From Bacteroidales bacterium (GTDB taxonomy: Bacteria > Bacteroidota > Bacteroidia > Bacteroidales > GCA-2748055): a stretch of DNA of 64,000 nucleotides. The stretch spans positions 1 to 64,000 of the forward strand of contig JARGFP010000023.1 in assembly GCA_029210585.1 (NCBI GenBank), written 5' to 3'. The stretch's first letter is position 1, and each line of letters begins with the position of its first letter. The translations under genes and the position numbers were made by a program. A model generated the notes under the pieces. The model was not told the origin of the DNA. It saw only the letters and a program-made list of their open reading frames with translations, and ran no database searches. This document shows, one piece after another, positions 1-64,000 of the stretch.

Positions 1-1895
1 GTGAAATTAAACATCCCGTATATTTTCGGGGAGAGTCCCGCACTCACCCGCGGGAGGTAGGCATGGGCATAATTCAGCCTGTTCTTATAGATCGTGTCCA
101 GCACGATGGGGTCATAATAGATCTGTCCATCCTCTTCGACCTCTTCGTAGCCCACGATGGACTTTTCAGTATACCCTGTATAGATCCTGCCTGTGTAGCT
201 TACATTGGGAGTAATGGTCAGGCTTTGCAGTGCGGCTACCTTGCGGAAAGGTTTGATGTTAAGTGAAAGGGGTATCTCGTGCCTGAAACCGTTGTCCATA
301 TCGCTCCACACCTGGTTGGTAAAGATGGTGGAATCGGTGGTCCGGATCCGGTTTTCCAGCAAACTGGTGTACCTGAGCTGGATATCCTCGTACCATTTTT
401 TGGGTCCAACCTTCCTTCTCCTTTCGAACGGGTTGATATTGCTCATATTGAAAGAGACCTTCGGCAGGGTCATATTCACTGCACCGGTATTGCTGTTCTG
501 TGAATGGTTCAGTGAAGCACTCAGGTTGAACGGGCTGCCTTGCCAGGGCTTGGCATAGGAGATACTCGACTGCTTGGTATTGGTCATCACGCTGTTCACA
601 CTCCTGGTGTGGTTCCTGTCATACGACGAGCTGGAGAGACTTACGCTGGCCCGGAAACTCGTGTTTGGATTGGCCTCCCTGGCCTGGGCATGGTTCCAGT
701 TGATGGAGTAGTCCATCGTTTTACTGTACAGTCCCTCCACGTTCTTGTAACCGGTCACGTTATTGAAGAACTGCACATTCAGGCTGCCGTTGTATTTGTA
801 CCGCACCCTGTAATTACTCCCGGCCCGCAATCCCCAGGTACCGTTTGAATAGATGTCGCCGGTTACCCGCAGGTCAAAATAATCGTTCAGGGCAAAATAG
901 TACCCGCCATCCCGAAGGTAGAATCCCCTGCGTTCCTCTTCCCCGTATTGCGGGATCAGGATCCCGGAAGTTTTTGTCTGGGAATTGGGAAAAAAGCCGA
1001 ACGGGATACCGATGGGCAGCGGCACGTCCTCCACCACCAGGTAGGCCGGACCTGCAACGATCTTGTTGCCGGGCATGGATATTCCTTTTGTAATGGCCAC
1101 ATAGAAATGCGGATGTTCCGCATCACAGGTGGTATATTTCCCGTCTTTCATATGGATATGGCCGCTTTTTTGTTTTTTCGTCTCGGCGGAATGAAGATAA
1201 CCTCCCTCCTGCTCTGTGATCACCTCCTCGATAAATCCCCTTTGTGTCTTGAAATTGTATCGTATCTTTTTTGCCTCATAGCTGTCTTCTCCCTCCGTGA
1301 AAATGGGATCCTGGGATATCTCCCCCGTGGAATCGGGAATACCGTAGGCAAGCACCTCCGATTTATGCATTTCGTACCTGATGTATCCTGCTTCCAGCTT
1401 GATATCACCATAGGTAACCACCGCCTGGTTGTACATTTCAACGGTACCACCATCCATGGAGAAGATCAGGGAATCCACCGCGTCATAATCCACTTCTGCG
1501 GTGATGGCACTTCCCAGGGCTGAACGGGCAGTGGTGTCTGCCACTGTGGTGTCCTGTGCCATTGCCAGGGAGTCTTGCAACAAAAGGGTGGTATCTGCAA
1601 GCAGGGAATCCTGCGACAATAAACGGGCATTGGTTTGCAACAACGTGTCGCCTGTTGAAAACATTTCCTGTTGCATGAACAGTGAATCCGTCTCAATACT
1701 GCCAGGCGCCGGTTGCTCCGGGATGGTGTCAGGAATTACAGAAATATTTTCAACAGTATCACTACCAGACACTTGAAGCGTAGCATCGGGTCCGGGAGCG
1801 GCCACAATGGTATCTGGTCCCTGTGCATGCAATATTGTGCCTGCTAAAAGAGTTAGAATTATATTGATAACTATCCTGGGACCTGTATTTCGCAA
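1..1895 (-). CDS. lptD: LptD-like LPS-assembly outer-membrane protein (partial, C-terminus outside window)
   Basis: The minus-strand frame stays open from a TTG at 1895 to the window edge (about 631 codons), so the C-terminus is missing. The N-terminus is a signal peptide (RNTGPRIVINIILTLLAG, cleavage near LHAQ). A low-complexity linker rich in DTT and DS follows to about residue 130, then an OstA/LptD-like region and a long stretch of alternating beta-strand sequence (for example INPFERRRKVGPKKWYED), as expected of a barrel. An in-frame TAA at 1902-1904 bounds the start, and the first in-frame ATG lies well past the signal peptide, so TTG is chosen. LptD inserts lipopolysaccharide into the outer leaflet of the outer membrane. 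It is divergent from the amidase gene, sharing a 14-bp palindromic promoter region. Family assignment is by recognition, not by search. Confidence 0.8.
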   Translation of the reverse strand, partial: MRNTGPRIVINIILTLLAGTILHAQGPDTIVAAPGPDATLQVSGSDTVENISVIPDTIPEQPAPGSIETDSLFMQQEMFSTGDTLLQTNARLLSQDSLLADTTLLLQDSLAMAQDTTVADTTARSALGSAITAEVDYDAVDSLIFSMDGGTVEMYNQAVVTYGDIKLEAGYIRYEMHKSEVLAYGIPDSTGEISQDPIFTEGEDSYEAKKIRYNFKTQRGFIEEVITEQEGGYLHSAETKKQKSGHIHMKDGKYTTCDAEHPHFYVAITKGISMPGNKIVAGPAYLVVEDVPLPIGIPFGFFPNSQTKTSGILIPQYGEEERRGFYLRDGGYYFALNDYFDLRVTGDIYSNGTWGLRAGSNYRVRYKYNGSLNVQFFNNVTGYKNVEGLYSKTMDYSINWNHAQAREANPNTSFRASVSLSSSSYDRNHTRSVNSVMTNTKQSSISYAKPWQGSPFNLSASLNHSQNSNTGAVNMTLPKVSFNMSNINPFERRRKVGPKKWYEDIQLRYTSLLENRIRTTDSTIFTNQVWSDMDNGFRHEIPLSLNIKPFRKVAALQSLTITPNVSYTGRIYTGYTEKSIVGYEEVEEDGQIYYDPIVLDTIYKNRLNYAHAYLPRVSAGLSPKIYGMFNF

Positions 1896-1911
1896 AGTGA
1901 ATTATCTATTA

Positions 1912-1925
1912 ATTTTGTACAAAAT
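1912..1925. promoter_or_regulatory. Palindromic divergent promoter between lptD and amidase
   Basis: ATTTTGTACAAAAT is a perfect 14-bp palindrome. On the plus strand it carries a consensus -7 element (TAATTTTG, 1910-1917) for the amidase. On the minus strand TCATTTTG (1927-1920) is a 7/8 match for lptD. The two promoters therefore overlap head to head. Confidence 0.55.
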
Positions 1926-1960
1926 GAAAGGTGTGCAAATCTAATGAAATTCTTCTGGAA

Positions 1961-3133
1961 ATGATAGCTTCAAATTCTTTGCCACTTTATGATAAACGTG
2001 CAGTTGGCATTTTTCTTATCTCGCTCATTTCATATTTTACATGGAATGCAATGGCGTCGGATCCGCCCGGGGGTGATGTAAAGCATACGATCGAAACAGT
2101 CGTGATTGATGCCGGACATGGCGGAAAGGATTCGGGAGCCAGGGGCAGGAGGGCAATGGAGAAAGATATTGCACTGGCCATTTCATTGAAGGTAGGCCAG
2201 CTCATTGAGGAAAACATTGAGGATGTAAAGGTGATCTACACCCGCAAGGAGGATGTGTTTATTGAACTGTACGAACGTGCCGATATAGCCAACGAGGCTG
2301 AGGCAGATTTGTTTATATCGATCCATGTTAACGCCAGCACGAAATCATCCCCATTTGGAACTTCATCCCATGTACTCGGACTGCACCGGACCGGGGAGCA
2401 TTTTGATGTAGCTGTCAGGGAGAACTCCGTGATCCTGCTGGAGGAGGATTACGAGACCACTTACCAGGGATTTGATCCCACATCACTTGAGTCCTATATT
2501 ATCTTTTCCGTGATGCAGAACATTTACCTGAAACAAAGTATTGAATTTGCATCCTATGTGCAGGACCAGTTCCGGGACCGTGCCATGCGCAACGACCGCG
2601 GGGTGGTGCAGCAGGGACTGCTGGTGCTTGCACGGACTGCGATGCCGGGGGTGCTGATCGAGACAGGATTCATATCAAACCCGGAGGAGGAAAAGTTCCT
2701 GATGACAGCATACGGTCAGGACCTTATTGCCTCTGGAATATACCGCGCCTTCAAGCAATACAAGGCCAGGATCGAGGAGAACAGCAAATTCACCGTTGAC
2801 AAGACACCCCCACCGCTTCCTGAAACGCTCACGGTTCCCCCGGCATCCGTGCAGATGGAGAGTAATCCGGATGCGATCTACTTCCTGGTTCAGATCGCCT
2901 CTTCCAGGAATCAGGTCCCCACTGACCCCTCCTCTTTCAAAGGATACGACGATGTGACCATTATTGAGCAGGGAAAGTGGTACAAATATGCAGTGGGCAG
3001 GGTGATGTCGTACCACGAAGCACTTGAAAAATGTGCAGCTGTAAAGGAGGATTTCCCCGGAGCATTTGTAATTGCCGTCAGAAATAATCAAATTGTGCCA
3101 CTAAATGAAGCGATCCTTGAGATCAACCAATGA
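1961..3133 (+). CDS. N-acetylmuramoyl-L-alanine amidase with C-terminal SPOR-like domain
   Basis: Zinc-dependent amidase (Amidase_3/AmiC type) that cleaves the lactyl-peptide bond of peptidoglycan in the periplasm. After an N-terminal hydrophobic segment (GIFLISLISYF) come the zinc-binding and catalytic motifs: VVIDAGHGGKDSGA, the Glu of MEKDIA, SIHVNAS, and the catalytic Glu of VLIETGFISNPEEE. Residues about 305-385 (YFLVQIASSR... KWYKYAVG) resemble a SPOR peptidoglycan-binding domain. The frame could start at GTG 1931, but the consensus -7 element at 1910-1917 puts the transcript start near 1923, so ATG 1961 is preferred. The mlaD-like gene follows after 24 bases, probably in the same transcript. 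Confidence 0.9.
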   Translation: MIASNSLPLYDKRAVGIFLISLISYFTWNAMASDPPGGDVKHTIETVVIDAGHGGKDSGARGRRAMEKDIALAISLKVGQLIEENIEDVKVIYTRKEDVFIELYERADIANEAEADLFISIHVNASTKSSPFGTSSHVLGLHRTGEHFDVAVRENSVILLEEDYETTYQGFDPTSLESYIIFSVMQNIYLKQSIEFASYVQDQFRDRAMRNDRGVVQQGLLVLARTAMPGVLIETGFISNPEEEKFLMTAYGQDLIASGIYRAFKQYKARIEENSKFTVDKTPPPLPETLTVPPASVQMESNPDAIYFLVQIASSRNQVPTDPSSFKGYDDVTIIEQGKWYKYAVGRVMSYHEALEKCAAVKEDFPGAFVIAVRNNQIVPLNEAILEINQ

Positions 3134-3157
3134 CCATAAACAACTATTCAATCATTC

Positions 3158-4078
3158 ATGAAGTTTACTTCTGAAATAAAGATCGGTATCACAGGCGTGG
3201 TCACAGCCGCGGTGATCATCTGGGGGATCAATTATCTCAAGGGACGGAATATCCTGGACAGCACCTACACTATTGTTGCCAAATATGAACGGGTGGATGG
3301 GCTGGAACCTTCAGCCAATGTGATGCTCAAGGGGTTCAAGATCGGTACCGTTGAAGAAGTAATCTTTGAAACTGAGGCGGAGGTCCCTTTTACGGTCGTC
3401 ATGGAGATTGAAAAATCTTATCCTGTAAGGACCACCAGTGTTGCAGAGATCACAAGTGCCAACCTCCTTGGCTCCAAAGAGATAAATATCATTCCTGCAG
3501 CCGGTGGTGACTACCTTGAAAACGGCGATATGATCAGCGGCGGACTTTCCGGCGATAGGCTGTCATCGCTTATGGAGGAGGTTACCTCGATGATCGCCCG
3601 TATCGATGCTGCGGTTGTCAAGCTGGATTCCGTGGGAGCAGCAGTGAACCGCATCCTGAACGACCCGAATGTTGAAAGGATGGTTGCCAATATGGAGGAG
3701 GTATCCGGTTCAGTGCGCAAACAACTTTCTCCAAAGGGCGATATTACGGCAACGCTCTCCGGGTTAAGGGAAATCAGTACGCACCTCGGTGCACAAAATG
3801 TCTCCATTGCCACCTCCATCCGTAACCTGGAGAAAATCAGCACCCAGGTCAGCAATTCGGCACTCGACTCGCTTATCAATAACCTGAATGATGTAGCCGG
3901 AAACCTGCGTTTCATGACCAGTGAAATGCAACAGGGCACCAGCAGCCTGGGAAAACTGATTTACGATGACAGCCTTTACCAGCAGATCGGAAAGCTGATC
4001 ACCAACCTGGATTCACTCGTTACTGATGTGAATGAAAACCCAAAAAAATACGTCAGTTTTTCCCTGATCGGAAAGTAG
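3158..4078 (+). CDS. mlaD: MCE/MlaD-family lipid transport protein
   Basis: MlaD-like protein of 306 residues: one N-terminal membrane anchor (about residues 9-27, GITGVVTAAVIIWGINYL), an MCE domain at about 38-118 (ANVMLKGFKIGTVEEV, LLGSKEINI), then a long helical tail. MCE proteins carry phospholipids between the inner and outer membranes, usually with an MlaE permease and MlaF ATPase; neither partner is in this window. It sits 24 bases after the amidase gene, so both probably share the promoter at 1910. The neighbouring lptD and amidase make this an envelope-maintenance group. Confidence 0.85.
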   Translation: MKFTSEIKIGITGVVTAAVIIWGINYLKGRNILDSTYTIVAKYERVDGLEPSANVMLKGFKIGTVEEVIFETEAEVPFTVVMEIEKSYPVRTTSVAEITSANLLGSKEINIIPAAGGDYLENGDMISGGLSGDRLSSLMEEVTSMIARIDAAVVKLDSVGAAVNRILNDPNVERMVANMEEVSGSVRKQLSPKGDITATLSGLREISTHLGAQNVSIATSIRNLEKISTQVSNSALDSLINNLNDVAGNLRFMTSEMQQGTSSLGKLIYDDSLYQQIGKLITNLDSLVTDVNENPKKYVSFSLIGK

Positions 4079-4446
4079 CTTTGTGCTGATCCGGCGATGG
4101 TTTTTTTAAAAAACAAGGAAGAACGTCCTGTTTCTTTTTGATGATTTTCACAAATTAAGTGACGAAAGTTTTTTACAGGTGCAGGATCGATCTAAACCAT
4201 GAATTGAATTGGTCCGGCTAAAGAATTAAATCACAATTTCTTAAGCTTGCATATTTCCATTGCCTTGAATAACAGCAATTTAAGTTTTTTTTTGTTTTTT
4301 TTTGAATTCTAAACAACTGACCTTAAATACAATATAGTATTATCCAAAATTTCAAGTCCCTGACAACTTTTTTTATTACTATTTTTTCACAATATTTGTT
4401 CTTGCTACATCTAACCCTTATTTTGAATCTGTAAAAATTATGTTTA
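4079..4446. other. AT-rich intergenic region upstream of dnaA
   Basis: No gene is seen here. The region is strongly AT-rich with long T runs (for example 4285-4305). It holds the dnaA promoter and two sequences one base from a DnaA box: TTATCCAAA at 4340-4348 and TTTTTCACA at 4383-4391. They could serve dnaA autoregulation. There is not enough clustering to call a replication origin. Confidence 0.4.
4395..4425 (+). promoter_or_regulatory. dnaA promoter (TTTG-N19-TTATTTTG)
   Basis: TTTG at 4395-4398 is followed, after exactly 19 bases, by TTATTTTG at 4418-4425, one mismatch from the Bacteroidota -7 consensus TAnnTTTG. The start of transcription would fall near 4431, about 15 bases before the dnaA ATG. 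Confidence 0.6.
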
Positions 4447-5868
4447 ATGCACGAACGTGTCTGGAACAACTGTCTTAATGTGATCAAGGATAATGTTCCT
4501 TCCATCAGTTTTAGAACATGGTTTGAGCCTATTGTACCCCTGAAACTGGAGAATGACATTCTTACCATCCAGGTGCCCAGCCCTTTTTTTTATGAATACC
4601 TTGAGGAGCAGTACATTGATATTCTTCGCAAGGTATTGGTAAAAGAACTTGGTGTGGATGCCAAGCTTGAGTATAATGTTGTGATGCAGAACAACTCCTA
4701 CAACAACAATAAACCATACACGGTCAAATTCCCCGCCAAGAGCAGCAAGGACATCCGGAACCAGCCGGTCAAATTCCCGGTTGACGCATCAGACAATACC
4801 ATCCGGAATCCTTTTGTTATCCCGGGGATCAAGAAACTGGATATCGATCCCAGGCTGAACCCCGGGAATTCATTTGATAATTTTGTGGAAGGAGAATGTA
4901 ACCGGCTGGCACGTTCGGCGGGATATGCTGTAGCCAACAATCCCGGAGGCACCGCATTCAATCCTTTATTGATCTACGGGGACAGTGGTCTTGGAAAAAC
5001 CCACCTTGCACAGGCCATCGGGATCGAGGTGAAAGGGTTGTACCCGGAAAAAACGGTGTTGTATGTCAATGCCAACAAGTTCCAGACCCAGTTTGTGGAT
5101 GCCATCCGGAACAACAACAAGAACGATTTCCTGCATTTTTACCAGATGATTGATGTACTCATCATCGATGATGTACATGAATTTGCCGGCAAAGAGAAAA
5201 CGCAGGATACTTTTTTCCACATATTCAACCACTTGCACCAGTCGGGCAAGCAGCTGATTCTGACCTCCGACAAGCCCCCGGTGGAACTGCAGGGATTGGA
5301 ACAGCGACTGATCAGCCGTTTCAAATGGGGTCTTTCGGCCGACCTGCAGGTGCCAGACTATGAAACGAGGATCGCGATTCTGACGAAGAAGACCTACAAC
5401 GACGGGATTGAGATGCCGGAAGAAGTATTGGAATACATTGCCACACATATCACCGATAACATCCGGGAGCTGGAAGGCGCTTTGATTTCCCTGCTGGCAC
5501 AATCCACCCTGAACAGGAAAGAGATTACCCTGGAGCTTACCCGGGAAATGATCGATAAGCTGATCAAGAACACCAAGAAGGAAATTTCCATCGATTACAT
5601 ACAGAAGGTGGTCTGCAGTTATTACAATATTGGCCTGGAGCAGTTGCAGAGCCGGACCAGGAAACGTGAGATTGTGCAGGCCAGGCAGGTGGCCATGTTT
5701 TTTTCAAAGAGCATGACCAAATCTTCGCTGGCCACCATCGGCTCACAGATCGGAGGCAAGGACCACGCCACGGTGCTGCATGCCTGTAAAACGGTAAATA
5801 ATCTGCTCGAGACCGACAAGCGTTTTCGAATACAGCTCGACGAGATCGAAAAGAAACTAAAAATGTAG
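4447..5868 (+). CDS. dnaA: Chromosomal replication initiator protein DnaA
   Basis: Initiator of chromosome replication, 473 residues with all four domains. Domain I starts ERVWNNCLNVIKDN with FRTWFEP. A variable linker follows at about 85-135. The AAA+ domain carries Walker A GDSGLGKTHL near residue 178 and Walker B VLIIDDVHEF near 236. The C-terminal DNA-binding domain has the signature GGKDHATVLHACKTV near 437. The ATG at 4447 is the only plausible start, because TAA at 4432-4434 closes the frame upstream. It is preceded by a well-formed promoter and followed after 17 bases by a DMT transporter gene that may be co-transcribed. Confidence 0.98.
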   Translation: MHERVWNNCLNVIKDNVPSISFRTWFEPIVPLKLENDILTIQVPSPFFYEYLEEQYIDILRKVLVKELGVDAKLEYNVVMQNNSYNNNKPYTVKFPAKSSKDIRNQPVKFPVDASDNTIRNPFVIPGIKKLDIDPRLNPGNSFDNFVEGECNRLARSAGYAVANNPGGTAFNPLLIYGDSGLGKTHLAQAIGIEVKGLYPEKTVLYVNANKFQTQFVDAIRNNNKNDFLHFYQMIDVLIIDDVHEFAGKEKTQDTFFHIFNHLHQSGKQLILTSDKPPVELQGLEQRLISRFKWGLSADLQVPDYETRIAILTKKTYNDGIEMPEEVLEYIATHITDNIRELEGALISLLAQSTLNRKEITLELTREMIDKLIKNTKKEISIDYIQKVVCSYYNIGLEQLQSRTRKREIVQARQVAMFFSKSMTKSSLATIGSQIGGKDHATVLHACKTVNNLLETDKRFRIQLDEIEKKLKM

Positions 5869-5885
5869 AACGGGTAACCAAATCT

Positions 5886-6767
5886 ATGACGTACCTGATC
5901 CTCTCTATTTTCTCCTCTACCGGAATTTTCCTCGTATTCAAATTCCTGGATCAGAAAAGCCTCTCCTCCTTCCCCGTAATCATCATCAATTATTTGGTGG
6001 CTGCCCTGATGGGATTCATTGTTAACGCCGACCAGATGCAACTGGGTGATATATTCACTGCAGGATGGATCCCGGTTTCCATCCTGATTGGCTTCCTTTT
6101 TATCGTGATGTTCTTCCTGGTGGCGCGTTCCTCCAACGAAGCCGGGATATCTGTCACCACCGTGGCCAGCAAAATGTCGGTCGTTTTTCCCATCTCATTT
6201 TCCATGATGATCGATCCTTCTGATCAGCTCACACTGCTGAAGGCAGCTGCCGTCTTTGCCACGCTCACCGGGGTCATGCTGACAATTTATGAGCCTGGAA
6301 AATCAGTGCAGGCACGGAAGCGCACGTTTCTTCCCCTGGTGCTATTCATCGGGATGGGACTGGTAGATTCGCTGGTTAAGTTTGCGCAGCACAGCTACGT
6401 CAGTGACAGGGAAACGGCCCTGTTCAGCGCTGTCTTGTTCACCATGGCTTTCCTGACAGGAATGGTCATCCTTCCTTTCAGAAGAGAAGGCATTACAGAA
6501 TTCAAACAAAAGGCGGTCTGGTGGTGGGGACTCCTCCTGGGCATCGTCAACTTTGGATCCATCTACCTGATGGTCTCTGCCCTGAACCATGTGAATGAAT
6601 TCGGATCGAGGATCGACAGTTCGATCATCTATGGCGCGAACAATATTGGTATTGTCAGCCTGAGTGTGCTGGCAGGGCTGGTGATCTTCCATGAAAAACT
6701 GCGAACAGTCAACTGGATTGGCATTGCCATATCAGCTGGTGCCATCGTGCTATTTTCAATTTCCTGA
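5886..6767 (+). CDS. DMT-superfamily (EamA-like) permease
   Basis: Inner-membrane protein of 293 residues with about ten hydrophobic segments arranged as two similar halves, the layout of EamA/DMT metabolite exporters. Glycine-rich helices such as GLLLGIVNFGSIYLMVSAL and the closing GIAISAGAIVLFSIS fit the family. The substrate cannot be read from sequence. It lies 17 bases after dnaA and 2 bases before the YigZ gene, so the three may form one transcript. Confidence 0.85.
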   Translation: MTYLILSIFSSTGIFLVFKFLDQKSLSSFPVIIINYLVAALMGFIVNADQMQLGDIFTAGWIPVSILIGFLFIVMFFLVARSSNEAGISVTTVASKMSVVFPISFSMMIDPSDQLTLLKAAAVFATLTGVMLTIYEPGKSVQARKRTFLPLVLFIGMGLVDSLVKFAQHSYVSDRETALFSAVLFTMAFLTGMVILPFRREGITEFKQKAVWWWGLLLGIVNFGSIYLMVSALNHVNEFGSRIDSSIIYGANNIGIVSLSVLAGLVIFHEKLRTVNWIGIAISAGAIVLFSIS

Positions 6768-6769
6768 AC

Positions 6770-7381
6770 ATGATTAGTTCCTACAGGACCATAGCAACCA
6801 CTTCAGACGGACTGTTCAAGGACAGGGGAAGCAAGTTTCTATCGTTTGCATTTCCTGTAAAAAGTGATGAGGAAGTCAAAGAGATCCTGCAGCAACTCAG
6901 GAAGGAATACCATGATGCACGTCACCACTGTTATGCATGGAAACTGGGGGTTGACCCGGCTGCTTTCAGGGCCAATGACGACGGAGAGCCCTCCAGCAGT
7001 GCGGGAAAACCAATCCTGAACCAGATTGAAAAGCGGGGACTGACCGATACCCTCGTGGTGGTGGTGCGCTATTTCGGGGGGACACTGCTTGGGGTCGGGG
7101 GACTCATCAATGCCTATCGTACTGCAGCAGAAGCGGCGCTGAAAAACAACCGCGTCGTGCGAAAAAAAATACAATGCAGCTATCACCTGGAATTCGGTTA
7201 CCCCGACATGAACACGGTCATGGGCCTTGTGAAGGAAATGGAACTGGATATGGTCTACCAGGCATTCGGGCTAAACTGCAGTATGACCGTCAGGGTGGAC
7301 ATTGAACGGGAAACATTGCTGCTCAGCAGGCTGCAACTCATTGAGACCTGTCGTTACAGCAAGGCAGCGGATGATTTATGA
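6770..7381 (+). CDS. yigZ: YigZ/IMPACT-family protein
   Basis: UPF0029/IMPACT family protein of 203 residues. The N-terminal domain carries the family signature: KDRGSKFLSFAFPV, DARHHCYAWKLG, NDDGEPSSSAGKPIL and VVRYFGGTLLGVGGLINAYR. A C-terminal ferredoxin-like domain (about 135-200) follows. Eukaryotic IMPACT modulates translation control through GCN1; the bacterial role is poorly defined. It starts 2 bases after the DMT transporter stop, implying translational coupling. Confidence 0.92.
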   Translation: MISSYRTIATTSDGLFKDRGSKFLSFAFPVKSDEEVKEILQQLRKEYHDARHHCYAWKLGVDPAAFRANDDGEPSSSAGKPILNQIEKRGLTDTLVVVVRYFGGTLLGVGGLINAYRTAAEAALKNNRVVRKKIQCSYHLEFGYPDMNTVMGLVKEMELDMVYQAFGLNCSMTVRVDIERETLLLSRLQLIETCRYSKAADDL

Positions 7382-7402
7382 ATATGTTATCAACAACAGG
7401 GA

Positions 7403-7429
7403 TTTGAAAGTTCCTCCATGTTATATTTG
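7403..7429 (+). promoter_or_regulatory. pyrBI promoter
   Basis: TATATTTG at 7422-7429 is an exact -7 consensus. TTTG at 7403-7406 lies 15 bases upstream, shorter than the usual 19. Transcription would start near 7434, leaving a leader of about 157 bases before ATG 7591. Confidence 0.5.
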
Positions 7430-7433
7430 TAAT

Positions 7434-7590
7434 AAATACGCTATAGATGAAACCCTCAAAAAACATCTATTCAAATAAGGACATATAACGAAATCGCCCT
7501 GGCGATGTATTCTGAAAAAACCATACAGGATGAGGGTTCCACGGTACATGATATATAGCCACTATCTTAAAGCAAGATAGTTTATCGAAT
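7434..7590 (+). promoter_or_regulatory. Structured pyrBI leader with 17-codon ORF and hairpins
   Basis: The leader can form an outer stem (AACCCTC 7451-7457 with GAGGGTT 7532-7538) enclosing a hairpin (ATCGCC 7493-7498 / GGCGAT 7501-7506). A short ORF runs from ATG 7505 to TAG 7556-7558 ([17 protein letters not shown]). It ends two bases before a perfect 8-bp hairpin, ACTATCTT (7561-7568) / AAGATAGT (7574-7581). No strong U-tract follows, so if this is attenuation it may act on translation or as a protein-binding site. This is inference from layout. Confidence 0.4.
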
Positions 7591-8526
7591 ATGATATTCA
7601 TAAAAAATGAAATTGCAGTGAAACCAAAAAGCTTAGTATCCATCAATGATTTCTCAAAAGAGGAATACATGAAGATTCTTGAACTGGCTGCCGAATTCGA
7701 GAAGAACCCCACGCAGGACATCCTGAAAGACTATGTGATCGCATCTTTGTTCTTCGAACCTTCGACCCGCACCCGGTTGAGTTTCGAAACTGCGGTAAGC
7801 CGCCTGGGAGGGAAGATCGTCGGGTTCTCGGATTCTTCCTCCACCAGCACCTCCAAGGGAGAAACCCTCCGCGACTCGATCCGGATTGTCAGCAACTACA
7901 GCGACCTGATCGTTATGCGTCACCCGCTTGAAGGCACGGCCAGGCTGGCCAGTGAAGTTGCTTCCGTTCCCATCGTCAATGCCGGTGACGGAGCCAACCA
8001 GCACCCGACGCAGACGTTGCTCGATATGTATTCGATCTGGAAAACCCAGGGAACCCTTGATAATCTGAATATTTTCCTTGTGGGTGATCTGAAATACGGC
8101 CGTACGGTCCATTCACTGTTGATGGCGATGTCGGAATTCAACACCACCTTTTATTTTATTGCTCCCGACGAACTGAAAATGCCCGATGAATACAAGCTCT
8201 TCCTGGACAGGAAGGGATTGAAGTACGTGGAATGCAAAGACTTCAACCAGTACCTGAAAGAGGCGGATATCATTTACATGACCCGGGTGCAGCAGGAACG
8301 CTTCACCGATCCCATTGAATACGAACGGGTGAAGAATGTATATATTCTTCAGCAGTCGATGCTGAAGGGAACCAGGGAAAACATGAAGGTCCTCCATCCC
8401 CTCCCCAGGGTCAATGAGATCGCACTGGACGTTGATGATGCACCGCAGGCATATTATTTCCAGCAGGCCCTGAACGGTGTCTATACCCGCCAGGCGATCA
8501 TCTCATACATTTTAGGAATAAAATAA
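7591..8526 (+). CDS. pyrB: Aspartate carbamoyltransferase catalytic subunit
   Basis: Catalyses carbamoyl phosphate + aspartate to N-carbamoylaspartate, the committed step of pyrimidine synthesis. The carbamoyl-phosphate site is intact ([15 protein letters not shown] near residue 53), as are the aspartate-side motifs [25 protein letters not shown] and [13 protein letters not shown] 7591 gives 311 residues. Related proteins usually begin at the KPKSLVSI stretch, so GTG 7618 (302 residues) is a serious alternative and would lengthen the leader. The regulatory subunit gene starts 9 bases after the stop, indicating a pyrBI operon and an allosterically controlled dodecamer. Confidence 0.96.
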
Positions 8527-8534
8527 CATCCATT

Positions 8535-8990
8535 ATGAAAGATAAGCAACTTATCGTTACCGCCATTAAGGAAGGAACCGTGATAGACCATATTCCTTCA
8601 GAAAGTCTGTTCAATGTCATTGCGATCCTTGGCCTTGATCAGCTCAATACACTCATCACCTTCGGCAACAGTCTGGAAAGCAAAAAGCTGGGAAAGAAGG
8701 GCATCATCAAGGTGTCTGATGTTTTCTTCAGCACCGAGGAGATCAACAAGATTGCACTCATTGCACCTACAGCAAAACTGAATATAATCAGGGAATTTGA
8801 AGTGGTAGAGAAAGTAAAGGTGGAAATCCCCGACAGGGTTGAGGGAATCATTAAATGTGTCAATCCCAAGTGCATTACCAACCACGAAGTGGTGTTCACC
8901 AAATTTACCGTGGTATCGAAAGAACCGATCAAGCTGAAATGCCACTACTGTGAAAAGATCACCTCACGGCAAAACCTGGATATGATTTAA
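8535..8990 (+). CDS. pyrI: Aspartate carbamoyltransferase regulatory subunit
   Basis: Regulatory chain of the pyrB/pyrI holoenzyme, 151 residues. The N-terminal allosteric domain binds nucleotides (GTVIDHIPSESLFNVIAILG, with KLGKKGIIKV). The C-terminal zinc domain keeps four cysteines in two pairs (CVNPKC and CHYC) that hold the metal and contact the catalytic subunit. It lies 9 bases after pyrB, and a strong intrinsic terminator begins right after its stop. Confidence 0.96.
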   Translation: MKDKQLIVTAIKEGTVIDHIPSESLFNVIAILGLDQLNTLITFGNSLESKKLGKKGIIKVSDVFFSTEEINKIALIAPTAKLNIIREFEVVEKVKVEIPDRVEGIIKCVNPKCITNHEVVFTKFTVVSKEPIKLKCHYCEKITSRQNLDMI

Positions 8991-9026
8991 AAAAAATGCG
9001 TTTGGAGATTCCAAACGCATTTTTTA
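8991..9026. terminator. Bidirectional intrinsic terminator
   Basis: The arms TGCGTTTGGA and TCCAAACGCA form a perfect 10-bp stem around a GAT loop, flanked by A6 on the left and T6 on the right. It can end pyrBI on the plus strand and the DUF4293 transcript on the minus strand. Confidence 0.9.
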
Positions 9027-9046
9027 TAATTTTCACCTGATCCGGG

Positions 9047-9505
9047 TTACCTTATCCTGTCGGCAGCCCGCACCATCAGTTCATCCCTTCGGATTCCCCT
9101 GAAAGCCATAATCAGGAGTACCAGCATTACAGGCGGGATCACAATCCTCCATTCGAACAGAAACTGTTCACCGTTGAAGTTGTGCATGACATACGCCACA
9201 TAATAGGCCACAATGGCCACCAGTCCCAGGTTGAAAAACATCAGGAACAGGGTCATGCGCATTTGCCTGGGTCTTTTCATATAGGAAAAAATGGTCAGAA
9301 ATGAGAGCAGTGTCGAAACGGAGATCATCACTGTCAGTGGCCACGTGGACACATCCAGTCGTTCACCCGACAGGTCCGTCACTCCCGAGTGTTTCAGGAA
9401 GCAGACGTCACTGCCTGCAGACACCGATGCCAGTGGCCCGGTATACAGAACAATGGACAGGATAAACACCAGGAAAAGATAGAGTGATTGTCTGCGCTGT
9501 AACAT
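9047..9505 (-). CDS. DUF4293-family membrane protein
   Basis: Small integral membrane protein of 152 residues with four predicted transmembrane segments, starting MLQRRQSLYLFLVFILSIVL. The QRRQS(L)YL N-terminus and four-helix layout match the Bacteroidota-specific DUF4293 family, whose function is unknown. Its start lies 12 bases after the stop of the prohibitin-like gene, so the two are probably co-transcribed. Confidence 0.82.
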   Translation of the reverse strand: MLQRRQSLYLFLVFILSIVLYTGPLASVSAGSDVCFLKHSGVTDLSGERLDVSTWPLTVMISVSTLLSFLTIFSYMKRPRQMRMTLFLMFFNLGLVAIVAYYVAYVMHNFNGEQFLFEWRIVIPPVMLVLLIMAFRGIRRDELMVRAADRIR

Positions 9506-9517
9506 GACCTCCGGATT

Positions 9518-10333
9518 TTAGTTACCACCCAGAATTAGCGGAAGTCCGTCTTCACCGCTGCCCACAACCACGACCTTGGCATTTGGTGAATTGGCCAGTT
9601 CCAGTGTGGCATCAATCCCTTTCTGCTTGAGGATATTGTTGGTAAGCGAGGCACTTACGATCCTGTTGGCATCGGCAATACCCTGTGCCTCGATCCTTCT
9701 CCGGTCAGCCTCACTGCGTTCACGGTCAAGCCTGAACTGGTAAGCGAGCGCTTCCTGCTGCTGCTGCAGTTTTGATTCGATGGCAGACTTGATCTTTTCC
9801 GGCAGGATGATTGAGCGGATCAGCAGGTCCTTCATATCAATATTCTTGGCAGCAAGTGCCTTCCGGGTGGTCTCAATGATGGCGGTTTCCACTTCCGCAC
9901 GTTTCGTGGAATAGATTTCCTCGGCTGAAAAGCGCCCGGTAACTGCACGCACCGAGGAACGAACATTTGGAATAACCATCACTGAAACATAGTCCATTCC
10001 GATGTTCTCATGGAGGTGACCAATGGCGTTGTGGACCGGGTTAAAGATCACGGTGATGTCCACATTAATGGAAAGTCCGCCTTTGTCCAGCACATCCATG
10101 GTCTCTTCACTCTTCTGTTCACGTACATCGTACTTGATCATGTCGTTCCAGGGAGCAATGATGTGAAAGCCCGGGGCATAAATATTCTCCTTGTCCAGCC
10201 CGCCGCTGAATTTTTTAAAGATTACGCCGCGTTCTCCCGGCCGCAGCACATAGAACATCTGGCTGCCGAAGATCAGTAACAGTACACCGATTACTGCCAC
10301 GGTTATAATTGATACTTGTGTCCTTTTTTTCAT
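9518..10333 (-). CDS. Prohibitin/SPFH-domain membrane protein
   Basis: Prohibitin-family protein of 271 residues. It has an N-terminal membrane anchor (VSIITVAVIGVLLLIFGS), an SPFH/PHB domain at about 30-200 (PGERGVIFKKFSGG, GFHIIAPWNDMIKYDVR, VRSSVRAVTGRFSAEEIY) and a charged helical stretch (KLQQQQEALAYQFRLDRERS) likely to oligomerise. Bacterial SPFH proteins form large ring or cage assemblies at the membrane and often work with FtsH-type proteases; no protease gene is near. Transcription probably starts from TAATTTTG at 10415-10408, back to back with the nucleoside phosphorylase promoter. Confidence 0.92.
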   Translation of the reverse strand: MKKRTQVSIITVAVIGVLLLIFGSQMFYVLRPGERGVIFKKFSGGLDKENIYAPGFHIIAPWNDMIKYDVREQKSEETMDVLDKGGLSINVDITVIFNPVHNAIGHLHENIGMDYVSVMVIPNVRSSVRAVTGRFSAEEIYSTKRAEVETAIIETTRKALAAKNIDMKDLLIRSIILPEKIKSAIESKLQQQQEALAYQFRLDRERSEADRRRIEAQGIADANRIVSASLTNNILKQKGIDATLELANSPNAKVVVVGSGEDGLPLILGGN

Positions 10334-10406
10334 GGTTTATTATTTAATGTTTAATAATTACTGCATTGCTCCAGGGTCAATTGTTTATAACCTCTTTACA
10401 GCACCC

Positions 10407-10427
10407 ACAAAATTACATTAATTTTGT
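10407..10427. promoter_or_regulatory. Inverted-repeat divergent promoter (prohibitin / nucleoside phosphorylase)
   Basis: ACAAAATTA (10407-10415) and TAATTTTGT (10419-10427) are perfect 9-bp inverted arms around CAT. Each arm contains a full -7 consensus TAATTTTG, one on each strand, so the two promoters face outward from one 21-bp palindrome. Confidence 0.65.
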
Positions 10428-10436
10428 TACCAAACC

Positions 10437-11336
10437 ATGTTACGAATGGAAAAGCGGAAGATTGAGAACTCAGAACTGGTGTTGACCGGGGCGGGACAGG
10501 TCTATCACCTGCATCTCAAACCCGGGGATATTGCAGATACTGTTTTCCTGGTGGGAGATCCCGGACGGGTGAAATTGATGTCCTCCCTTTTCGACTCCGT
10601 GGAACTCCGGGTCGAAAATCGTGAATTTGTTACACATACAGGGACTTACAGGGGAAAGCGTGTATCGGTGCTTTCAACCGGTATTGGTACGGATAATATT
10701 GATATCGTGGTAAATGAGCTGGATACACTGGTGAACATTGACCTGGAACAGCGGACTGTCAGGGAAAATCTCCGCAGCCTGAACCTGATCAGGCTGGGAA
10801 CCAGTGGTGCCCTGCATGCCGATATCGCACCCGGAAGTGTCATTGTTGCAGAAGTCGCCGGCGGACTCGATAACCTGATGCATTTTTATGCCGGACTGGA
10901 GCAATTGGCGGATGTCGGACTTGGAGCTGCATTTGCGACACATATGCAGTGGAACCCGGAAAACAGCAGGCCCTATTTTATTCCGGCTTCCGGAAAGTTG
11001 GTCAACAGGATCACCAGGGAGGCATATTTCCGCGGGATCACATTGTCGGCCCCGGGATTCTACGCTCCCCAGGGAAGGTCGCTGCGCATGGACATACAGG
11101 ATAAGCAATACGTGGAAAAGATCAGCAGTTTCAGGTACGGGTCCTACCGGATCAATAATTTCGAAATGGAAGGGTCTGCGTTATATGGTCTTGCCACCAG
11201 GCTGGGCCATGAAGCCCTCACGGTATGTATCGCCCTTGCCAACCGGAGTACAGGAGAATTCATTACCGATTACCAGGTCTACGTGAAGCAATTGCTTTCC
11301 GAAGTACTGGATAGTGCTTCAGGAGATGACGAATAA
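10437..11336 (+). CDS. Nucleoside phosphorylase (uridine/purine type)
   Basis: PNP_UDP_1 family enzyme of 299 residues that splits nucleosides with phosphate, giving the base and (deoxy)ribose-1-phosphate. Visible motifs are VFLVGDPGRVKLM (phosphate site), STGIGTDNIDIVVNEL, RLGTSGALHADIAPGSVIVAE, and NFEMEGSALYGLATRLG, which binds ribose. It most resembles the Bacteroidota uridine-phosphorylase-like group, but the base preference is not certain. The -7 element at 10419-10426 puts the transcript start near 10432, so the second ATG at 10446 is an equally good start. The next gene begins just past its stop. Confidence 0.88.
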   Translation: MLRMEKRKIENSELVLTGAGQVYHLHLKPGDIADTVFLVGDPGRVKLMSSLFDSVELRVENREFVTHTGTYRGKRVSVLSTGIGTDNIDIVVNELDTLVNIDLEQRTVRENLRSLNLIRLGTSGALHADIAPGSVIVAEVAGGLDNLMHFYAGLEQLADVGLGAAFATHMQWNPENSRPYFIPASGKLVNRITREAYFRGITLSAPGFYAPQGRSLRMDIQDKQYVEKISSFRYGSYRINNFEMEGSALYGLATRLGHEALTVCIALANRSTGEFITDYQVYVKQLLSEVLDSASGDDE

Positions 11337-11337
11337 C

Positions 11338-12207
11338 ATGCATGAAATACAGGCGCTTGTAAAGCTGCTGGACGATCCGGATCACACGGTACAACTTCCG
11401 GTAATCGACCGGCTGATTGAACTCGGGCAACCTGCTGTCCGGATCCTGGAGCATACGTGGGAATCCGCCCCGGACCAATATTTCCAGTCCACTATTGAGA
11501 ATGTCATCATGAAGATTCAGCAGGAAGGGATCAAAAAGGAGCTGAAAGACTGGGCTGACTGCCGGGGTGACCAGTTGATCTTTGGCGCCTACCTCATCGC
11601 GCGATCCCAGTACCCGGATCTGGAATTCGATGAGATCGAACGAAAGGTTGCAGCATTGAGAAACGAAATATGGCTGGAACTGAACGACCAGCTCACTGCC
11701 ATGGAGAAAGTGCGGGTAATCAATCACTTCCTGTTTACTGTACATAAGTTCAACCGGTCCATTCGCGGTGTCCTTTCCCCACAATTGTTTTTTGTCAACC
11801 ACCTGCTGGATACACACAAGGGGCTGCCTGTCACCCTTTCGGTAATCTATGCTGAAGTCGCTTCTCGGCTTGAACTCCCTGTTTACGGGGTGGACCTGCC
11901 GCACAACTTCCTGCTTTGTTACCGTGATCCTGCCTACCTGGATGATCCTGACGGCATCATGTTCTACATCAATCCTTTTACACAGGGCTCGGTTATGGGA
12001 AGGAAAGAGGTCGAATATTACCTGTCGCAACAAAAGATCGAGACACGTACAGAATACCTGCGACCTGTCTCCAACATAACGACCATCAGCCGGCTTGCGG
12101 AGGGCTTACGGTTTGCCTATTCGGCATCAGGGATGGAGGAGAAAGCGGGATTCATTGAGGAATTGCTGGGCATCCTGAAGCACACCAGGCAGGATCAGAT
12201 ACCGTAG
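11338..12207 (+). CDS. SirB1/transglutaminase-like domain protein
   Basis: Protein of about 290 residues. An N-terminal helical, HEAT-like part (LVKLLDDPDHTVQLPVIDRL) is followed by a SirB1-type transglutaminase-like region at about 90-240 (VINHFLF, LSPQLFFVNHLLDTHKGLPV, SVIYAEVASRLELPVYGVDL, HNFLLCYRD). The position normally called catalytic in true transglutaminases is not obviously a cysteine, as is usual in this group, so enzymatic activity is doubtful. GTG 11314 and ATG 11326 are possible earlier starts overlapping the phosphorylase gene; ATG 11338 sits 12 bases after AGGAG and gives the family-like N-terminus. It converges with the epimerase gene, overlapping by 13 bases. Confidence 0.75.
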   Translation: MHEIQALVKLLDDPDHTVQLPVIDRLIELGQPAVRILEHTWESAPDQYFQSTIENVIMKIQQEGIKKELKDWADCRGDQLIFGAYLIARSQYPDLEFDEIERKVAALRNEIWLELNDQLTAMEKVRVINHFLFTVHKFNRSIRGVLSPQLFFVNHLLDTHKGLPVTLSVIYAEVASRLELPVYGVDLPHNFLLCYRDPAYLDDPDGIMFYINPFTQGSVMGRKEVEYYLSQQKIETRTEYLRPVSNITTISRLAEGLRFAYSASGMEEKAGFIEELLGILKHTRQDQIP

Positions 12208-13250
12208 TATTCCCTGAACCATGCAATAAAATTATTCACCCCGAACCGGATGGAAGTGCCTGGCCTGTAATCATAGTCCTCGGCCAGTGCATCCACATCG
12301 GCCCAGGTTTTCACTACATCCCCTGGCTGGATCGGCTTCATTTCCTTGATGGCTTCTTTCCCAAGGGCCTGTTCAATAGCTTCAATAAAATCCATCAGTC
12401 TCACCGGGCTGTTGTTCCCGATGTTATACAAGCGGTAGGGCGCCGTGGATTTGGAAGGGTCCGGATGTACCGGGTCCCAGTTGCTGTCTCCCCGGGGAGG
12501 ACGGTCCACCATTTTTGCCATGCCATTCACGATATCGTCGATATAGGTGAAGTCCCGCTCCATTTTACCATGGTTGAACACTTCGATGGGACGGTCACGC
12601 AGGATGGCATCAGTGAACAGGAACAGTGCCATATCGGGCCTGCCCCATGGTCCGTATACTGTAAAAAAACGCAGTCCGATGGTGGGAATGCCGAACAGGT
12701 GACTGTAGGTGTGTGCCATCAGTTCGTTACTCTTTTTGCTTGCTGCATAAAGACTTACCGGATGATCCACATTGGATCTCACCGAGAAAGGCATATTGGC
12801 ATTCAGTCCGTATACACTGCTGCTGCTGGCGTAGATAAGGTTTTCCACCGGATGGTGGCGACAGGCTTCCAGGATGTTCAGGAAACCGGTGATATTACTG
12901 TCGATATATGCTTCCGGGTTGGTGAGGCTGTAACGCACACCGGCCTGGGCTGCCAGGTTGATCACCACCTTGAACTGCTCTGCTTCGAACAGGTTCATCA
13001 CCTGCTCCTTGTCCTCGAGTTTCAGCTGTATGAACCGGTATGCGGGAGATGCACTACTCTGCACCATGGAACCGTAACTGACGGATTCCTTTGCTATTCC
13101 AGCCCTTTCCAGCCTGGCGTATTTCAGGTTGACATCGTAATAGTCATTGACCATATCAAGCCCCACCACTTCGTAGCCATCGGAGAGGAGCTTTGCTGCC
13201 AGGTGTGAACCGATAAATCCGGCTGTTCCTGTAATGAGTACTTTTTTCAT
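12195..13250 (-). CDS. NAD-dependent nucleotide-sugar epimerase (UDP-glucuronate 4-epimerase-like)
   Basis: Extended short-chain dehydrogenase/reductase of 351 residues. It has the N-terminal NAD-binding motif TGTAGFIGSHLAAKL, the SSSSVYG loop, the catalytic pair in SLYAASKKSNE (Tyr-X3-Lys) and the substrate motif LRFFTVYGPWGRPDMALF. The PWGRPDMAL and MERDFTYIDDIV segments are typical of UDP-glucuronate 4-epimerases, which supply UDP-galacturonate for surface polysaccharide. No other polysaccharide biosynthesis genes are adjacent. Its 3' end overlaps the convergent SirB1-like gene by 13 bases. Confidence 0.88.
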   Translation of the reverse strand: MKKVLITGTAGFIGSHLAAKLLSDGYEVVGLDMVNDYYDVNLKYARLERAGIAKESVSYGSMVQSSASPAYRFIQLKLEDKEQVMNLFEAEQFKVVINLAAQAGVRYSLTNPEAYIDSNITGFLNILEACRHHPVENLIYASSSSVYGLNANMPFSVRSNVDHPVSLYAASKKSNELMAHTYSHLFGIPTIGLRFFTVYGPWGRPDMALFLFTDAILRDRPIEVFNHGKMERDFTYIDDIVNGMAKMVDRPPRGDSNWDPVHPDPSKSTAPYRLYNIGNNSPVRLMDFIEAIEQALGKEAIKEMKPIQPGDVVKTWADVDALAEDYDYRPGTSIRFGVNNFIAWFREYYGI

Positions 13251-13291
13251 TATTTAATTTCCATGTTTTGATTGTGGAAGAAAGATTGAAA

Positions 13292-13328
13292 ATAAAAAAA
13301 AGATCTCACAGCATTGCCATGAGATCTC
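13292..13328 (-). terminator. Intrinsic terminator of rny
   Basis: Read on the minus strand, AGATCTCA and TGAGATCT pair perfectly (13327-13320 with 13308-13301) around an 11-base loop. A run of eight T follows directly, as expected for the end of the rny transcript. Confidence 0.85.
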
Positions 13329-13348
13329 CACAAATTATCTGTCAGCAG

Positions 13349-14923
13349 TTATTTTGCATAATTCACTGCCCGTGTTTCCCTGATCACCGTGATCTTAACC
13401 TGTCCGGGATAGGTCATTTCATCCTGGATTTTTTTGGCAATATCGTATGACAATCTTTCTGCATCCTTATCGCTCACCTTCTCACTGCCCACGATCACCC
13501 GCAATTCACGTCCTGCCTGTATGGCATAGGTCTTCATCACCCCAGGGTACGACAGGGCCATGGCCTCCAGTTCCTTCAAACGTTTGATGTAGGATTCAAC
13601 CACTTCCCTCCTGGCTCCGGGACGAGCACCTGAGATGGCGTCGCATACCTGCACGATGGGTGCGATAAGTGTGGCCATCTCCGTTTCATCGTGGTGCGAA
13701 CCGATGGCATTGCATACTTCCGGCTTCTCCTTGTATTTTTCCGCCAGTTTCATTCCGAACACTGCGTGCGGCAGTTCCGGCTCATCATCAGGCACCTTGC
13801 CGATGTCGTGCAGCAGTCCTGCCCTCCTGGCTATTTTTGCATTGAGTCCCAGTTCCGCGGCCATAATGGCACTAAGATTAGCAACTTCCCTGGAGTGTTG
13901 CAACAGGTTTTGTCCGTAAGAGGAACGGTATTTCATTTTTCCCACCATCCGGATCAGTTCCGGATGAAGGCCGTGGATTCCCAGGTCGATTGCTGTACGT
14001 TTCCCGGTTTCCACGAGTTCTTCTTCGATCTGCTTTTTGGTTTTTTCAACCACCTCTTCGATCCTGGCCGGGTGGATGCGTCCGTCGGTCACCAACTGGT
14101 GCAGGGCAAGCCTGGCAATTTCGCGGCGCACTGGGTCGAAGGCAGAAAGGATAATGGCTTCCGGAGTATCATCAACGATTACCTCCACGCCAGTTGCTGC
14201 TTCCAGCGCCCTGATATTCCTTCCTTCCCTTCCGATGATCCGTCCCTTCATTTCATCGGAATCGATGTGGAACACCGTAACGGAATTTTCAATGGCATTT
14301 TCTGCTGCCACCCGCTGAATTGTTTCCACAACGATCTTCCGGGCTTCCTGGTTGGCCGTCATTTTCGCCTCGTCCATGATTTCGTTCACAAACGACATGG
14401 CATCGGTACGGGCTTCTTCCTTGAGTGATTCCACCAGCTGCATTTTTGCTTCCGTTGCAGAGAATCCGGAGATGGTCTCCAGTTGCTCCACCTGTTGCCG
14501 GTGTGTTTTTTCAAGATCTTCCTTGCGACGCTCGACAAGATCCAGTTGAACCGAAAGGTTTTCCCTTATCGCATCCAGCTCTTTTTGTTTATCCTGCAGG
14601 TCTTCGGATCGTTGAGAAAGGGACTGCTCTTTTTGCCTGATGTTGTTTTCACGCTGGGAGAGTTTCCCGTCTTTCTCATTGATCATTTTTTCGTGATCGG
14701 CTTTCATCTGAAGAAATTTCTCCTTTGCCTGGAGCATCTTCCGCTGCTTGATCATTTCAGCCTCCTGCTCTGCTTCTGTGATGATCCTGTTCCCTTTCTT
14801 CCTGATGGAAGACTGGGTGATCAGGTATGCGCTAACGCTCCCGACCGCCAGTCCTCCGGCTGCGATAATAATGCAGCCTACAACAGGAACCTGGAGGATC
14901 ATTTGTGCTATTAACAGTTCCAT
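13349..14923 (-). CDS. rny: Ribonuclease Y
   Basis: Membrane-anchored endoribonuclease of 524 residues that starts mRNA decay. The order of domains is complete: N-terminal transmembrane helix ([18 protein letters not shown]), long coiled coil at about 35-190 ([20 protein letters not shown]), KH domain ([20 protein letters not shown] near 226) and HD domain with HSREVANLS near 341 and GLLHDIGK near 372. It is the last gene of a minus-strand series with zapB, zapA and a 6S-like RNA, and ends at a strong terminator. Confidence 0.97.
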
Positions 14924-14972
14924 AGTTTATCAATTTTTAAACAAAAAAACCCGCATATTCCTTCAAGATTTA

Positions 14973-15095
14973 TAAAAACCCCAGTAAAGTATTAATGGAG
15001 CTGCCGACTCGGATCGAACTTCCACTGATTCCCTGGGGGGAATACTCCGGCGAACCGAAGTTGAGGCCTGCTCTGGTCGAATCGAACTTTGCACC
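14973..15095 (-). ncRNA. Candidate 6S-like RNA between zapA and rny
   Basis: A 250-base gap between zapA and rny holds a highly structured stretch. Read on the minus strand, GCAAAGT near the 5' end pairs with ACTTTAC near the 3' end. AACTTC pairs with GAAGTT, and ATTCCC with GGGAAT forms the tip. An asymmetric unpaired stretch (GGTTCGCCGGAGT against CAGTG) lies between. A closing stem, internal bubble and terminal hairpin are the 6S layout, and 6S RNA lies beside zapA in many bacteria. TTAATTTG just upstream resembles a -7 element, and GGGGTTTTTAT marks a possible 3' end. Strand and ends are inferred; covariance support is lacking. Confidence 0.5.
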
Positions 15096-15173
15096 AAATT
15101 AATAAGTGTTGAGTTTCACAAATGGTTGAAGAAACAATGCGGGCAAAATCTTCAATATATGTAAAGAACGTTA

Positions 15174-15464
15174 TTACTCTTCTTTCAGTAAAACATCGAG
15201 CTCATCGCTCAGAACTTTCAAATCTTCCTCCAAAGATAAAAAATTTTGTTTGGATTCACAATCCAAAAGCTGAATAACAAACTGCAAGGCTGCCATTGCC
15301 AGGAAATCCTGCGGATCTTTGTCAGTATACCTCTGTTTATACTGCAAAAGCCTGTCATTGATCAACTTGGCTGCCTTTCTTATCCGTTCCTCCTCTCGTC
15401 TTTCTATTTTCAGGGGATAGAACCGCTCCGCGATCTGTACCTTTATGGCCAATTTCTCATCCAT
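15174..15464 (-). CDS. zapA: Cell division protein ZapA
   Basis: ZapA-family protein of 96 residues. Its N-terminal part matches the family (DEKLAIKVQIAERFYPLKIE, EERIRKAAKLINDRLLQY), as does the coiled-coil C-terminus (FVIQLLDCESKQNFLSLEED). ZapA binds FtsZ and cross-links its filaments at the division site. It follows the ZapB-like gene after 10 bases in the same operon and precedes the 6S-like RNA and rny. Confidence 0.92.
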   Translation of the reverse strand: MDEKLAIKVQIAERFYPLKIERREEERIRKAAKLINDRLLQYKQRYTDKDPQDFLAMAALQFVIQLLDCESKQNFLSLEEDLKVLSDELDVLLKEE

Positions 15465-15474
15465 CTACCCCGTT

Positions 15475-15768
15475 TTATCTGTTTAAAAGAGCAATACACT
15501 TGTCTATTTCCCGCACTATCTTATTAATCTGCAACTTTGCTTCCTGTTGCTCGTCGCCTTCAGCAACAAACGCCCTGGAAAGCTTTAGCGTATTGTTTTG
15601 TTTTTTAAGATCGTTTATTTCATTTTCCTGTTCCCTGATCTTGTCCTCCAGGTCTTTGTTTTGTGAATGAAGCGCAGAAGCAGCGGACTTATGCCGCTCC
15701 AGTTTTTCAGCAATCATCTGAATTTTTTGCTTTAACTCATCAATAATATAGACCTGACTGACACTCAT
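15475..15768 (-). CDS. ZapB-like coiled-coil protein
   Basis: Protein of about 97 residues that is almost wholly coiled coil (LKQKIQMIAEKLERHKSA, LEDKIREQENEINDLKKQ). Together with its position 10 bases upstream of zapA, this suggests a ZapB-like division partner. An earlier in-frame ATG at 15825 would add a hydrophobic leader (FILSKTVIYLYLLYLCL). However, a consensus -7 element (TATATTTG) at 15797-15790 puts the transcript start near 15784, so the ATG at 15768 (MSVSQVYIIDELK) is preferred. Sequence similarity to ZapB is weak, as usual for short coiled coils. Confidence 0.75.
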   Translation of the reverse strand: MSVSQVYIIDELKQKIQMIAEKLERHKSAASALHSQNKDLEDKIREQENEINDLKKQNNTLKLSRAFVAEGDEQQEAKLQINKIVREIDKCIALLNR

Positions 15769-15789
15769 TAAACAGAGGTATAATAAATA

Positions 15790-15820
15790 CAAATATATAA
15801 CTGTTTTTGATAATATAAAA
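15790..15820 (-). promoter_or_regulatory. zapB-zapA operon promoter
   Basis: On the minus strand, TATATTTG at 15797-15790 is an exact -7 consensus. Nineteen bases upstream is TTTT, one base from TTTG. The predicted start lies about 16 bases before the zapB-like ATG. Confidence 0.6.
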
Positions 15821-15905
15821 CACATCCGGCGAACCGTTAGAAATCGTTGGCAGCTATTGTTAGAAAGATTGAGTCGCAGGAAGGTCAGGAATAGGAAGAT
15901 AGTTT

Positions 15906-15913
15906 TAATTTTG
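15906..15913 (+). promoter_or_regulatory. -7 element for the M23-anmK-adh operon
   Basis: TAATTTTG is an exact Bacteroidota -7 consensus about 100 bases before the M23 peptidase start. No clear TTTG lies at the usual upstream distance. Confidence 0.45.
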
Positions 15914-16012
15914 CAGGTAATTACTCATCTGGCCCGGAAAAATTATTTTTACAGGGCCTGTTTATTTGGGGAGTCAGGAATTTTATTTTTTGCACAAAAC
16001 GCACCAATGTAG

Positions 16013-17722
16013 ATGATACGCATCTTATTCATAGCAGTTGTCTGTACAGCACCGTTGATTACCTTTAGCCAGCAGAAGGCTGATTTCAGGCCCCCCATGG
16101 ACATACCACTTGTATTGTCGGGAAACTTTGGGGAACTCAGAACGAACCATTTTCACTCCGGGATCGATTTCAAGACCCGGGGCGTCACCGGGCACAAGGT
16201 TTTCGCCATCGAGTCGGGGTATGTTTCACGCATCAAGGTGCAGACCGGCGGATACGGAAAGGCGCTCTATATTGCCCACCCCGGCGGCTACACTTCAGTA
16301 TATGGTCACCTGGAGGATTACAATCCGGTTATCGGCAAGTATTTACGGGACATCCAGTACCAAAGGCAAACGCATGGCATTGACCTGTACCTGCAGCCCG
16401 GGGAGATCGAAGTCAGCAAGGGTGAAGTCATTGCAGCATCAGGCAATACCGGCAGTTCGTCGGGTCCCCACCTGCATTTTGAGATCCGGCGCACCCGCGA
16501 CCAGGTTCCGTTGAACGGACTGTTTTTTGACTTCCCGGTAACTGATAACATCCCGCCAAAGATCACACTGGCCGGTGTGTATCCGCTTGGCAGGACCGCC
16601 CATGTGGTTCATGGTGTGGAACCAATGTTCCTGGATACAAGAGAATTCAGCACGTCCGTCAGAATCGCCGGAAAAAACCCCATTCCTGTGCATGGTCAAA
16701 TCGGTTTTGGCATCGAAGTTTACGATTATCTGAACGGGGCACCCAACCGCTGCGGGGTTTTTTCCCTGGAGCTGAAGGTAGATGGCAGGCAAATTTTTTA
16801 TTCCGAGATGAGTGAATTTTCTTTCGCAGAGTCAAGATTCATCAATGCGCACATCGACTATGGATACAAAAATGCAAATAACAGAAAGGTGCAACGACTG
16901 CACAGGTTGCCGTATAATCCGCTCAGTATATACAAATACCAGGAGAATGATGGCGTGGTGAACATCGAAGACACGCTGGTACACGACGTCAGCATCACAG
17001 CAACGGACAGTTACGGGAACAGCACCTCCCTTGAGTTCCAGGTCAGGGGCACGGGCATGCCGGCGAAACATCCAGTGCCGGAGGCAACAGGCGTTCCCCT
17101 GCCCTACAACCGTGAAAGTTCCTTTGCTGCACAGGATATTTTACTGCAGTTTCCGGCATATTGTTTTTACGAGGATGTGGACTTCATGTTTGCCACAACC
17201 GACGGAACCGACGATCTCTATTCAGATGTCTACCACATTCACGACATATCTGTACCGGTTCACCGGCAATTTGAGCTGGCTGTCGTGCCGCACCGCACCC
17301 CTCCCGGACTGGCTGACCGGCTCTGCCTGGTGAGCATACAGGAAGATGGTACCCGGACATTCGCCGGCGGCACTTACGGTGGAGGACAAATAACGGGGGA
17401 ACTCCGCTCCTTCGGGAAATATGCCGTTGGCATTGACACCATTCCACCGGCCATCATCCCCCTCGACCTCAGTAATGGCAAAAACGTCACAGCGCAGCCC
17501 GGTATCCGCTTTAGGATCAGCGACGATTTTTCAGGTATAGGCAGTTATAATGGGTATATTAACGGGCAGTGGGTATTGTTTGAGTATGATCCGAAGAACG
17601 AATTGCTTTTTCATGAATTTGACGACAGGGTGCTGTATGTGCAAAAAAATAACGAACTTGAAATTGTATTGACCGATGCGAAGGGAAACGTAACGACGTA
17701 TCGCACCATCTTTTTTAGGTAA
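16013..17722 (+). CDS. M23-family metallopeptidase (secreted)
   Basis: Secreted peptidoglycan endopeptidase-like protein of 569 residues. A signal peptide (ILFIAVVCTAPLITFS) precedes an M23/LytM domain at about 40-185 with zinc and catalytic motifs NHFHSGIDFKT (His-X3-Asp), YGHLEDY and SSGPHLHFEIR (His-X-His). This suggests an active enzyme rather than a degenerate LytM scaffold. The remaining 380 residues form an unrecognised beta-rich region, perhaps with Ig-like folds. The anmK gene starts 7 bases after its stop, linking wall cleavage to wall-sugar recycling. Confidence 0.9.
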   Translation: MIRILFIAVVCTAPLITFSQQKADFRPPMDIPLVLSGNFGELRTNHFHSGIDFKTRGVTGHKVFAIESGYVSRIKVQTGGYGKALYIAHPGGYTSVYGHLEDYNPVIGKYLRDIQYQRQTHGIDLYLQPGEIEVSKGEVIAASGNTGSSSGPHLHFEIRRTRDQVPLNGLFFDFPVTDNIPPKITLAGVYPLGRTAHVVHGVEPMFLDTREFSTSVRIAGKNPIPVHGQIGFGIEVYDYLNGAPNRCGVFSLELKVDGRQIFYSEMSEFSFAESRFINAHIDYGYKNANNRKVQRLHRLPYNPLSIYKYQENDGVVNIEDTLVHDVSITATDSYGNSTSLEFQVRGTGMPAKHPVPEATGVPLPYNRESSFAAQDILLQFPAYCFYEDVDFMFATTDGTDDLYSDVYHIHDISVPVHRQFELAVVPHRTPPGLADRLCLVSIQEDGTRTFAGGTYGGGQITGELRSFGKYAVGIDTIPPAIIPLDLSNGKNVTAQPGIRFRISDDFSGIGSYNGYINGQWVLFEYDPKNELLFHEFDDRVLYVQKNNELEIVLTDAKGNVTTYRTIFFR

Positions 17723-17728
17723 TTGCAG

Positions 17729-18805
17729 ATGTATGACCTGAAAGAATTTGTTGTACTGGGCCTGATGTCGGGAACTTCACTCGACGGTGTTGACCTGGCG
17801 CTCTGCAGGTTCACCGAAGCGGGGGGTGCATTTCAATATCACCTGATCGGTGCTGAAACCATTACCTATCCCCGTTACATGAAGGAAAAGCTGGATGATG
17901 CTTTTAACATCAGCGCAGCAGGATTGCAAGACATTGACCAGGAACTGGGTGCTTTTTATGCAGAACAAATCCTTGGCTTCCTGGACAGGCACCATCCCAG
18001 GCCCCTGTTGATCGCAAGTCATGGACACACTATACGCCATCAGCCCGACAAGGGGATTACCATGCAGATTGGTGATGGAACAATAATCGCAAAAAAAACA
18101 GGGATCACTGTGATCAATGATTTCAGGACACAGGATGTTTCCAAGGGCGGACAGGGTGCTCCGCTTGTGCCTGTTGGCGACCGGGACCTGTTCGGAGATT
18201 ACCGTTATTGCCTGAACCTCGGCGGTATTGCCAACGTTTCGTTTGATGACAAGGGAATCCGGATCGCCTGTGACATCGCTCCCTGCAACATGGCATTGAA
18301 CACCATCACCTCCTGGATCGACATGGAATATGACTGGAACGGGGCACTTGCTGCACGGGGCGAGGTGCAGCCGGATTTGCTGGAGCGACTGAATGCCCTT
18401 GCATATTACCGGTTGCCGGCGCCAAAATCCCTGGGAAAGGAATGGTTCCTGAGAACGTTCCTGCCGGAGATCAGGCAGACTGAAATCACTATTGAGGACC
18501 TGCTCCGGACGGTGAATGAACACATTGCCGACCAGGTGGCATCATTTATCAATATCAATCATCCAGACGGATCGAGCATGCTTATCACCGGGGGCGGCGT
18601 ACACAACAGGTTCCTGGTCAGCCTTCTCAAAAACAAATGCCAGGCTGATCTGTTTATACCTGGTGAGAAACTAATAGATTTCAAGGAGGCAATCGTGTTT
18701 GCATACCTTGGTCTGCTGAGGCAACTTGGAAATACCAACGTGCTGGCTTCGGTGACAGGGGCAGACTCAGATACCTGTGCAGGAATCATTCATCATCCAA
18801 ACTAA
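17729..18805 (+). CDS. anmK: Anhydro-N-acetylmuramic acid kinase
   Basis: AnmK phosphorylates 1,6-anhydro-N-acetylmuramic acid, released by lytic transglycosylases, to MurNAc-6-phosphate for recycling. The 358-residue protein shows the family motifs GLMSGTSLDGVDLAL, ASHGHTI, VINDFRTQDV, GQGAPLVPVGD, NLGGIANVSF, DIAPCNMALN and ITGGGVHNRFL. ATG 17729 (MYDLKEF) is chosen over TTG 17723. It lies between the M23 peptidase and the alcohol dehydrogenase gene with gaps of 6 and 7 bases. Confidence 0.96.
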   Translation: MYDLKEFVVLGLMSGTSLDGVDLALCRFTEAGGAFQYHLIGAETITYPRYMKEKLDDAFNISAAGLQDIDQELGAFYAEQILGFLDRHHPRPLLIASHGHTIRHQPDKGITMQIGDGTIIAKKTGITVINDFRTQDVSKGGQGAPLVPVGDRDLFGDYRYCLNLGGIANVSFDDKGIRIACDIAPCNMALNTITSWIDMEYDWNGALAARGEVQPDLLERLNALAYYRLPAPKSLGKEWFLRTFLPEIRQTEITIEDLLRTVNEHIADQVASFININHPDGSSMLITGGGVHNRFLVSLLKNKCQADLFIPGEKLIDFKEAIVFAYLGLLRQLGNTNVLASVTGADSDTCAGIIHHPN

Positions 18806-18812
18806 TTTTTTT

Positions 18813-19955
18813 ATGGAAAATTTTATTGCGTACAATCCCACAAGACTTCACTTTGGCAAAGGAGTCGTCAATGATCTTGGAATAGCTGCGAAAGCACTCG
18901 GAAATAAGGCACTCCTGGTATACGGAAAAGGAAGTGTCCTGCGGAATGGCAGTTATGACGATACCGTCAGGCAGTTGCAGGAAAACAATATCTCGGTCCT
19001 TGAATTCAACGGGATCAAGCCCAACCCGGTGGTGACCGATGTGGACGAAGCAGCACGTCTCGGGATAGCCGAAAAGGTTGATATGGTTGTAGCCGTGGGA
19101 GGTGGAAGCGTGATCGACTCAGCAAAGATCATTGCATTGTGTATCGCAGATGAGGTCAGCGGTTGGGATGTCATGACCGGCAGGCACACCCCCGTTTCCT
19201 CCAAGCCCCTGGTTGCAGTGCTCACCCTTGCAGCAACAGGAACAGAGATGAACCCGGTGGCAGTGCTTCAGAATCATGATACTGAACAGAAAATCGGTTT
19301 CAGACATAAACTGATGTTCCCGGTACATTCCTTCCTGGATCCTACCTATACACAAAGTGTCCCGTCCGATTACACGGCATATGGCATTGTCGACCTCGTT
19401 GCGCACTCCCTCGAAGCCTGGTTCGGTGCAGGGCAGGCCAGTCTCTCTGACAAATTCGTGATATCGATCATCCGGGAAGCCATGGAAGTGGGTCCTGAGC
19501 TGATGAATGACCTGGACAACTACGATCACCGTGCACGCATCATGTGGGCAGCAACCAATGCACTCAACGACACCACCATGCACGGAAGGGTTTCCGGTGA
19601 CTGGGGTGTGCATGCACTGGGGCATACGCTTTCCTATTTATACGATACGGCACATGGCGCGACCTTATCTGTTTTCTACCCGGCCTGGATGCGCCGGCTT
19701 GCAGAAAAGCAGTCTGAACGTATTGTCATGTTGGGAAAAGCACTGTTTAATGCAATGACTGCAGAAGAGACCATCGCCGGATTTGAAGCATTTTTCAATA
19801 CGCTTGGTGCTCCTGTCAGGGCCCAGGAGTCAGGTATCCCGGATGACAAAAAGAAAGAGATCCTCGCCTTGATGAAGAAGAACCGCGCCAGCGGGATCCA
19901 TGTGCGCCTGGATGAAGACGACCGCAAAAAAATCGCGGATTTGATCTTTGACTGA
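18813..19955 (+). CDS. Iron-containing alcohol dehydrogenase
   Basis: Group III metal-dependent alcohol dehydrogenase of 380 residues, close to butanol dehydrogenases (BdhA type). The NAD(P)-binding motif AVGGGSVIDSAK and the iron-site motifs DLVAHSLEAWF and GVHALGHTLSYLYDTAHGAT (Asp plus three His) are intact. It would reduce aldehydes or oxidise alcohols in fermentation; the substrate is not predictable. ATG 18813 (MENFIAYNPTRLHFG) is the family-like start. It is the last gene of the M23-anmK operon. Confidence 0.92.
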   Translation: MENFIAYNPTRLHFGKGVVNDLGIAAKALGNKALLVYGKGSVLRNGSYDDTVRQLQENNISVLEFNGIKPNPVVTDVDEAARLGIAEKVDMVVAVGGGSVIDSAKIIALCIADEVSGWDVMTGRHTPVSSKPLVAVLTLAATGTEMNPVAVLQNHDTEQKIGFRHKLMFPVHSFLDPTYTQSVPSDYTAYGIVDLVAHSLEAWFGAGQASLSDKFVISIIREAMEVGPELMNDLDNYDHRARIMWAATNALNDTTMHGRVSGDWGVHALGHTLSYLYDTAHGATLSVFYPAWMRRLAEKQSERIVMLGKALFNAMTAEETIAGFEAFFNTLGAPVRAQESGIPDDKKKEILALMKKNRASGIHVRLDEDDRKKIADLIFD

Positions 19956-20189
19956 GTATTTAACAGTAACGTTCCGCAGGATCCGGCGATGAATACAGCC
20001 GTGTCAGGAATCTTACAGAATTTTCGGTGAAAAGGCAGGGCATCTGTGATCATGCCCGGAGCAATGCAGGTATATTCAGGGCCTGAGGTTATTTACGTTG
20101 ATAAGACCTGGTGCAATGTAACTTCTGCATGTCAGGGAGACAATGACCGGGGTATTCCGGAATTACCGATCTGGCTATAGCACATACCA

Positions 20190-20314
20190 AGAAAAAGGGT
20201 GTTCCTGGCGGAACACCCTTCCCTTTTCAAACTACTAACTAAAACTACCAACTAAACTACTAACTAAAACTACTATCTTAAAATTTTTTCCTGCTACCGT
20301 TGTATCAAATTTTA
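20190..20314 (-). ncRNA. Predicted small RNA with UUAGU-rich repeats
   Basis: On the minus strand a textbook promoter (TTTG at 20350-20347, 19-base spacer, TATTTTTG at 20327-20320) predicts a start near 20314. The transcript would contain about 50 bases of imperfect 12-13-base repeats (TTAGTTAGTAGTT-like, 20278-20229). It ends at a perfect 11-bp hairpin (AAGGGTGTTCC/GGAACACCCTT, loop GCCA, 20220-20195) followed by TTTTTC. No start codon or credible ORF exists inside; the repeats put TAG in many positions. Promoter, body and terminator together support a noncoding RNA of about 120 bases. Confidence 0.65.
20195..20220. terminator. Strong hairpin terminator (better on minus strand)
   Basis: Perfect 11-bp stem AAGGGTGTTCC/GGAACACCCTT around four bases. 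Minus-strand transcription meets TTTTTC straight after the stem. Plus-strand transcription meets only CCCTTTTC, so the main use is probably the minus-strand sRNA. Confidence 0.8.
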
Positions 20315-20319
20315 TACCA

Positions 20320-20350
20320 CAAAAATAATATGCTTTTTTGAATTGACAAA
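20320..20350 (-). promoter_or_regulatory. sRNA promoter (TTTG-N19-TATTTTTG)
   Basis: Minus strand: TTTG (20350-20347), exactly 19 bases, then TATTTTTG (20327-20320). Both elements are exact matches to the Bacteroidota housekeeping promoter, the best match in the window. Confidence 0.75.
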
Positions 20351-20726
20351 TTAAATTAGTGTTAAGTTATGTTAAATTATATTAATAAATATTTTTAGCA
20401 TATAAACCCCTCTATTGTATGAAGGTTTAACGCAAAAAGGTAATATTTGTTGCGATACCCCCTAAATTTTAACCCAATAAAAAATATTCTTTTTTTTGTA
20501 TAATACTTATTATCCTAACTGAAAGGCAAATGATGTTTTTAAATAGAAATGCTTGTTTCTTCATTCTAAAAATGATTTCTTTAAACTTTATATTTTTGAG
20601 ATATGACATATTGAGTGCAGGAACCGGATGTTTGATCGCTGCGGGTCATCACAAAACCAGCGGGGAATATCTCCGGATTCACAACAACTGGCACTAATTT
20701 ATTCACATAGCAAATACATATGTACG

Positions 20727-22427
20727 ATGAAAAGAATGATTTTTATTTTTATGGCAGCTGGATTGTTGCAGGTGCACACCGAGATCCGTTCATGTACCAA
20801 TTTCCTGGTCACCCCGGGTGCATCAGTAAGTGGCACATCCATGATCACCTATGCTGCGGATGCGCATGTATTATATGGTGAACTGTATTTCACTCCTGCC
20901 GCAACCTATCCTGAGGGTACGATGCTGAGCATCTATGAATGGGACACCAACAAATTTCTCGGGCAGATCAAGCAGGTAAGGAAGACCTACTCGGTGGTTG
21001 GCAACATGAATGAGCACCAGCTGGCCATTGGTGAGACCACCTATGGCGGACGGAGCGAATTGCGTGACACCACGGGGATCATCGACTACGGAAGCCTCAT
21101 ATATATTACCCTGCAGCGGGCCAAAACCGCGCGGGAAGCGATCCATATCATGGCTGAGCTGATGGATACCTATGGATATTACAGTTCGGGAGAATCCTTT
21201 TCCATTTCTGATCCGCATGAAGTGTGGATCATGGAACTGATAGGGAAAGGCACGAAGATGGTCACCAAAGGCAGGGGTAAAAATGCCGTGACCTACAATG
21301 CCAATAAAGGCGCCGTATGGGTGGCCGTAAAAATACCCGACGGGTATATCTCCGGTCATGCCAACCAGTCCAGGATACAGCAATTCCCGCTGGATGATCC
21401 TGAAAACTGCCTTTACGCGGAAGATGTGATTGATTTCGCGCGTGAGATGGGCTATTATGAAGGCAGCGATAAAGATTTTAGTTTTTCCGACACGTATGCA
21501 CCTGTGGATTTTGGCGGGGCCAGGTTCTGCGACATGCGGGTTTGGTCCTTCTTCAAGGAGGTAAACGACGACATGGACCAGTATTTTTCCTATGTAAAGG
21601 GAGAAAACCTCGGCAACCGGATGCCTTTGTATATCAAGCCCAACAGGAAGATATCCAACTACGACCTGATGAACTTCATGCGTGATCACCTGGAAGGCAC
21701 GGAACTAAACATGCGCAAGGATGCCGGTGCAGGACCGTTTGAACTCCCCTATCGCTGGAGGCCCCTTTACTGGGAGGTGGATGAAAAAACCTATTGCAAT
21801 GAGCGGGCCACTGCCACGCAGCAGACCGGTTTCTCTTTTGTCGCTGAAAGCCGCGCGGGAATGCCCGATATCATCGGTGGTATCCTATGGTTTGGTGTGG
21901 ATGATGCAGCTGCCACTGTCTATGTACCTATGTACTGCGGGATGACCGAGGTGCCTTTCAGCTATGCAGTTGGCAACGGCGACCTGCTCACCTATTCAGA
22001 AAGTTCGGCCTTCTGGACCTTCAGCTTTGTTTCAAACTTTGCCTACCTCAGGTACAACATCATGATGGAGGATGTGCGCAAAAAACAGGATGCGCTGGAG
22101 AAAGGATTCATTGAGAAAGTACAACAGGTGGACAAGAAAGCGATGGCATTGTATGAAGAGGATCCGGCAAAGGCACGCGACTATATCACGAACTTTTCTG
22201 TAAATACAGGAGATCATACCGTCGCTGTCTGGAAGGAACTGGGACAATACCTGCTGGTGAAGTACATTGACGGAAATGTGAAGAAAGAGGAAAACGGCAG
22301 GTTCCTGCGCAATGACTATGGGTATCCTGTGAGTCCTGATCAGCCCGGCTATTCCGAAGAATGGAAGCGCAATGTTGTGAAAGACACGGGAGACAAGCTG
22401 CTGGTGCCCGGTGACGAAGGGCATTAG
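20727..22427 (+). CDS. Secreted C69-family dipeptidase
   Basis: Peptidase family C69 (PepD-like) protein of 566 residues. These are N-terminal-nucleophile hydrolases whose catalytic cysteine is exposed by processing; here a signal peptide (MIFIFMAAGLLQVHT) is followed by RSCTNFLVTPGAS, with the predicted nucleophile at about Cys23. Further family motifs are GNMNEHQLAIGETTYGGR, ALQRAKTAREAI-like LQRAKTAREAIHIM, and SFSISDPHEVWIMELIGKG. It probably cleaves dipeptides outside the cytoplasm. An upstream in-frame ATG at 20628 would bury the signal peptide, so 20727 is used. A -7 element lies at 20591-20598. Confidence 0.9.
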   Translation: MKRMIFIFMAAGLLQVHTEIRSCTNFLVTPGASVSGTSMITYAADAHVLYGELYFTPAATYPEGTMLSIYEWDTNKFLGQIKQVRKTYSVVGNMNEHQLAIGETTYGGRSELRDTTGIIDYGSLIYITLQRAKTAREAIHIMAELMDTYGYYSSGESFSISDPHEVWIMELIGKGTKMVTKGRGKNAVTYNANKGAVWVAVKIPDGYISGHANQSRIQQFPLDDPENCLYAEDVIDFAREMGYYEGSDKDFSFSDTYAPVDFGGARFCDMRVWSFFKEVNDDMDQYFSYVKGENLGNRMPLYIKPNRKISNYDLMNFMRDHLEGTELNMRKDAGAGPFELPYRWRPLYWEVDEKTYCNERATATQQTGFSFVAESRAGMPDIIGGILWFGVDDAAATVYVPMYCGMTEVPFSYAVGNGDLLTYSESSAFWTFSFVSNFAYLRYNIMMEDVRKKQDALEKGFIEKVQQVDKKAMALYEEDPAKARDYITNFSVNTGDHTVAVWKELGQYLLVKYIDGNVKKEENGRFLRNDYGYPVSPDQPGYSEEWKRNVVKDTGDKLLVPGDEGH

Positions 22428-22490
22428 TGGTTCCCTGGCTTACTGACAAAAATTTGTTAATAAATCCTGTTTTATTATCAAATAATTTCC

Positions 22491-22498
22491 TAATTTTG
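22491..22498 (+). promoter_or_regulatory. rplS promoter -7 element
   Basis: TAATTTTG is an exact -7 consensus. The predicted start near 22503 gives rplS a leader of about 38 bases. Confidence 0.55.
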
Positions 22499-22540
22499 CG
22501 ACCTGTTAAAATAACAGGAACACATTTAAAGATTTGAGCG

Positions 22541-22888
22541 ATGAATTTAATGGATGTAGTAAAAGAGAAATATGCTGCAGAGAACAGCCTGCCGGATTTC
22601 AAAGCGGGTGATACAATAACTGTACATTATAAGATCAAGGAAGGTAGCAAGGAACGTATCCAGCAATTCAGGGGTACAGTACTTCAGAGAAGAGGCAACG
22701 GAAACACCGAAACATTCACAGTTCGCAAGATGTCCGGAAACGTAGGCGTTGAGCGTATCTTCCCCTCTGCATCTCCTTTCATTGATAAAATTGACATTAA
22801 CAAAAGAGGTCGTGTACGTCGCGCCAGGATTTTCTACCTGAGGAAACTGACCGGTAAGCGTGCAAGGATCCAGGAAAAGAAATACTAA
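22541..22888 (+). CDS. rplS: 50S ribosomal protein L19
   Basis: Ribosomal protein L19, 115 residues, located at the interface of the 30S and 50S subunits. It is recognised by [50 protein letters not shown] and [18 protein letters not shown]. It stands alone here instead of in the rpsP-rimM-trmD-rplS cluster of many bacteria. The tRNA-Arg gene starts 15 bases later and a single terminator follows both, so they are probably one transcript. Confidence 0.98.
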
Positions 22889-22903
22889 GATTATTTAACG
22901 GAT

Positions 22904-22977
22904 GGACCAGTAGCTCAACTGGATAGAGTACCTGACTACGGATCAGGAGGTTGGGGGTTCGACTCCTCCCTGGTTCA
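22904..22977 (+). tRNA. tRNA-Arg (anticodon ACG)
   Basis: Complete 74-base cloverleaf. The acceptor stem pairs GGACCAG with CTGGTTC (one G-U), with discriminator A. The D arm carries GCTC...GAGT, the anticodon stem is CCTGA/TCAGG with loop CTACGGA (anticodon ACG), the variable loop has five bases, and the T arm is GGGGG TTCGACT CCTCC. CCA is not encoded. ACG normally becomes ICG and reads CGU/CGC/CGA. Confidence 0.97.
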
Positions 22978-22991
22978 CTTTGTAAATCCTG

Positions 22992-23026
22992 AAAGCCCCG
23001 TTATCATTGCGATAGCGGGGCTTTTT
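22992..23026 (+). terminator. Terminator of rplS-tRNA-Arg
   Basis: AAAGCCCCG and CGGGGCTT form the base of a long stem that extends through TTATC/GATAG with one wobble pair, around ATTGC. TTTTT follows. Confidence 0.88.
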
Positions 23027-23142
23027 GATGTTTAAAAGTACGAATAAAGGTACTGTCTTGACTGTTTTTCGCTGCTAAAGGCTGATTTTGAAGAGACGGT
23101 CCTTTACGTCACCGGTAACCGGGCTGTAATGCTACTCCCGTT

Positions 23143-25092
23143 TCATTTCACCGGCAGCCTGATGGCCTGTACCGATATGGCAGGGACTTCCACCCGGATG
23201 CGTTTTCCTCCTTTAATGAACGTGGTGACAGGTACGATATTTTCCGGATGCTCACGGGTATTCTCCGCATCCTTGTCGCCCTGCAGCAAGGTAACCGTGC
23301 CTTTTCCGTGTGCTTTTTTTCCTTCCAGGTCGATCTCCAGTGTTGTTGCCTCACCCGCATTGGCAATCTTGATGATCAGTTCCCCAGCAGCAGCGTCATA
23401 TGTCGGGGAAACCCCCAACTCCTTGCCGGGCCAGTTCTGTTGTTCATTCCTCACATACACATTTCCCTTGTTTGTTGAAAACAGTTGCTGCACATAATAA
23501 TTAGGTGTGCGCACAACCAGCTCATTGTCGAACCAGATGAGGTTGGCCCTTTTCCACTGGGTATTGCCATACCTGGCCAGCAAGGGTGCATAGCAGGCCA
23601 TGTCGACGATATCACCGTTCCGCTCTATCCCGGTAAGATAGATGGCTTCTGCCACTGCATTGAACATTTTGTTGCCAAGGGAAGCATATTCGCCCACAAA
23701 TACCAGCGGCTTCGACCTGTCCCAGTCATCGAACCGGTCCTGGTTGTCGATGTACCATTCAGGAGGAAAATAATAGTGTTCATCGGAGGAATAGACATCC
23801 AGTTCCGCCATCAGGCCATACAAGGGCACATCGGGCGACAGTCCGGAAGTCCCGATTATCTTCAGGTCAGGGTATTTTTCCCCGATAGCCTTTACGAACA
23901 GGGGAATCCGCTCCCTCACTTCGGGCGTATCGCCTTCCTCGTTGCCAAGACAAATATAGTTTATCCCGAAGGGTTCCGGGTGTCCCATTTCCGCCCTGAC
24001 GGCTCCCCATTTACTGGTGACCGGGCCGTTGGCAAATTCCACCAGGTCGAGCGCATCCTGAATGACATGGTCCATATGTTCCATCGGAACGCATTCGAAT
24101 TCAGTAAATGAACAGGCTACTCCCAGCGGCACCACCGGCAGGGGTTCTGCACCCAGGTCCTCACTCAGCAGGAAATACTCATAGTAGCCGAGCCCATAGG
24201 TCTGGTGGTATCCCCACCTGTTCCAGTTAGGCTTGCGTTCGGCCACATCACCCGTAGTATGTTTCCAGTTGTATACATTGTCGATTCCCCAGCCATGCAG
24301 GATACATCCTCCCGGAAAGCGCAGGAATGTTGGCTGCATTGCCTCCAGCGTTTCCACCAGGTCCCTGCGTAATCCGTTCTTCCTGTTATTGTAAGTGTCT
24401 TCCGGAAACAGGGAGACCATATCCAGCTGGACCTTCCCCCTGCCACCGGCAAGGATTACCAGGCGGCCCTCCGGAACGGAAGCTGCGGGGGCAAAGGTGG
24501 CCGTATACTTTTTCCAGTCGGCCGACAGGTCACCGAAATCAGTTTCAGCCAGTACATTGCCCTCAGGATCCTCCAGCCGAACCGTCAGGCTGTATGGCGA
24601 TCTTCTTTCCCAGCCCCGGACCTCCCGGCGCATGTACGCACTGAACAGGTAATTTTCCCCGGCTTTCAGCGGGATCCCGTCGTAACCGGTATTGTACACC
24701 CCAACAGCTCCTTCGTCGCTCCATGAGAAAATTTCAAGGTTGTTCCGGTTCACATCATTCAGCGGGATGGCCCGGGTCACCACTACCCTGCCCTCTCCCC
24801 CGTCGCGATGCACCACTTCCCAGGCGGTCAGGGCATGCAGATCGTAGCCGCCGTCGTTCATCTCGCCGCGGACAGGAAAGTATTCAAAGGAGCGGTTCTG
24901 TAGCAATTCGGCATAGAGCCCTCCGTCAGCCCCAAAATTGATATCCTCGAAAAAAATGCCGTACAGGTGGTCACTCAGCGCTGCCTGTACCTGGTCAGGA
25001 TAGACTTTCAGTACAGGACCATCGGTGGGTTGTGCCGTAACATGGAGTGCCAGGAGTGAGGCAATGGTGCAAATAGCCAGTAATCTTTTCAT
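23143..25092 (-). CDS. Secreted GH51 alpha-L-arabinofuranosidase
   Basis: Retaining alpha-L-arabinofuranosidase of 649 residues that removes terminal arabinofuranose from arabinan, arabinoxylan or arabinogalactan. A signal peptide (LLAICTIASLLALHVTAQ) is followed by the typical start SDHLYGIFFEDINFGADGG. A carbohydrate-binding-like insertion (about 110-240, LTVRLEDPEGN, GRGKVQLDMVSLFPED) precedes the TIM barrel (FLRFPGGCILHG). The acid/base Glu lies in CLGNEEGD near 383 and the nucleophile in VFVGEYAS near 466; a beta-sandwich closes the protein. It is divergent from the GH127 gene across 178 bases, pairing alpha- and beta-L-arabinofuranosidases. Confidence 0.93.
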   Translation of the reverse strand: MKRLLAICTIASLLALHVTAQPTDGPVLKVYPDQVQAALSDHLYGIFFEDINFGADGGLYAELLQNRSFEYFPVRGEMNDGGYDLHALTAWEVVHRDGGEGRVVVTRAIPLNDVNRNNLEIFSWSDEGAVGVYNTGYDGIPLKAGENYLFSAYMRREVRGWERRSPYSLTVRLEDPEGNVLAETDFGDLSADWKKYTATFAPAASVPEGRLVILAGGRGKVQLDMVSLFPEDTYNNRKNGLRRDLVETLEAMQPTFLRFPGGCILHGWGIDNVYNWKHTTGDVAERKPNWNRWGYHQTYGLGYYEYFLLSEDLGAEPLPVVPLGVACSFTEFECVPMEHMDHVIQDALDLVEFANGPVTSKWGAVRAEMGHPEPFGINYICLGNEEGDTPEVRERIPLFVKAIGEKYPDLKIIGTSGLSPDVPLYGLMAELDVYSSDEHYYFPPEWYIDNQDRFDDWDRSKPLVFVGEYASLGNKMFNAVAEAIYLTGIERNGDIVDMACYAPLLARYGNTQWKRANLIWFDNELVVRTPNYYVQQLFSTNKGNVYVRNEQQNWPGKELGVSPTYDAAAGELIIKIANAGEATTLEIDLEGKKAHGKGTVTLLQGDKDAENTREHPENIVPVTTFIKGGKRIRVEVPAISVQAIRLPVK

Positions 25093-25270
25093 CTGTTTGA
25101 TTTATAATTTAAAGTGGACGGATCAGTCTGCCAAAGTTGTATGGCGGACAGGTGGAATAAAAATAACAGAACAATCAGTTATTGGAAAATATATTCGCAA
25201 GATTTGGACAATAATCCACTAAATTGCATGCATGACCTCTTATTTTTGCATTACGAACACTAACTACCGA

Positions 25271-27256
25271 ATGATGAGAAATATTTTAATGATCTGCCTG
25301 TTCATGGCAGGCATGAGCAGTTGCAACGACAACGTTAACACAACCAACGGCAGTCAGGGCTATCCTATTTCTGAAGTCCCCTTTACCAGCGTACATGTGG
25401 AGGACCAATTCTGGAGCCCCAGGTTCCACACGCATAAGGAAGTCACCATCCCCTCTGCCTTTCAGAAATGCGAGGAGACCGGCAGGATCGACAACTTCAA
25501 GGTTGCAGGAGGTTTACAGGAAGGCGTATACAGGGGAGTGTTTCCCTTCGACGACAGCGATGTGTACAAAATCATCGAAGGGGCATCCTACCTCCTGCTG
25601 ATCGAACCCGACGCCGAACTGGAGAAATATATTGACACCATCATCAGCTATATTGCTGCTGCCCAGGAACCCGATGGGTACCTGCACACCTGGCGGACCA
25701 TCGATCCAACACAGCCTCCCACCACCTGGTCGGGCACCGCGCAACGCTGGTCTGACATTGGCGGAGGTCATGAATTGTATAACATGGGACATTTCTACGA
25801 AGGGGCCGTGGCGCACTACAGGGCTACGGGCAAGCGAACGATGCTGGATGTGGCCACGAAGAATGCAGATTTGATCGCTGAAACTTTCGGACCAGGAAAG
25901 ATCGAAACTGCCCCGGGGCACCAGGAAATCGAAATCGGGCTCGTCAAGTTATATAATGTAACCGGAGAAAAGAAATACCTGGATCTTGCCAGGTTTTTCC
26001 TCGACATGCGGGGACAGGAAGATATCCGGGGAAGCCTTTACGGTCCCTACAGCCAGGACCACCTTCCTGTGACAGAACAGGATGAGGCCGTCGGACATGC
26101 GGTCAGGGCCGGCTACATGTATACGGCCATGGCCGATATCGCATCATTGCAGGGGGATACTGCCTACATCGAAGCCCTTGAACGGATATGGAACAATGTG
26201 GTCAACAAAAAGATCTATCTCACAGGGGGCATTGGTGCAAGGCATGCAGGGGAAAGTTTTGGTGACAATTACGAACTCCCCAATTTCACGGCCTATAACG
26301 AGACCTGTGCGGCAATATCCAATATCCATTGGAATTACAGGATGTTCCTGCTGACAGGTGAAGGAAAATACATGGATGTCCTGGAGCGCACCCTCTACAA
26401 TGGCATGCTGGCAGGCATTTCACTCACCGGGGACCACTATTTTTATCCGAACCCGCTGGCATCTGACGGCGAGACCCCGTTCAACATGGGATCCTGCACC
26501 AGGTCAGAGTGGTTTGACTGCTCCTGTTGTCCATCAAATAACGCCAGGTTCCTTCCTTCGGTACCCGGATATATATACGCCGTTAAGGATGACGCATTGT
26601 TCGTGAACCTGTTCATCGGGAATGAAGCAGACCTGGTTATTGACGGGAAGAAGCTTACAGTCAGGCAACAAACAGAATATCCATGGAAGAACATCGTGAA
26701 TATTACACTGGAACCGCGGAAAAGCAGTTCATTCACGCTCCTGATCCGGATTCCGGGCTGGGCCAGGAATGAAGTGATGCCCGGTGACCTGTACCATTAC
26801 ATGGACCAGGTGGATGGTTCCGTGATGATCAGGGTCAACGGAGAGGAAACAGGTTACGAAACAGACCAGGGATATGCTGTACTGGAACGTGAATGGAAAA
26901 AAGGTGACCGGGTGGAAGTACAATTCCCAATGGAAGTCAGACGCGTGGCTGCCAAAGTAAAAGTGGAAGCCGACCGTGGAAAAACGGCTATTGAATTGGG
27001 TCCCGTGGTCTATTGTGCAGAGGAAGCCGACCAGTCATTTGATATTTTCAAAGTGACGGGGATTCCAGAAGATGCTGCGTTTACAAGGGATTTCAACGCC
27101 CAATTGCTGGGCGGTGTGCCTGTTGTCAAGACAATGGTTCCTTTGCAGGCTGATCCTGGTGCCGCCGCAACAATGGTCGAGCTCAGCCTGGTTCCGTATC
27201 ACCTCTGGAGCAACAGGGGAGTAGGAAAGATGAGCGTCTGGTTTCCTGCAAAATAA
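25271..27256 (+). CDS. GH127 beta-L-arabinofuranosidase lipoprotein
   Basis: GH127 (DUF1680) enzyme of about 662 residues that releases beta-L-arabinofuranose, using a zinc-bound cysteine as nucleophile in characterised members. The key residues look intact: Glu and Cys in YNETCAAISN (near 344) and the cysteine cluster DCSCCPSNNAR (near 416). The N-terminus is a lipoprotein signal (MICLFMAGMSSC), so it is probably anchored in a membrane. ATG 25271 (or 25274) follows a -7 element TATTTTTG at 25241-25248; the in-frame ATG at 25232 is upstream of the predicted transcript start. It is divergent from GH51. Confidence 0.92.
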   Translation: MMRNILMICLFMAGMSSCNDNVNTTNGSQGYPISEVPFTSVHVEDQFWSPRFHTHKEVTIPSAFQKCEETGRIDNFKVAGGLQEGVYRGVFPFDDSDVYKIIEGASYLLLIEPDAELEKYIDTIISYIAAAQEPDGYLHTWRTIDPTQPPTTWSGTAQRWSDIGGGHELYNMGHFYEGAVAHYRATGKRTMLDVATKNADLIAETFGPGKIETAPGHQEIEIGLVKLYNVTGEKKYLDLARFFLDMRGQEDIRGSLYGPYSQDHLPVTEQDEAVGHAVRAGYMYTAMADIASLQGDTAYIEALERIWNNVVNKKIYLTGGIGARHAGESFGDNYELPNFTAYNETCAAISNIHWNYRMFLLTGEGKYMDVLERTLYNGMLAGISLTGDHYFYPNPLASDGETPFNMGSCTRSEWFDCSCCPSNNARFLPSVPGYIYAVKDDALFVNLFIGNEADLVIDGKKLTVRQQTEYPWKNIVNITLEPRKSSSFTLLIRIPGWARNEVMPGDLYHYMDQVDGSVMIRVNGEETGYETDQGYAVLEREWKKGDRVEVQFPMEVRRVAAKVKVEADRGKTAIELGPVVYCAEEADQSFDIFKVTGIPEDAAFTRDFNAQLLGGVPVVKTMVPLQADPGAAATMVELSLVPYHLWSNRGVGKMSVWFPAK

Positions 27257-27269
27257 TATATATATTTAA

Positions 27270-27299
27270 ATATATATTAATAAAGTCATTAATATATAT
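27270..27299. terminator. AT-only inverted repeat after GH127 gene
   Basis: ATATATATTAAT (27270-27281) and ATTAATATATAT (27288-27299) are perfect 12-bp arms around AAAGTC. They lie 14 bases after the GH127 stop, inside a wider TA-repeat. It may act as a weak terminator or just be AT-rich sequence. Confidence 0.35.
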
Positions 27300-27433
27300 A
27301 TATTTGACGACGCATATTTCTCGTGCTATTGCGATGTTGCGGTGAAATCATGCCACGGAAGAAGAATGGACCAGATGGTTATGCGGGTGTTTGAGATTGC
27401 GTGCTGGACCTCATTGAAGCTACAGGGCATGCA

Positions 27434-28432
27434 TCAGGCATGTACATTGTATTCTTTGATCACCTGCAGCGCCTCGCTGCAATTGCGCGTATCCATCAGC
27501 AATGCGCGCATCTCCCCTGCCCCATCGAAGGAGTGGACGTAGATCTTGAAAAATCTTTTCAGGATGGCAAAATTCTTTTCCCTTCCCCACTGTGTATTAA
27601 AACGTTCCAGGTGTTGTTGCAGCAGTTTCAACCGGGCTTGGTGTCCTTGTTGAGGGACAGCTGCAAAAAAGAAGGGATCGTGGAATATCCCCCTGCCCAC
27701 CATCACCCCATCTGCCTGGTATTTCCGGGCACGCTCCAGTCCATCCGCGTAGCTGGAAACATCGCCGTTTCCGAGGATTTGCGTATCGGATTGAAGTGTA
27801 TCCCGGAGTTCCACCGCTTTCCGTACCTCGTTCCAGTCGGCAACGCCTTCCGACTGCATTTTCTGCGTCCTGCCATGGAGGATAATCGCAGCGGTACGGA
27901 CTTCCAGCAGGTGGGTGATCCATTCTTCCGTCACCACATGATTGAAACCGATCCGTGTCTTTACGCTCACCGGGAGTCCGGAACCCTCGCGAGTGGCCTG
28001 TACAATCTCCCTTGCTGTTTCCGGGACATTGATCAGTGCACTACAGGCATTGTGCTTCACAATTTTTTTCACCGGGCAACCCATGTTGATATCGAGTCCG
28101 TCGAACTGGTCATCCCCGGCAATGATCCTGGCAGCGCGGTAGAATTTTTCAGGATCCGAGCCCCATATCTGCGCCACGATGCGGATCCCGTTTTTTTTCA
28201 ACACCGTGCGTTCCTGCTCAGAGACCAGCAGGCGGTGTTTCGCCTTGTCCCTTCCCTTTTCGTGCAGGAATCCGTCCACAGACATAAATTCGGTAAACAC
28301 CACGTGCAGGTTGCCCGGAGCCGAAGTCCCGGCCACAAGTTCCCTGAACACCGTATCCGTGACATCCTCCATGGGTGCCAGCGCAAAATGAGGTGCAGGC
28401 AAGGTTTTCCAGAAGTTATTCAATTCCATCAC
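27434..28432 (-). CDS. tRNA-dihydrouridine synthase
   Basis: Flavin-dependent enzyme of 332 residues reducing uridine to dihydrouridine in tRNA D loops. Motifs are FALAPMEDVTDTVFREL (FMN site), GLDINMGCPVKKIVKHNACS (active-site cysteine region), SVKTRIGF, ILHGRTQKM, ILGNGDVSSYADG and GVMVGRGIFHDP. It fits the COG0042 Dus family; the exact position modified is unclear. The second Met at 28429 is an equally good start. It has no operon partner and sits alone between two plus-strand genes. Confidence 0.94.
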   Translation of the reverse strand: MMELNNFWKTLPAPHFALAPMEDVTDTVFRELVAGTSAPGNLHVVFTEFMSVDGFLHEKGRDKAKHRLLVSEQERTVLKKNGIRIVAQIWGSDPEKFYRAARIIAGDDQFDGLDINMGCPVKKIVKHNACSALINVPETAREIVQATREGSGLPVSVKTRIGFNHVVTEEWITHLLEVRTAAIILHGRTQKMQSEGVADWNEVRKAVELRDTLQSDTQILGNGDVSSYADGLERARKYQADGVMVGRGIFHDPFFFAAVPQQGHQARLKLLQQHLERFNTQWGREKNFAILKRFFKIYVHSFDGAGEMRALLMDTRNCSEALQVIKEYNVHA

Positions 28433-28598
28433 TTTTCAGCAATACGGGGCCATTGCATCATCCCTGCAGGTTTACATTATCATATCTGACCATACTTCGC
28501 AGCGTCGGGATGTACAACACTTTTACAATATAAATTGTTGAAATGAAGTTCAATCAACAAATCTCACTGCTGTATGTTACATATCAAAACCATGAAAC

Positions 28599-28919
28599 AT
28601 GGAACTTGAAAAAAAGAAGTGTATTCCCTGTGAAGGAGGCATACCGCCACTTACGGAAGATGAGATACTTAAGTACATCTCGGTGGTCAGGGGGTGGATC
28701 GTCAGGGACAATAAAAAAATCACAAAGACCTTTCAGTTTGTGAATTTCAGGCATACCATGGCTTTCGTGAACGAGGTGGCCCGGATCGCTGAAGAGGAAG
28801 GGCACCACCCGGTGATGCACATTGGTTACGGGAATGCAGAGGTCGAATTATGGACCCACGCCATAGACGGACTCTCCGAGAACGATTTCATCCTGGCAGC
28901 CCAGATCGACCGGCTCTGA
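28599..28919 (+). CDS. 4a-hydroxytetrahydrobiopterin dehydratase (PCD/DCoH-like)
   Basis: Pterin-4a-carbinolamine dehydratase of 106 residues, recognised by the complete signature EEGHHPVMHIGYGNAEVELW then THAIDGLSENDFILAAQID, with the paired active-site histidines HH. It regenerates the quinonoid pterin cofactor after aromatic hydroxylation. No aromatic amino acid hydroxylase gene is in the window, and many bacterial members have other or unknown roles. The start MELEKKKCIPCEGG is typical, with CxxC. Confidence 0.94.
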   Translation: MELEKKKCIPCEGGIPPLTEDEILKYISVVRGWIVRDNKKITKTFQFVNFRHTMAFVNEVARIAEEEGHHPVMHIGYGNAEVELWTHAIDGLSENDFILAAQIDRL

Positions 28920-29060
28920 TCTGCTGCTTCAGTTCGACAATATTCCCGAAACGCATCTCGCCGACAGGTTTGACAGCAATGATGATTGGTCTTTCAAAAG
29001 AGTCGGCGTGGCTGGATTATATAATTCGGGGACAAGGCACGCAAAAATCTTTGAACCTGT

Positions 29061-29909
29061 TTATTGTTCCTCCGGATCAAGGATCTTTTTCTCGGTAATG
29101 ATTTCATTGACCAAATACCTGGGGATTTCCTCGAAGTAGAGGTTTTTGGCAGTAATGTTCGGATGCATGGTATCCTTCAGGATTTCCCTGTTGTCCCGCA
29201 ATCTGTCGCGAAAGGGTGACGCAGAAACGGTTCGGTTGATTTTTCTTGATTCAGTAAGAACAATCACCGGTACATTGAACTGTTGTGCGGCAAGGACCAT
29301 CTGAAACGACCCCGTTTTATTCAGGATGGTATCCCGTCGTACCTGGTCGGCAGCCAGTAAGAGGTAATCTGTATCTCGCATCATCTCTGCTGTCAGTGCA
29401 TCAGGCATCAATGTTACCCGGTAGCCCATTTCAGCCAGTTCAACGGCCTGCAACCTTCCCTCCTCGGCCGGAGCTGAAAGTGTCTGAAATACATGAATTC
29501 CAGGATGATCTTTTGCCAGCAGGCGAAACACTTCAATGATTGTCCCGCTGTTGCTGTGCAGCATCACGGTTTTGTCTTTCAGCTTCACCGTTCTGAGCAG
29601 GTTGTTCATGAGCATTTGCGGGGCACGTTCCCAGAATTCCCTGTATTCGTGCATGAAGTCGAGGTAATTGGCCGGGTAGTGTTTCACGGAGATGTTGTGA
29701 CTCAGGATCAATTCGTCGCAAAAATGCCTGATCACGGTAAACATCTCCATTTTTTGACGTACCTGTTCAATATAACTGATAAATGTGGCAGGATCCAGTT
29801 CCGGATCGAGCAGTTCATTTTCCAGGGCAATAATCAGTCGTTTTAGCAGGGATACAGATCCGCTGACCTTGTCATCCATCACCTGTTGTATTGAATGTGG
29901 TAATTTCAT
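29061..29909 (-). CDS. Translation initiation factor 2B alpha-like family protein
   Basis: Protein of 282 residues of the eIF-2B alpha/beta/delta-like family. An N-terminal helical half (about 1-100) precedes a Rossmann-like half containing VMLHSNSGTIIEVFRLL, LSAPAEEGRLQAVELAEMGY, LLLAADQVRRDTILNKTGSF and VPVIVLTESRKI. Archaeal and bacterial relatives include ribose-1,5-bisphosphate isomerase and methylthioribose-1-phosphate isomerase. The catalytic pattern of those enzymes is not clear here, so I give only the family. It is a single gene with AT-rich sequence upstream. Confidence 0.75.
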   Translation of the reverse strand: MKLPHSIQQVMDDKVSGSVSLLKRLIIALENELLDPELDPATFISYIEQVRQKMEMFTVIRHFCDELILSHNISVKHYPANYLDFMHEYREFWERAPQMLMNNLLRTVKLKDKTVMLHSNSGTIIEVFRLLAKDHPGIHVFQTLSAPAEEGRLQAVELAEMGYRVTLMPDALTAEMMRDTDYLLLAADQVRRDTILNKTGSFQMVLAAQQFNVPVIVLTESRKINRTVSASPFRDRLRDNREILKDTMHPNITAKNLYFEEIPRYLVNEIITEKKILDPEEQ

Positions 29910-30220
29910 TGTTATTCAAATAGTATTTATAAGAAAACGTTCGTGCGTGAAATGTGTTCGCGCATACATGCGGATTCGTGTGTTGTGGCACAATGAGCCA
30001 TATAAATATATACTTTTAAAACAGAAATCTATACCTGAATTGAGATGTACAACACATGTGCACCCGGCCTGTGGATTTTTCGAAAAAAATAAATACCTTT
30101 CATGCTCGTCTTGATGGTCGGTCTCCTTTACGGGGAAATCCGGCTCAGTGACACTTCGAACAGCCGGACCCATGGTCCGGATGCAACCGGTAACAAAAAT
30201 AAACAATAATATTACCGACC
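29910..30220. other. 311-base intergenic region upstream of beta-mannosidase
   Basis: No gene is seen. It separates divergent genes, so it must hold two promoters, but I find no full TAnnTTTG. The perfect inverted repeat CCGGACC (30164-30170) / GGTCCGG (30174-30180) around CAT, 40 bases before the mannosidase ATG, is a possible operator. Confidence 0.35.
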
Positions 30221-32815
30221 ATGAAAACCAGGAATTTCATTATTTTACTGATCCTTATGACAGCCACCACCATTTCGTGTAGCCGGGAGGACCTGGACCA
30301 TGTTGTGCGCACAGAGATCAGTTCAGGCTGGGAAATGTCTGAGTATGGAAAAAACAACTGGATTCCTGCTGCGGTCCCTGGTTCAGTGCACACCGACCTG
30401 CTGGACAACGGGAAGATCGAAGACCCTTTTTTCCGGCTGAACGAACATGACCTGCAGTGGATTGACAAGAAGGACTGGATCTATCGTACCACGATCCATG
30501 CAGACCGTTCTTTGCTTGCCAGGGACCATATAGAACTGGCATTTCCCGGGCTGGATACATACGGAGAGGTCTACCTGAATGACTCTTTGGTGCTGTTGAC
30601 TGATAACATGTTCAGGGAATGGAGCGTGGAATGCAAAGGAATCCTGAAAGCCGGGGCCAACGAACTGAAGATCATCCTGCGGTCACCGGTGATGCGGGGA
30701 ATTGAAAAATACGATGCCCTGCCCTACCAGATACCCGTCTCAGATAATGATCTCGCAGAAACAGGCAAGGTTCCAGGCAACAAGAAGGTAAGTATCTTCA
30801 CCCGTAAAGCCGGATATCACTTCGGTTGGGACTGGGGGCCAAGGTTGGTGACCAGTGGCATCTGGAAACCGGTTTTTTTGCAGGGATGGGACGAAGGCAG
30901 GATCAATAATATACAGATCATCCAGCAAGAACTTACCGATGCAAAAGCCACCATGAAGGCAGTCATGGAAGTGCAGGCTGGAAAGATCGGGAATGGCGAG
31001 CTGGTGATAAAGGTCAATAATGAGGTGGTCGCCAGGAGAATTTTCAGCGCGGATGACATCACCGTTTTTGCTGAAATACCTTTTGAAATTGATTCTCCTG
31101 AATGGTGGTGGCCCAATGGAATGGGAGCACAGCCACTTTATCATGTCAAGGCCGAATTGTATGTTGAAGGAGAAAGGCTGCATGTCATTGAAGACAGGAT
31201 TGGGTTACGTACCATCGAACTGGTTACGGATCCAGATGAACATGGAAATACATTTCATTTCGTAGTGAATGGCAAACCTGTATTCATGAAGGGAGCCAAC
31301 TATATTCCACAGGACAGCTTCCTTGACAGGGTAACTCCGGAACGTTATGAACATGTGATACAATCTGCTGTGGATGCCAACATGAACATGCTGCGTGTAT
31401 GGGGGGGCGGGATCTACGAGAAGGATATTTTCTATGAATTATGTGACGAGAAAGGAATACTGGTGTGGCAGGATTTCATGTTTGCCTGCTCTATGTATCC
31501 TGGCGATTCATTGTTCCTTGAGAATGTAAGGCAGGAGGCCATCGACAACGTAAAACGGCTGCGAAACCACCCGTCCATTGCTCTCTGGTGCGGGAACAAT
31601 GAAAACCTGAGCGCCTGGTACCGCTGGGGATGGAGAGAACGGGTAATCGGGGAACAGGGACAGGAAGTTGCCGACCTGCTTTGGAAAGCATACCAGGATG
31701 TTTTTCACGAAATCCTCCCGGAAGTGGTCCGCACTGAAGATGGTGACCGCTATTACTGGGCCTCCTCCTCAAGTGCTGCCATGGGTGTGCCGGACAATCT
31801 TACACAGGGGGACCTGCACTACTGGGGCGTATGGTGGGGTAAGGAACCCTTCAGCAGCTTCAGGGAAAACACCGGAAGGTTCATGTCAGAATACGGATTT
31901 CAGTCTTTCCCGGAAATGAAGACCATCAGGGAATATGCTGTTGAAGAAGACTTTGACATTTACTCTGATGTCATGAAGTCGCACCAGCGGTCCAGCATTG
32001 GAAATGAGACCATTGAACTCTATATGAATCGTGACTACAGGGATCCCCGCGATTTTTCCTCATTTATCTATGTGGGCCAGGTCCTGCAGGGAGTAGGCAT
32101 CAGGCGTGCCATTGAACTGCACAGGGTCCAAATGCCCTATTGCATGGGGAGCCTCTACTGGCAGATCAATGACTGCTGGCCCGTCGCTTCCTGGTCGGGA
32201 ATGGATTATTCTGGACGCTGGAAGGCACAACATTACATGGCCAGGGAGGCATTCAAGAATGTTATTATCGTGCCTGAAACTTCGAATAGCAGTACCACCA
32301 TCAGCGTGGTGTCCGACCTGGATAAAACACTAAATGCTTCGCTGAACAGCAGGATCATTGATTTTCATGGGGAAGTACTGTGGGAAAGCAGTCGCGAGGT
32401 GTCCGTTCCGGCAACTGCCAGCAGTGCCGTATTCACTTTTGATCACAGTGAAGTGGTTACCCGGCCGGGAGAAGTAGTCCTGGAAATAACACTGGAGCAT
32501 GATGACAACCTGATCGACCAGGCACTCTGGTATTATGCTCCCCCGAAAGCACTTGTGCTTCCTGTGCCGGAGGTAGAGATCCATACAACGAAGACTGATA
32601 AGGCAACGTACCGGCTGACCATTGTAAGTGACGTATTGGTGAAAAACATATTTCTCCAGTCTGAAACAGTAGACGGATTCTTCAGCAACAACTACTTCGA
32701 TATGGTTCCCGGGAAGACCTACACAGTTGATTTTGAAGTAAGGGAAGGATCAGGAGCACCGGGATTCTTCTTCTCTGAGCTCACTGGAAGCTACATGAAA
32801 AAGGAAGGTGACTAA
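30221..32815 (+). CDS. GH2 beta-mannosidase lipoprotein
   Basis: Exo-beta-mannosidase of 864 residues with the GH2 layout: sugar-binding sandwich (WIPAAVPGSVHTDLL at about 45-60), Ig-like domains, TIM barrel, and C-terminal beta domains. Beta-mannosidase hallmarks include FGWDWGPRLVTSGIWKPV, GANYIPQDSFLDR and LRVWGGGIYEKDIFY. The acid/base Glu is in LWCGNNENLSAW (near 457) and the nucleophile in FMSEYGFQSFP (near 556). A lipobox (TTISC, Cys20) indicates membrane anchoring. It would trim mannose from mannans or N-glycans. No co-transcribed glycan gene follows. Confidence 0.94.
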   Translation: MKTRNFIILLILMTATTISCSREDLDHVVRTEISSGWEMSEYGKNNWIPAAVPGSVHTDLLDNGKIEDPFFRLNEHDLQWIDKKDWIYRTTIHADRSLLARDHIELAFPGLDTYGEVYLNDSLVLLTDNMFREWSVECKGILKAGANELKIILRSPVMRGIEKYDALPYQIPVSDNDLAETGKVPGNKKVSIFTRKAGYHFGWDWGPRLVTSGIWKPVFLQGWDEGRINNIQIIQQELTDAKATMKAVMEVQAGKIGNGELVIKVNNEVVARRIFSADDITVFAEIPFEIDSPEWWWPNGMGAQPLYHVKAELYVEGERLHVIEDRIGLRTIELVTDPDEHGNTFHFVVNGKPVFMKGANYIPQDSFLDRVTPERYEHVIQSAVDANMNMLRVWGGGIYEKDIFYELCDEKGILVWQDFMFACSMYPGDSLFLENVRQEAIDNVKRLRNHPSIALWCGNNENLSAWYRWGWRERVIGEQGQEVADLLWKAYQDVFHEILPEVVRTEDGDRYYWASSSSAAMGVPDNLTQGDLHYWGVWWGKEPFSSFRENTGRFMSEYGFQSFPEMKTIREYAVEEDFDIYSDVMKSHQRSSIGNETIELYMNRDYRDPRDFSSFIYVGQVLQGVGIRRAIELHRVQMPYCMGSLYWQINDCWPVASWSGMDYSGRWKAQHYMAREAFKNVIIVPETSNSSTTISVVSDLDKTLNASLNSRIIDFHGEVLWESSREVSVPATASSAVFTFDHSEVVTRPGEVVLEITLEHDDNLIDQALWYYAPPKALVLPVPEVEIHTTKTDKATYRLTIVSDVLVKNIFLQSETVDGFFSNNYFDMVPGKTYTVDFEVREGSGAPGFFFSELTGSYMKKEGD

Positions 32816-32824
32816 AAATAAATA

Positions 32825-32832
32825 TATCTTTG
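32825..32832 (+). promoter_or_regulatory. -7 element for acyl-CoA synthetase operon
   Basis: TATCTTTG is an exact -7 consensus, 22 bases before the ATG. It suggests that this gene and the following two have their own promoter, separate from the mannosidase gene ending at 32815. Confidence 0.5.
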
Positions 32833-32854
32833 GCAACAACCAAACACGCTGACA

Positions 32855-34627
32855 ATGACTGTAACCCGCACCTTCGACCTGCTGGAAAGGTATGAGAAAA
32901 ATTTCGACAAAGATGAGGCCCTGGCGGTAAAACGCCTGGGGAAATGGCATTCATGGTCCACCCGCGAATACATCGACGCATGCTACGAAGTGGCCTGTGG
33001 TTTGCTGGAAATGGGATTTCGCAAGGGGGACAAGATCCTGACGGTGACCAACAACCGGCCGGAATGGAATTTCGTTGATCACGGGATGTCCATGTGTGGC
33101 ATTATTCACGTTCCCGTATATGCATCCCTGGGCGAAGATGAATATGCTTATATTGTCAACCACGCTGAGGTAAACATGGTACTGGTTTCCGACAAGAAAC
33201 TCTACCAGAAACTGCGCCTGGCAAGCAAGGGATCCCTTGCCGAAAAGCATATCTACACCTTTGATGAGGTGGAAGGTGCTCCCAACTGGCGCACGATCAC
33301 CGAAGCAGGAAAGAAAAACAGGAAGAAGCGGGAGCAGGAGCTTGAAGAGATCAAGCGGTCCGTTTCTGAAAAGGACTTCACCTCCCTGCTCTACACATCC
33401 GGGACCACCGGGGATCCGAAAGGCGTGATGCTATCGCATGAAAACCTGGTCAGAAATTTTATCGCAGCAGCGGGCATCTTCAGACTGCAACCGGAAGAGC
33501 GCTATCTGAGCATCCTCCCGCTTTGTCATGTAGGCGGCAGGATGGGCAATTACCAGACCCAGTACAGTGGTACCGGGATCTATTACGCCGAGAGCATGGG
33601 TGCCTTTGTAACTGCGATGAAAGAGATCAGGGCCAATGGTTTTGATGCCGTTCCGCGCGTGCTTGAAAAAGTATATGACAACATCATGGCCAAAGGCAGG
33701 CAACTGGACGGCATCAAGAAAAAGATTTTCTTATGGGCGGTGCGGCTGGGATCCAGGTACGATGCACACGGAAGGAACAGTTGGTGGTACAACAAGAAAC
33801 TGGCATTTGCCGACAAGATGATTTTCAGCAAATGGCGCGAAGCCCTCGGTGGAGAAGTGCGGCTGGTGGGATGCGGCGGTGCGAGCCTGCAGCCAGACCT
33901 TGAAAAACTCTTCTGGGCAGCAGGAGTTAAAGTCATCAATATGTACGGTCTCACCGAAACCTCCCCGATCGTCACCATCAGCAATCCTGATCATGGAAAA
34001 TTCAAGCTGGGCACCGTCGGGTCACTGATTGACGGAGTGGAAGTGAAAATCGCAGGGGACGGAGAGATCCTTTGCCGGGGGCATAATGTCATGATCGGTT
34101 ATTACAAGGATGACGCCCTCACGGCCCAGTTGATGGATGAGGAAGGATGGTTCCATACGGGAGATATCGGCCACCTCCAGGAGAGTAAATTCCTGGCGGT
34201 CACTGACCGGAAAAAAGAGATTTTCAAGCTTTCCAACGGGAAGTTCATTGCCCCCCAGGTGATCGAAGGAAAATTCAAACAGTCGGAGCTGATCGACAAC
34301 ATGATGGTGGTTGGAGAGAACAAGAAATTTGCCAGTGCCCTGGTTCTTCCTGAATTTGAATCACTCGGCAAGTGGGCAGACAGCCGGAACGTTGTTTTTT
34401 CCAGCAGGGATGAGCTGATATGCATGCCCGAAGTGCAGATGCACATGCAGAACGAAATCGGCCTTTACAATAAAAAAGTGGGTGAACATGAACGGATCCT
34501 GCGATTCCGGCTGGTGTCCGACAACTGGTCGCCGGAAAGCGGGGAACTTTCGCCAACCCTGAAGCTGAAAAGAAAGGTGATCAATGAAAAATACCGTCAA
34601 CTCATTGAAAGCATTTACCTTCAATAG
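32855..34627 (+). CDS. Long-chain acyl-CoA synthetase (AMP-forming)
   Basis: Adenylate-forming enzyme of 590 residues that activates a fatty acid with ATP and CoA. Motifs are complete: LLYTSGTTGDPKGVMLSHEN (P-loop, near 180), MYGLTETSP, GWFHTGDIG and the core DRKKEIFKLSNGKFIAPQ, which ends with a lysine region typical of long-chain synthetases. The gene is followed after 9 bases by a GNAT-like protein and then by a CrtI-like oxidoreductase. The acyl-CoA may feed a dedicated lipid pathway instead of, or besides, beta-oxidation. Confidence 0.93.
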   Translation: MTVTRTFDLLERYEKNFDKDEALAVKRLGKWHSWSTREYIDACYEVACGLLEMGFRKGDKILTVTNNRPEWNFVDHGMSMCGIIHVPVYASLGEDEYAYIVNHAEVNMVLVSDKKLYQKLRLASKGSLAEKHIYTFDEVEGAPNWRTITEAGKKNRKKREQELEEIKRSVSEKDFTSLLYTSGTTGDPKGVMLSHENLVRNFIAAAGIFRLQPEERYLSILPLCHVGGRMGNYQTQYSGTGIYYAESMGAFVTAMKEIRANGFDAVPRVLEKVYDNIMAKGRQLDGIKKKIFLWAVRLGSRYDAHGRNSWWYNKKLAFADKMIFSKWREALGGEVRLVGCGGASLQPDLEKLFWAAGVKVINMYGLTETSPIVTISNPDHGKFKLGTVGSLIDGVEVKIAGDGEILCRGHNVMIGYYKDDALTAQLMDEEGWFHTGDIGHLQESKFLAVTDRKKEIFKLSNGKFIAPQVIEGKFKQSELIDNMMVVGENKKFASALVLPEFESLGKWADSRNVVFSSRDELICMPEVQMHMQNEIGLYNKKVGEHERILRFRLVSDNWSPESGELSPTLKLKRKVINEKYRQLIESIYLQ

Positions 34628-34636
34628 GAAGTGATC

Positions 34637-35809
34637 ATGCAGATTGAAGAGGTCAGAAACAAGCGACAGGCGAAGGAATTCCTGCGGGTACCAAAGATCC
34701 TTTACAGGAACGATACCACCTGGGTCTGCCCGCTCGACCGTGAAATAGAAGCAGTTTTCGATCCCGAAAAAAACACCTTCTTCAGGCATGGCACTGCTAC
34801 CCGGTTCGTGACAAAAAATGATAAAGGAAAGCTGACCGGCAGGATTGCTGCTTTCATTGATGATAAATCTGCCCGTACACACGACCAGCCCACCGGCGGT
34901 ATCGGTTTTTTTGAATGCATCAACGACCAGGGTGCAACGAACCTGCTGTTCGACACGGCGAAGGAGTGGCTTGCTTCCAGGAGGATGGAAGCCATGGACG
35001 GTCCGGTCAACTTCGGGGAGACAGACAAATACTGGGGGTTGCTGGTGGAAGGTTTCTCCCATCCTGCCTATGAAATCGCTTACAATTACCCTTACTACCA
35101 GGAACTGTTCGAAAATTATGGTTTTCAGACCTACTACAACCAGGAAGGGTTCCACCTGGACATTACCCGTCCCCTCCCGGAACGGTTTGCCCGCATCGCC
35201 ACCTGGCTGATGAACAAGGAGGAATATTCGTTTGAACATTTCAGCTGGAAGGAGATCCACCGGTACGTAAATGATTTTGCCGAAGTATACAACCAGGCCT
35301 GGGCATCATTTAAGAAAAATTTCGAACCCATGCAGCCAGCGTATATTATCCATACACTGAAGAAAGCACGGATGATCATCGAGGAGGAATTTATCTGGAT
35401 CGCATACAAAAACGGAAAACCCATCGCCATATACCTGATGTACCCCGACCTGAACCAGATACTGAAGCACCTGGATGGCAGGATGCATCCCTGGAACATG
35501 CTGAAATTTCTTTACCTGAAGCATACAAAGACCATAACGCGGGCCCGGGGTGTACTCATGGGTGTGATCCACGAATTCCAGGGCAGGGGCGTCGAAGCCG
35601 CCATTATCATGAAACTGCAGGAGATGTTCAGGCGCAAACCGCATTACACGGAGATCGAATTCTCCTGGGTCGGGGATTTCAACCCGAAAATGAAAAACAT
35701 ATTCCTTTCCGTGGGAAGTATCCCGGCAAAAAAATACAAAACCTACAGGTACCTCTTCGACAGGGAAAAGCCGTTCAAAAGGTACCCGATACCAGTAAGC
35801 AACAAGTAA
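34637..35809 (+). CDS. GNAT-like acyltransferase of unknown substrate
   Basis: Protein of 390 residues without close known function. The first 130 residues (KEFLRVPKILYRNDTTWVCP, GRIAAFID, GGIGFFECIND) look like the start of a GNAT domain. Residues about 240-390 (FIWIAYKNGKPIAIYLMYPD, MGVIHEFQGRGVEAAIIMKL) look like another, with a possible acyl-CoA loop GRGVEAA. Similar proteins are common in Bacteroidota but uncharacterised. ATG 34637 is preferred to GTG 34631. Its place between an acyl-CoA synthetase and a CrtI-like enzyme suggests transfer of a long acyl chain, which is inference. Confidence 0.65.
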   Translation: MQIEEVRNKRQAKEFLRVPKILYRNDTTWVCPLDREIEAVFDPEKNTFFRHGTATRFVTKNDKGKLTGRIAAFIDDKSARTHDQPTGGIGFFECINDQGATNLLFDTAKEWLASRRMEAMDGPVNFGETDKYWGLLVEGFSHPAYEIAYNYPYYQELFENYGFQTYYNQEGFHLDITRPLPERFARIATWLMNKEEYSFEHFSWKEIHRYVNDFAEVYNQAWASFKKNFEPMQPAYIIHTLKKARMIIEEEFIWIAYKNGKPIAIYLMYPDLNQILKHLDGRMHPWNMLKFLYLKHTKTITRARGVLMGVIHEFQGRGVEAAIIMKLQEMFRRKPHYTEIEFSWVGDFNPKMKNIFLSVGSIPAKKYKTYRYLFDREKPFKRYPIPVSNK

Positions 35810-35901
35810 TATACAACCCTCATGCATCCGGGGTTTAACAAAGAATCTGAACCGAAAATGACAGGGCAATGTACCCGGAAAACAAATAAAAATACAGAAC
35901 A

Positions 35902-37344
35902 GTGAACTACGACGTAATCATCATCGGCGGCGGACTCGGAGGCCTCTGTGCCGGCGCAAAACTTGCGAAAGAAGGGAAACAGATCCTGTTGCTGGAGCAA
36001 CACGACCGTCCAGGGGGGTGTGCCACCACATTCACCAGGAGAGAATTTACCATGGAAGTGGGACTGCACGAAATGGACGGACTGCATCCATCGGATGGCA
36101 AGACAAAAATGTTCAACGACCTGGGATTATTTGACGGGGTTGAATATCTTCCCCTGCCAGAATTCTACAGGTTCTTCAATGGCAGGACCGACCTGGTGAT
36201 GCCGCATGACCAGGAGAAGGCCAGGGCATTGCTGAAAGCGCATTTCCCCGGTGAGAAAGCAGGCATAGATGCCTATTTTCACCGGTTGATGAATGCACGG
36301 AGAATCAATGTAATGGAGCGGGACCAGCCCGACATTTCCGTGGGAGAATTCCTCGATGCCACCTTCACCAGTGAGGAGATCAAACTGGTGCTGCTGGGAA
36401 ACCTCGGGTATTTTCATGACGATCCATACGGTCTTTCGCTCCGATACTTCTCCATGGCAGAAAGTGCCTTTTTTCAGGGGCGGGCCAATTTCATCCAGGG
36501 AGGATCCCAGCAACTGTCAGACAAACTGGTCAGTATCATTCGTGCGCACGGCGGCAAAGTACTGCTGAACCACCGGGTCACATCCATCGATGCCGAAGCG
36601 GGGAAGATCAATTCCGTAAGATTCATCAACACCCAACCCGGGGACCATTCCCTTGTTGAGGCACGGGCAAAGGATTTTATTGCAAATGCAGCGCTGCCCC
36701 TGGTTTCGGACATGATACAGGTCCCGGCAGGTGAAAGGCTTTCGGAAGAGATCTCCGGGCAGCGGCTGGGCGCTTCATTGCTGACGGTTTATTATGGTTT
36801 TTCAACGTCCCTGAAAACGCTGGGGCACTTCCATTATTCCACCTTTGTCTTCGACGGCTCTGTTAGAACGCAGAAAGACATCAGGGCCAATAACAGGGAT
36901 GATTTCTCCCGGCGCGGTTTTACCTTCGTGGATTACAGCCAGGTGGATTCCCGGCTTGCGCCGGAGGGAAAAAGTGTAGGGGCCATTTGCTGCATCGATT
37001 ACCTGGACGACTGGAAAGACCTTTCGAAAGAAGCATACAGCGCGAAAAAGCAGCTGGTCGGGGAACATCTCACTGAGAGGCTGGAGCAACTGATCCCCGG
37101 CTGCCGCGAACATATTGCACACATGGAAGTGGGAACATCGAAAACCGTACACCGCTATACAGGCAATCCGGGCGGTGCAGTTTACGGGTTTGCCCAGGTA
37201 CCGAACAGACCGAAACTTACATCACTCGAAGGGATTGAAAACCTTCACGTGGCTTCGGCCTGGGGAAAATTCGGTGGCGGCTTCTCAGGAGCCCTCTTCA
37301 GCGGGTACATGACTGCGATGGACTTGTTGCGCCGGTCCGGATAA
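35902..37344 (+). CDS. CrtI/retinol-saturase-like FAD-dependent oxidoreductase
   Basis: FAD-dependent oxidoreductase of 480 residues in the phytoene desaturase/retinol saturase superfamily. The N-terminal dinucleotide motif is DVIIIGGGLGGLCAGAKLAK then LLEQHDRPGG. A substrate region (FFQGRANFIQGGSQQLSDKL) follows, with a C-terminal FAD motif (ENLHVASAWGKFGGGFSGAL). The start is GTG 35902. No crtB or other carotenoid gene is nearby, so a fatty-acyl or polyene substrate is as likely as a carotenoid. It is 92 bases after the GNAT-like gene on the same strand, probably the third gene of the unit. Confidence 0.85.
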   Translation: MNYDVIIIGGGLGGLCAGAKLAKEGKQILLLEQHDRPGGCATTFTRREFTMEVGLHEMDGLHPSDGKTKMFNDLGLFDGVEYLPLPEFYRFFNGRTDLVMPHDQEKARALLKAHFPGEKAGIDAYFHRLMNARRINVMERDQPDISVGEFLDATFTSEEIKLVLLGNLGYFHDDPYGLSLRYFSMAESAFFQGRANFIQGGSQQLSDKLVSIIRAHGGKVLLNHRVTSIDAEAGKINSVRFINTQPGDHSLVEARAKDFIANAALPLVSDMIQVPAGERLSEEISGQRLGASLLTVYYGFSTSLKTLGHFHYSTFVFDGSVRTQKDIRANNRDDFSRRGFTFVDYSQVDSRLAPEGKSVGAICCIDYLDDWKDLSKEAYSAKKQLVGEHLTERLEQLIPGCREHIAHMEVGTSKTVHRYTGNPGGAVYGFAQVPNRPKLTSLEGIENLHVASAWGKFGGGFSGALFSGYMTAMDLLRRSG

Positions 37345-37348
37345 CCCA

Positions 37349-40300
37349 CTATTTTTCAATGACCTCCACCCTGAAAGGTTCGAAGAGGCCGTAATCCACC
37401 AGGTCATATGCTGTTCCCCCTGGTTGTTCAGCGGGTGCATATTTGAAGCTCCAGGGAGTGACGATACCCTTGTTTTTAACGTTATGGTGTGGACCGAGCA
37501 GGTTCTTGAGTGAGCCATAGACTGTAACAGTCAGCTCGTTGCTGCCCTTTTTTACATATTTATCGATACGCAATTGCCAGGGTTGTGTAAAAATGGTTCC
37601 TGCATGTTCTCCGTTTACGCTGACAGCTGCCACCGTGCCATGCCAGTCGGGCAGGGTAACCCTGGCCAGGGCCATATTATCAAGTTCGAAGGTTGCTGTA
37701 TATCCCACCCTGTCGCTGTAAAACGGCATCCCCGTTTCTTTCCATGATCCGATCGAACGGTCGCCTGATGTTGCAAGCAACCACCCTTGACTCAGGGGAT
37801 GCACATCAAAATCACCAACAAGGCAGACCGGTTCAAGTTCGCAATGTACCGACATAGGATCGGCCTTCAGTTCAATGAAATTGGTTTCCGGGCGAATCCC
37901 TTCTTTGACCAGGTAGACACCAAATCCTTTGTCGAGCCACCATTCCCCGGGCTCGGGTTCGAGCAGGACATCATTCACCCGGACTTCGTACAGGTGGGGC
38001 CGCTCTACGACCAGCCGCAGATCGCGTGACCTGAAATCACTATCCACGAAGAAAGGATACTGAACCGAAAAACCTGATCCCGGCGGGAAGGTATCCCTGT
38101 CGATGATCTCCGTTTTGAACTGGGAAGCAGAAACCCACGGATTCACTTCAAATCCATGATGACGGAAGATATCCGTCTGCACATCGTAAAAATACTTTAC
38201 TGCAGAGGTGTCTCCATCGAGAATGACCCTGCAATAATCGAGGTTGAGCGCATTTTCGCCGGGAACAGTGGTTTCGATTGCTGACAGTGCAACATCCCGG
38301 GCTTCACCGGACCATTTCAGGCGCCGACGTTCATTTCCATCAATTTCGGTTTCACTGATAAAAAGCAGCAGTGACCCGCAGGGGTCCAGTTCAGCATCGA
38401 AACTCAGGATATTCCCTGACAGCACTCCGGGATAATGCTCCACTTTTCCCGTGAACAGATCCAAGTGTGCGATATCGCTGCCCTGGCTCAGCATGCTTAT
38501 GGAGCACGTTGCTTCCTTGCTGGAATTTACCAGGAAAACCAATTGTCCGTCGTCCAGTTCCCTGCGCATATGGAGCAGATCCCCGCCGTGTTGCTCCACA
38601 ATTACAAATTCATCCCGGTGCAGGTAGTTGATCAGCCTGGGGTCGTTGCATCCCCCGAGCGAATACCACTGGTCGGCATATTCGATCGACCAGTCCACAC
38701 ATTTATCGGTCAGCCTGCCATCGATAAAGGCAGGTGGTTCACACAATGCAATGATGATTCCCCCGCCTGCAAGGTATTGTTCGAGCAGTGCTGCCGTTTC
38801 ACTGTTCAGGTTGGTCAGAAAACGCGGAATCACAACGAAGTTGTACTTCCTCTGGCCGATCACAAACTGTTCATCTTCAATGGATCCATGGTCCCTGATG
38901 ATGTTTTCGGAGCCAAGGTCATATTCAATTTGCTCACTTTCAAGAAGTTCAAGCAGTTGGTTGAATTCTTCGTTCATTGCATCCAGGTGGGCGTTTCCGG
39001 CTCCCGGCTGGTACATCATCCATGCCGAGGTGGTTGGTTCCAGGATCAATGTTCTGTTCACCTGTTCTCCTGAACTGAGGGCCAGGGATAGTCGTCCGAA
39101 ATAGTCATTTAACACAGGGTATTCATCCCACCAGGGTGCATGGTAGGAAAAGGACTGGGGAAAATCATGTTTGCGGTCCCCCAGGAGGGTCTGGAAAGAT
39201 AGGTGCTGGTTCATGAGATTGACACCCAGGACAAATTCCCAGTCGCCGTTGCGTTTCATATCCTCGAATGTAAGTTCCCAACCTGAGGCCCCGTAAGTCT
39301 CGCTGAGCTTCCGCACCCTTCCCAGCTGGTTCCCTACACTGTTCAGTTCCCTCACCGCGCGGATATTTCCGAACTGGTCGGGCCTGTCGCGCCAGGCATT
39401 GAACAGCATATCGATCCCGGGCACCTGGTGCCAGGCATACATGGCCATGTTGTCGGGACCATGGTGCGGACTGGGCCAGCCGTGTTCCCAGTAATGGCCG
39501 GTCCATGCCAGGTCATTTGCTTCTGTATATGCATGCCAGGGCCTGGACCAGCGGTCGATAAACAGTTCCAGCAGCAACTGGTAATAATTATGACGCACCT
39601 GTCCCGACATGGGTGTGGTTTCAACCAGGGCATTCAGGTGTGGCTCCAGTCGGTATCCCCAGCGTTCTGTGAACCGTTCGAAAAGATCCGGGGTCCACCG
39701 GATCAGGTCACCCCCTCCCTGTGGGGCGATGTTTGGTTCATCTGTAAACACCCCGGGAATCACATTGCCAAAAAAGGAACCTGTCTTTTCCTCGTAGCCG
39801 GTCATCGTCACCTCGATGAACTTTTCGGTGACCCCCGGCTTGAGCAGGTCCACATAAGAAAACCCTGCGTACCAGTCCCGCAACGGGAAATACACTTTTT
39901 CGTAGAGGATAAATTCGCCTTTAGTTCCAGTCATGGTTCGCCAGGATGCCGTAATATCAACCAGGGAGTCCCGCACTGCGTAGATCAGCAGGTATTCTTT
40001 TGCACTGTCGGGCTGCAGGACGGTCTGCCGCTGCATCCTGAGGGCATGCCCTTCGTTATATGAACCAGGCATTTCAGCAGCCACGTGTCCGCCTGCGAAT
40101 CCACTCGGGAATGAGTTTTCATCATACAGCCACAGGTCCAGTCCAAGTCTGCGGGCCCGCTTCGTGGCATATTCCACGAGGCTGTACCACTCTTCTGATG
40201 CATATTCGATGATCAGTCCATACCTGGGATGCACAAAAACACCGCCGAATCCTTTTTTAGCAAAATCTTCCAGTTGTTCATCGATCACAGACATGGTCAC

Positions 40301-40471
40301 CTCCCCGTTCCACACCCAGAAAGGCACTGTTTTATAGGCATTCGGAACCGCTTCGAAATATTTGTTCAGTTGCCTGAAGGAGGTAAAATGTGTATCCATC
40401 TGCACTTTATCCTTGCATGAAACGGAAAGGATCAATACTGTAACTACAATAAAAATGTGCCTGGTTTTCAT
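37349..40471 (-). CDS. Large lipoprotein glycoside hydrolase, GH106-like (putative alpha-L-rhamnosidase)
   Basis: Protein of 1040 residues with a lipobox (LILSVSC, Cys19). The start of the catalytic part (VPFWVWNGEVTMSVIDEQLE, FGGVFVHPRYGL, LGLDLWLYDENSFPSG) is the pattern of GH106-type enzymes and relatives. A TIM-barrel-like region with FTDEPNIAP and GHYWEHGWPSPHHG follows, and the C-terminal 250 residues contain GH2-type jelly-roll sequence (VSVNGEHAGTIFTQPW). GH106 members are alpha-L-rhamnosidases acting on rhamnogalacturonan; the two GH78 genes in the window fit that theme. Family membership is a pattern judgement. The in-frame ATG at 40495 would precede the signal peptide, so 40471 is used. 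Confidence 0.72.
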   Translation of the reverse strand: MKTRHIFIVVTVLILSVSCKDKVQMDTHFTSFRQLNKYFEAVPNAYKTVPFWVWNGEVTMSVIDEQLEDFAKKGFGGVFVHPRYGLIIEYASEEWYSLVEYATKRARRLGLDLWLYDENSFPSGFAGGHVAAEMPGSYNEGHALRMQRQTVLQPDSAKEYLLIYAVRDSLVDITASWRTMTGTKGEFILYEKVYFPLRDWYAGFSYVDLLKPGVTEKFIEVTMTGYEEKTGSFFGNVIPGVFTDEPNIAPQGGGDLIRWTPDLFERFTERWGYRLEPHLNALVETTPMSGQVRHNYYQLLLELFIDRWSRPWHAYTEANDLAWTGHYWEHGWPSPHHGPDNMAMYAWHQVPGIDMLFNAWRDRPDQFGNIRAVRELNSVGNQLGRVRKLSETYGASGWELTFEDMKRNGDWEFVLGVNLMNQHLSFQTLLGDRKHDFPQSFSYHAPWWDEYPVLNDYFGRLSLALSSGEQVNRTLILEPTTSAWMMYQPGAGNAHLDAMNEEFNQLLELLESEQIEYDLGSENIIRDHGSIEDEQFVIGQRKYNFVVIPRFLTNLNSETAALLEQYLAGGGIIIALCEPPAFIDGRLTDKCVDWSIEYADQWYSLGGCNDPRLINYLHRDEFVIVEQHGGDLLHMRRELDDGQLVFLVNSSKEATCSISMLSQGSDIAHLDLFTGKVEHYPGVLSGNILSFDAELDPCGSLLLFISETEIDGNERRRLKWSGEARDVALSAIETTVPGENALNLDYCRVILDGDTSAVKYFYDVQTDIFRHHGFEVNPWVSASQFKTEIIDRDTFPPGSGFSVQYPFFVDSDFRSRDLRLVVERPHLYEVRVNDVLLEPEPGEWWLDKGFGVYLVKEGIRPETNFIELKADPMSVHCELEPVCLVGDFDVHPLSQGWLLATSGDRSIGSWKETGMPFYSDRVGYTATFELDNMALARVTLPDWHGTVAAVSVNGEHAGTIFTQPWQLRIDKYVKKGSNELTVTVYGSLKNLLGPHHNVKNKGIVTPWSFKYAPAEQPGGTAYDLVDYGLFEPFRVEVIEK

Positions 40472-40722
40472 ATTACGAAGGTTTAAATTGGTCATTGCCA
40501 GCGAGCAGGGTGAGATTGGTTACAGGTTGATCATTTCCCGGACGGTTGCAGGAAAACATGGTGACTGCAAAGAAAATAACAGACCAGGTCCGGGAAAAAT
40601 ATTTCATTGCTGCATGGTTTGGTGATCGATTAGCTTGCATGTAAAAATAGTTTTTTAAGCGGACTTTAAAAAGAATGCCGGCTCCAAATTCTTTTGTATC
40701 TTGCTGCCAAAATGAATGAACG

Positions 40723-41406
40723 ATGTACAGATTGAAAATATGGATACTGCTCATTTTTGCTGCTACACTCAGCCTGCAGTCCTGCTTCGAGATTCGTGAA
40801 GTTGTTACTTTCCGGAAAGACGGTTCCGGATCATTCAGCCTCAGCATTGACCTGAGCCAGGTAAAGCAGATGATACAGGGATTTGGCCAGCAGGATAATG
40901 CAGCGGATGGAAGTCCGTTCAAGAACATGGAAGCCGAATACGATAAAACGCGTCAAAAGCTTGAAAATGTGGACGGTGTAACGAACATGAAATTTATTTC
41001 TGAAAACGATGGTTATGTGATTACCACGGGCTTTGATTTCTCCGATGTTGCTGCGCTGAACAGGGGAATGGATGTGGTATATGAAAATGCGTCCGAACCT
41101 GGTGATGTGCCGGAATATTATAAGTTCAAAAGGCGAAGCTTTGAGCGTACTGATTCGCACAATTTTCTCGACCTGGTGAAAAATGAATTTGCAGGCAGCG
41201 ACATGGGTATCGAAGGCATGGACCTTTCCACTCTGTTTTCAAATGTTGCCTACGTCAACGAAATCCATTTCGAAGCCAGGGAGGTCAGGCGGGTACGCTC
41301 CGGTAATGTTGAAGTTTCAGAAGACGGCACCACCGTTACCAACCGCTACCTCATTTTCAATGAAACTATTGACCAGGAACTGGAATTCAGGCTCAGGGTG
41401 AAATAA
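40723..41406 (+). CDS. Lipoprotein of unknown function
   Basis: Predicted lipoprotein of 227 residues: signal peptide with lipobox LQSC (Cys21), then FEIREVVTFRKDGSGSFSLS, which resembles the start of small Bacteroidota outer-membrane lipoproteins that begin 'E-x-V-x-F-x-x-D-G-S-G'. A helical middle (KQMIQGFGQQDNAAD) and a beta-rich C-terminus follow (VSEDGTTVTNRYLIFNETID). I do not recognise a specific family. It is a single gene with no operon partner. Confidence 0.7.
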   Translation: MYRLKIWILLIFAATLSLQSCFEIREVVTFRKDGSGSFSLSIDLSQVKQMIQGFGQQDNAADGSPFKNMEAEYDKTRQKLENVDGVTNMKFISENDGYVITTGFDFSDVAALNRGMDVVYENASEPGDVPEYYKFKRRSFERTDSHNFLDLVKNEFAGSDMGIEGMDLSTLFSNVAYVNEIHFEAREVRRVRSGNVEVSEDGTTVTNRYLIFNETIDQELEFRLRVK

Positions 41407-41460
41407 CACACCAAGCTCAGAATGTTACATTATACGCAGGAGGATCTTTCAGCAGCAATT

Positions 41461-42165
41461 TCAGTCCTTTACCAGTAATTCTTCCAGTTTCCGGATGCGT
41501 TCATCCATTTCACTGATTTTTTCATCACGTTCCGAAATCTGTTGTTGCTGTTCCTTCATTGCTTCCACCAGCAGTGTACTTACTTTCTGGTAATTCACCG
41601 ACTTGTATCCCCTGCTATCGGTACTGACAAGTTCCGGCATGACGGATTCCACCTCCTGCGCGATGAAGCCAAGGTGTTTCTGGTCATCGAAGTTACGTTC
41701 GGGAAACCTGTCACGGTCCCATTTGTAGGTCACGCCTTCCAGGGAAGTGATCACATCGAGTGCCTCCTGAAGGGATTCAATGTTCTTTTTAAACCGGGCA
41801 TCTGAATTTGTGGCTACTTCGCCAACAGAGATGGTGCCATTCGCTACCAGTGCATATGCCGAGTCGGGCTTCGCATTGACGCCTGTGAAAGCATTGATCC
41901 TGAGCATGTCACGGTCAAATTGGCCCACCATCAGGCTGCGCGTCTCATCCTTGTTTCCGTTTTCCAGGACAAACAGGTTGTTTGCCTCCGGGAATGCTTC
42001 TGCGGCATTGTTCCCAATAAATACGTTGTTGGACCCCTTGTTGCGGCTGCCTGCATTGCTGCCCAGGTAAACATTTCCCGAACCCATATTGTCGGCTCCG
42101 GCATGACTTCCCAGGAACAATGCGAGTAGGGCTTAAAGTTGTTTAAAATACCTGTACATTTTCAT
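41461..42165 (-). pseudogene. Endosialidase-chaperone (S74) surface protein, disrupted
   Basis: The readable part (from TTG 42120) has 219 residues: short Gly/Asn repeats (GSGNVYLGSNAG, GSNNVFIGNNAAEAF), an intramolecular chaperone domain (SDARFKKNIESLQEALDVI, KHLGFIAQEVESVMPELV, VNYQKVSTLLVEAM) and a C-terminal coiled coil. Upstream in the same frame, ATG 42165 begins MKMYRYFKQL, then TAA (42135-42133), then ALLALFLGSHAG. This looks like a signal peptide with a stop codon in its core, fused to a few repeats of a much larger head. I read it as a shortened, inactivated adhesin- or fibre-like gene, unless the TAA is a sequencing error. Confidence 0.7.
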
Positions 42166-42569
42166 ATGCAAAAGAATTATTTGAAGTATGATGAGGGTTT
42201 CATGATTTACCCGTTAAATGAAAGACCAAATTACAAAGAATTTGGTTGTGCAAAAAGTGGTACACTTTTTAGTGTTTCGATTCAGCTTAAAAAAATCATC
42301 TGTACTTACAAAGAAAGTTTTTTTATAATTGATTTGGTGAAACTCTAAGAATAATTTACTTTTGGCCCTTCTTTTGAATAAAAGAATCCTTTTCCGTTTA
42401 GTATCAAAAGCTGTCCTTTAAACATGATTAAATGATGAGTGCGCCTGAAACTTGTTTTTTGCAGGATTGCATAATGATGATGCCTGGCATTTATTTCTTT
42501 GCAAATATATGTCCCGGGCAAACCGCACCATCATTAAATGAAAATTAACTATCCTACAATCACTGATCT
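42166..42569. other. 404-base intergenic region upstream of nhaA
   Basis: No credible gene is seen. It holds two perfect hairpins: AAAAAGTG (42252-42259) / CACTTTTT (42263-42270) around GTA, and TTCTTTT (42369-42375) / AAAAGAA (42380-42386) around GAAT. They may be terminators of now-silent transcripts or protein sites. TTTCTTTG near 42494-42501 is a 7/8 -7 element for nhaA. Confidence 0.4.
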
Positions 42570-43964
42570 ATGGCTAACCAAATGAAAGAAGAGAGCATTA
42601 TTTACAGGCTGATCACTTCCCCTTTGCAGAGATTTGCAAAAATTGAGGGTTTGGGGGGTATCCTGTTATTAGCAGCAACTGTTCTCGCCATTTTCTGGGC
42701 AAATTCGCCCTGGGGAAATGTGTATGAATCAATCTGGCAGTACAAAATTGGAATTGATGCGGACACATTCCATCTGAAAAAACCAGTCATCCTATGGATC
42801 AACGACGGACTGATGGCCATCTTCTTCTTTCTGATAGGACTCGAAATCAAGAGGGAGCTGATTATTGGTGAACTGAACACCCCGAAGAAAGCTGCATTAC
42901 CGATTTTTGCAGCGGTGGGTGGAATGATACTCCCGGTAATGTTTTACACTCTGCTCAATAAAAACCCGGATGCCGCACAAGGGTGGGGAATTCCAATGGC
43001 AACAGATATCGCTTTTTCCCTTGCCATAATCAATGCCCTGGGAAAGCGGGTACCCGTGGCTATCAAGGTGTTCCTGACAGCATTCGCGATCATTGACGAC
43101 CTTGGAGCCGTTCTTATCATTGCGCTGTTTTACAGTGAGGATCTGCATGTCAATCTTTTGCTGATCTCGGTGATCCCCCTACTTATTCTTTTTATCGCAA
43201 ACCGGTTCGGTTATTATTCAAGATTCGTCTGGATTGTTCTTGGAATCGCCATCTGGGTGCTCTTTTTAAAAGGCGGGATTCACCCAACCATTGCAGGTGT
43301 AATTATTGCATTTACCATTCCGATAAAAAGGAAGATTGAGGTAAAGGAGTACAGGAATACACTTACTGAACTGGGCCAAAAGCTGGATAAATCAACAGCA
43401 GCTGAGTCAATGATTCTTACACATGAGCAGGCAGAACAGATACACGAGCTGGAACAGGTCATACGGAAGGTCCAGTCGAGGCTCCAGGAGCAGGAGCATA
43501 AGCTGCATGGACTGGTAACTTTTTTCATACTGCCCCTGTTTGCGCTGGCAAACGCCGGGGTTGTATTCAATATGGAAGAAGGGCTTGACTGGCATATTGC
43601 GATGACGATTGCTGTTTCCTTGTTTGTCGGAAAGTTTATAGGTATCCCGCTCTTTACATGGATCGGGATTAAACTAAAACTTACGGAATTACCCACCGGA
43701 ATTAAATTTTCAAAGATATTTGGCGTAGGACTGCTGGCAGGTGTAGGGTTTACCATGGCAATATTTATTGCCAACCTGGCTTTTTTGAACCAGCCCATCC
43801 TGACAAACTCAGCCAAGATCGGTATCCTGATCGGCTCTTTCTGTGCAGGCGTCATAGGCTATGTTGTTGTGCGGTTTTCCACGAGGGAATATGCTGAAAA
43901 ACTAAAAGAAAAAGAAGATAGCGATGGTAAAATAACTGGTCCTGACATCAAAGAAGACCTCTAA
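42570..43964 (+). CDS. nhaA: Na+/H+ antiporter NhaA
   Basis: Inner-membrane antiporter of 464 residues that exports sodium in exchange for protons. The ion-binding double aspartate is present in FAIIDDLGAVLIIALFY near residue 172. Other signatures are LEIKRELIIGEL, ATDIAFSLAIINALGKRVP and LLAGVGFTMAIFIANLAF. It is longer than Escherichia coli NhaA because of a charged, helical insertion at about 255-310 (KEYRNTLTELGQKLDKSTAA, LEQVIRKVQSRLQEQEHKL), which occurs in many Bacteroidota forms. It is a single gene without an nhaR-like regulator nearby. Confidence 0.96.
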   Translation: MANQMKEESIIYRLITSPLQRFAKIEGLGGILLLAATVLAIFWANSPWGNVYESIWQYKIGIDADTFHLKKPVILWINDGLMAIFFFLIGLEIKRELIIGELNTPKKAALPIFAAVGGMILPVMFYTLLNKNPDAAQGWGIPMATDIAFSLAIINALGKRVPVAIKVFLTAFAIIDDLGAVLIIALFYSEDLHVNLLLISVIPLLILFIANRFGYYSRFVWIVLGIAIWVLFLKGGIHPTIAGVIIAFTIPIKRKIEVKEYRNTLTELGQKLDKSTAAESMILTHEQAEQIHELEQVIRKVQSRLQEQEHKLHGLVTFFILPLFALANAGVVFNMEEGLDWHIAMTIAVSLFVGKFIGIPLFTWIGIKLKLTELPTGIKFSKIFGVGLLAGVGFTMAIFIANLAFLNQPILTNSAKIGILIGSFCAGVIGYVVVRFSTREYAEKLKEKEDSDGKITGPDIKEDL

Positions 43965-44021
43965 ATCATCAAAAAAGGCGAAATTCTTTCGAAAATCTGG
44001 CTTTCGTGTTTCTTTGAATCG

Positions 44022-44057
44022 TATCTTTGTATAATTTTACGAGTTCATGTTGAACTC
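44022..44057 (+). promoter_or_regulatory. RRM gene promoter and 5' UTR hairpin
   Basis: TATCTTTG at 44022-44029 is an exact -7 consensus. Just downstream, at about the transcript start, GAGTTCA (44041-44047) and TGAACTC (44051-44057) form a perfect 7-bp hairpin around TGT. A U-rich stretch leads to the ATG. Confidence 0.5.
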
Positions 44058-44083
44058 TTGTATTAATTTATTTATTTTTTCTT

Positions 44084-44365
44084 ATGAACATTTTTTGCGC
44101 AAAATTGAATTATGACACACAGGAAGAGGATCTCAGATCCGCTTTCGAAGCGTATGGAGAAGTCAGCTCTGTAAAAATTATTATGGACAAATTCTCCGGC
44201 AGGTCAAAAGGGTATGGTTTCGTTGAAATGACAGATGACTCAGAAGGTCAGGCAGCCATTGACGGACTTAACGACACTGAACTGCAAGGCAGAACCATCG
44301 TAGTTAAGAAAGCAAATCCCAGGAACGACGATCGTCGTGGCTCCAGGGATGGTGGTTACAGGTAG
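44084..44365 (+). CDS. RRM-domain RNA-binding protein
   Basis: Single RNA-recognition-motif protein of 93 residues. RNP2 (NIFCAKL) and RNP1 (KGYGFVEM) are present with the usual aromatic residues, and the short C-terminal tail is basic (NPRNDDRRGSRDGGYR). Bacteroidota lack typical Hfq in many lineages, and RRM proteins are thought to act as RNA chaperones there; in Bacteroides one affects regulation of polysaccharide use. The gene has its own promoter with a 5' UTR hairpin and ends at a strong terminator. Confidence 0.93.
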   Translation: MNIFCAKLNYDTQEEDLRSAFEAYGEVSSVKIIMDKFSGRSKGYGFVEMTDDSEGQAAIDGLNDTELQGRTIVVKKANPRNDDRRGSRDGGYR

Positions 44366-44394
44366 GAAAGTTATTAACTGACTTATAGTGTGAT

Positions 44395-44423
44395 GGTCCC
44401 CGGTTTTCCGGGGACCTTTTTTT
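44395..44423. terminator. Intrinsic terminator (RRM gene)
   Basis: GGTCCCCGG (44395-44403) and CCGGGGACC (44408-44416) form a perfect 9-bp stem with a four-base loop. Seven T follow. The stop codon of the convergent UPF0316 gene overlaps the T-run. Confidence 0.9.
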
Positions 44424-44988
44424 ATTTAAAGAGCCTGCTTCGCCTGACAGGGGACTGACCGTAATAAATCTCCTTGCTCACCTTGCGGATGGCCTCCACG
44501 GTATAGAGTGCATTAGGATTGTACTGGCGGATCAGTTCGATCACCTGGTCTATATTTTTCCTGTTGATAATCACATACAGTACTGCAACCTCACCGTTGA
44601 CACCCATGGCCTTGATGGAGGTGATCCCGAAGCCTTTGTCCTTCAGTGTTGCAATAAGTTCATGCGCCTCCATTTTTGTGATTACGCGCACCAGTTCATG
44701 ACCGATGGCGAGGCGCTCCTCGAGCCACATTCCGACCAGGTTACCCGTGGCAAAACCTCCGGCGCAGGCCACAAAAGCGACCCAGTTGTTGAGATCAGCC
44801 ATCACCCGGCTTACCACAAAGATCCAGATCAGGATCTCAAAGAAGCCGATGACCGGGGCAACCTTCTTAAGTCCCTTCGAGACGAAAATGATCCGAAGTG
44901 TTCCGAGTGAAACATCAATAATGCGCAAAAGAAAGATCATCACCGGAACGGCGATCATTGTAAACTCTTCACTTTCAATAAAATTCAT
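44422..44988 (-). CDS. UPF0316/DUF2179 membrane protein
   Basis: Membrane protein of 188 residues with three N-terminal transmembrane segments (MIAVPVMIFLLRIIDVSLGT, VIGFFEILIWIFVVSRVMA, WVAFVACAGGFATGNLVGMW) and a soluble C-terminal DUF2179 domain (VITKMEAHELIATLKDKGFG, LYVIINRKNIDQVIELI). This matches the UPF0316 family of unknown function. It is a single gene, divergent from the desaturase gene. Confidence 0.9.
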   Translation of the reverse strand: MNFIESEEFTMIAVPVMIFLLRIIDVSLGTLRIIFVSKGLKKVAPVIGFFEILIWIFVVSRVMADLNNWVAFVACAGGFATGNLVGMWLEERLAIGHELVRVITKMEAHELIATLKDKGFGITSIKAMGVNGEVAVLYVIINRKNIDQVIELIRQYNPNALYTVEAIRKVSKEIYYGQSPVRRSRLFK

Positions 44989-45177
44989 AATTATATAAGT
45001 GTTTTTTACCTGTCACAATTTTAATGAATATTATTGGAATTCATCCTGTATCTGACCCGGGATATACAATTTCATCCCTCGGCCGGAACAAAACCCAATT
45101 TTTACTGTTTGATAAAAGATACCTTATAATAATCCGCTGCCCCGATACATTGGATCAGCAGCAAATACAAAAGCAGC

Positions 45178-46278
45178 ATGCAGGAAAAAAGTATAAAGTT
45201 CGCAAACAAAGAGGAATCCTCTTTTGTGAACACTTTGAGGGGAAGGGTAAAAGCTTACTTTGATGAAAACCAGATCTCCAGGTTTGGAAACCGAAACATG
45301 GTGGTGAAAACCGTATTCATGTTCACGTTGTTTTTTGTCCCCTACCTGGTCATGATCACCGGGCTGGTGACACAACCCTGGCTGATCGCATTGTGCTGGG
45401 TGGTAATGGGTTTCGGGATTGCGGGGATCGGGCTCTCCGTGATGCATGATGCCAACCACAGGTCCTATTCGAAAAACCAAAAGGTAAACAAGATCCTCGC
45501 GTACTCGCTGAACATGCTTGGAGGATTCTATGCCAACTGGCAGCACCAGCACAATACCATGCATCATGGATTTACCAATATTGACGGGCATGATGAAGAC
45601 ATTGATGCCGGCGAAATACTCCGTTTTTCTCCCAACCAACCTTTGAAAAAAATCCATCGCTACCAGCATATTTACGCATGGTTCCTGTATGGACTGATGA
45701 CCATCACCTGGTCCATCAACAAAGATTTTAAACAACTCTTCGGATACATCAGGGATGGTGTTAAGCTGAGCAGGGAAAAATCCAACGGTCAACTCATTAC
45801 AGAGATGCTCATTTCGAAGGTGCTTTATTACGGGTACCTGCTGGTACTCCCGATGATACTCCTTCCCATTGCGTGGTGGATGGTCCTGGTCCTCTATTTC
45901 GTCATGCATTTCATCAGCGGATTCTCACTGGCAGTTATTTTTCAGACAGCCCATGTGATGCCTTCTTCTGCATATCCGCTTCCTGATGAAGCGGGGCATA
46001 TCAGGAAAAACTGGGCCATTCACCAGCTCATGACCACCACCAATTACGCCCCGAAAAACAGGGTTTTGTCGTGGCTGATCGGTGCATTGAATTACCAGGT
46101 GGAACACCACCTGTTCCCTGCCATTTGCCATGTGCATTACAGAAAGATTTCCGTGATCGTAAGAAATACGGCACAGGAATATGGTGTGCCCTACCACGTT
46201 CAGCCCACTTTCCGGTCGGCTATTCACCAGCATTATAAAATGCTGCGGAGCCTCGGAAGCGGTGCCATGCAGACATAA
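45178..46278 (+). CDS. Membrane fatty acid desaturase
   Basis: Diiron membrane desaturase of 366 residues with all three histidine boxes: HDANH near 91, HQHNTMHH near 123 and QVEHHLFP near 306. Hydrophobic segments lie between the boxes (VVMGFGIAGIGLSVM, MILLPIAWWMVLVLYFV). It resembles acyl-lipid/acyl-CoA front-end-like desaturases of Bacteroidota. No cytochrome b5 domain is fused. It probably introduces a double bond into membrane acyl chains to adjust fluidity. There is no operon partner; a 49-bp tandem repeat begins 44 bases after its stop. Confidence 0.9.
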   Translation: MQEKSIKFANKEESSFVNTLRGRVKAYFDENQISRFGNRNMVVKTVFMFTLFFVPYLVMITGLVTQPWLIALCWVVMGFGIAGIGLSVMHDANHRSYSKNQKVNKILAYSLNMLGGFYANWQHQHNTMHHGFTNIDGHDEDIDAGEILRFSPNQPLKKIHRYQHIYAWFLYGLMTITWSINKDFKQLFGYIRDGVKLSREKSNGQLITEMLISKVLYYGYLLVLPMILLPIAWWMVLVLYFVMHFISGFSLAVIFQTAHVMPSSAYPLPDEAGHIRKNWAIHQLMTTTNYAPKNRVLSWLIGALNYQVEHHLFPAICHVHYRKISVIVRNTAQEYGVPYHVQPTFRSAIHQHYKMLRSLGSGAMQT

Positions 46279-50400
<4,122 letters not shown>

Positions 50401-50430
50401 TCCGCCGCTAATGGGAGGATGAAGTCTGCA

Positions 50431-50958
50431 TCAGGAATTCCTGCATTTTTCAGCATAGTATATGAAGCTCTCCTTGTTGTTCCCGATCACAATGGAGCTG
50501 ATCATCTGTTGCATCTGGTGCAGATGCTCAGTGAAACATTCGTCGGGACACTTGAACCTCAGCACATAAAAGCCATCGCTGTTTTTTACGGCAAACAGGA
50601 GTACTTTCACAGGTCGCCTCATTTCTGAACAGCCGGCGATCACACCCATGGCATCGTGGTGATCCACCAGCGCCGGGAATGGCTCATAGCTGGTGCTCAA
50701 TCCCTCCCTGTTCATTAAATCAGCAAGACATTCACGGACCGACAGGGAGGTACGCTCGTACCACATTTTCAGATGAAGGTTGTGGTTCTGGTTAACCATT
50801 TCCATGGTACCGGCGGCATGATTTATCACACTTTGCCAATCGGATCCAGGGGCACAGGCAATGTCCCGCACATCCATCCCTGAGATTACGGGCTGCTGAC
50901 CGCTGACTGCCAGGCTGCAGCAGATGAGAAAAAGTAATATGGAAATACGTGGTTTCAT
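50431..50958 (-). CDS. Secreted protein of unknown function
   Basis: Protein of 175 residues with a signal peptide (ISILLFLICCSLAVSGQ) and no family that I recognise. It has four to five cysteines in the mature part (DIACAPG, RECLADL, VIAGCSE, FKCPDECF), which may form disulfides. It converges with the GH2 gene, 30 bases away. ATG 50958 (MKPRIS) is preferred to ATG 50964. Confidence 0.6.
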   Translation of the reverse strand: MKPRISILLFLICCSLAVSGQQPVISGMDVRDIACAPGSDWQSVINHAAGTMEMVNQNHNLHLKMWYERTSLSVRECLADLMNREGLSTSYEPFPALVDHHDAMGVIAGCSEMRRPVKVLLFAVKNSDGFYVLRFKCPDECFTEHLHQMQQMISSIVIGNNKESFIYYAEKCRNS

Positions 50959-51316
50959 GGTCATTCAGTGGACTAAATATACGGCATAATTCTTTGATTT
51001 ACATTATTTTATGCTTATATTAAGCGTACTGCAAAAATGTGCACATGAACGACATCCCATTGTAAGCAAAAACCGTTCAGGAAGGCCCACAGGTAGTATT
51101 GAAAAACATAACGCCGGACAAACGATTGAAGGGCTTTTGTTGTTATTACTGCACGAAATTTGCAGTGTTACAATGGAAAAACACCGGAAGCGGTGCCGGG
51201 ACTGTTACCGGTAAGCATCTGTATAACACTTGGTTTATTGATGTATTGCCGACATCATGAACAGGAAAGGTGCACAGTTCAGGCACAACGATTGAACACT
51301 AAAATTTACTGGAACA
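50959..51316. other. 358-base divergent intergenic region
   Basis: No gene, clear promoter consensus or strong hairpin was found. It must contain the promoters of the secreted protein (minus) and the esterase (plus). Confidence 0.4.
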
Positions 51317-52387
51317 ATGAGAAAAATGATACCCCTGCTGTTACTGCCCGTCATATTCATCTCTGCCACGCAGCTCAACGATACAAGAACCGATGGTGAT
51401 CCCCAACCATGCAAAAATGAGAAATATGCCACTTCCGAGCCGGGCACATGTCTCGATCCCAGGGCTTACCGCCTGCTGAAAGCCGTCGACCGTGTACACG
51501 AAAGTCCCTACAACAATGAATTTGCCAGGAGACTGATTGACATTATTGAGCCACGGGTGCACAAAGTCGTGGACACGACAGTGTCCCATCCGGCATATGA
51601 TGTACCGATCCGCATCTATTATCCCAGCAGGAAATGCACGAAGAATCCCACACATGCCATCTTCTTTATCCACGGTGGCAGCTTCATGTACGGTAGTATT
51701 GAAGAATACGATATGGCTGTGAAGAAACTCGCCAGGATCACTGACAAGATCGTTGTTGCCCTGGACTACCGGCTTGCTCCCGAGCATCCCTACCCTGCAG
51801 CCCTCGAAGATGTTGAAGCCGTTATGGACTGGATCATTGACAACAGGAAATATCTGGGGATTGCGGGCGACAAGATCACGCTGCTGGGCGATAGTGCAGG
51901 TGCCAATCTTGCCACGGTGCTTGCCATCAAAAAAAGAGACCAACAACAGGACCATATTTACTGCCAGGTACTTTATTATCCACCGACAACTTTCCTGGAA
52001 AAGGAATTTCCTTCAAGGGTACATTTTCTGCTTGACAATCAACATACCTATATCCTCACGGAAGAGCTCTTACGCACCACCAAGGAAAGCTACCTGCCAG
52101 ATTCGATTCCTGAAAATTATCCTTATGTTTCGCCCCTTGAAGCTGATCTTTCAGGCAAGCTACCCCCTGCTTTGATCATCACTGCACAGGTTGATGCCCT
52201 GAGGGATGATGGACGCATGTATGCTGAGAAGCTCCGCAAAGCAGGACAGGATGTAACCTATATCGAATATGAAGGGATGATTCATGGTTTTATGAACTTC
52301 TACATGGTTCTTCCTGATGGCAGGAAATCAATGACAAAAATCAGGGACTATCTTACCGACAGGATTTCAGGTGTCCAGGGGACCTGA
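51317..52387 (+). CDS. Secreted alpha/beta hydrolase, HSL-type esterase
   Basis: Esterase of 356 residues from the hormone-sensitive lipase-like family, with a signal peptide (MIPLLLLPVIFISATQ). The oxyanion motif is HGGSF instead of the usual HGGG. The nucleophile elbow is GDSAGANLA, and Asp and His are in DALRDDGRMYAE and YEGMIHGFMNF. ALDYRLAPEHPYPAALED is the classic segment of this family. Near GH78 genes it could remove acetyl or feruloyl esters from polysaccharides, which is inference. Confidence 0.88.
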   Translation: MRKMIPLLLLPVIFISATQLNDTRTDGDPQPCKNEKYATSEPGTCLDPRAYRLLKAVDRVHESPYNNEFARRLIDIIEPRVHKVVDTTVSHPAYDVPIRIYYPSRKCTKNPTHAIFFIHGGSFMYGSIEEYDMAVKKLARITDKIVVALDYRLAPEHPYPAALEDVEAVMDWIIDNRKYLGIAGDKITLLGDSAGANLATVLAIKKRDQQQDHIYCQVLYYPPTTFLEKEFPSRVHFLLDNQHTYILTEELLRTTKESYLPDSIPENYPYVSPLEADLSGKLPPALIITAQVDALRDDGRMYAEKLRKAGQDVTYIEYEGMIHGFMNFYMVLPDGRKSMTKIRDYLTDRISGVQGT

Positions 52388-52492
52388 GTGAAGTGGAGTG
52401 CATATTAATTGCAGGATTTTATGTGAAAGGGGTGTTCATCTATGACTGATTTTCGTATTTTAGTTGGTCACAACCAAAACAACCATCCTGCT

Positions 52493-55243
52493 ATGAAAAA
52501 ACTACTGATCCTTTTCACTGGCATCCTGCTGACGCATGCATGCTCGAAGGAAGTGAATGATCCTCCCACAATGTTGCGCACCGAATATGGCAGCAACATC
52601 GTTGACACATCCGAGCCAAGATTCTCGTGGATCCTGGCTGATTCATCGCGCGGTGTGCGTCAATCGGCCTGCCAGGTACTCGTGGCCTCCGATAAAGCCT
52701 TTCTTACTGATAAAAAGGCAGACATGTGGAACACCGGCAAGGTGGAATCAGATCAATCCGTATTTGTTACTTACAGCGGTGCGCCGTTACAAAGCGGGAC
52801 CAGGTATTACTGGACTGTTCGCACCTGTGACCAGGATGGACAGGTCACAGGCTGGAGCGAACCGGTATTTTTCGAAACAGCACTGGATGATGATGATTGG
52901 GTAGCTGACTGGATTGGCACCTATGCTTCCAAAGCGAAAACAGACGGGGGCAGGCCCAGGTCCATCCTGCTTCGGGATGAGTTCGGCCTGGAAAAGAATA
53001 TACGACTGGCCAGGGCCTATGTTACCGGCCTGGGCAGCTACCAGTTGTTCCTGAATGGTAAAAAAGTCAGTGATGACCTTCTTACACCCGGGTGGACCGA
53101 TTATCCCACGCGGATCATGTACCAGGTGTATGATGTAACCAAATACCTGGTAAGGGGAAACAATGCAGCAGGAATGATACTGGGTAATGTCTGGTATTCC
53201 TCCGGTCTTGGCTGGCAGGGAGGTCAGACATACAGCACCGGGCCGATGATGGGGCTCCTGCAGATCGAGGTGGAATATACCAACGGAAAAAAAGAACTGA
53301 TTGTTTCGGACGCATCCTGGGAATGGGCGTTTTCACCCGTAGTGAAAAACAGCCTGTACCACGGGGAAACCTACGATGCACGCCTGGAACAGGAAGGATG
53401 GAATGAGGCCGGCACCAACCTGGAGGGATGGGCGCCTGTAGATGTTTTCGACGACAGGAAAGCCACCCTTTCAGCACACACTTCGCCCCCGATACAGGTG
53501 ACCCGGGAGATTGCCCCGGTAAAGATCAACCCGCTTGATAGTGGCGTGTATGTATTTGATATGGGGCTGAACATGACCGGGGGGATCCGGTTGCAGGTTG
53601 AGGGTAAGGCAGGTACCGAAGTGGTGATGAAATTTGCGGAACTGTTGCATGAAGACGGAAGTGTTGCTCAGGAAAATCTGCGGTCGGCTGAAGCCACTGA
53701 CCGTTATATCCTGAAGGGCGGCGGACCGGAAACATGGGAACCGGCGTTCACTTACCATGGATTCCGGTACGTGGAAATCAGCGGATTGCCCGATCCTCCT
53801 GATCCCGGAACCGTAACAGGTCTCAATTTCCATAATGCAGCGGACGAAACCGGATCATTCCGTTGCTCAAATGCGCTGCTCAACACCATCCAGGCCAATA
53901 TCGGGAACGGATTGCGCAGCAATATGTTCTCTGTCCCCACCGACTGTCCGCAGCGCGATGAACGGCTCGGGTGGATGGGCGATGCCCAGATCTTTGCAGC
54001 CACTTCGTGTTACAACATGGATATGTCGGGATTTTACGCAAAATGGGTACGTGACATTGCCGACAGCCAGTCACCCGAGGGCTGGGTGACGGATGTGAAT
54101 CCTGCCATCGTTGTTACGGATCCTGCCAAACCTGCATGGGGAGATGCATTCCTGGTTGTACCCTGGGAAATGTACCGTTTTTACAATGATACCAGGATCC
54201 TGGAAACCTGGTACAAAGATTACAAGGCATGGGTGGAGTATATGCGCAGCAATACCGAGGATGATGGTCTGTATATATACGACCGGGACGGCTGGGGAGG
54301 TTATGCCGACTGGATCGCAGTGGTGGAGTCGCCCAAGCAGCCCATCTCAGCTGCCTACTATTATTACAGTACCAGTCTGCTGGCCCGGTTTGCCGAAATC
54401 CTGGGATACACTGCAGATCACGCGGAATATACCGGCCTGGCTGACACGATCCGCGAGGCCTTCCAGGACCGCTACTTCGATCCTGAGGAGGCGGTGTATG
54501 AGGGAGGTACGCAGACCGCGTTGCTGCTGCCTGTCAACTTCAGTCTGACACCCGCGGAACAGAAGGCCGCGGTTGTTGCCAACCTGGAAGAAGATGTGGT
54601 GCAAAGGGGCTACCATCCAAGCACAGGTTTCCTGGGCACGAAGTACCTCCTCCCCACCCTGAGTGATTTTGGATATCACGAGACCGCATGGAAGACGGCC
54701 ATCAGCGAGGAATACCCTTCCTGGGGCTACATGGCCGTCAATGGTGCCACTTCCATGTGGGAACTCTGGAACAGCGATACCGAACCGCCCGACCGGATGA
54801 ATTCCAGGAACCACTTCGCCCTGGGATCCATCGGTGAATGGTTTTATTCGCACCTCGCGGGAATCCGCATTGATGAGGAACAACCCGGGTTCAAACACTC
54901 CATTATCGCGCCCATGCCTGCTTCGGGACTTGACTGGGCGGAAGGAAAGATCGAAACGCCCTATGGAACGCTGAAAAGCGCGTGGAAAAAAGCAGACGGG
55001 CTGTTCACCCTGGAGGTTCGTATTCCTGCAAACACGACGGCAACAGTGCATATTCCTGTGTTGCAGGGTACACGCATGGAACTATATGAAAACGGAGCAG
55101 TGCTGGTGAAGGAAGGTGCTGAAGCCGCCCCGGGTGAGGGGGTCACACTGGAGTCGGTATCTGATGAATCGGTGACAGTGGAAGTAAGCAGTGGCAATTA
55201 CACTTTTGAATTGTTGTACCAGGTGGTGACAACCGAAGAATGA
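52493..55243 (+). CDS. GH78 alpha-L-rhamnosidase lipoprotein
   Basis: Inverting alpha-L-rhamnosidase of 916 residues with lipobox LLTHAC (Cys17). Domains in order: fibronectin-like N-terminus (FSWILADSSRGVRQSACQVL), rhamnosidase N-terminal sandwich (ARAYVTGLGSYQLFLNGKKV), another beta domain (GVYVFDMGLNMTGGIRLQV), the (alpha/alpha)6 barrel with catalytic DCPQRDERLGWMGDAQ near 483, and a C-terminal sandwich. TSMWELWNSD carries the distal Trp-Glu. It would release rhamnose from rhamnogalacturonan or flavonoid glycosides. ATG 52493 is chosen because the in-frame ATG 52442 would precede the signal peptide. Confidence 0.94.
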   Translation: MKKLLILFTGILLTHACSKEVNDPPTMLRTEYGSNIVDTSEPRFSWILADSSRGVRQSACQVLVASDKAFLTDKKADMWNTGKVESDQSVFVTYSGAPLQSGTRYYWTVRTCDQDGQVTGWSEPVFFETALDDDDWVADWIGTYASKAKTDGGRPRSILLRDEFGLEKNIRLARAYVTGLGSYQLFLNGKKVSDDLLTPGWTDYPTRIMYQVYDVTKYLVRGNNAAGMILGNVWYSSGLGWQGGQTYSTGPMMGLLQIEVEYTNGKKELIVSDASWEWAFSPVVKNSLYHGETYDARLEQEGWNEAGTNLEGWAPVDVFDDRKATLSAHTSPPIQVTREIAPVKINPLDSGVYVFDMGLNMTGGIRLQVEGKAGTEVVMKFAELLHEDGSVAQENLRSAEATDRYILKGGGPETWEPAFTYHGFRYVEISGLPDPPDPGTVTGLNFHNAADETGSFRCSNALLNTIQANIGNGLRSNMFSVPTDCPQRDERLGWMGDAQIFAATSCYNMDMSGFYAKWVRDIADSQSPEGWVTDVNPAIVVTDPAKPAWGDAFLVVPWEMYRFYNDTRILETWYKDYKAWVEYMRSNTEDDGLYIYDRDGWGGYADWIAVVESPKQPISAAYYYYSTSLLARFAEILGYTADHAEYTGLADTIREAFQDRYFDPEEAVYEGGTQTALLLPVNFSLTPAEQKAAVVANLEEDVVQRGYHPSTGFLGTKYLLPTLSDFGYHETAWKTAISEEYPSWGYMAVNGATSMWELWNSDTEPPDRMNSRNHFALGSIGEWFYSHLAGIRIDEEQPGFKHSIIAPMPASGLDWAEGKIETPYGTLKSAWKKADGLFTLEVRIPANTTATVHIPVLQGTRMELYENGAVLVKEGAEAAPGEGVTLESVSDESVTVEVSSGNYTFELLYQVVTTEE

Positions 55244-55373
55244 TCAACGGTTCTCATGGATTCGGCAGACTTCCAGTACCTTTTGAACAACCGGGAGTTG
55301 ATAAACATTTCAATGACCGTGGATGATCTTGGTGCCGAAATGTTATCTTTACATTAAGCTTTGGAAAAAACCT

Positions 55374-57779
55374 ATGACCGGAAGGCTTCTATTACTGACT
55401 ATCAGAAATCTTCGTCGTCACCTGCTGTACACCGTAATTGTTGTAGGCGGACTGGCATTGGGTATTTCCACCTTCCTGGCCATTCTGCAGTGGACGGCCT
55501 GGCATTATAGTTTTGACAAGCATTTTGAGGATTCGCAGCAAATCTGCAGGATCTCCCTCAACGAGAAAAATGACAGTTTTGAGCGACATACCGCACGCAT
55601 TATCCATGGCGATGTGGTCAACCAGCTTTATACGAAATCAAGTATTCCGGAAATCACTTCACTTGCACGCCTGGCGCCCTTCCGTAATGCCATTGTCAAG
55701 AAGGAAAACATTGTTTTTTACGAGGACAGGAGCTATTCATGTGACCCTGAATTTCTGAAAATTTTCAGGCCGGAAATGATGTTGGGAGACGCCGAAAATG
55801 CACTCGATGATCCTTATAAAGTAATTCTATCCCTGGAAACAGCCAAAAAATATTTCGGAGATCAAAACCCCGTCGGTCAGTCAATTCAAATCGTTCACCA
55901 GTTTTCCTATCAGCCGGACTGGTACGAGGTGACAGGCATATTTCGCGACTTTCCGGAAAATTCCCATTTCAGTATTGACCTCCTCACTTCGTTTGATCAG
56001 CCCGAAACATACAACGGTACGGCATGGGTATATGTCAGGCTGGTACGTGGAGCAGATAAAGCACAGGTAGAGCAGCAGGTCAAGCAACTTATCCGTGACA
56101 ACAACAGCGAGGAATACGCCAATGGGGTCGATCCTTTCATCACCCCGTTGGAGGAAATCCATCTCAGATCGCACCTGGCGCGTGAACTGGGCAATAATGT
56201 TCATTTCTTCACCCTGTTGATCCTGTTCATTGCCGGCCTGCTTGTCTTTATCCTCGCCTGGTTCAATTTCACCCTGCTGTCTGTCAGTCAGAACCAGCTG
56301 AACATAAAAAAAATGATCTGCCAGTGGCAGCTGGGGGCCAGCAAAAAGAACTTTTTTCAACAGTTTTTCATTGAGTTCCTGAACATTGGTACGATCGCAT
56401 TCCTCTTATCGGTTTTCCTGAGCATGCTGTTAAGTAATCCCATCCGCAACACGCTTGGAGTTGCGCTGGTACAGAACCGGCAACTGTTCTATGTCAGCCT
56501 GTTGCTTATTTATGTTATCCTCCTCCTTTCTGCTGCCGCGACATCCCTGTTTGCCTCCGCCAGGCTCTACAGGAAACTCAAGATCAAGTACTTTACAGCT
56601 CACAAGAGTTCCAGGCGACCGTTAAATACCAGGACGTGGTACATCAGGGCGGTAATCATTATCGAATTTGTGATCACCTATATCCTGATGACCAACCTGT
56701 TAATGATCAGGGAACAGGTCAACTATTCAATCGGGCAGCAGATTGGTGCCAATGATTCCACGACCCTGCAAATCTCCAATCTTCCCAGGCCCGTGATTGA
56801 TGAATACGAAATCTTTAGGGATGCACTGATCAAATACCCGGTGATTGGCGGCGTAACGGCAATGATGGAAGAACCCGGGGGCATGGCCATGGATGCTTTC
56901 AACTACAGCATCGAGGGATTGCCGGAACGGGAAGACCGGCTCTTTGTCTTCCCTGTTGATGAAAATTTCATCCGGTTCTACGATCTCAACATGCTGGCGG
57001 GGAAGGATTTTCCGGAAAAATATGATACTGGTGACACGACAGAATATTATATCCTCAATGAGACTGCAGCAAAACTGCAGGGGAGTGATGATTATGAAGC
57101 GATCATCGGGAGGAAACTGCACCTTGACTTTTCCATAGAAGGGTTTATCTATCCCGGCGAAATCATAGGGGTGGTGGAGGATTTCCACCTGTCGGACATG
57201 ACCCGGGAAATCAGCCCGATGGTCCTGTTTCCCGAATATACCTGGCTGTTTTGTTATTCGGTGCGGCTAAACGGCGATACGGAACAGGGGATCAAAGTAC
57301 TCAGGGAAACATGGGACCGGTTTTATCCCTCCTACCCGTTGCGGTACATGTTTACTGCCGATATATACAGGAAGGTGTATGCCACCGAGCTGACCGAGCT
57401 GAAACTGCTGGTAATCTTTACCATTCTATCAGTGCTCATTGCCGGAACGGGCCTGTTTGCCCTCAGCGGATTTTTCCTGCAGCAGAAGATGCATGCTGCC
57501 GCCATACGCAAGATCAGCGGCGCACACATGTCCCGGATCATTCTCCCAGAGCTGCTGCAATACCTTGTACTTGCGATGGTTGCAGCCCTGATTGCATTTC
57601 CGGCGGCATGGTTTTCCATTGACAGCTGGCAGGATAATTTTGCCTACCAGCCACTCCCCCCCTACTGGATCTACCCGGCAACCGCGGTATTCCTGGTTTT
57701 GTTCTCATGGATCTCTGTTATGTACCATATGGTAAGACTTGCACGATTGAATCCGGTGGATTTTATCCGCAACGAATGA
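55374..57779 (+). CDS. FtsX/MacB-type ABC transporter permease
   Basis: Permease of 801 residues with the double FtsX layout: N-terminal helix (LLYTVIVVGGLALGISTFLA), MacB-type periplasmic domain (FERHTARIIHGDVV, DPEFLKIFRPEMMLGDAENA), three helices, a second periplasmic part and three final helices (LALSGFFLQQKMHAAAIRKI, RLNPVDFIRNE). These proteins work with an ATPase to move molecules or signal mechanically across the envelope; no ATPase gene is in the window. ATG 55374 gives the usual N-terminus. TATCTTTA at 55344-55351 is a 7/8 -7 element. Confidence 0.9.
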   Translation: MTGRLLLLTIRNLRRHLLYTVIVVGGLALGISTFLAILQWTAWHYSFDKHFEDSQQICRISLNEKNDSFERHTARIIHGDVVNQLYTKSSIPEITSLARLAPFRNAIVKKENIVFYEDRSYSCDPEFLKIFRPEMMLGDAENALDDPYKVILSLETAKKYFGDQNPVGQSIQIVHQFSYQPDWYEVTGIFRDFPENSHFSIDLLTSFDQPETYNGTAWVYVRLVRGADKAQVEQQVKQLIRDNNSEEYANGVDPFITPLEEIHLRSHLARELGNNVHFFTLLILFIAGLLVFILAWFNFTLLSVSQNQLNIKKMICQWQLGASKKNFFQQFFIEFLNIGTIAFLLSVFLSMLLSNPIRNTLGVALVQNRQLFYVSLLLIYVILLLSAAATSLFASARLYRKLKIKYFTAHKSSRRPLNTRTWYIRAVIIIEFVITYILMTNLLMIREQVNYSIGQQIGANDSTTLQISNLPRPVIDEYEIFRDALIKYPVIGGVTAMMEEPGGMAMDAFNYSIEGLPEREDRLFVFPVDENFIRFYDLNMLAGKDFPEKYDTGDTTEYYILNETAAKLQGSDDYEAIIGRKLHLDFSIEGFIYPGEIIGVVEDFHLSDMTREISPMVLFPEYTWLFCYSVRLNGDTEQGIKVLRETWDRFYPSYPLRYMFTADIYRKVYATELTELKLLVIFTILSVLIAGTGLFALSGFFLQQKMHAAAIRKISGAHMSRIILPELLQYLVLAMVAALIAFPAAWFSIDSWQDNFAYQPLPPYWIYPATAVFLVLFSWISVMYHMVRLARLNPVDFIRNE

Positions 57780-57931
57780 TAGCGCTGAAGCAGGGATCAT
57801 GGGCTCCGGATTCCGGGTCCATATGTTCCGGACCCATTGTACGTGTGATCCTTAATAAACCTTAAAACTGCCCGCTTCCGGCAATGCCTTTCCCACATTT
57901 ACGTTATCTTCACATATTACATGTCTGAATT

Positions 57932-60373
57932 ATGAGAAAGATCCTGTTCACCTGTACATTCGCCTGGGCACTGATCGCCAGTGTGCAGCCCCAACTGATT
58001 CCCGGTCCGGAGGTCAACCCCGACCTGGTTAACCAGCACTGGGATGCCTCCTGGGTATCCGTCCCTGGTGCATCTGCCTATGAGTATGGCATTTATTTTT
58101 TCAGGGACACCTTTGAACTTGAGGAGGTGCCGGGTACGTTCATCATCCATGTATCTGCCGACAACCGGTACAAATTGTATGTGAACGGGGAATGGATCGG
58201 GCTGGGACCGGCGCGCAGTGATGCCGACAACTGGATCTACGAGACGTACGATATTTCGGCATACCTGTCGGAAGGAACCAATGTAGTGGCAGCTGAAGTC
58301 TGGAACTTCGGCAAATACAAGCCTTGGGCCCAGATTTCCCTGTTCACGGGATTCATCATGCAGGGGAATGACAGCGCGGCTTCCATTCTGAATACACCGG
58401 GAACCTGGCGCTGCTACCAGTCAGAAGCCCATTCACCACTCGAAGTGGACAGCGACGTACTCGGGACATTTATCATTGTCGGACCGGGCGACCGTATTGA
58501 TGGTATGGCCTATCCCTGGGGATGGAAAGCGGCAGGCTATGATCACTCCGGCTGGGACAGTCCCATTGCAGGTTTCACCGGTGCACCCAGGGGTGTGGGC
58601 ACCGATATCACGCATGCCCTTATACCCCGCAACATCCCAGCCATGGAACTTACTCCACTGGAAGGTCCTGTGCTCAGGAGAACAAACAACCAGGTCCTTC
58701 CGGCAACAGGTAAGAATGCTTTCCGTAACCATACCGTCCCGGCAAATACCCGGCAAACGCTCCTGCTCGACCAGGGCGAACTTGTAACAGCCTACCCTGA
58801 ACTGATATTGTCGGGGGGAAGGAACGCTGCTGTTACCCTGACCTATGCCGAGGCATTGTTCGATGACCTGGGCAGAAAGCAGCATCGCGATGCAGTGCAG
58901 GGACTTTCGATCCGGGGCAACAAGGATGAAGTGATCAGTGACGGTATGGAGAACCGGAAATACACCACACTGTGGTTCAGGACGTTCCGATACATCCAGC
59001 TTGAAATACAAACACAGGAAGAACCGCTGACCATTCAATCACTGACCCCGGTATTTACGGCATATCCGTTTGAGGAAAAAGCCTGGTTCGAATCTGACCA
59101 GCAGAACCTGGAGCCATTGTGGGAAGCAGGATGGAGAACCTCCAGGCTCTGTGCCAATGAACTTTTTTACGACTGTCCCTATTACGAACAGATGCAATAT
59201 ATTGGCGACACACGCATCCAGGCGCTGATCACGCTCTATGTATCGGGTGATGACCGGCTGATGCGGAAAGCGATCAGCGATTTCCACCATTCGATCATGC
59301 CGGAGGGGCTTACCCTTAGCCGGTATCCCTCCGAACCGCGCCAGGTGATTCCCACCTATTCCCTTTTCTGGATATCAATGATCCATGATTACCTCTGGCA
59401 CCGGAACGATTACCTCTTTGCGGCCCAATACCTGGCAAATATACAGCATGTCCTGCAATGGTTTGAAAACAGGATCGACGATGCCACCGGGATGCTGGGG
59501 GGATTGCCCTACTGGCCCTTTGTGGACTGGACTGCAGCGTGGCCGTGGGACAACGAAAAACGGATCGGGGGTGTCCCGCCGGGTGGACAGGAGGGCCATT
59601 CAGCCATCATTACACTGCAATATGCCATGACACTTGACCAGGCAGCGGACATCTTCAGTTTTTTCGGTCTTGACGGACTATCGGCAGATTACACGCGGAT
59701 GGCGGATGCGCTGGTGAAGGCGACGATGCAACACTGCTGGGATGGGGAAAGGGGGCTGCTGGCCGACACACCAGCAAAAAATGAATTCAGCCAGCATGCC
59801 AACACCTTGGCGGTGCTTACCAATGCCGTGCCAAAGGCAGACCAGGCATTGCTCATGGAGCAGGTGACCAGGGATACATCGTTGATACAGGCTTCGCTCT
59901 ATTTCAGGTACTATGTAAACCGGGCGGCCATACATGCAGGACTTGGAAATAAATATATCTCCATGCTCGCACCATGGCACACCATGCTGGACCAGGGGCT
60001 CAGCACGCTGGCCGAGATCCCTGATACGGAGCATACCCGCTCCGATTGTCATGCCTGGAGCAGCAGCCCACTATACGAATTACTGGCAACGGTGGCCGGT
60101 ATACAGCCCGCCGGTCCTGGCTTTGAGTCTGTGATCATCGCACCGCATCCCGGGAGCCTCAAATGGATCAGGGCGGGGATGCCGCATTATTATGGTGAGA
60201 TCAGCCTCGACCTGGAATTCGGCGTGGACGGCTCAGTCCGGGGCACGGTTGTGGTTCCGCCGGGAATGAAAGGGGTGTTTGTGTGGGACCATCAGACCGT
60301 TGACCTGCAGGCTGGAAAGCAGCGGATATCCATCGATTCAATGGGATCAAAATTTAAATTCAATTCGCGATAG
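57932..60373 (+). CDS. GH78-like alpha-L-rhamnosidase (variant active-site motif)
   Basis: Secreted protein of 813 residues with an N-terminal signal peptide (FTCTFAWALIASVQ), rhamnosidase N-terminal sandwich (VSADNRYKLYVNGEWIGLGP), second beta domain, (alpha/alpha)6 barrel and C-terminal sandwich. The catalytic loop reads DCPYYEQMQYIGDTRIQ near 413 where the other GH78 in the window has DCPQRDERLGWMGDAQ. Asp, Glu and Asp survive, but the loop is one residue shorter. This variant is a recognised GH78 subgroup, so a rhamnosidase or related activity is likely. Confidence 0.88.
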   Translation: MRKILFTCTFAWALIASVQPQLIPGPEVNPDLVNQHWDASWVSVPGASAYEYGIYFFRDTFELEEVPGTFIIHVSADNRYKLYVNGEWIGLGPARSDADNWIYETYDISAYLSEGTNVVAAEVWNFGKYKPWAQISLFTGFIMQGNDSAASILNTPGTWRCYQSEAHSPLEVDSDVLGTFIIVGPGDRIDGMAYPWGWKAAGYDHSGWDSPIAGFTGAPRGVGTDITHALIPRNIPAMELTPLEGPVLRRTNNQVLPATGKNAFRNHTVPANTRQTLLLDQGELVTAYPELILSGGRNAAVTLTYAEALFDDLGRKQHRDAVQGLSIRGNKDEVISDGMENRKYTTLWFRTFRYIQLEIQTQEEPLTIQSLTPVFTAYPFEEKAWFESDQQNLEPLWEAGWRTSRLCANELFYDCPYYEQMQYIGDTRIQALITLYVSGDDRLMRKAISDFHHSIMPEGLTLSRYPSEPRQVIPTYSLFWISMIHDYLWHRNDYLFAAQYLANIQHVLQWFENRIDDATGMLGGLPYWPFVDWTAAWPWDNEKRIGGVPPGGQEGHSAIITLQYAMTLDQAADIFSFFGLDGLSADYTRMADALVKATMQHCWDGERGLLADTPAKNEFSQHANTLAVLTNAVPKADQALLMEQVTRDTSLIQASLYFRYYVNRAAIHAGLGNKYISMLAPWHTMLDQGLSTLAEIPDTEHTRSDCHAWSSSPLYELLATVAGIQPAGPGFESVIIAPHPGSLKWIRAGMPHYYGEISLDLEFGVDGSVRGTVVVPPGMKGVFVWDHQTVDLQAGKQRISIDSMGSKFKFNSR

Positions 60374-60447
60374 GTAGTGTTTTTTTACAATTTTATTACC
60401 TTTAGCGCTTCGGATCTGCCGGATCCATTACAAAATTAATTACCAGC

Positions 60448-60930
60448 ATGAATAAAAGATACAGTAATCCACAGCTGTGGATGTTGGTCGTATTGAGGGT
60501 TGCCATCGGTTGGCACCTGCTGTACGAAGGGATTGTCAAACTCATGAACCCCAACTGGTCCTCGGTGGGATACCTGATGGACTCCAAGGGATGGTTCGCG
60601 GGAATATTCCATGATATCGCCAGCAATCCGGGATTGCTCCAGGCCGTGGATTTCCTGAACATCTGGGGGCTCATCCTGATCGGTCTGGGCCTGGTGATGG
60701 GTGTGTTTACACGGGCAGCCACCATTGCAGGCATCGCACTGCTTGGGTTGTATTACCTTTCGCACCCGGCTTTGATCAATGCCAATTACGTGATTCCTTC
60801 AGATGGTAGTTATATTTTCGTCAACAAGAACCTGATCGAGATGCTGGCGCTGGGTGTGCTCCTGGTATTCCCTACGGGCCGTATCATTGGTATCGACAGG
60901 CTTATTTTCAGGAAAACTGCAGCACGTTAA
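60448..60930 (+). CDS. DoxX-family membrane protein
   Basis: Membrane protein of 160 residues with four hydrophobic segments (LRVAIGWHLLYEGIVKLMNP, GLILIGLGLVMGVFTRAATI, IAGIALLGLYYLSHPALI, LALGVLLVFPTGRIIGIDRL). This is the DoxX/TQO small-subunit-like family, thought to interact with quinones. It starts 12 bases upstream of the Gfo/Idh/MocA gene in the same operon, suggesting that it passes electrons from that oxidoreductase to the quinone pool, which is inference. TACCTTTA near 60400 is a 7/8 -7 element. Confidence 0.88.
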   Translation: MNKRYSNPQLWMLVVLRVAIGWHLLYEGIVKLMNPNWSSVGYLMDSKGWFAGIFHDIASNPGLLQAVDFLNIWGLILIGLGLVMGVFTRAATIAGIALLGLYYLSHPALINANYVIPSDGSYIFVNKNLIEMLALGVLLVFPTGRIIGIDRLIFRKTAAR

Positions 60931-60942
60931 GAAGACAAGACA

Positions 60943-62535
60943 ATGAAAAACAATCAACAGGACCACAATAACAAGAAAAAAATTGACCGCAGGGATCTGC
61001 TGAAAGGAATGGCCACCGTTCCCGTTCTCGGGGCCCTGGCATATGGGGTCTGGAGGAAAAACAAACTGGACCATTACAGGAACCACCAGTTGCGGCAGGA
61101 ACTGAATATGAGCAGTGTAATGCCCGCTGAAGCAAAGAAGGTTTGGGACGGTGAGCCCCTTCGCCTGGGCATCATCGGCTACGGAATACGCGGGAAGCAG
61201 TTACTGAAGGGAGCTGGTTTCGCTATGCCCTCCCTGCTCCAGAACTGGAAAGAACAAGCGGAGCAGAACAGCGATGACAAGCGCTATGCTGAATTCAAGG
61301 AACAAGACGACCTCAATGTGGTTGTCAACGGAGTATGCGACCTGTTCAGTGTAAGAGTGGATGAAGCTGCGGAAGCTGCCTCCAACATACACCGCGAAGG
61401 CACAGATGGCTCTTACGGGCCACAGCCCAGGAAATATAAAAATTACCAGGACCTGTTACAGGCGCCTGATATTGATGCTGTGATCATCGCATCACCCGAC
61501 CACTGGCACGCGCGCATAGCCATCGATGCTGCGCGGGCAGGAAAGCATGTGTATGTTGAAAAGGGCCTTGCCAGGCATGTGGAAGAGGTGTTTGCCATCA
61601 GGCAGGCAATCAGGGAAACCGGCGTGGTGTTCCAGCTGGGTCACCAGGGAAGGCAGACGGACAGTTATTTAAAAGCTGCCGAAGCGATTGAAAAAGGATT
61701 GGTGGGGGACATCAACCTGATTGAAGTATGCACCAACAGGAACTCTCCCAATGGCGCATGGGTGTACCCGATTGACCAGCGGGGAACCCGGGAAACCATT
61801 GACTGGAAGATGTTTGAAGAACCTTGCGAGGAAAAGCATCCCTTCAGCCCGGAACGGTTTTTCCGATGGCGGTGCTGGTGGGATTACGGAACAGGGCTCT
61901 CAGGCGACCTGCTTACGCACGAATACGATGCCATCAACCAGATTGTGAAGATGGGAATCCCAGCATCTGCAGTATCCTCGGGTGGCGTATATTTTTATGA
62001 AAAGCCGGAACACTTTGTGGACGAAGTGCGGGAAGTGCCGGATGTATGGAACACCGTGATGGAGTATCCCGACAGGAATTTCTCGCTGTTATACAGTGCT
62101 ACCCTGGCCAACAACAGGGATCGTGGCAAAGTGATCATGGGGCATGATGGTCACATGGAACTGGGGAATAACCTGAGCATTTTTGCTTGCCAGGAAAGTA
62201 CCAGGTACAAAGATAAGATCGAGCGCGGACTCATTGATCCGGCCACCCCGATCTACTCGTATATCCCGGGAAGGAAGGATGTGGATGCTGTGGCAACAGC
62301 CACGGAACAATACTTTGCAGGCAGGGGATTGCTCTATACATACCGCGGCGGAAGAAGGATGGATACAACGCACCTGCATATTGCTGAATGGATCCAGGCC
62401 ATCAGGGAGAACAGGCAACCCAGCTGCGATATCGACCAGGCCTTTGAAGAAGGGATTACTGCCGCAATGGCTACGATATCCTACAGGGAAAACCGCAAAG
62501 TCTTCTGGGACCGCGATAAAGAGGAAATTTCCTGA
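60943..62535 (+). CDS. Gfo/Idh/MocA-family oxidoreductase with Tat-type signal
   Basis: NAD(P)-dependent oxidoreductase of 530 residues with a twin-arginine leader (DRRDLLKGMATVPVLGALAY), so it is probably exported folded with its cofactor. The Rossmann motif LGIIGYGIRGKQLLKGAG is near residue 76. The usual Glu-Lys-Pro motif reads YVEKGLARHVEE near 205, with Gly replacing Pro. The C-terminal alpha/beta domain contains RCWWDYGTGLSGDLLTHEYD. It resembles the sugar-oxidising and GH109-like members of Bacteroidota. Its neighbours DoxX (upstream) and DUF1080 (downstream, opposite strand) suggest a 3-keto-glycoside pathway. Confidence 0.88.
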   Translation: MKNNQQDHNNKKKIDRRDLLKGMATVPVLGALAYGVWRKNKLDHYRNHQLRQELNMSSVMPAEAKKVWDGEPLRLGIIGYGIRGKQLLKGAGFAMPSLLQNWKEQAEQNSDDKRYAEFKEQDDLNVVVNGVCDLFSVRVDEAAEAASNIHREGTDGSYGPQPRKYKNYQDLLQAPDIDAVIIASPDHWHARIAIDAARAGKHVYVEKGLARHVEEVFAIRQAIRETGVVFQLGHQGRQTDSYLKAAEAIEKGLVGDINLIEVCTNRNSPNGAWVYPIDQRGTRETIDWKMFEEPCEEKHPFSPERFFRWRCWWDYGTGLSGDLLTHEYDAINQIVKMGIPASAVSSGGVYFYEKPEHFVDEVREVPDVWNTVMEYPDRNFSLLYSATLANNRDRGKVIMGHDGHMELGNNLSIFACQESTRYKDKIERGLIDPATPIYSYIPGRKDVDAVATATEQYFAGRGLLYTYRGGRRMDTTHLHIAEWIQAIRENRQPSCDIDQAFEEGITAAMATISYRENRKVFWDRDKEEIS

Positions 62536-62568
62536 AGCCTGAATGCTGCTTAACGCAGGTGTCAGCTC

Positions 62569-62790
62569 CCGTATACAATTCATCCATCAGGCGAATGGAT
62601 TGCCGTGGTCCTGCAGATTGTGTCAGGAAGGCAACAATCCTTTTACAGTTCGCTTATCCAGATGTTCCTGTAGCTGACCGGATTGCCGTGGTCCTGCAGA
62701 CGTGCCAGGAAGGCAACGAACCTTTTACAGCTCCCGTATCCAGATGTTCCTGTAGCTGACGGGATTGCCGTGATCCTGCAACATTATCGG
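62569..62790. repeat. 82-bp tandem triplication of the 3' end of the DUF1080 gene
   Basis: The segment GGATTGCCGTGGTCCTGCAG recurs at 62597, 62680 and (with one change) 62762, offsets of 83 and 82 bases. The copy from about 62723 is the true coding end (minus strand, NPVSYRNIWIREL then stop). The copy from 62641 retains nearly the same peptide sequence (NPVSYRNIWISEL then stop), and the one before is more divergent. The extra copies lie after the stop and are not translated with the gene. Confidence 0.9.
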
Positions 62791-63465
62791 CAGGCGTTCG
62801 GGATGGTGTTTGTATGTGTGTATACCAATAAAACTCGTCGTACCTTTAATCTCCACGTGGTTCTGCACCAATACACCATTATGCAGTACTGTAATTGTTG
62901 CCGGTGATTTCAAAGAGCCATCATCGTGAAATGAAGGTGCTTTCCAGATGATGTCATAGGTCTGCCAGACACCAGGTGGCCGGCACGCATTCACCAGCGG
63001 AATATGCTGCTTGTAGATCGATGCCGCCTGTCCGTTGGAATAGGTCCGGTTATGATAGCTGTCGAGTACCTGCACTTCGTATCTTTCCATCAGGAAAATA
63101 CCGCTGTTGCCCCTTCCCTGCCCTTCGCCGCTCACTGTTTCAGGGGTGCGCCATTCTACGTGCAGCTGGCAGTCCCCAAAATAATTCCTGGTGCGGATAC
63201 CGCCCGTATTTTTCTTCACAGTAAGGGTGCCATTGTCGAAATCCCATTTCACTTTCCCGCCTTTTGTCGATTCCCACATTGAGAGGTCGTTGTCTTTTCC
63301 GAGAAGTATGATGGCATCCGAGGGTGGTTGAGTTCCCTCTCCCGGGGTCACCACCACCGGTACCGGGTTCCATTTCTCAGTGGCCAGCGGGTCGGTGATC
63401 TCCTGCTGTGCAGTGAGGGCATAAACGCTGACCAGAAGGACAGCAATTGCAATCGTTTTTCTCAT
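62725..63465 (-). CDS. DUF1080 protein (3-keto-disaccharide hydrolase-like)
   Basis: Secreted protein of 246 residues with signal peptide (TIAIAVLLVSVYALTAQ) and one DUF1080 (concanavalin-like) domain: LGKDNDLSMWESTKGGKVKW, NYFGDCQLHVEWRTP, GRGNSGIFLMERYEVQVLDS, and YRNIWIREL at the end. Members are annotated as 3-keto-disaccharide hydrolases, acting on sugars first oxidised at C3. It is convergent with the Gfo/Idh/MocA gene, the type of enzyme that could perform that oxidation. Its 3' end is triplicated downstream. Confidence 0.9.
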   Translation of the reverse strand: MRKTIAIAVLLVSVYALTAQQEITDPLATEKWNPVPVVVTPGEGTQPPSDAIILLGKDNDLSMWESTKGGKVKWDFDNGTLTVKKNTGGIRTRNYFGDCQLHVEWRTPETVSGEGQGRGNSGIFLMERYEVQVLDSYHNRTYSNGQAASIYKQHIPLVNACRPPGVWQTYDIIWKAPSFHDDGSLKSPATITVLHNGVLVQNHVEIKGTTSFIGIHTYKHHPERLPIMLQDHGNPVSYRNIWIREL

Positions 63466-63580
63466 TTTTTTATGATGTTAAGTTATTATTAATACCAGGT
63501 AATACAACCAGGACTGTTAACCATGCAACTGGAGTTGAAATACCATTGGCACAGAAAGGCTAAAAATAATAAAAAGATGC

Positions 63581-64000
63581 TCATTCCGGAGTTTCCTGCA
63601 GTTCTTTATATTTTTCCCAAATGCTGAGCAGTTCCCTGGTGAGCTGCAATTCGGAACAGTGGTAATCGCAGGAAAGTTCCCGGTTCAGGAAGATCATGAA
63701 ATCCTCCAGTGCCTGATCTTTCAGACCGGTAACCTGTTGCAGGTTGGTGGGACCCAGCACCCGGTTGAAGCGATCGATCATTTCCTGGTCCCGCTGCAGC
63801 CGGAATGCCCGCCTGGCACCTTTTTCCTTTTTCGAGAGGTTGTAATAGATGAATGATACCGGGGAATTGATCAGGAAACCGGTACTTTTCAGTTTTTCCT
63901 CATCCATATCGAACGGGATCACCCCCGGATCCTGCTGCTGCAGTCCCAGCTTTTCACCAACCGTTTCCTGCACTCCCTGTCTTTGCACCTCTGCGATAAA
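63581..64000 (-). CDS. Unrecognised protein, partial (N-terminus outside window)
   Basis: The minus-strand frame is open from the window edge to a stop at 63581, about 139 codons, so only the C-terminal part is seen. It is mostly helical and charged (NLSKKEKGARRAFRLQRDQE, LQLTRELLSIWEKYKEL) with two cysteines in LSCDYHCSELQ. I cannot assign a family. The GTG at 63988 is internal to an open frame and not a supported start. Confidence 0.6.
   Translation of the reverse strand, partial: FIAEVQRQGVQETVGEKLGLQQQDPGVIPFDMDEEKLKSTGFLINSPVSFIYYNLSKKEKGARRAFRLQRDQEMIDRFNRVLGPTNLQQVTGLKDQALEDFMIFLNRELSCDYHCSELQLTRELLSIWEKYKELQETPE

Follow-up and report, generated by a model that had tools for sequence, protein, structure and literature searches.

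A locus on the minus strand of the window (the whole stretch of 64,000 nucleotides that was analyzed), at 20350-20189, belongs by all sequence criteria to a conserved and undescribed family of small RNAs (sRNAs) in environmental Bacteroidales. Its promoter, repeat tract and terminator are kept together in at least 18 of the 28 genomes of the host's family, and this conservation places the locus above chance. The repeat core is complementary to the stretch preceding the start codon of many envelope and sugar-uptake genes, suggesting that the RNA probably lowers their translation. The features concerned are as follows.

20320..20350, minus strand: predicted promoter, one of two such arrangements in the 64-kb window
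20350-20347, minus strand: -33 element TTTG, read from the sequence
20327-20320, minus strand: -7 box TATTTTTG, a perfect TAnnTTTG, 19 nt past the TTTG
20278..20315, minus strand: predicted start (about 20312-20315, as judged by the -7 box), then a variable 5' spacer
20228..20277, minus strand: repeat core GATAGTAGTTTTAGTTAGTAGTTTAGTTGGTAGTTTTAGTTAGTAGTTTG, three units of 12-13 nt and partial ones
20266-20257 and 20241-20232, minus strand: repeat unit TAGTTAGTAG
20254-20245, minus strand: repeat unit TAGTTGGTAG
20189..20220, minus strand: intrinsic terminator hairpin and U-tail, AAGGGTGTTCC-GCCA-GGAACACCC-TTTTTCTT, with compensatory changes in 9 of the 14 stem pairs among 18 homologues
18777..19955, plus strand: iron-containing alcohol dehydrogenase (ADH) gene, convergent with the sRNA (Pfam PF00465)
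20628..22427, plus strand: peptidase C69 gene, divergent from the sRNA (Pfam PF03577)
25259..25266, plus strand: candidate target site ACTAACTA, 4 nt before the ATG at 25271
44084..44365, plus strand: RRM protein gene of 93 aa, the genome's only RRM gene (Pfam RRM_1, E 4e-20)

An earlier note on this DNA had described a promoter, imperfect 12-13-base repeats and a terminator on the minus strand, and every part was found at its place. The arrangement TTTG-N17..23-TAnnTTTG, the housekeeping promoter of Bacteroidota, occurs only twice in the 64 kb, at the sRNA and at 42333 on the plus strand, so the sRNA promoter may fairly be called the best in the window when judged by the Bacteroidota consensus. 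Scored with the E. coli consensus, the same promoter was ordinary, at 9/12 one of 15 such matches (13.7 expected). The plus-strand site (42333-42364) lies about 200 nt upstream of a gene at 42570 that resembles a Na+/H+ antiporter by eye. In the sRNA gene, a spacer of about 40 nt separates the -7 box from a 50-nt tract made of repeats resembling UUAGUUAGUAGUUU. The self-identity of this tract at a lag of 25 nt was 88%, compared with 77% for the best of 5000 shuffles. The repeat motif lacks GGA and takes up no structure in the centroid fold. The terminator, rightly called perfect before, consists of a GC-rich stem of 12 pairs followed by UUUUU, and the transcript predicted from the sequence is about 125 nt long. 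No ATG reading frame was found in this transcript; among the 18 homologues the longest ATG frame had 14 codons. Rfam covariance models gave nothing at the gathering threshold, and nothing at E up to 1 for 20150-20420. As the ADH gene is convergent and the C69 peptidase gene divergent, the unit does not belong to the UTR of either gene. A tRNA-Arg (acg) at 22904-22978 on the plus strand, followed by a strong terminator at 22991-23025, was also observed in the window. Promoter, intrinsic terminator, lack of an ORF and a conserved single-stranded seed, the general marks of a trans-acting, seed-pairing sRNA, are all found in the sequence. With the conserved promoter and repeats, the compensatory changes in the terminator, the absence of a frame and the empty Rfam search, the description as an unannotated sRNA without an ORF holds.

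The family was searched with a 21-mer from the repeat core, with two mismatches allowed; 18 of the 28 genomes matched, and a reversed control gave 1 match. The match in G012 is an mRNA leader and not an sRNA. G001 holds a shortened sRNA that the 21-mer pattern missed, so taking it for an sRNA-free genome was wrong. The sRNA lies past the 3' end of the ADH gene, convergent with it, in 15 of the 16 family genomes in which that end was read, and in a seventeenth ADH genome (G016) it shares a contig with ADH, at a distance of about 50 nt. G005 is the only ADH-bearing family genome of the 17 without the sRNA there (16/17 have it beyond ADH). Across the 18 aligned sequences, hardly any change is seen in the -7 box or the repeat core, and the letters of the spacer and the hairpin drift. 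The TAnnTTTG box and the TGGYATA that follows it are the best-kept part of the 5' region, the 5' spacer is divergent and variable in length, and the number of repeat units ranges from 1 to 4.

Outside the family, the repeat core was not found at one mismatch among 393 genomes of the order. An exact scan of one genome each for about 85,000 species revealed related repeat-plus-terminator layouts in Rikenellaceae and in Algibacter amylolyticus. In two Rikenellaceae MAGs (L187 and L191), a TATATTTG promoter box, UUAGUUAGUAGUUUUAGUUAGU and a strong terminator were observed upstream of a tRNA-like sequence, and this locus appears to be an independent gene of similar type. In A. amylolyticus (L179:5550-5700), the same repeat is followed by a terminator-like hairpin, apparently past the end of a coding region. 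A match in Calothrix (L185) was rejected as probably due to chance, with no evident terminator after the repeat.

The host genome (G000, 4.6 Mb) contains three repeat-plus-hairpin loci besides the one in the window. The exact 13-mer TAGTTAGTAGTTT has 7 occurrences in it, at these four loci only, and its reversed control string had 0 matches. Each occurrence is inside a repeat tract directly ahead of a GC-rich hairpin, and the hairpin sequences are unrelated. The paralog on contig C25 (L002, G000:C25:94355-94424) stands directly after a sigma-factor-like coding sequence and is also kept in G003 (L065); this repeat tract with its hairpin is possibly a 3'-UTR-derived sRNA.

Several matches to the repeat in relatives (L028, L040, L041, L043, L061, and L062) were not sRNAs: read on the other strand they are mRNA leaders, in which the complement falls on the start codon or close to it, and the host genome was therefore examined for leader complements. 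The whole host genome has 32 ACTAACTA sites. The four sRNA loci account for 11 of these, and about 11 others lie in sense, 9-26 nt upstream of an ORF's ATG. The leader statistics were obtained from 1.64 Mb (35% of the host genome) with simple longest-ATG gene calls (1154 genes). The 29 complementary 9-mers had 29.7% of their genomic occurrences within 30 nt before starts, where 0.8% was expected and 300 composition-matched permutations gave at most 8.1%. Outside the sRNA loci, 8 complements of at least 12 nt were found in the 1.64 Mb, 6 of them in called leaders. One match of at least 12 nt (C50:157170) precedes an ATG inside an ORF whose start may have been called too early. A 14-nt perfect complement of the repeat, ACTAACTAAAACTA, was observed at G000:C83:173818, outside the called leaders. 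This concentration of long complements in leaders supports the earlier suggestion that the repeats may be repeated seeds for mRNA targets.

Genes with a leader match of at least 8 nt more often code for exported-like proteins by a crude signal-peptide rule (31/42 vs 496/1110, P 0.0002). According to Pfam, they include three SusC-like TonB-plug/CarboxypepD proteins (L126, L133, and L138), T9SS-sorted proteins, fasciclin lipoproteins, LamG proteins, and carbohydrate enzymes. The gene at 25271 in the window codes for a GH127 beta-L-arabinofuranosidase, and its 8-nt complement is weak on its own. The 13-nt site before a Gfo/Idh gene, one of the top targets, is absent from most orthologues.

These results make it rather likely, with leader statistics that come from one genome, that the RNA is a trans-acting sRNA whose repeated, interchangeable seeds block translation initiation. 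Its own housekeeping-type promoter would give a trans-acting transcript ending at the intrinsic terminator, in which the repeats would be several interchangeable seeds. Each seed would pair over 9-14 nt with a ACUAACUAAAACUACC-like stretch directly before or touching the start codon. The ribosome of Bacteroidota does not use Shine-Dalgarno pairing, and seed pairing would block its loading. The targets would be biased to exported and envelope proteins, namely SusC-like transporters, T9SS-sorted proteins, fasciclin-domain lipoproteins, and glycan enzymes, and the paralogous repeat tracts ahead of hairpins may raise the dose. We infer that the RNA is transcribed, where its transcription starts, that it pairs with leaders in the cell, and that it represses rather than activates.

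The leader complementarity might instead be a by-product, since Bacteroidota leaders that are A-rich and G-poor for reasons of translation would match any U-rich, C-free RNA, and the sRNA would then do something else. Leaders in this phylum are known to be rich in A at -11 to -14 and at -3 (PMC6847099). The leaders of the host are also A-rich, and for this reason the strictest null kept the position-specific leader composition. Short matches are equal to the composition null, as expected for a by-product, with 7-8-nt matches not clearly above the leader-composition expectation. Leaders with a match of at least 9, 10, 11, and 12 nt numbered 25, 10, 7, and 6, respectively, vs composition means of 9.1, 2.7, 0.9, and 0.3 and maxima of 16, 7, 6, and 2. 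Permutations of the tract that preserved its period reached the observed count in 26/3000 cases at 11 nt and in 1/3000 at 12 nt, and by these the counts at 9-10 nt were not unusual. What argues against a by-product is that the position-specific and the first- and second-order Markov nulls gave only 0.1-0.3 leaders with a 12-nt match vs the 6 observed, and that the reversed tract gave 1. Dinucleotide-shuffled tracts were rejected as a null for the complements and replaced by the position-specific nulls and the period-preserving permutations; their counts were misleading, probably because shuffles hold more distinct k-mers. When duplex energies of the tract with 1145 start regions were scanned (RNAduplex), the sRNA could not be told apart from controls, because loops let every sequence pair. 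The motif is also present in the leaders of genomes that lack the sRNA, which again suits a by-product: ACTAACTA stands before ATGA at 16/74 sites in G005 and 10/84 in G010. The proportion is typically 10-30% of sites in sRNA-lacking genomes and other families, and 15/32 in the host. Read as a test of coevolution across genomes, these counts showed no clear link to the presence of the sRNA, and leader enrichment was weak in G001, which carries the shortened copy. The leader motif is therefore independent of the sRNA, and older or more general than it. Taken together, we consider a by-product somewhat unlikely.

It is also conceivable, if rather unlikely and a little more so than a by-product, that the RNA binds a protein or acts as a decoy, its repeats being equivalent single-stranded sites for the RRM protein at 44084 or another protein that the RNA titrates or delivers. 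Consistent with this, the primary sequence of the repeat is conserved and its copy number varies, and the window encodes the only RRM protein of the genome. In addition, the RRM protein RbpB binds the single-stranded seeds of the sRNA FopS in B. thetaiotaomicron (PMC11697453). However, an RRM gene was detectable in 10 of the 18 sRNA carriers and in 5 of the 10 other family genomes, indicating no association. The 8 carriers without a detectable RRM gene include several incomplete genomes, though also G009 (98% completeness), and conversely G005 and G010 have an RRM gene and lack the sRNA. This distribution does not bear out the RRM protein, put forward earlier as a possible partner, as an obligatory one. 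A pure protein site would, moreover, not predict long complements before start codons. Another RNA-binding protein may still take this role, and protein binding and leader pairing by the sRNA are compatible. It is very improbable that the locus is no sRNA, with a hairpin that is only the convergent ADH terminator and repeats that are neutral or a DNA-level element: the hairpin follows the ADH stop codon directly in several genomes and could serve both strands, but the promoter box on the minus strand is conserved to the same degree as the repeats, the tail is rich in T on that strand, and the paralogs at unrelated loci and the Rikenellaceae copies keep the order of repeats and then hairpin.

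The reading as a seed-pairing repressor has its closest counterpart in FopS, a family of paralogous sRNAs in B. thetaiotaomicron whose 5' seed pairs at susC start regions and blocks translation, a block relieved by RbpB (PMC11697453). The two share a TTTG/TAnnTTTG (sigma-ABfr) promoter, here TTTG-N19-TATTTTTG with a conserved box, and a short, mostly intergenic sRNA with a single-stranded 5' seed antisense to the translation initiation region. Both also have several paralogs per genome with differing terminators, here the four loci of G000, and the predicted targets of the present sRNA likewise include SusC-like transporters. However, FopS is about 65-70 nt long and has one seed, UUUUUCAUAGUAUUAGAUUUAAGG, over the start codon, and the present sRNA, at about 125 nt, has 1-4 UUAGUUAGUAGUUU repeats matching the stretch before the start. 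The FopS R1' seed GTGTTTTTCATAGTATTAGATTTAAGGTTAACAAA, with core TTTTTCATAGTATTAGATTTAAGG, could not be found in the host genome with as many as 2 mismatches allowed. As far as its anatomy shows, the present RNA works like FopS, but it is not a FopS member, because its seed has another sequence, comes in repeats, and matches a stretch next to the start codon instead of covering it. The view that no described family has this layout was thus too strong, as FopS shares the promoter type, a single-stranded 5' anti-leader seed, and the variable terminator, though neither the repeats nor the seed sequence.

The FopS core was matched in 28 of 148 Bacteroidales genomes, in about 20 families of the classification used, and the seed is apparently spread wider than the Bacteroidaceae named in PMC11697453. 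It also had 23 matches in viral contigs, where the copies are mostly ordered as TTTG/TAnnTTTG promoter, seed, and variable terminator. The present repeat core was absent from viral contigs, and a phage origin like that reported for FopS was rejected on this ground. In one viral contig (L266:5080-5200), UUAGUUAGUAGUAG was observed immediately ahead of a FopS seed and hairpin, a hybrid of both anti-leader sequences and possibly a link between FopS and the present repeat sRNA.

Other known sRNAs resemble the present one in part. Sponges of the CsrB/RsmZ type also repeat short motifs within one sRNA, with GGA in hairpin loops for CsrA; the present motif differs in lacking GGA and in being unstructured. 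GibS of B. thetaiotaomicron is likewise intergenic and pairs at translation initiation regions through single-stranded 5' seeds, but it has two distinct seeds, another promoter class, and no repeated unit described (PMC7366714). BatR of the same species also pairs at translation initiation regions and thereby represses cell-surface genes; it differs in its length of 154 nt, its structured 5' region, its central hairpin, and the lack of a described repeat tract (PMC10861873).

Few sRNAs of Bacteroidota are understood, and the described ones found in the literature are from Bacteroides. The present family is an undescribed one from other Bacteroidales that appears to follow the logic of FopS with a different, repeated seed. 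It is tentatively possible that Bacteroidota carry lineage-specific anti-leader sRNAs that set the output of envelope and glycan gene classes through a shared leader motif, with the number of repeats as gain control. Such a set might comprise FopS in some families, the repeat-seed RNA in another, and the similar genes of Rikenellaceae and Algibacter. The general question of whether these bacteria, which have no Shine-Dalgarno sites, direct sRNAs against a common leader motif becomes testable at named sites and targets.
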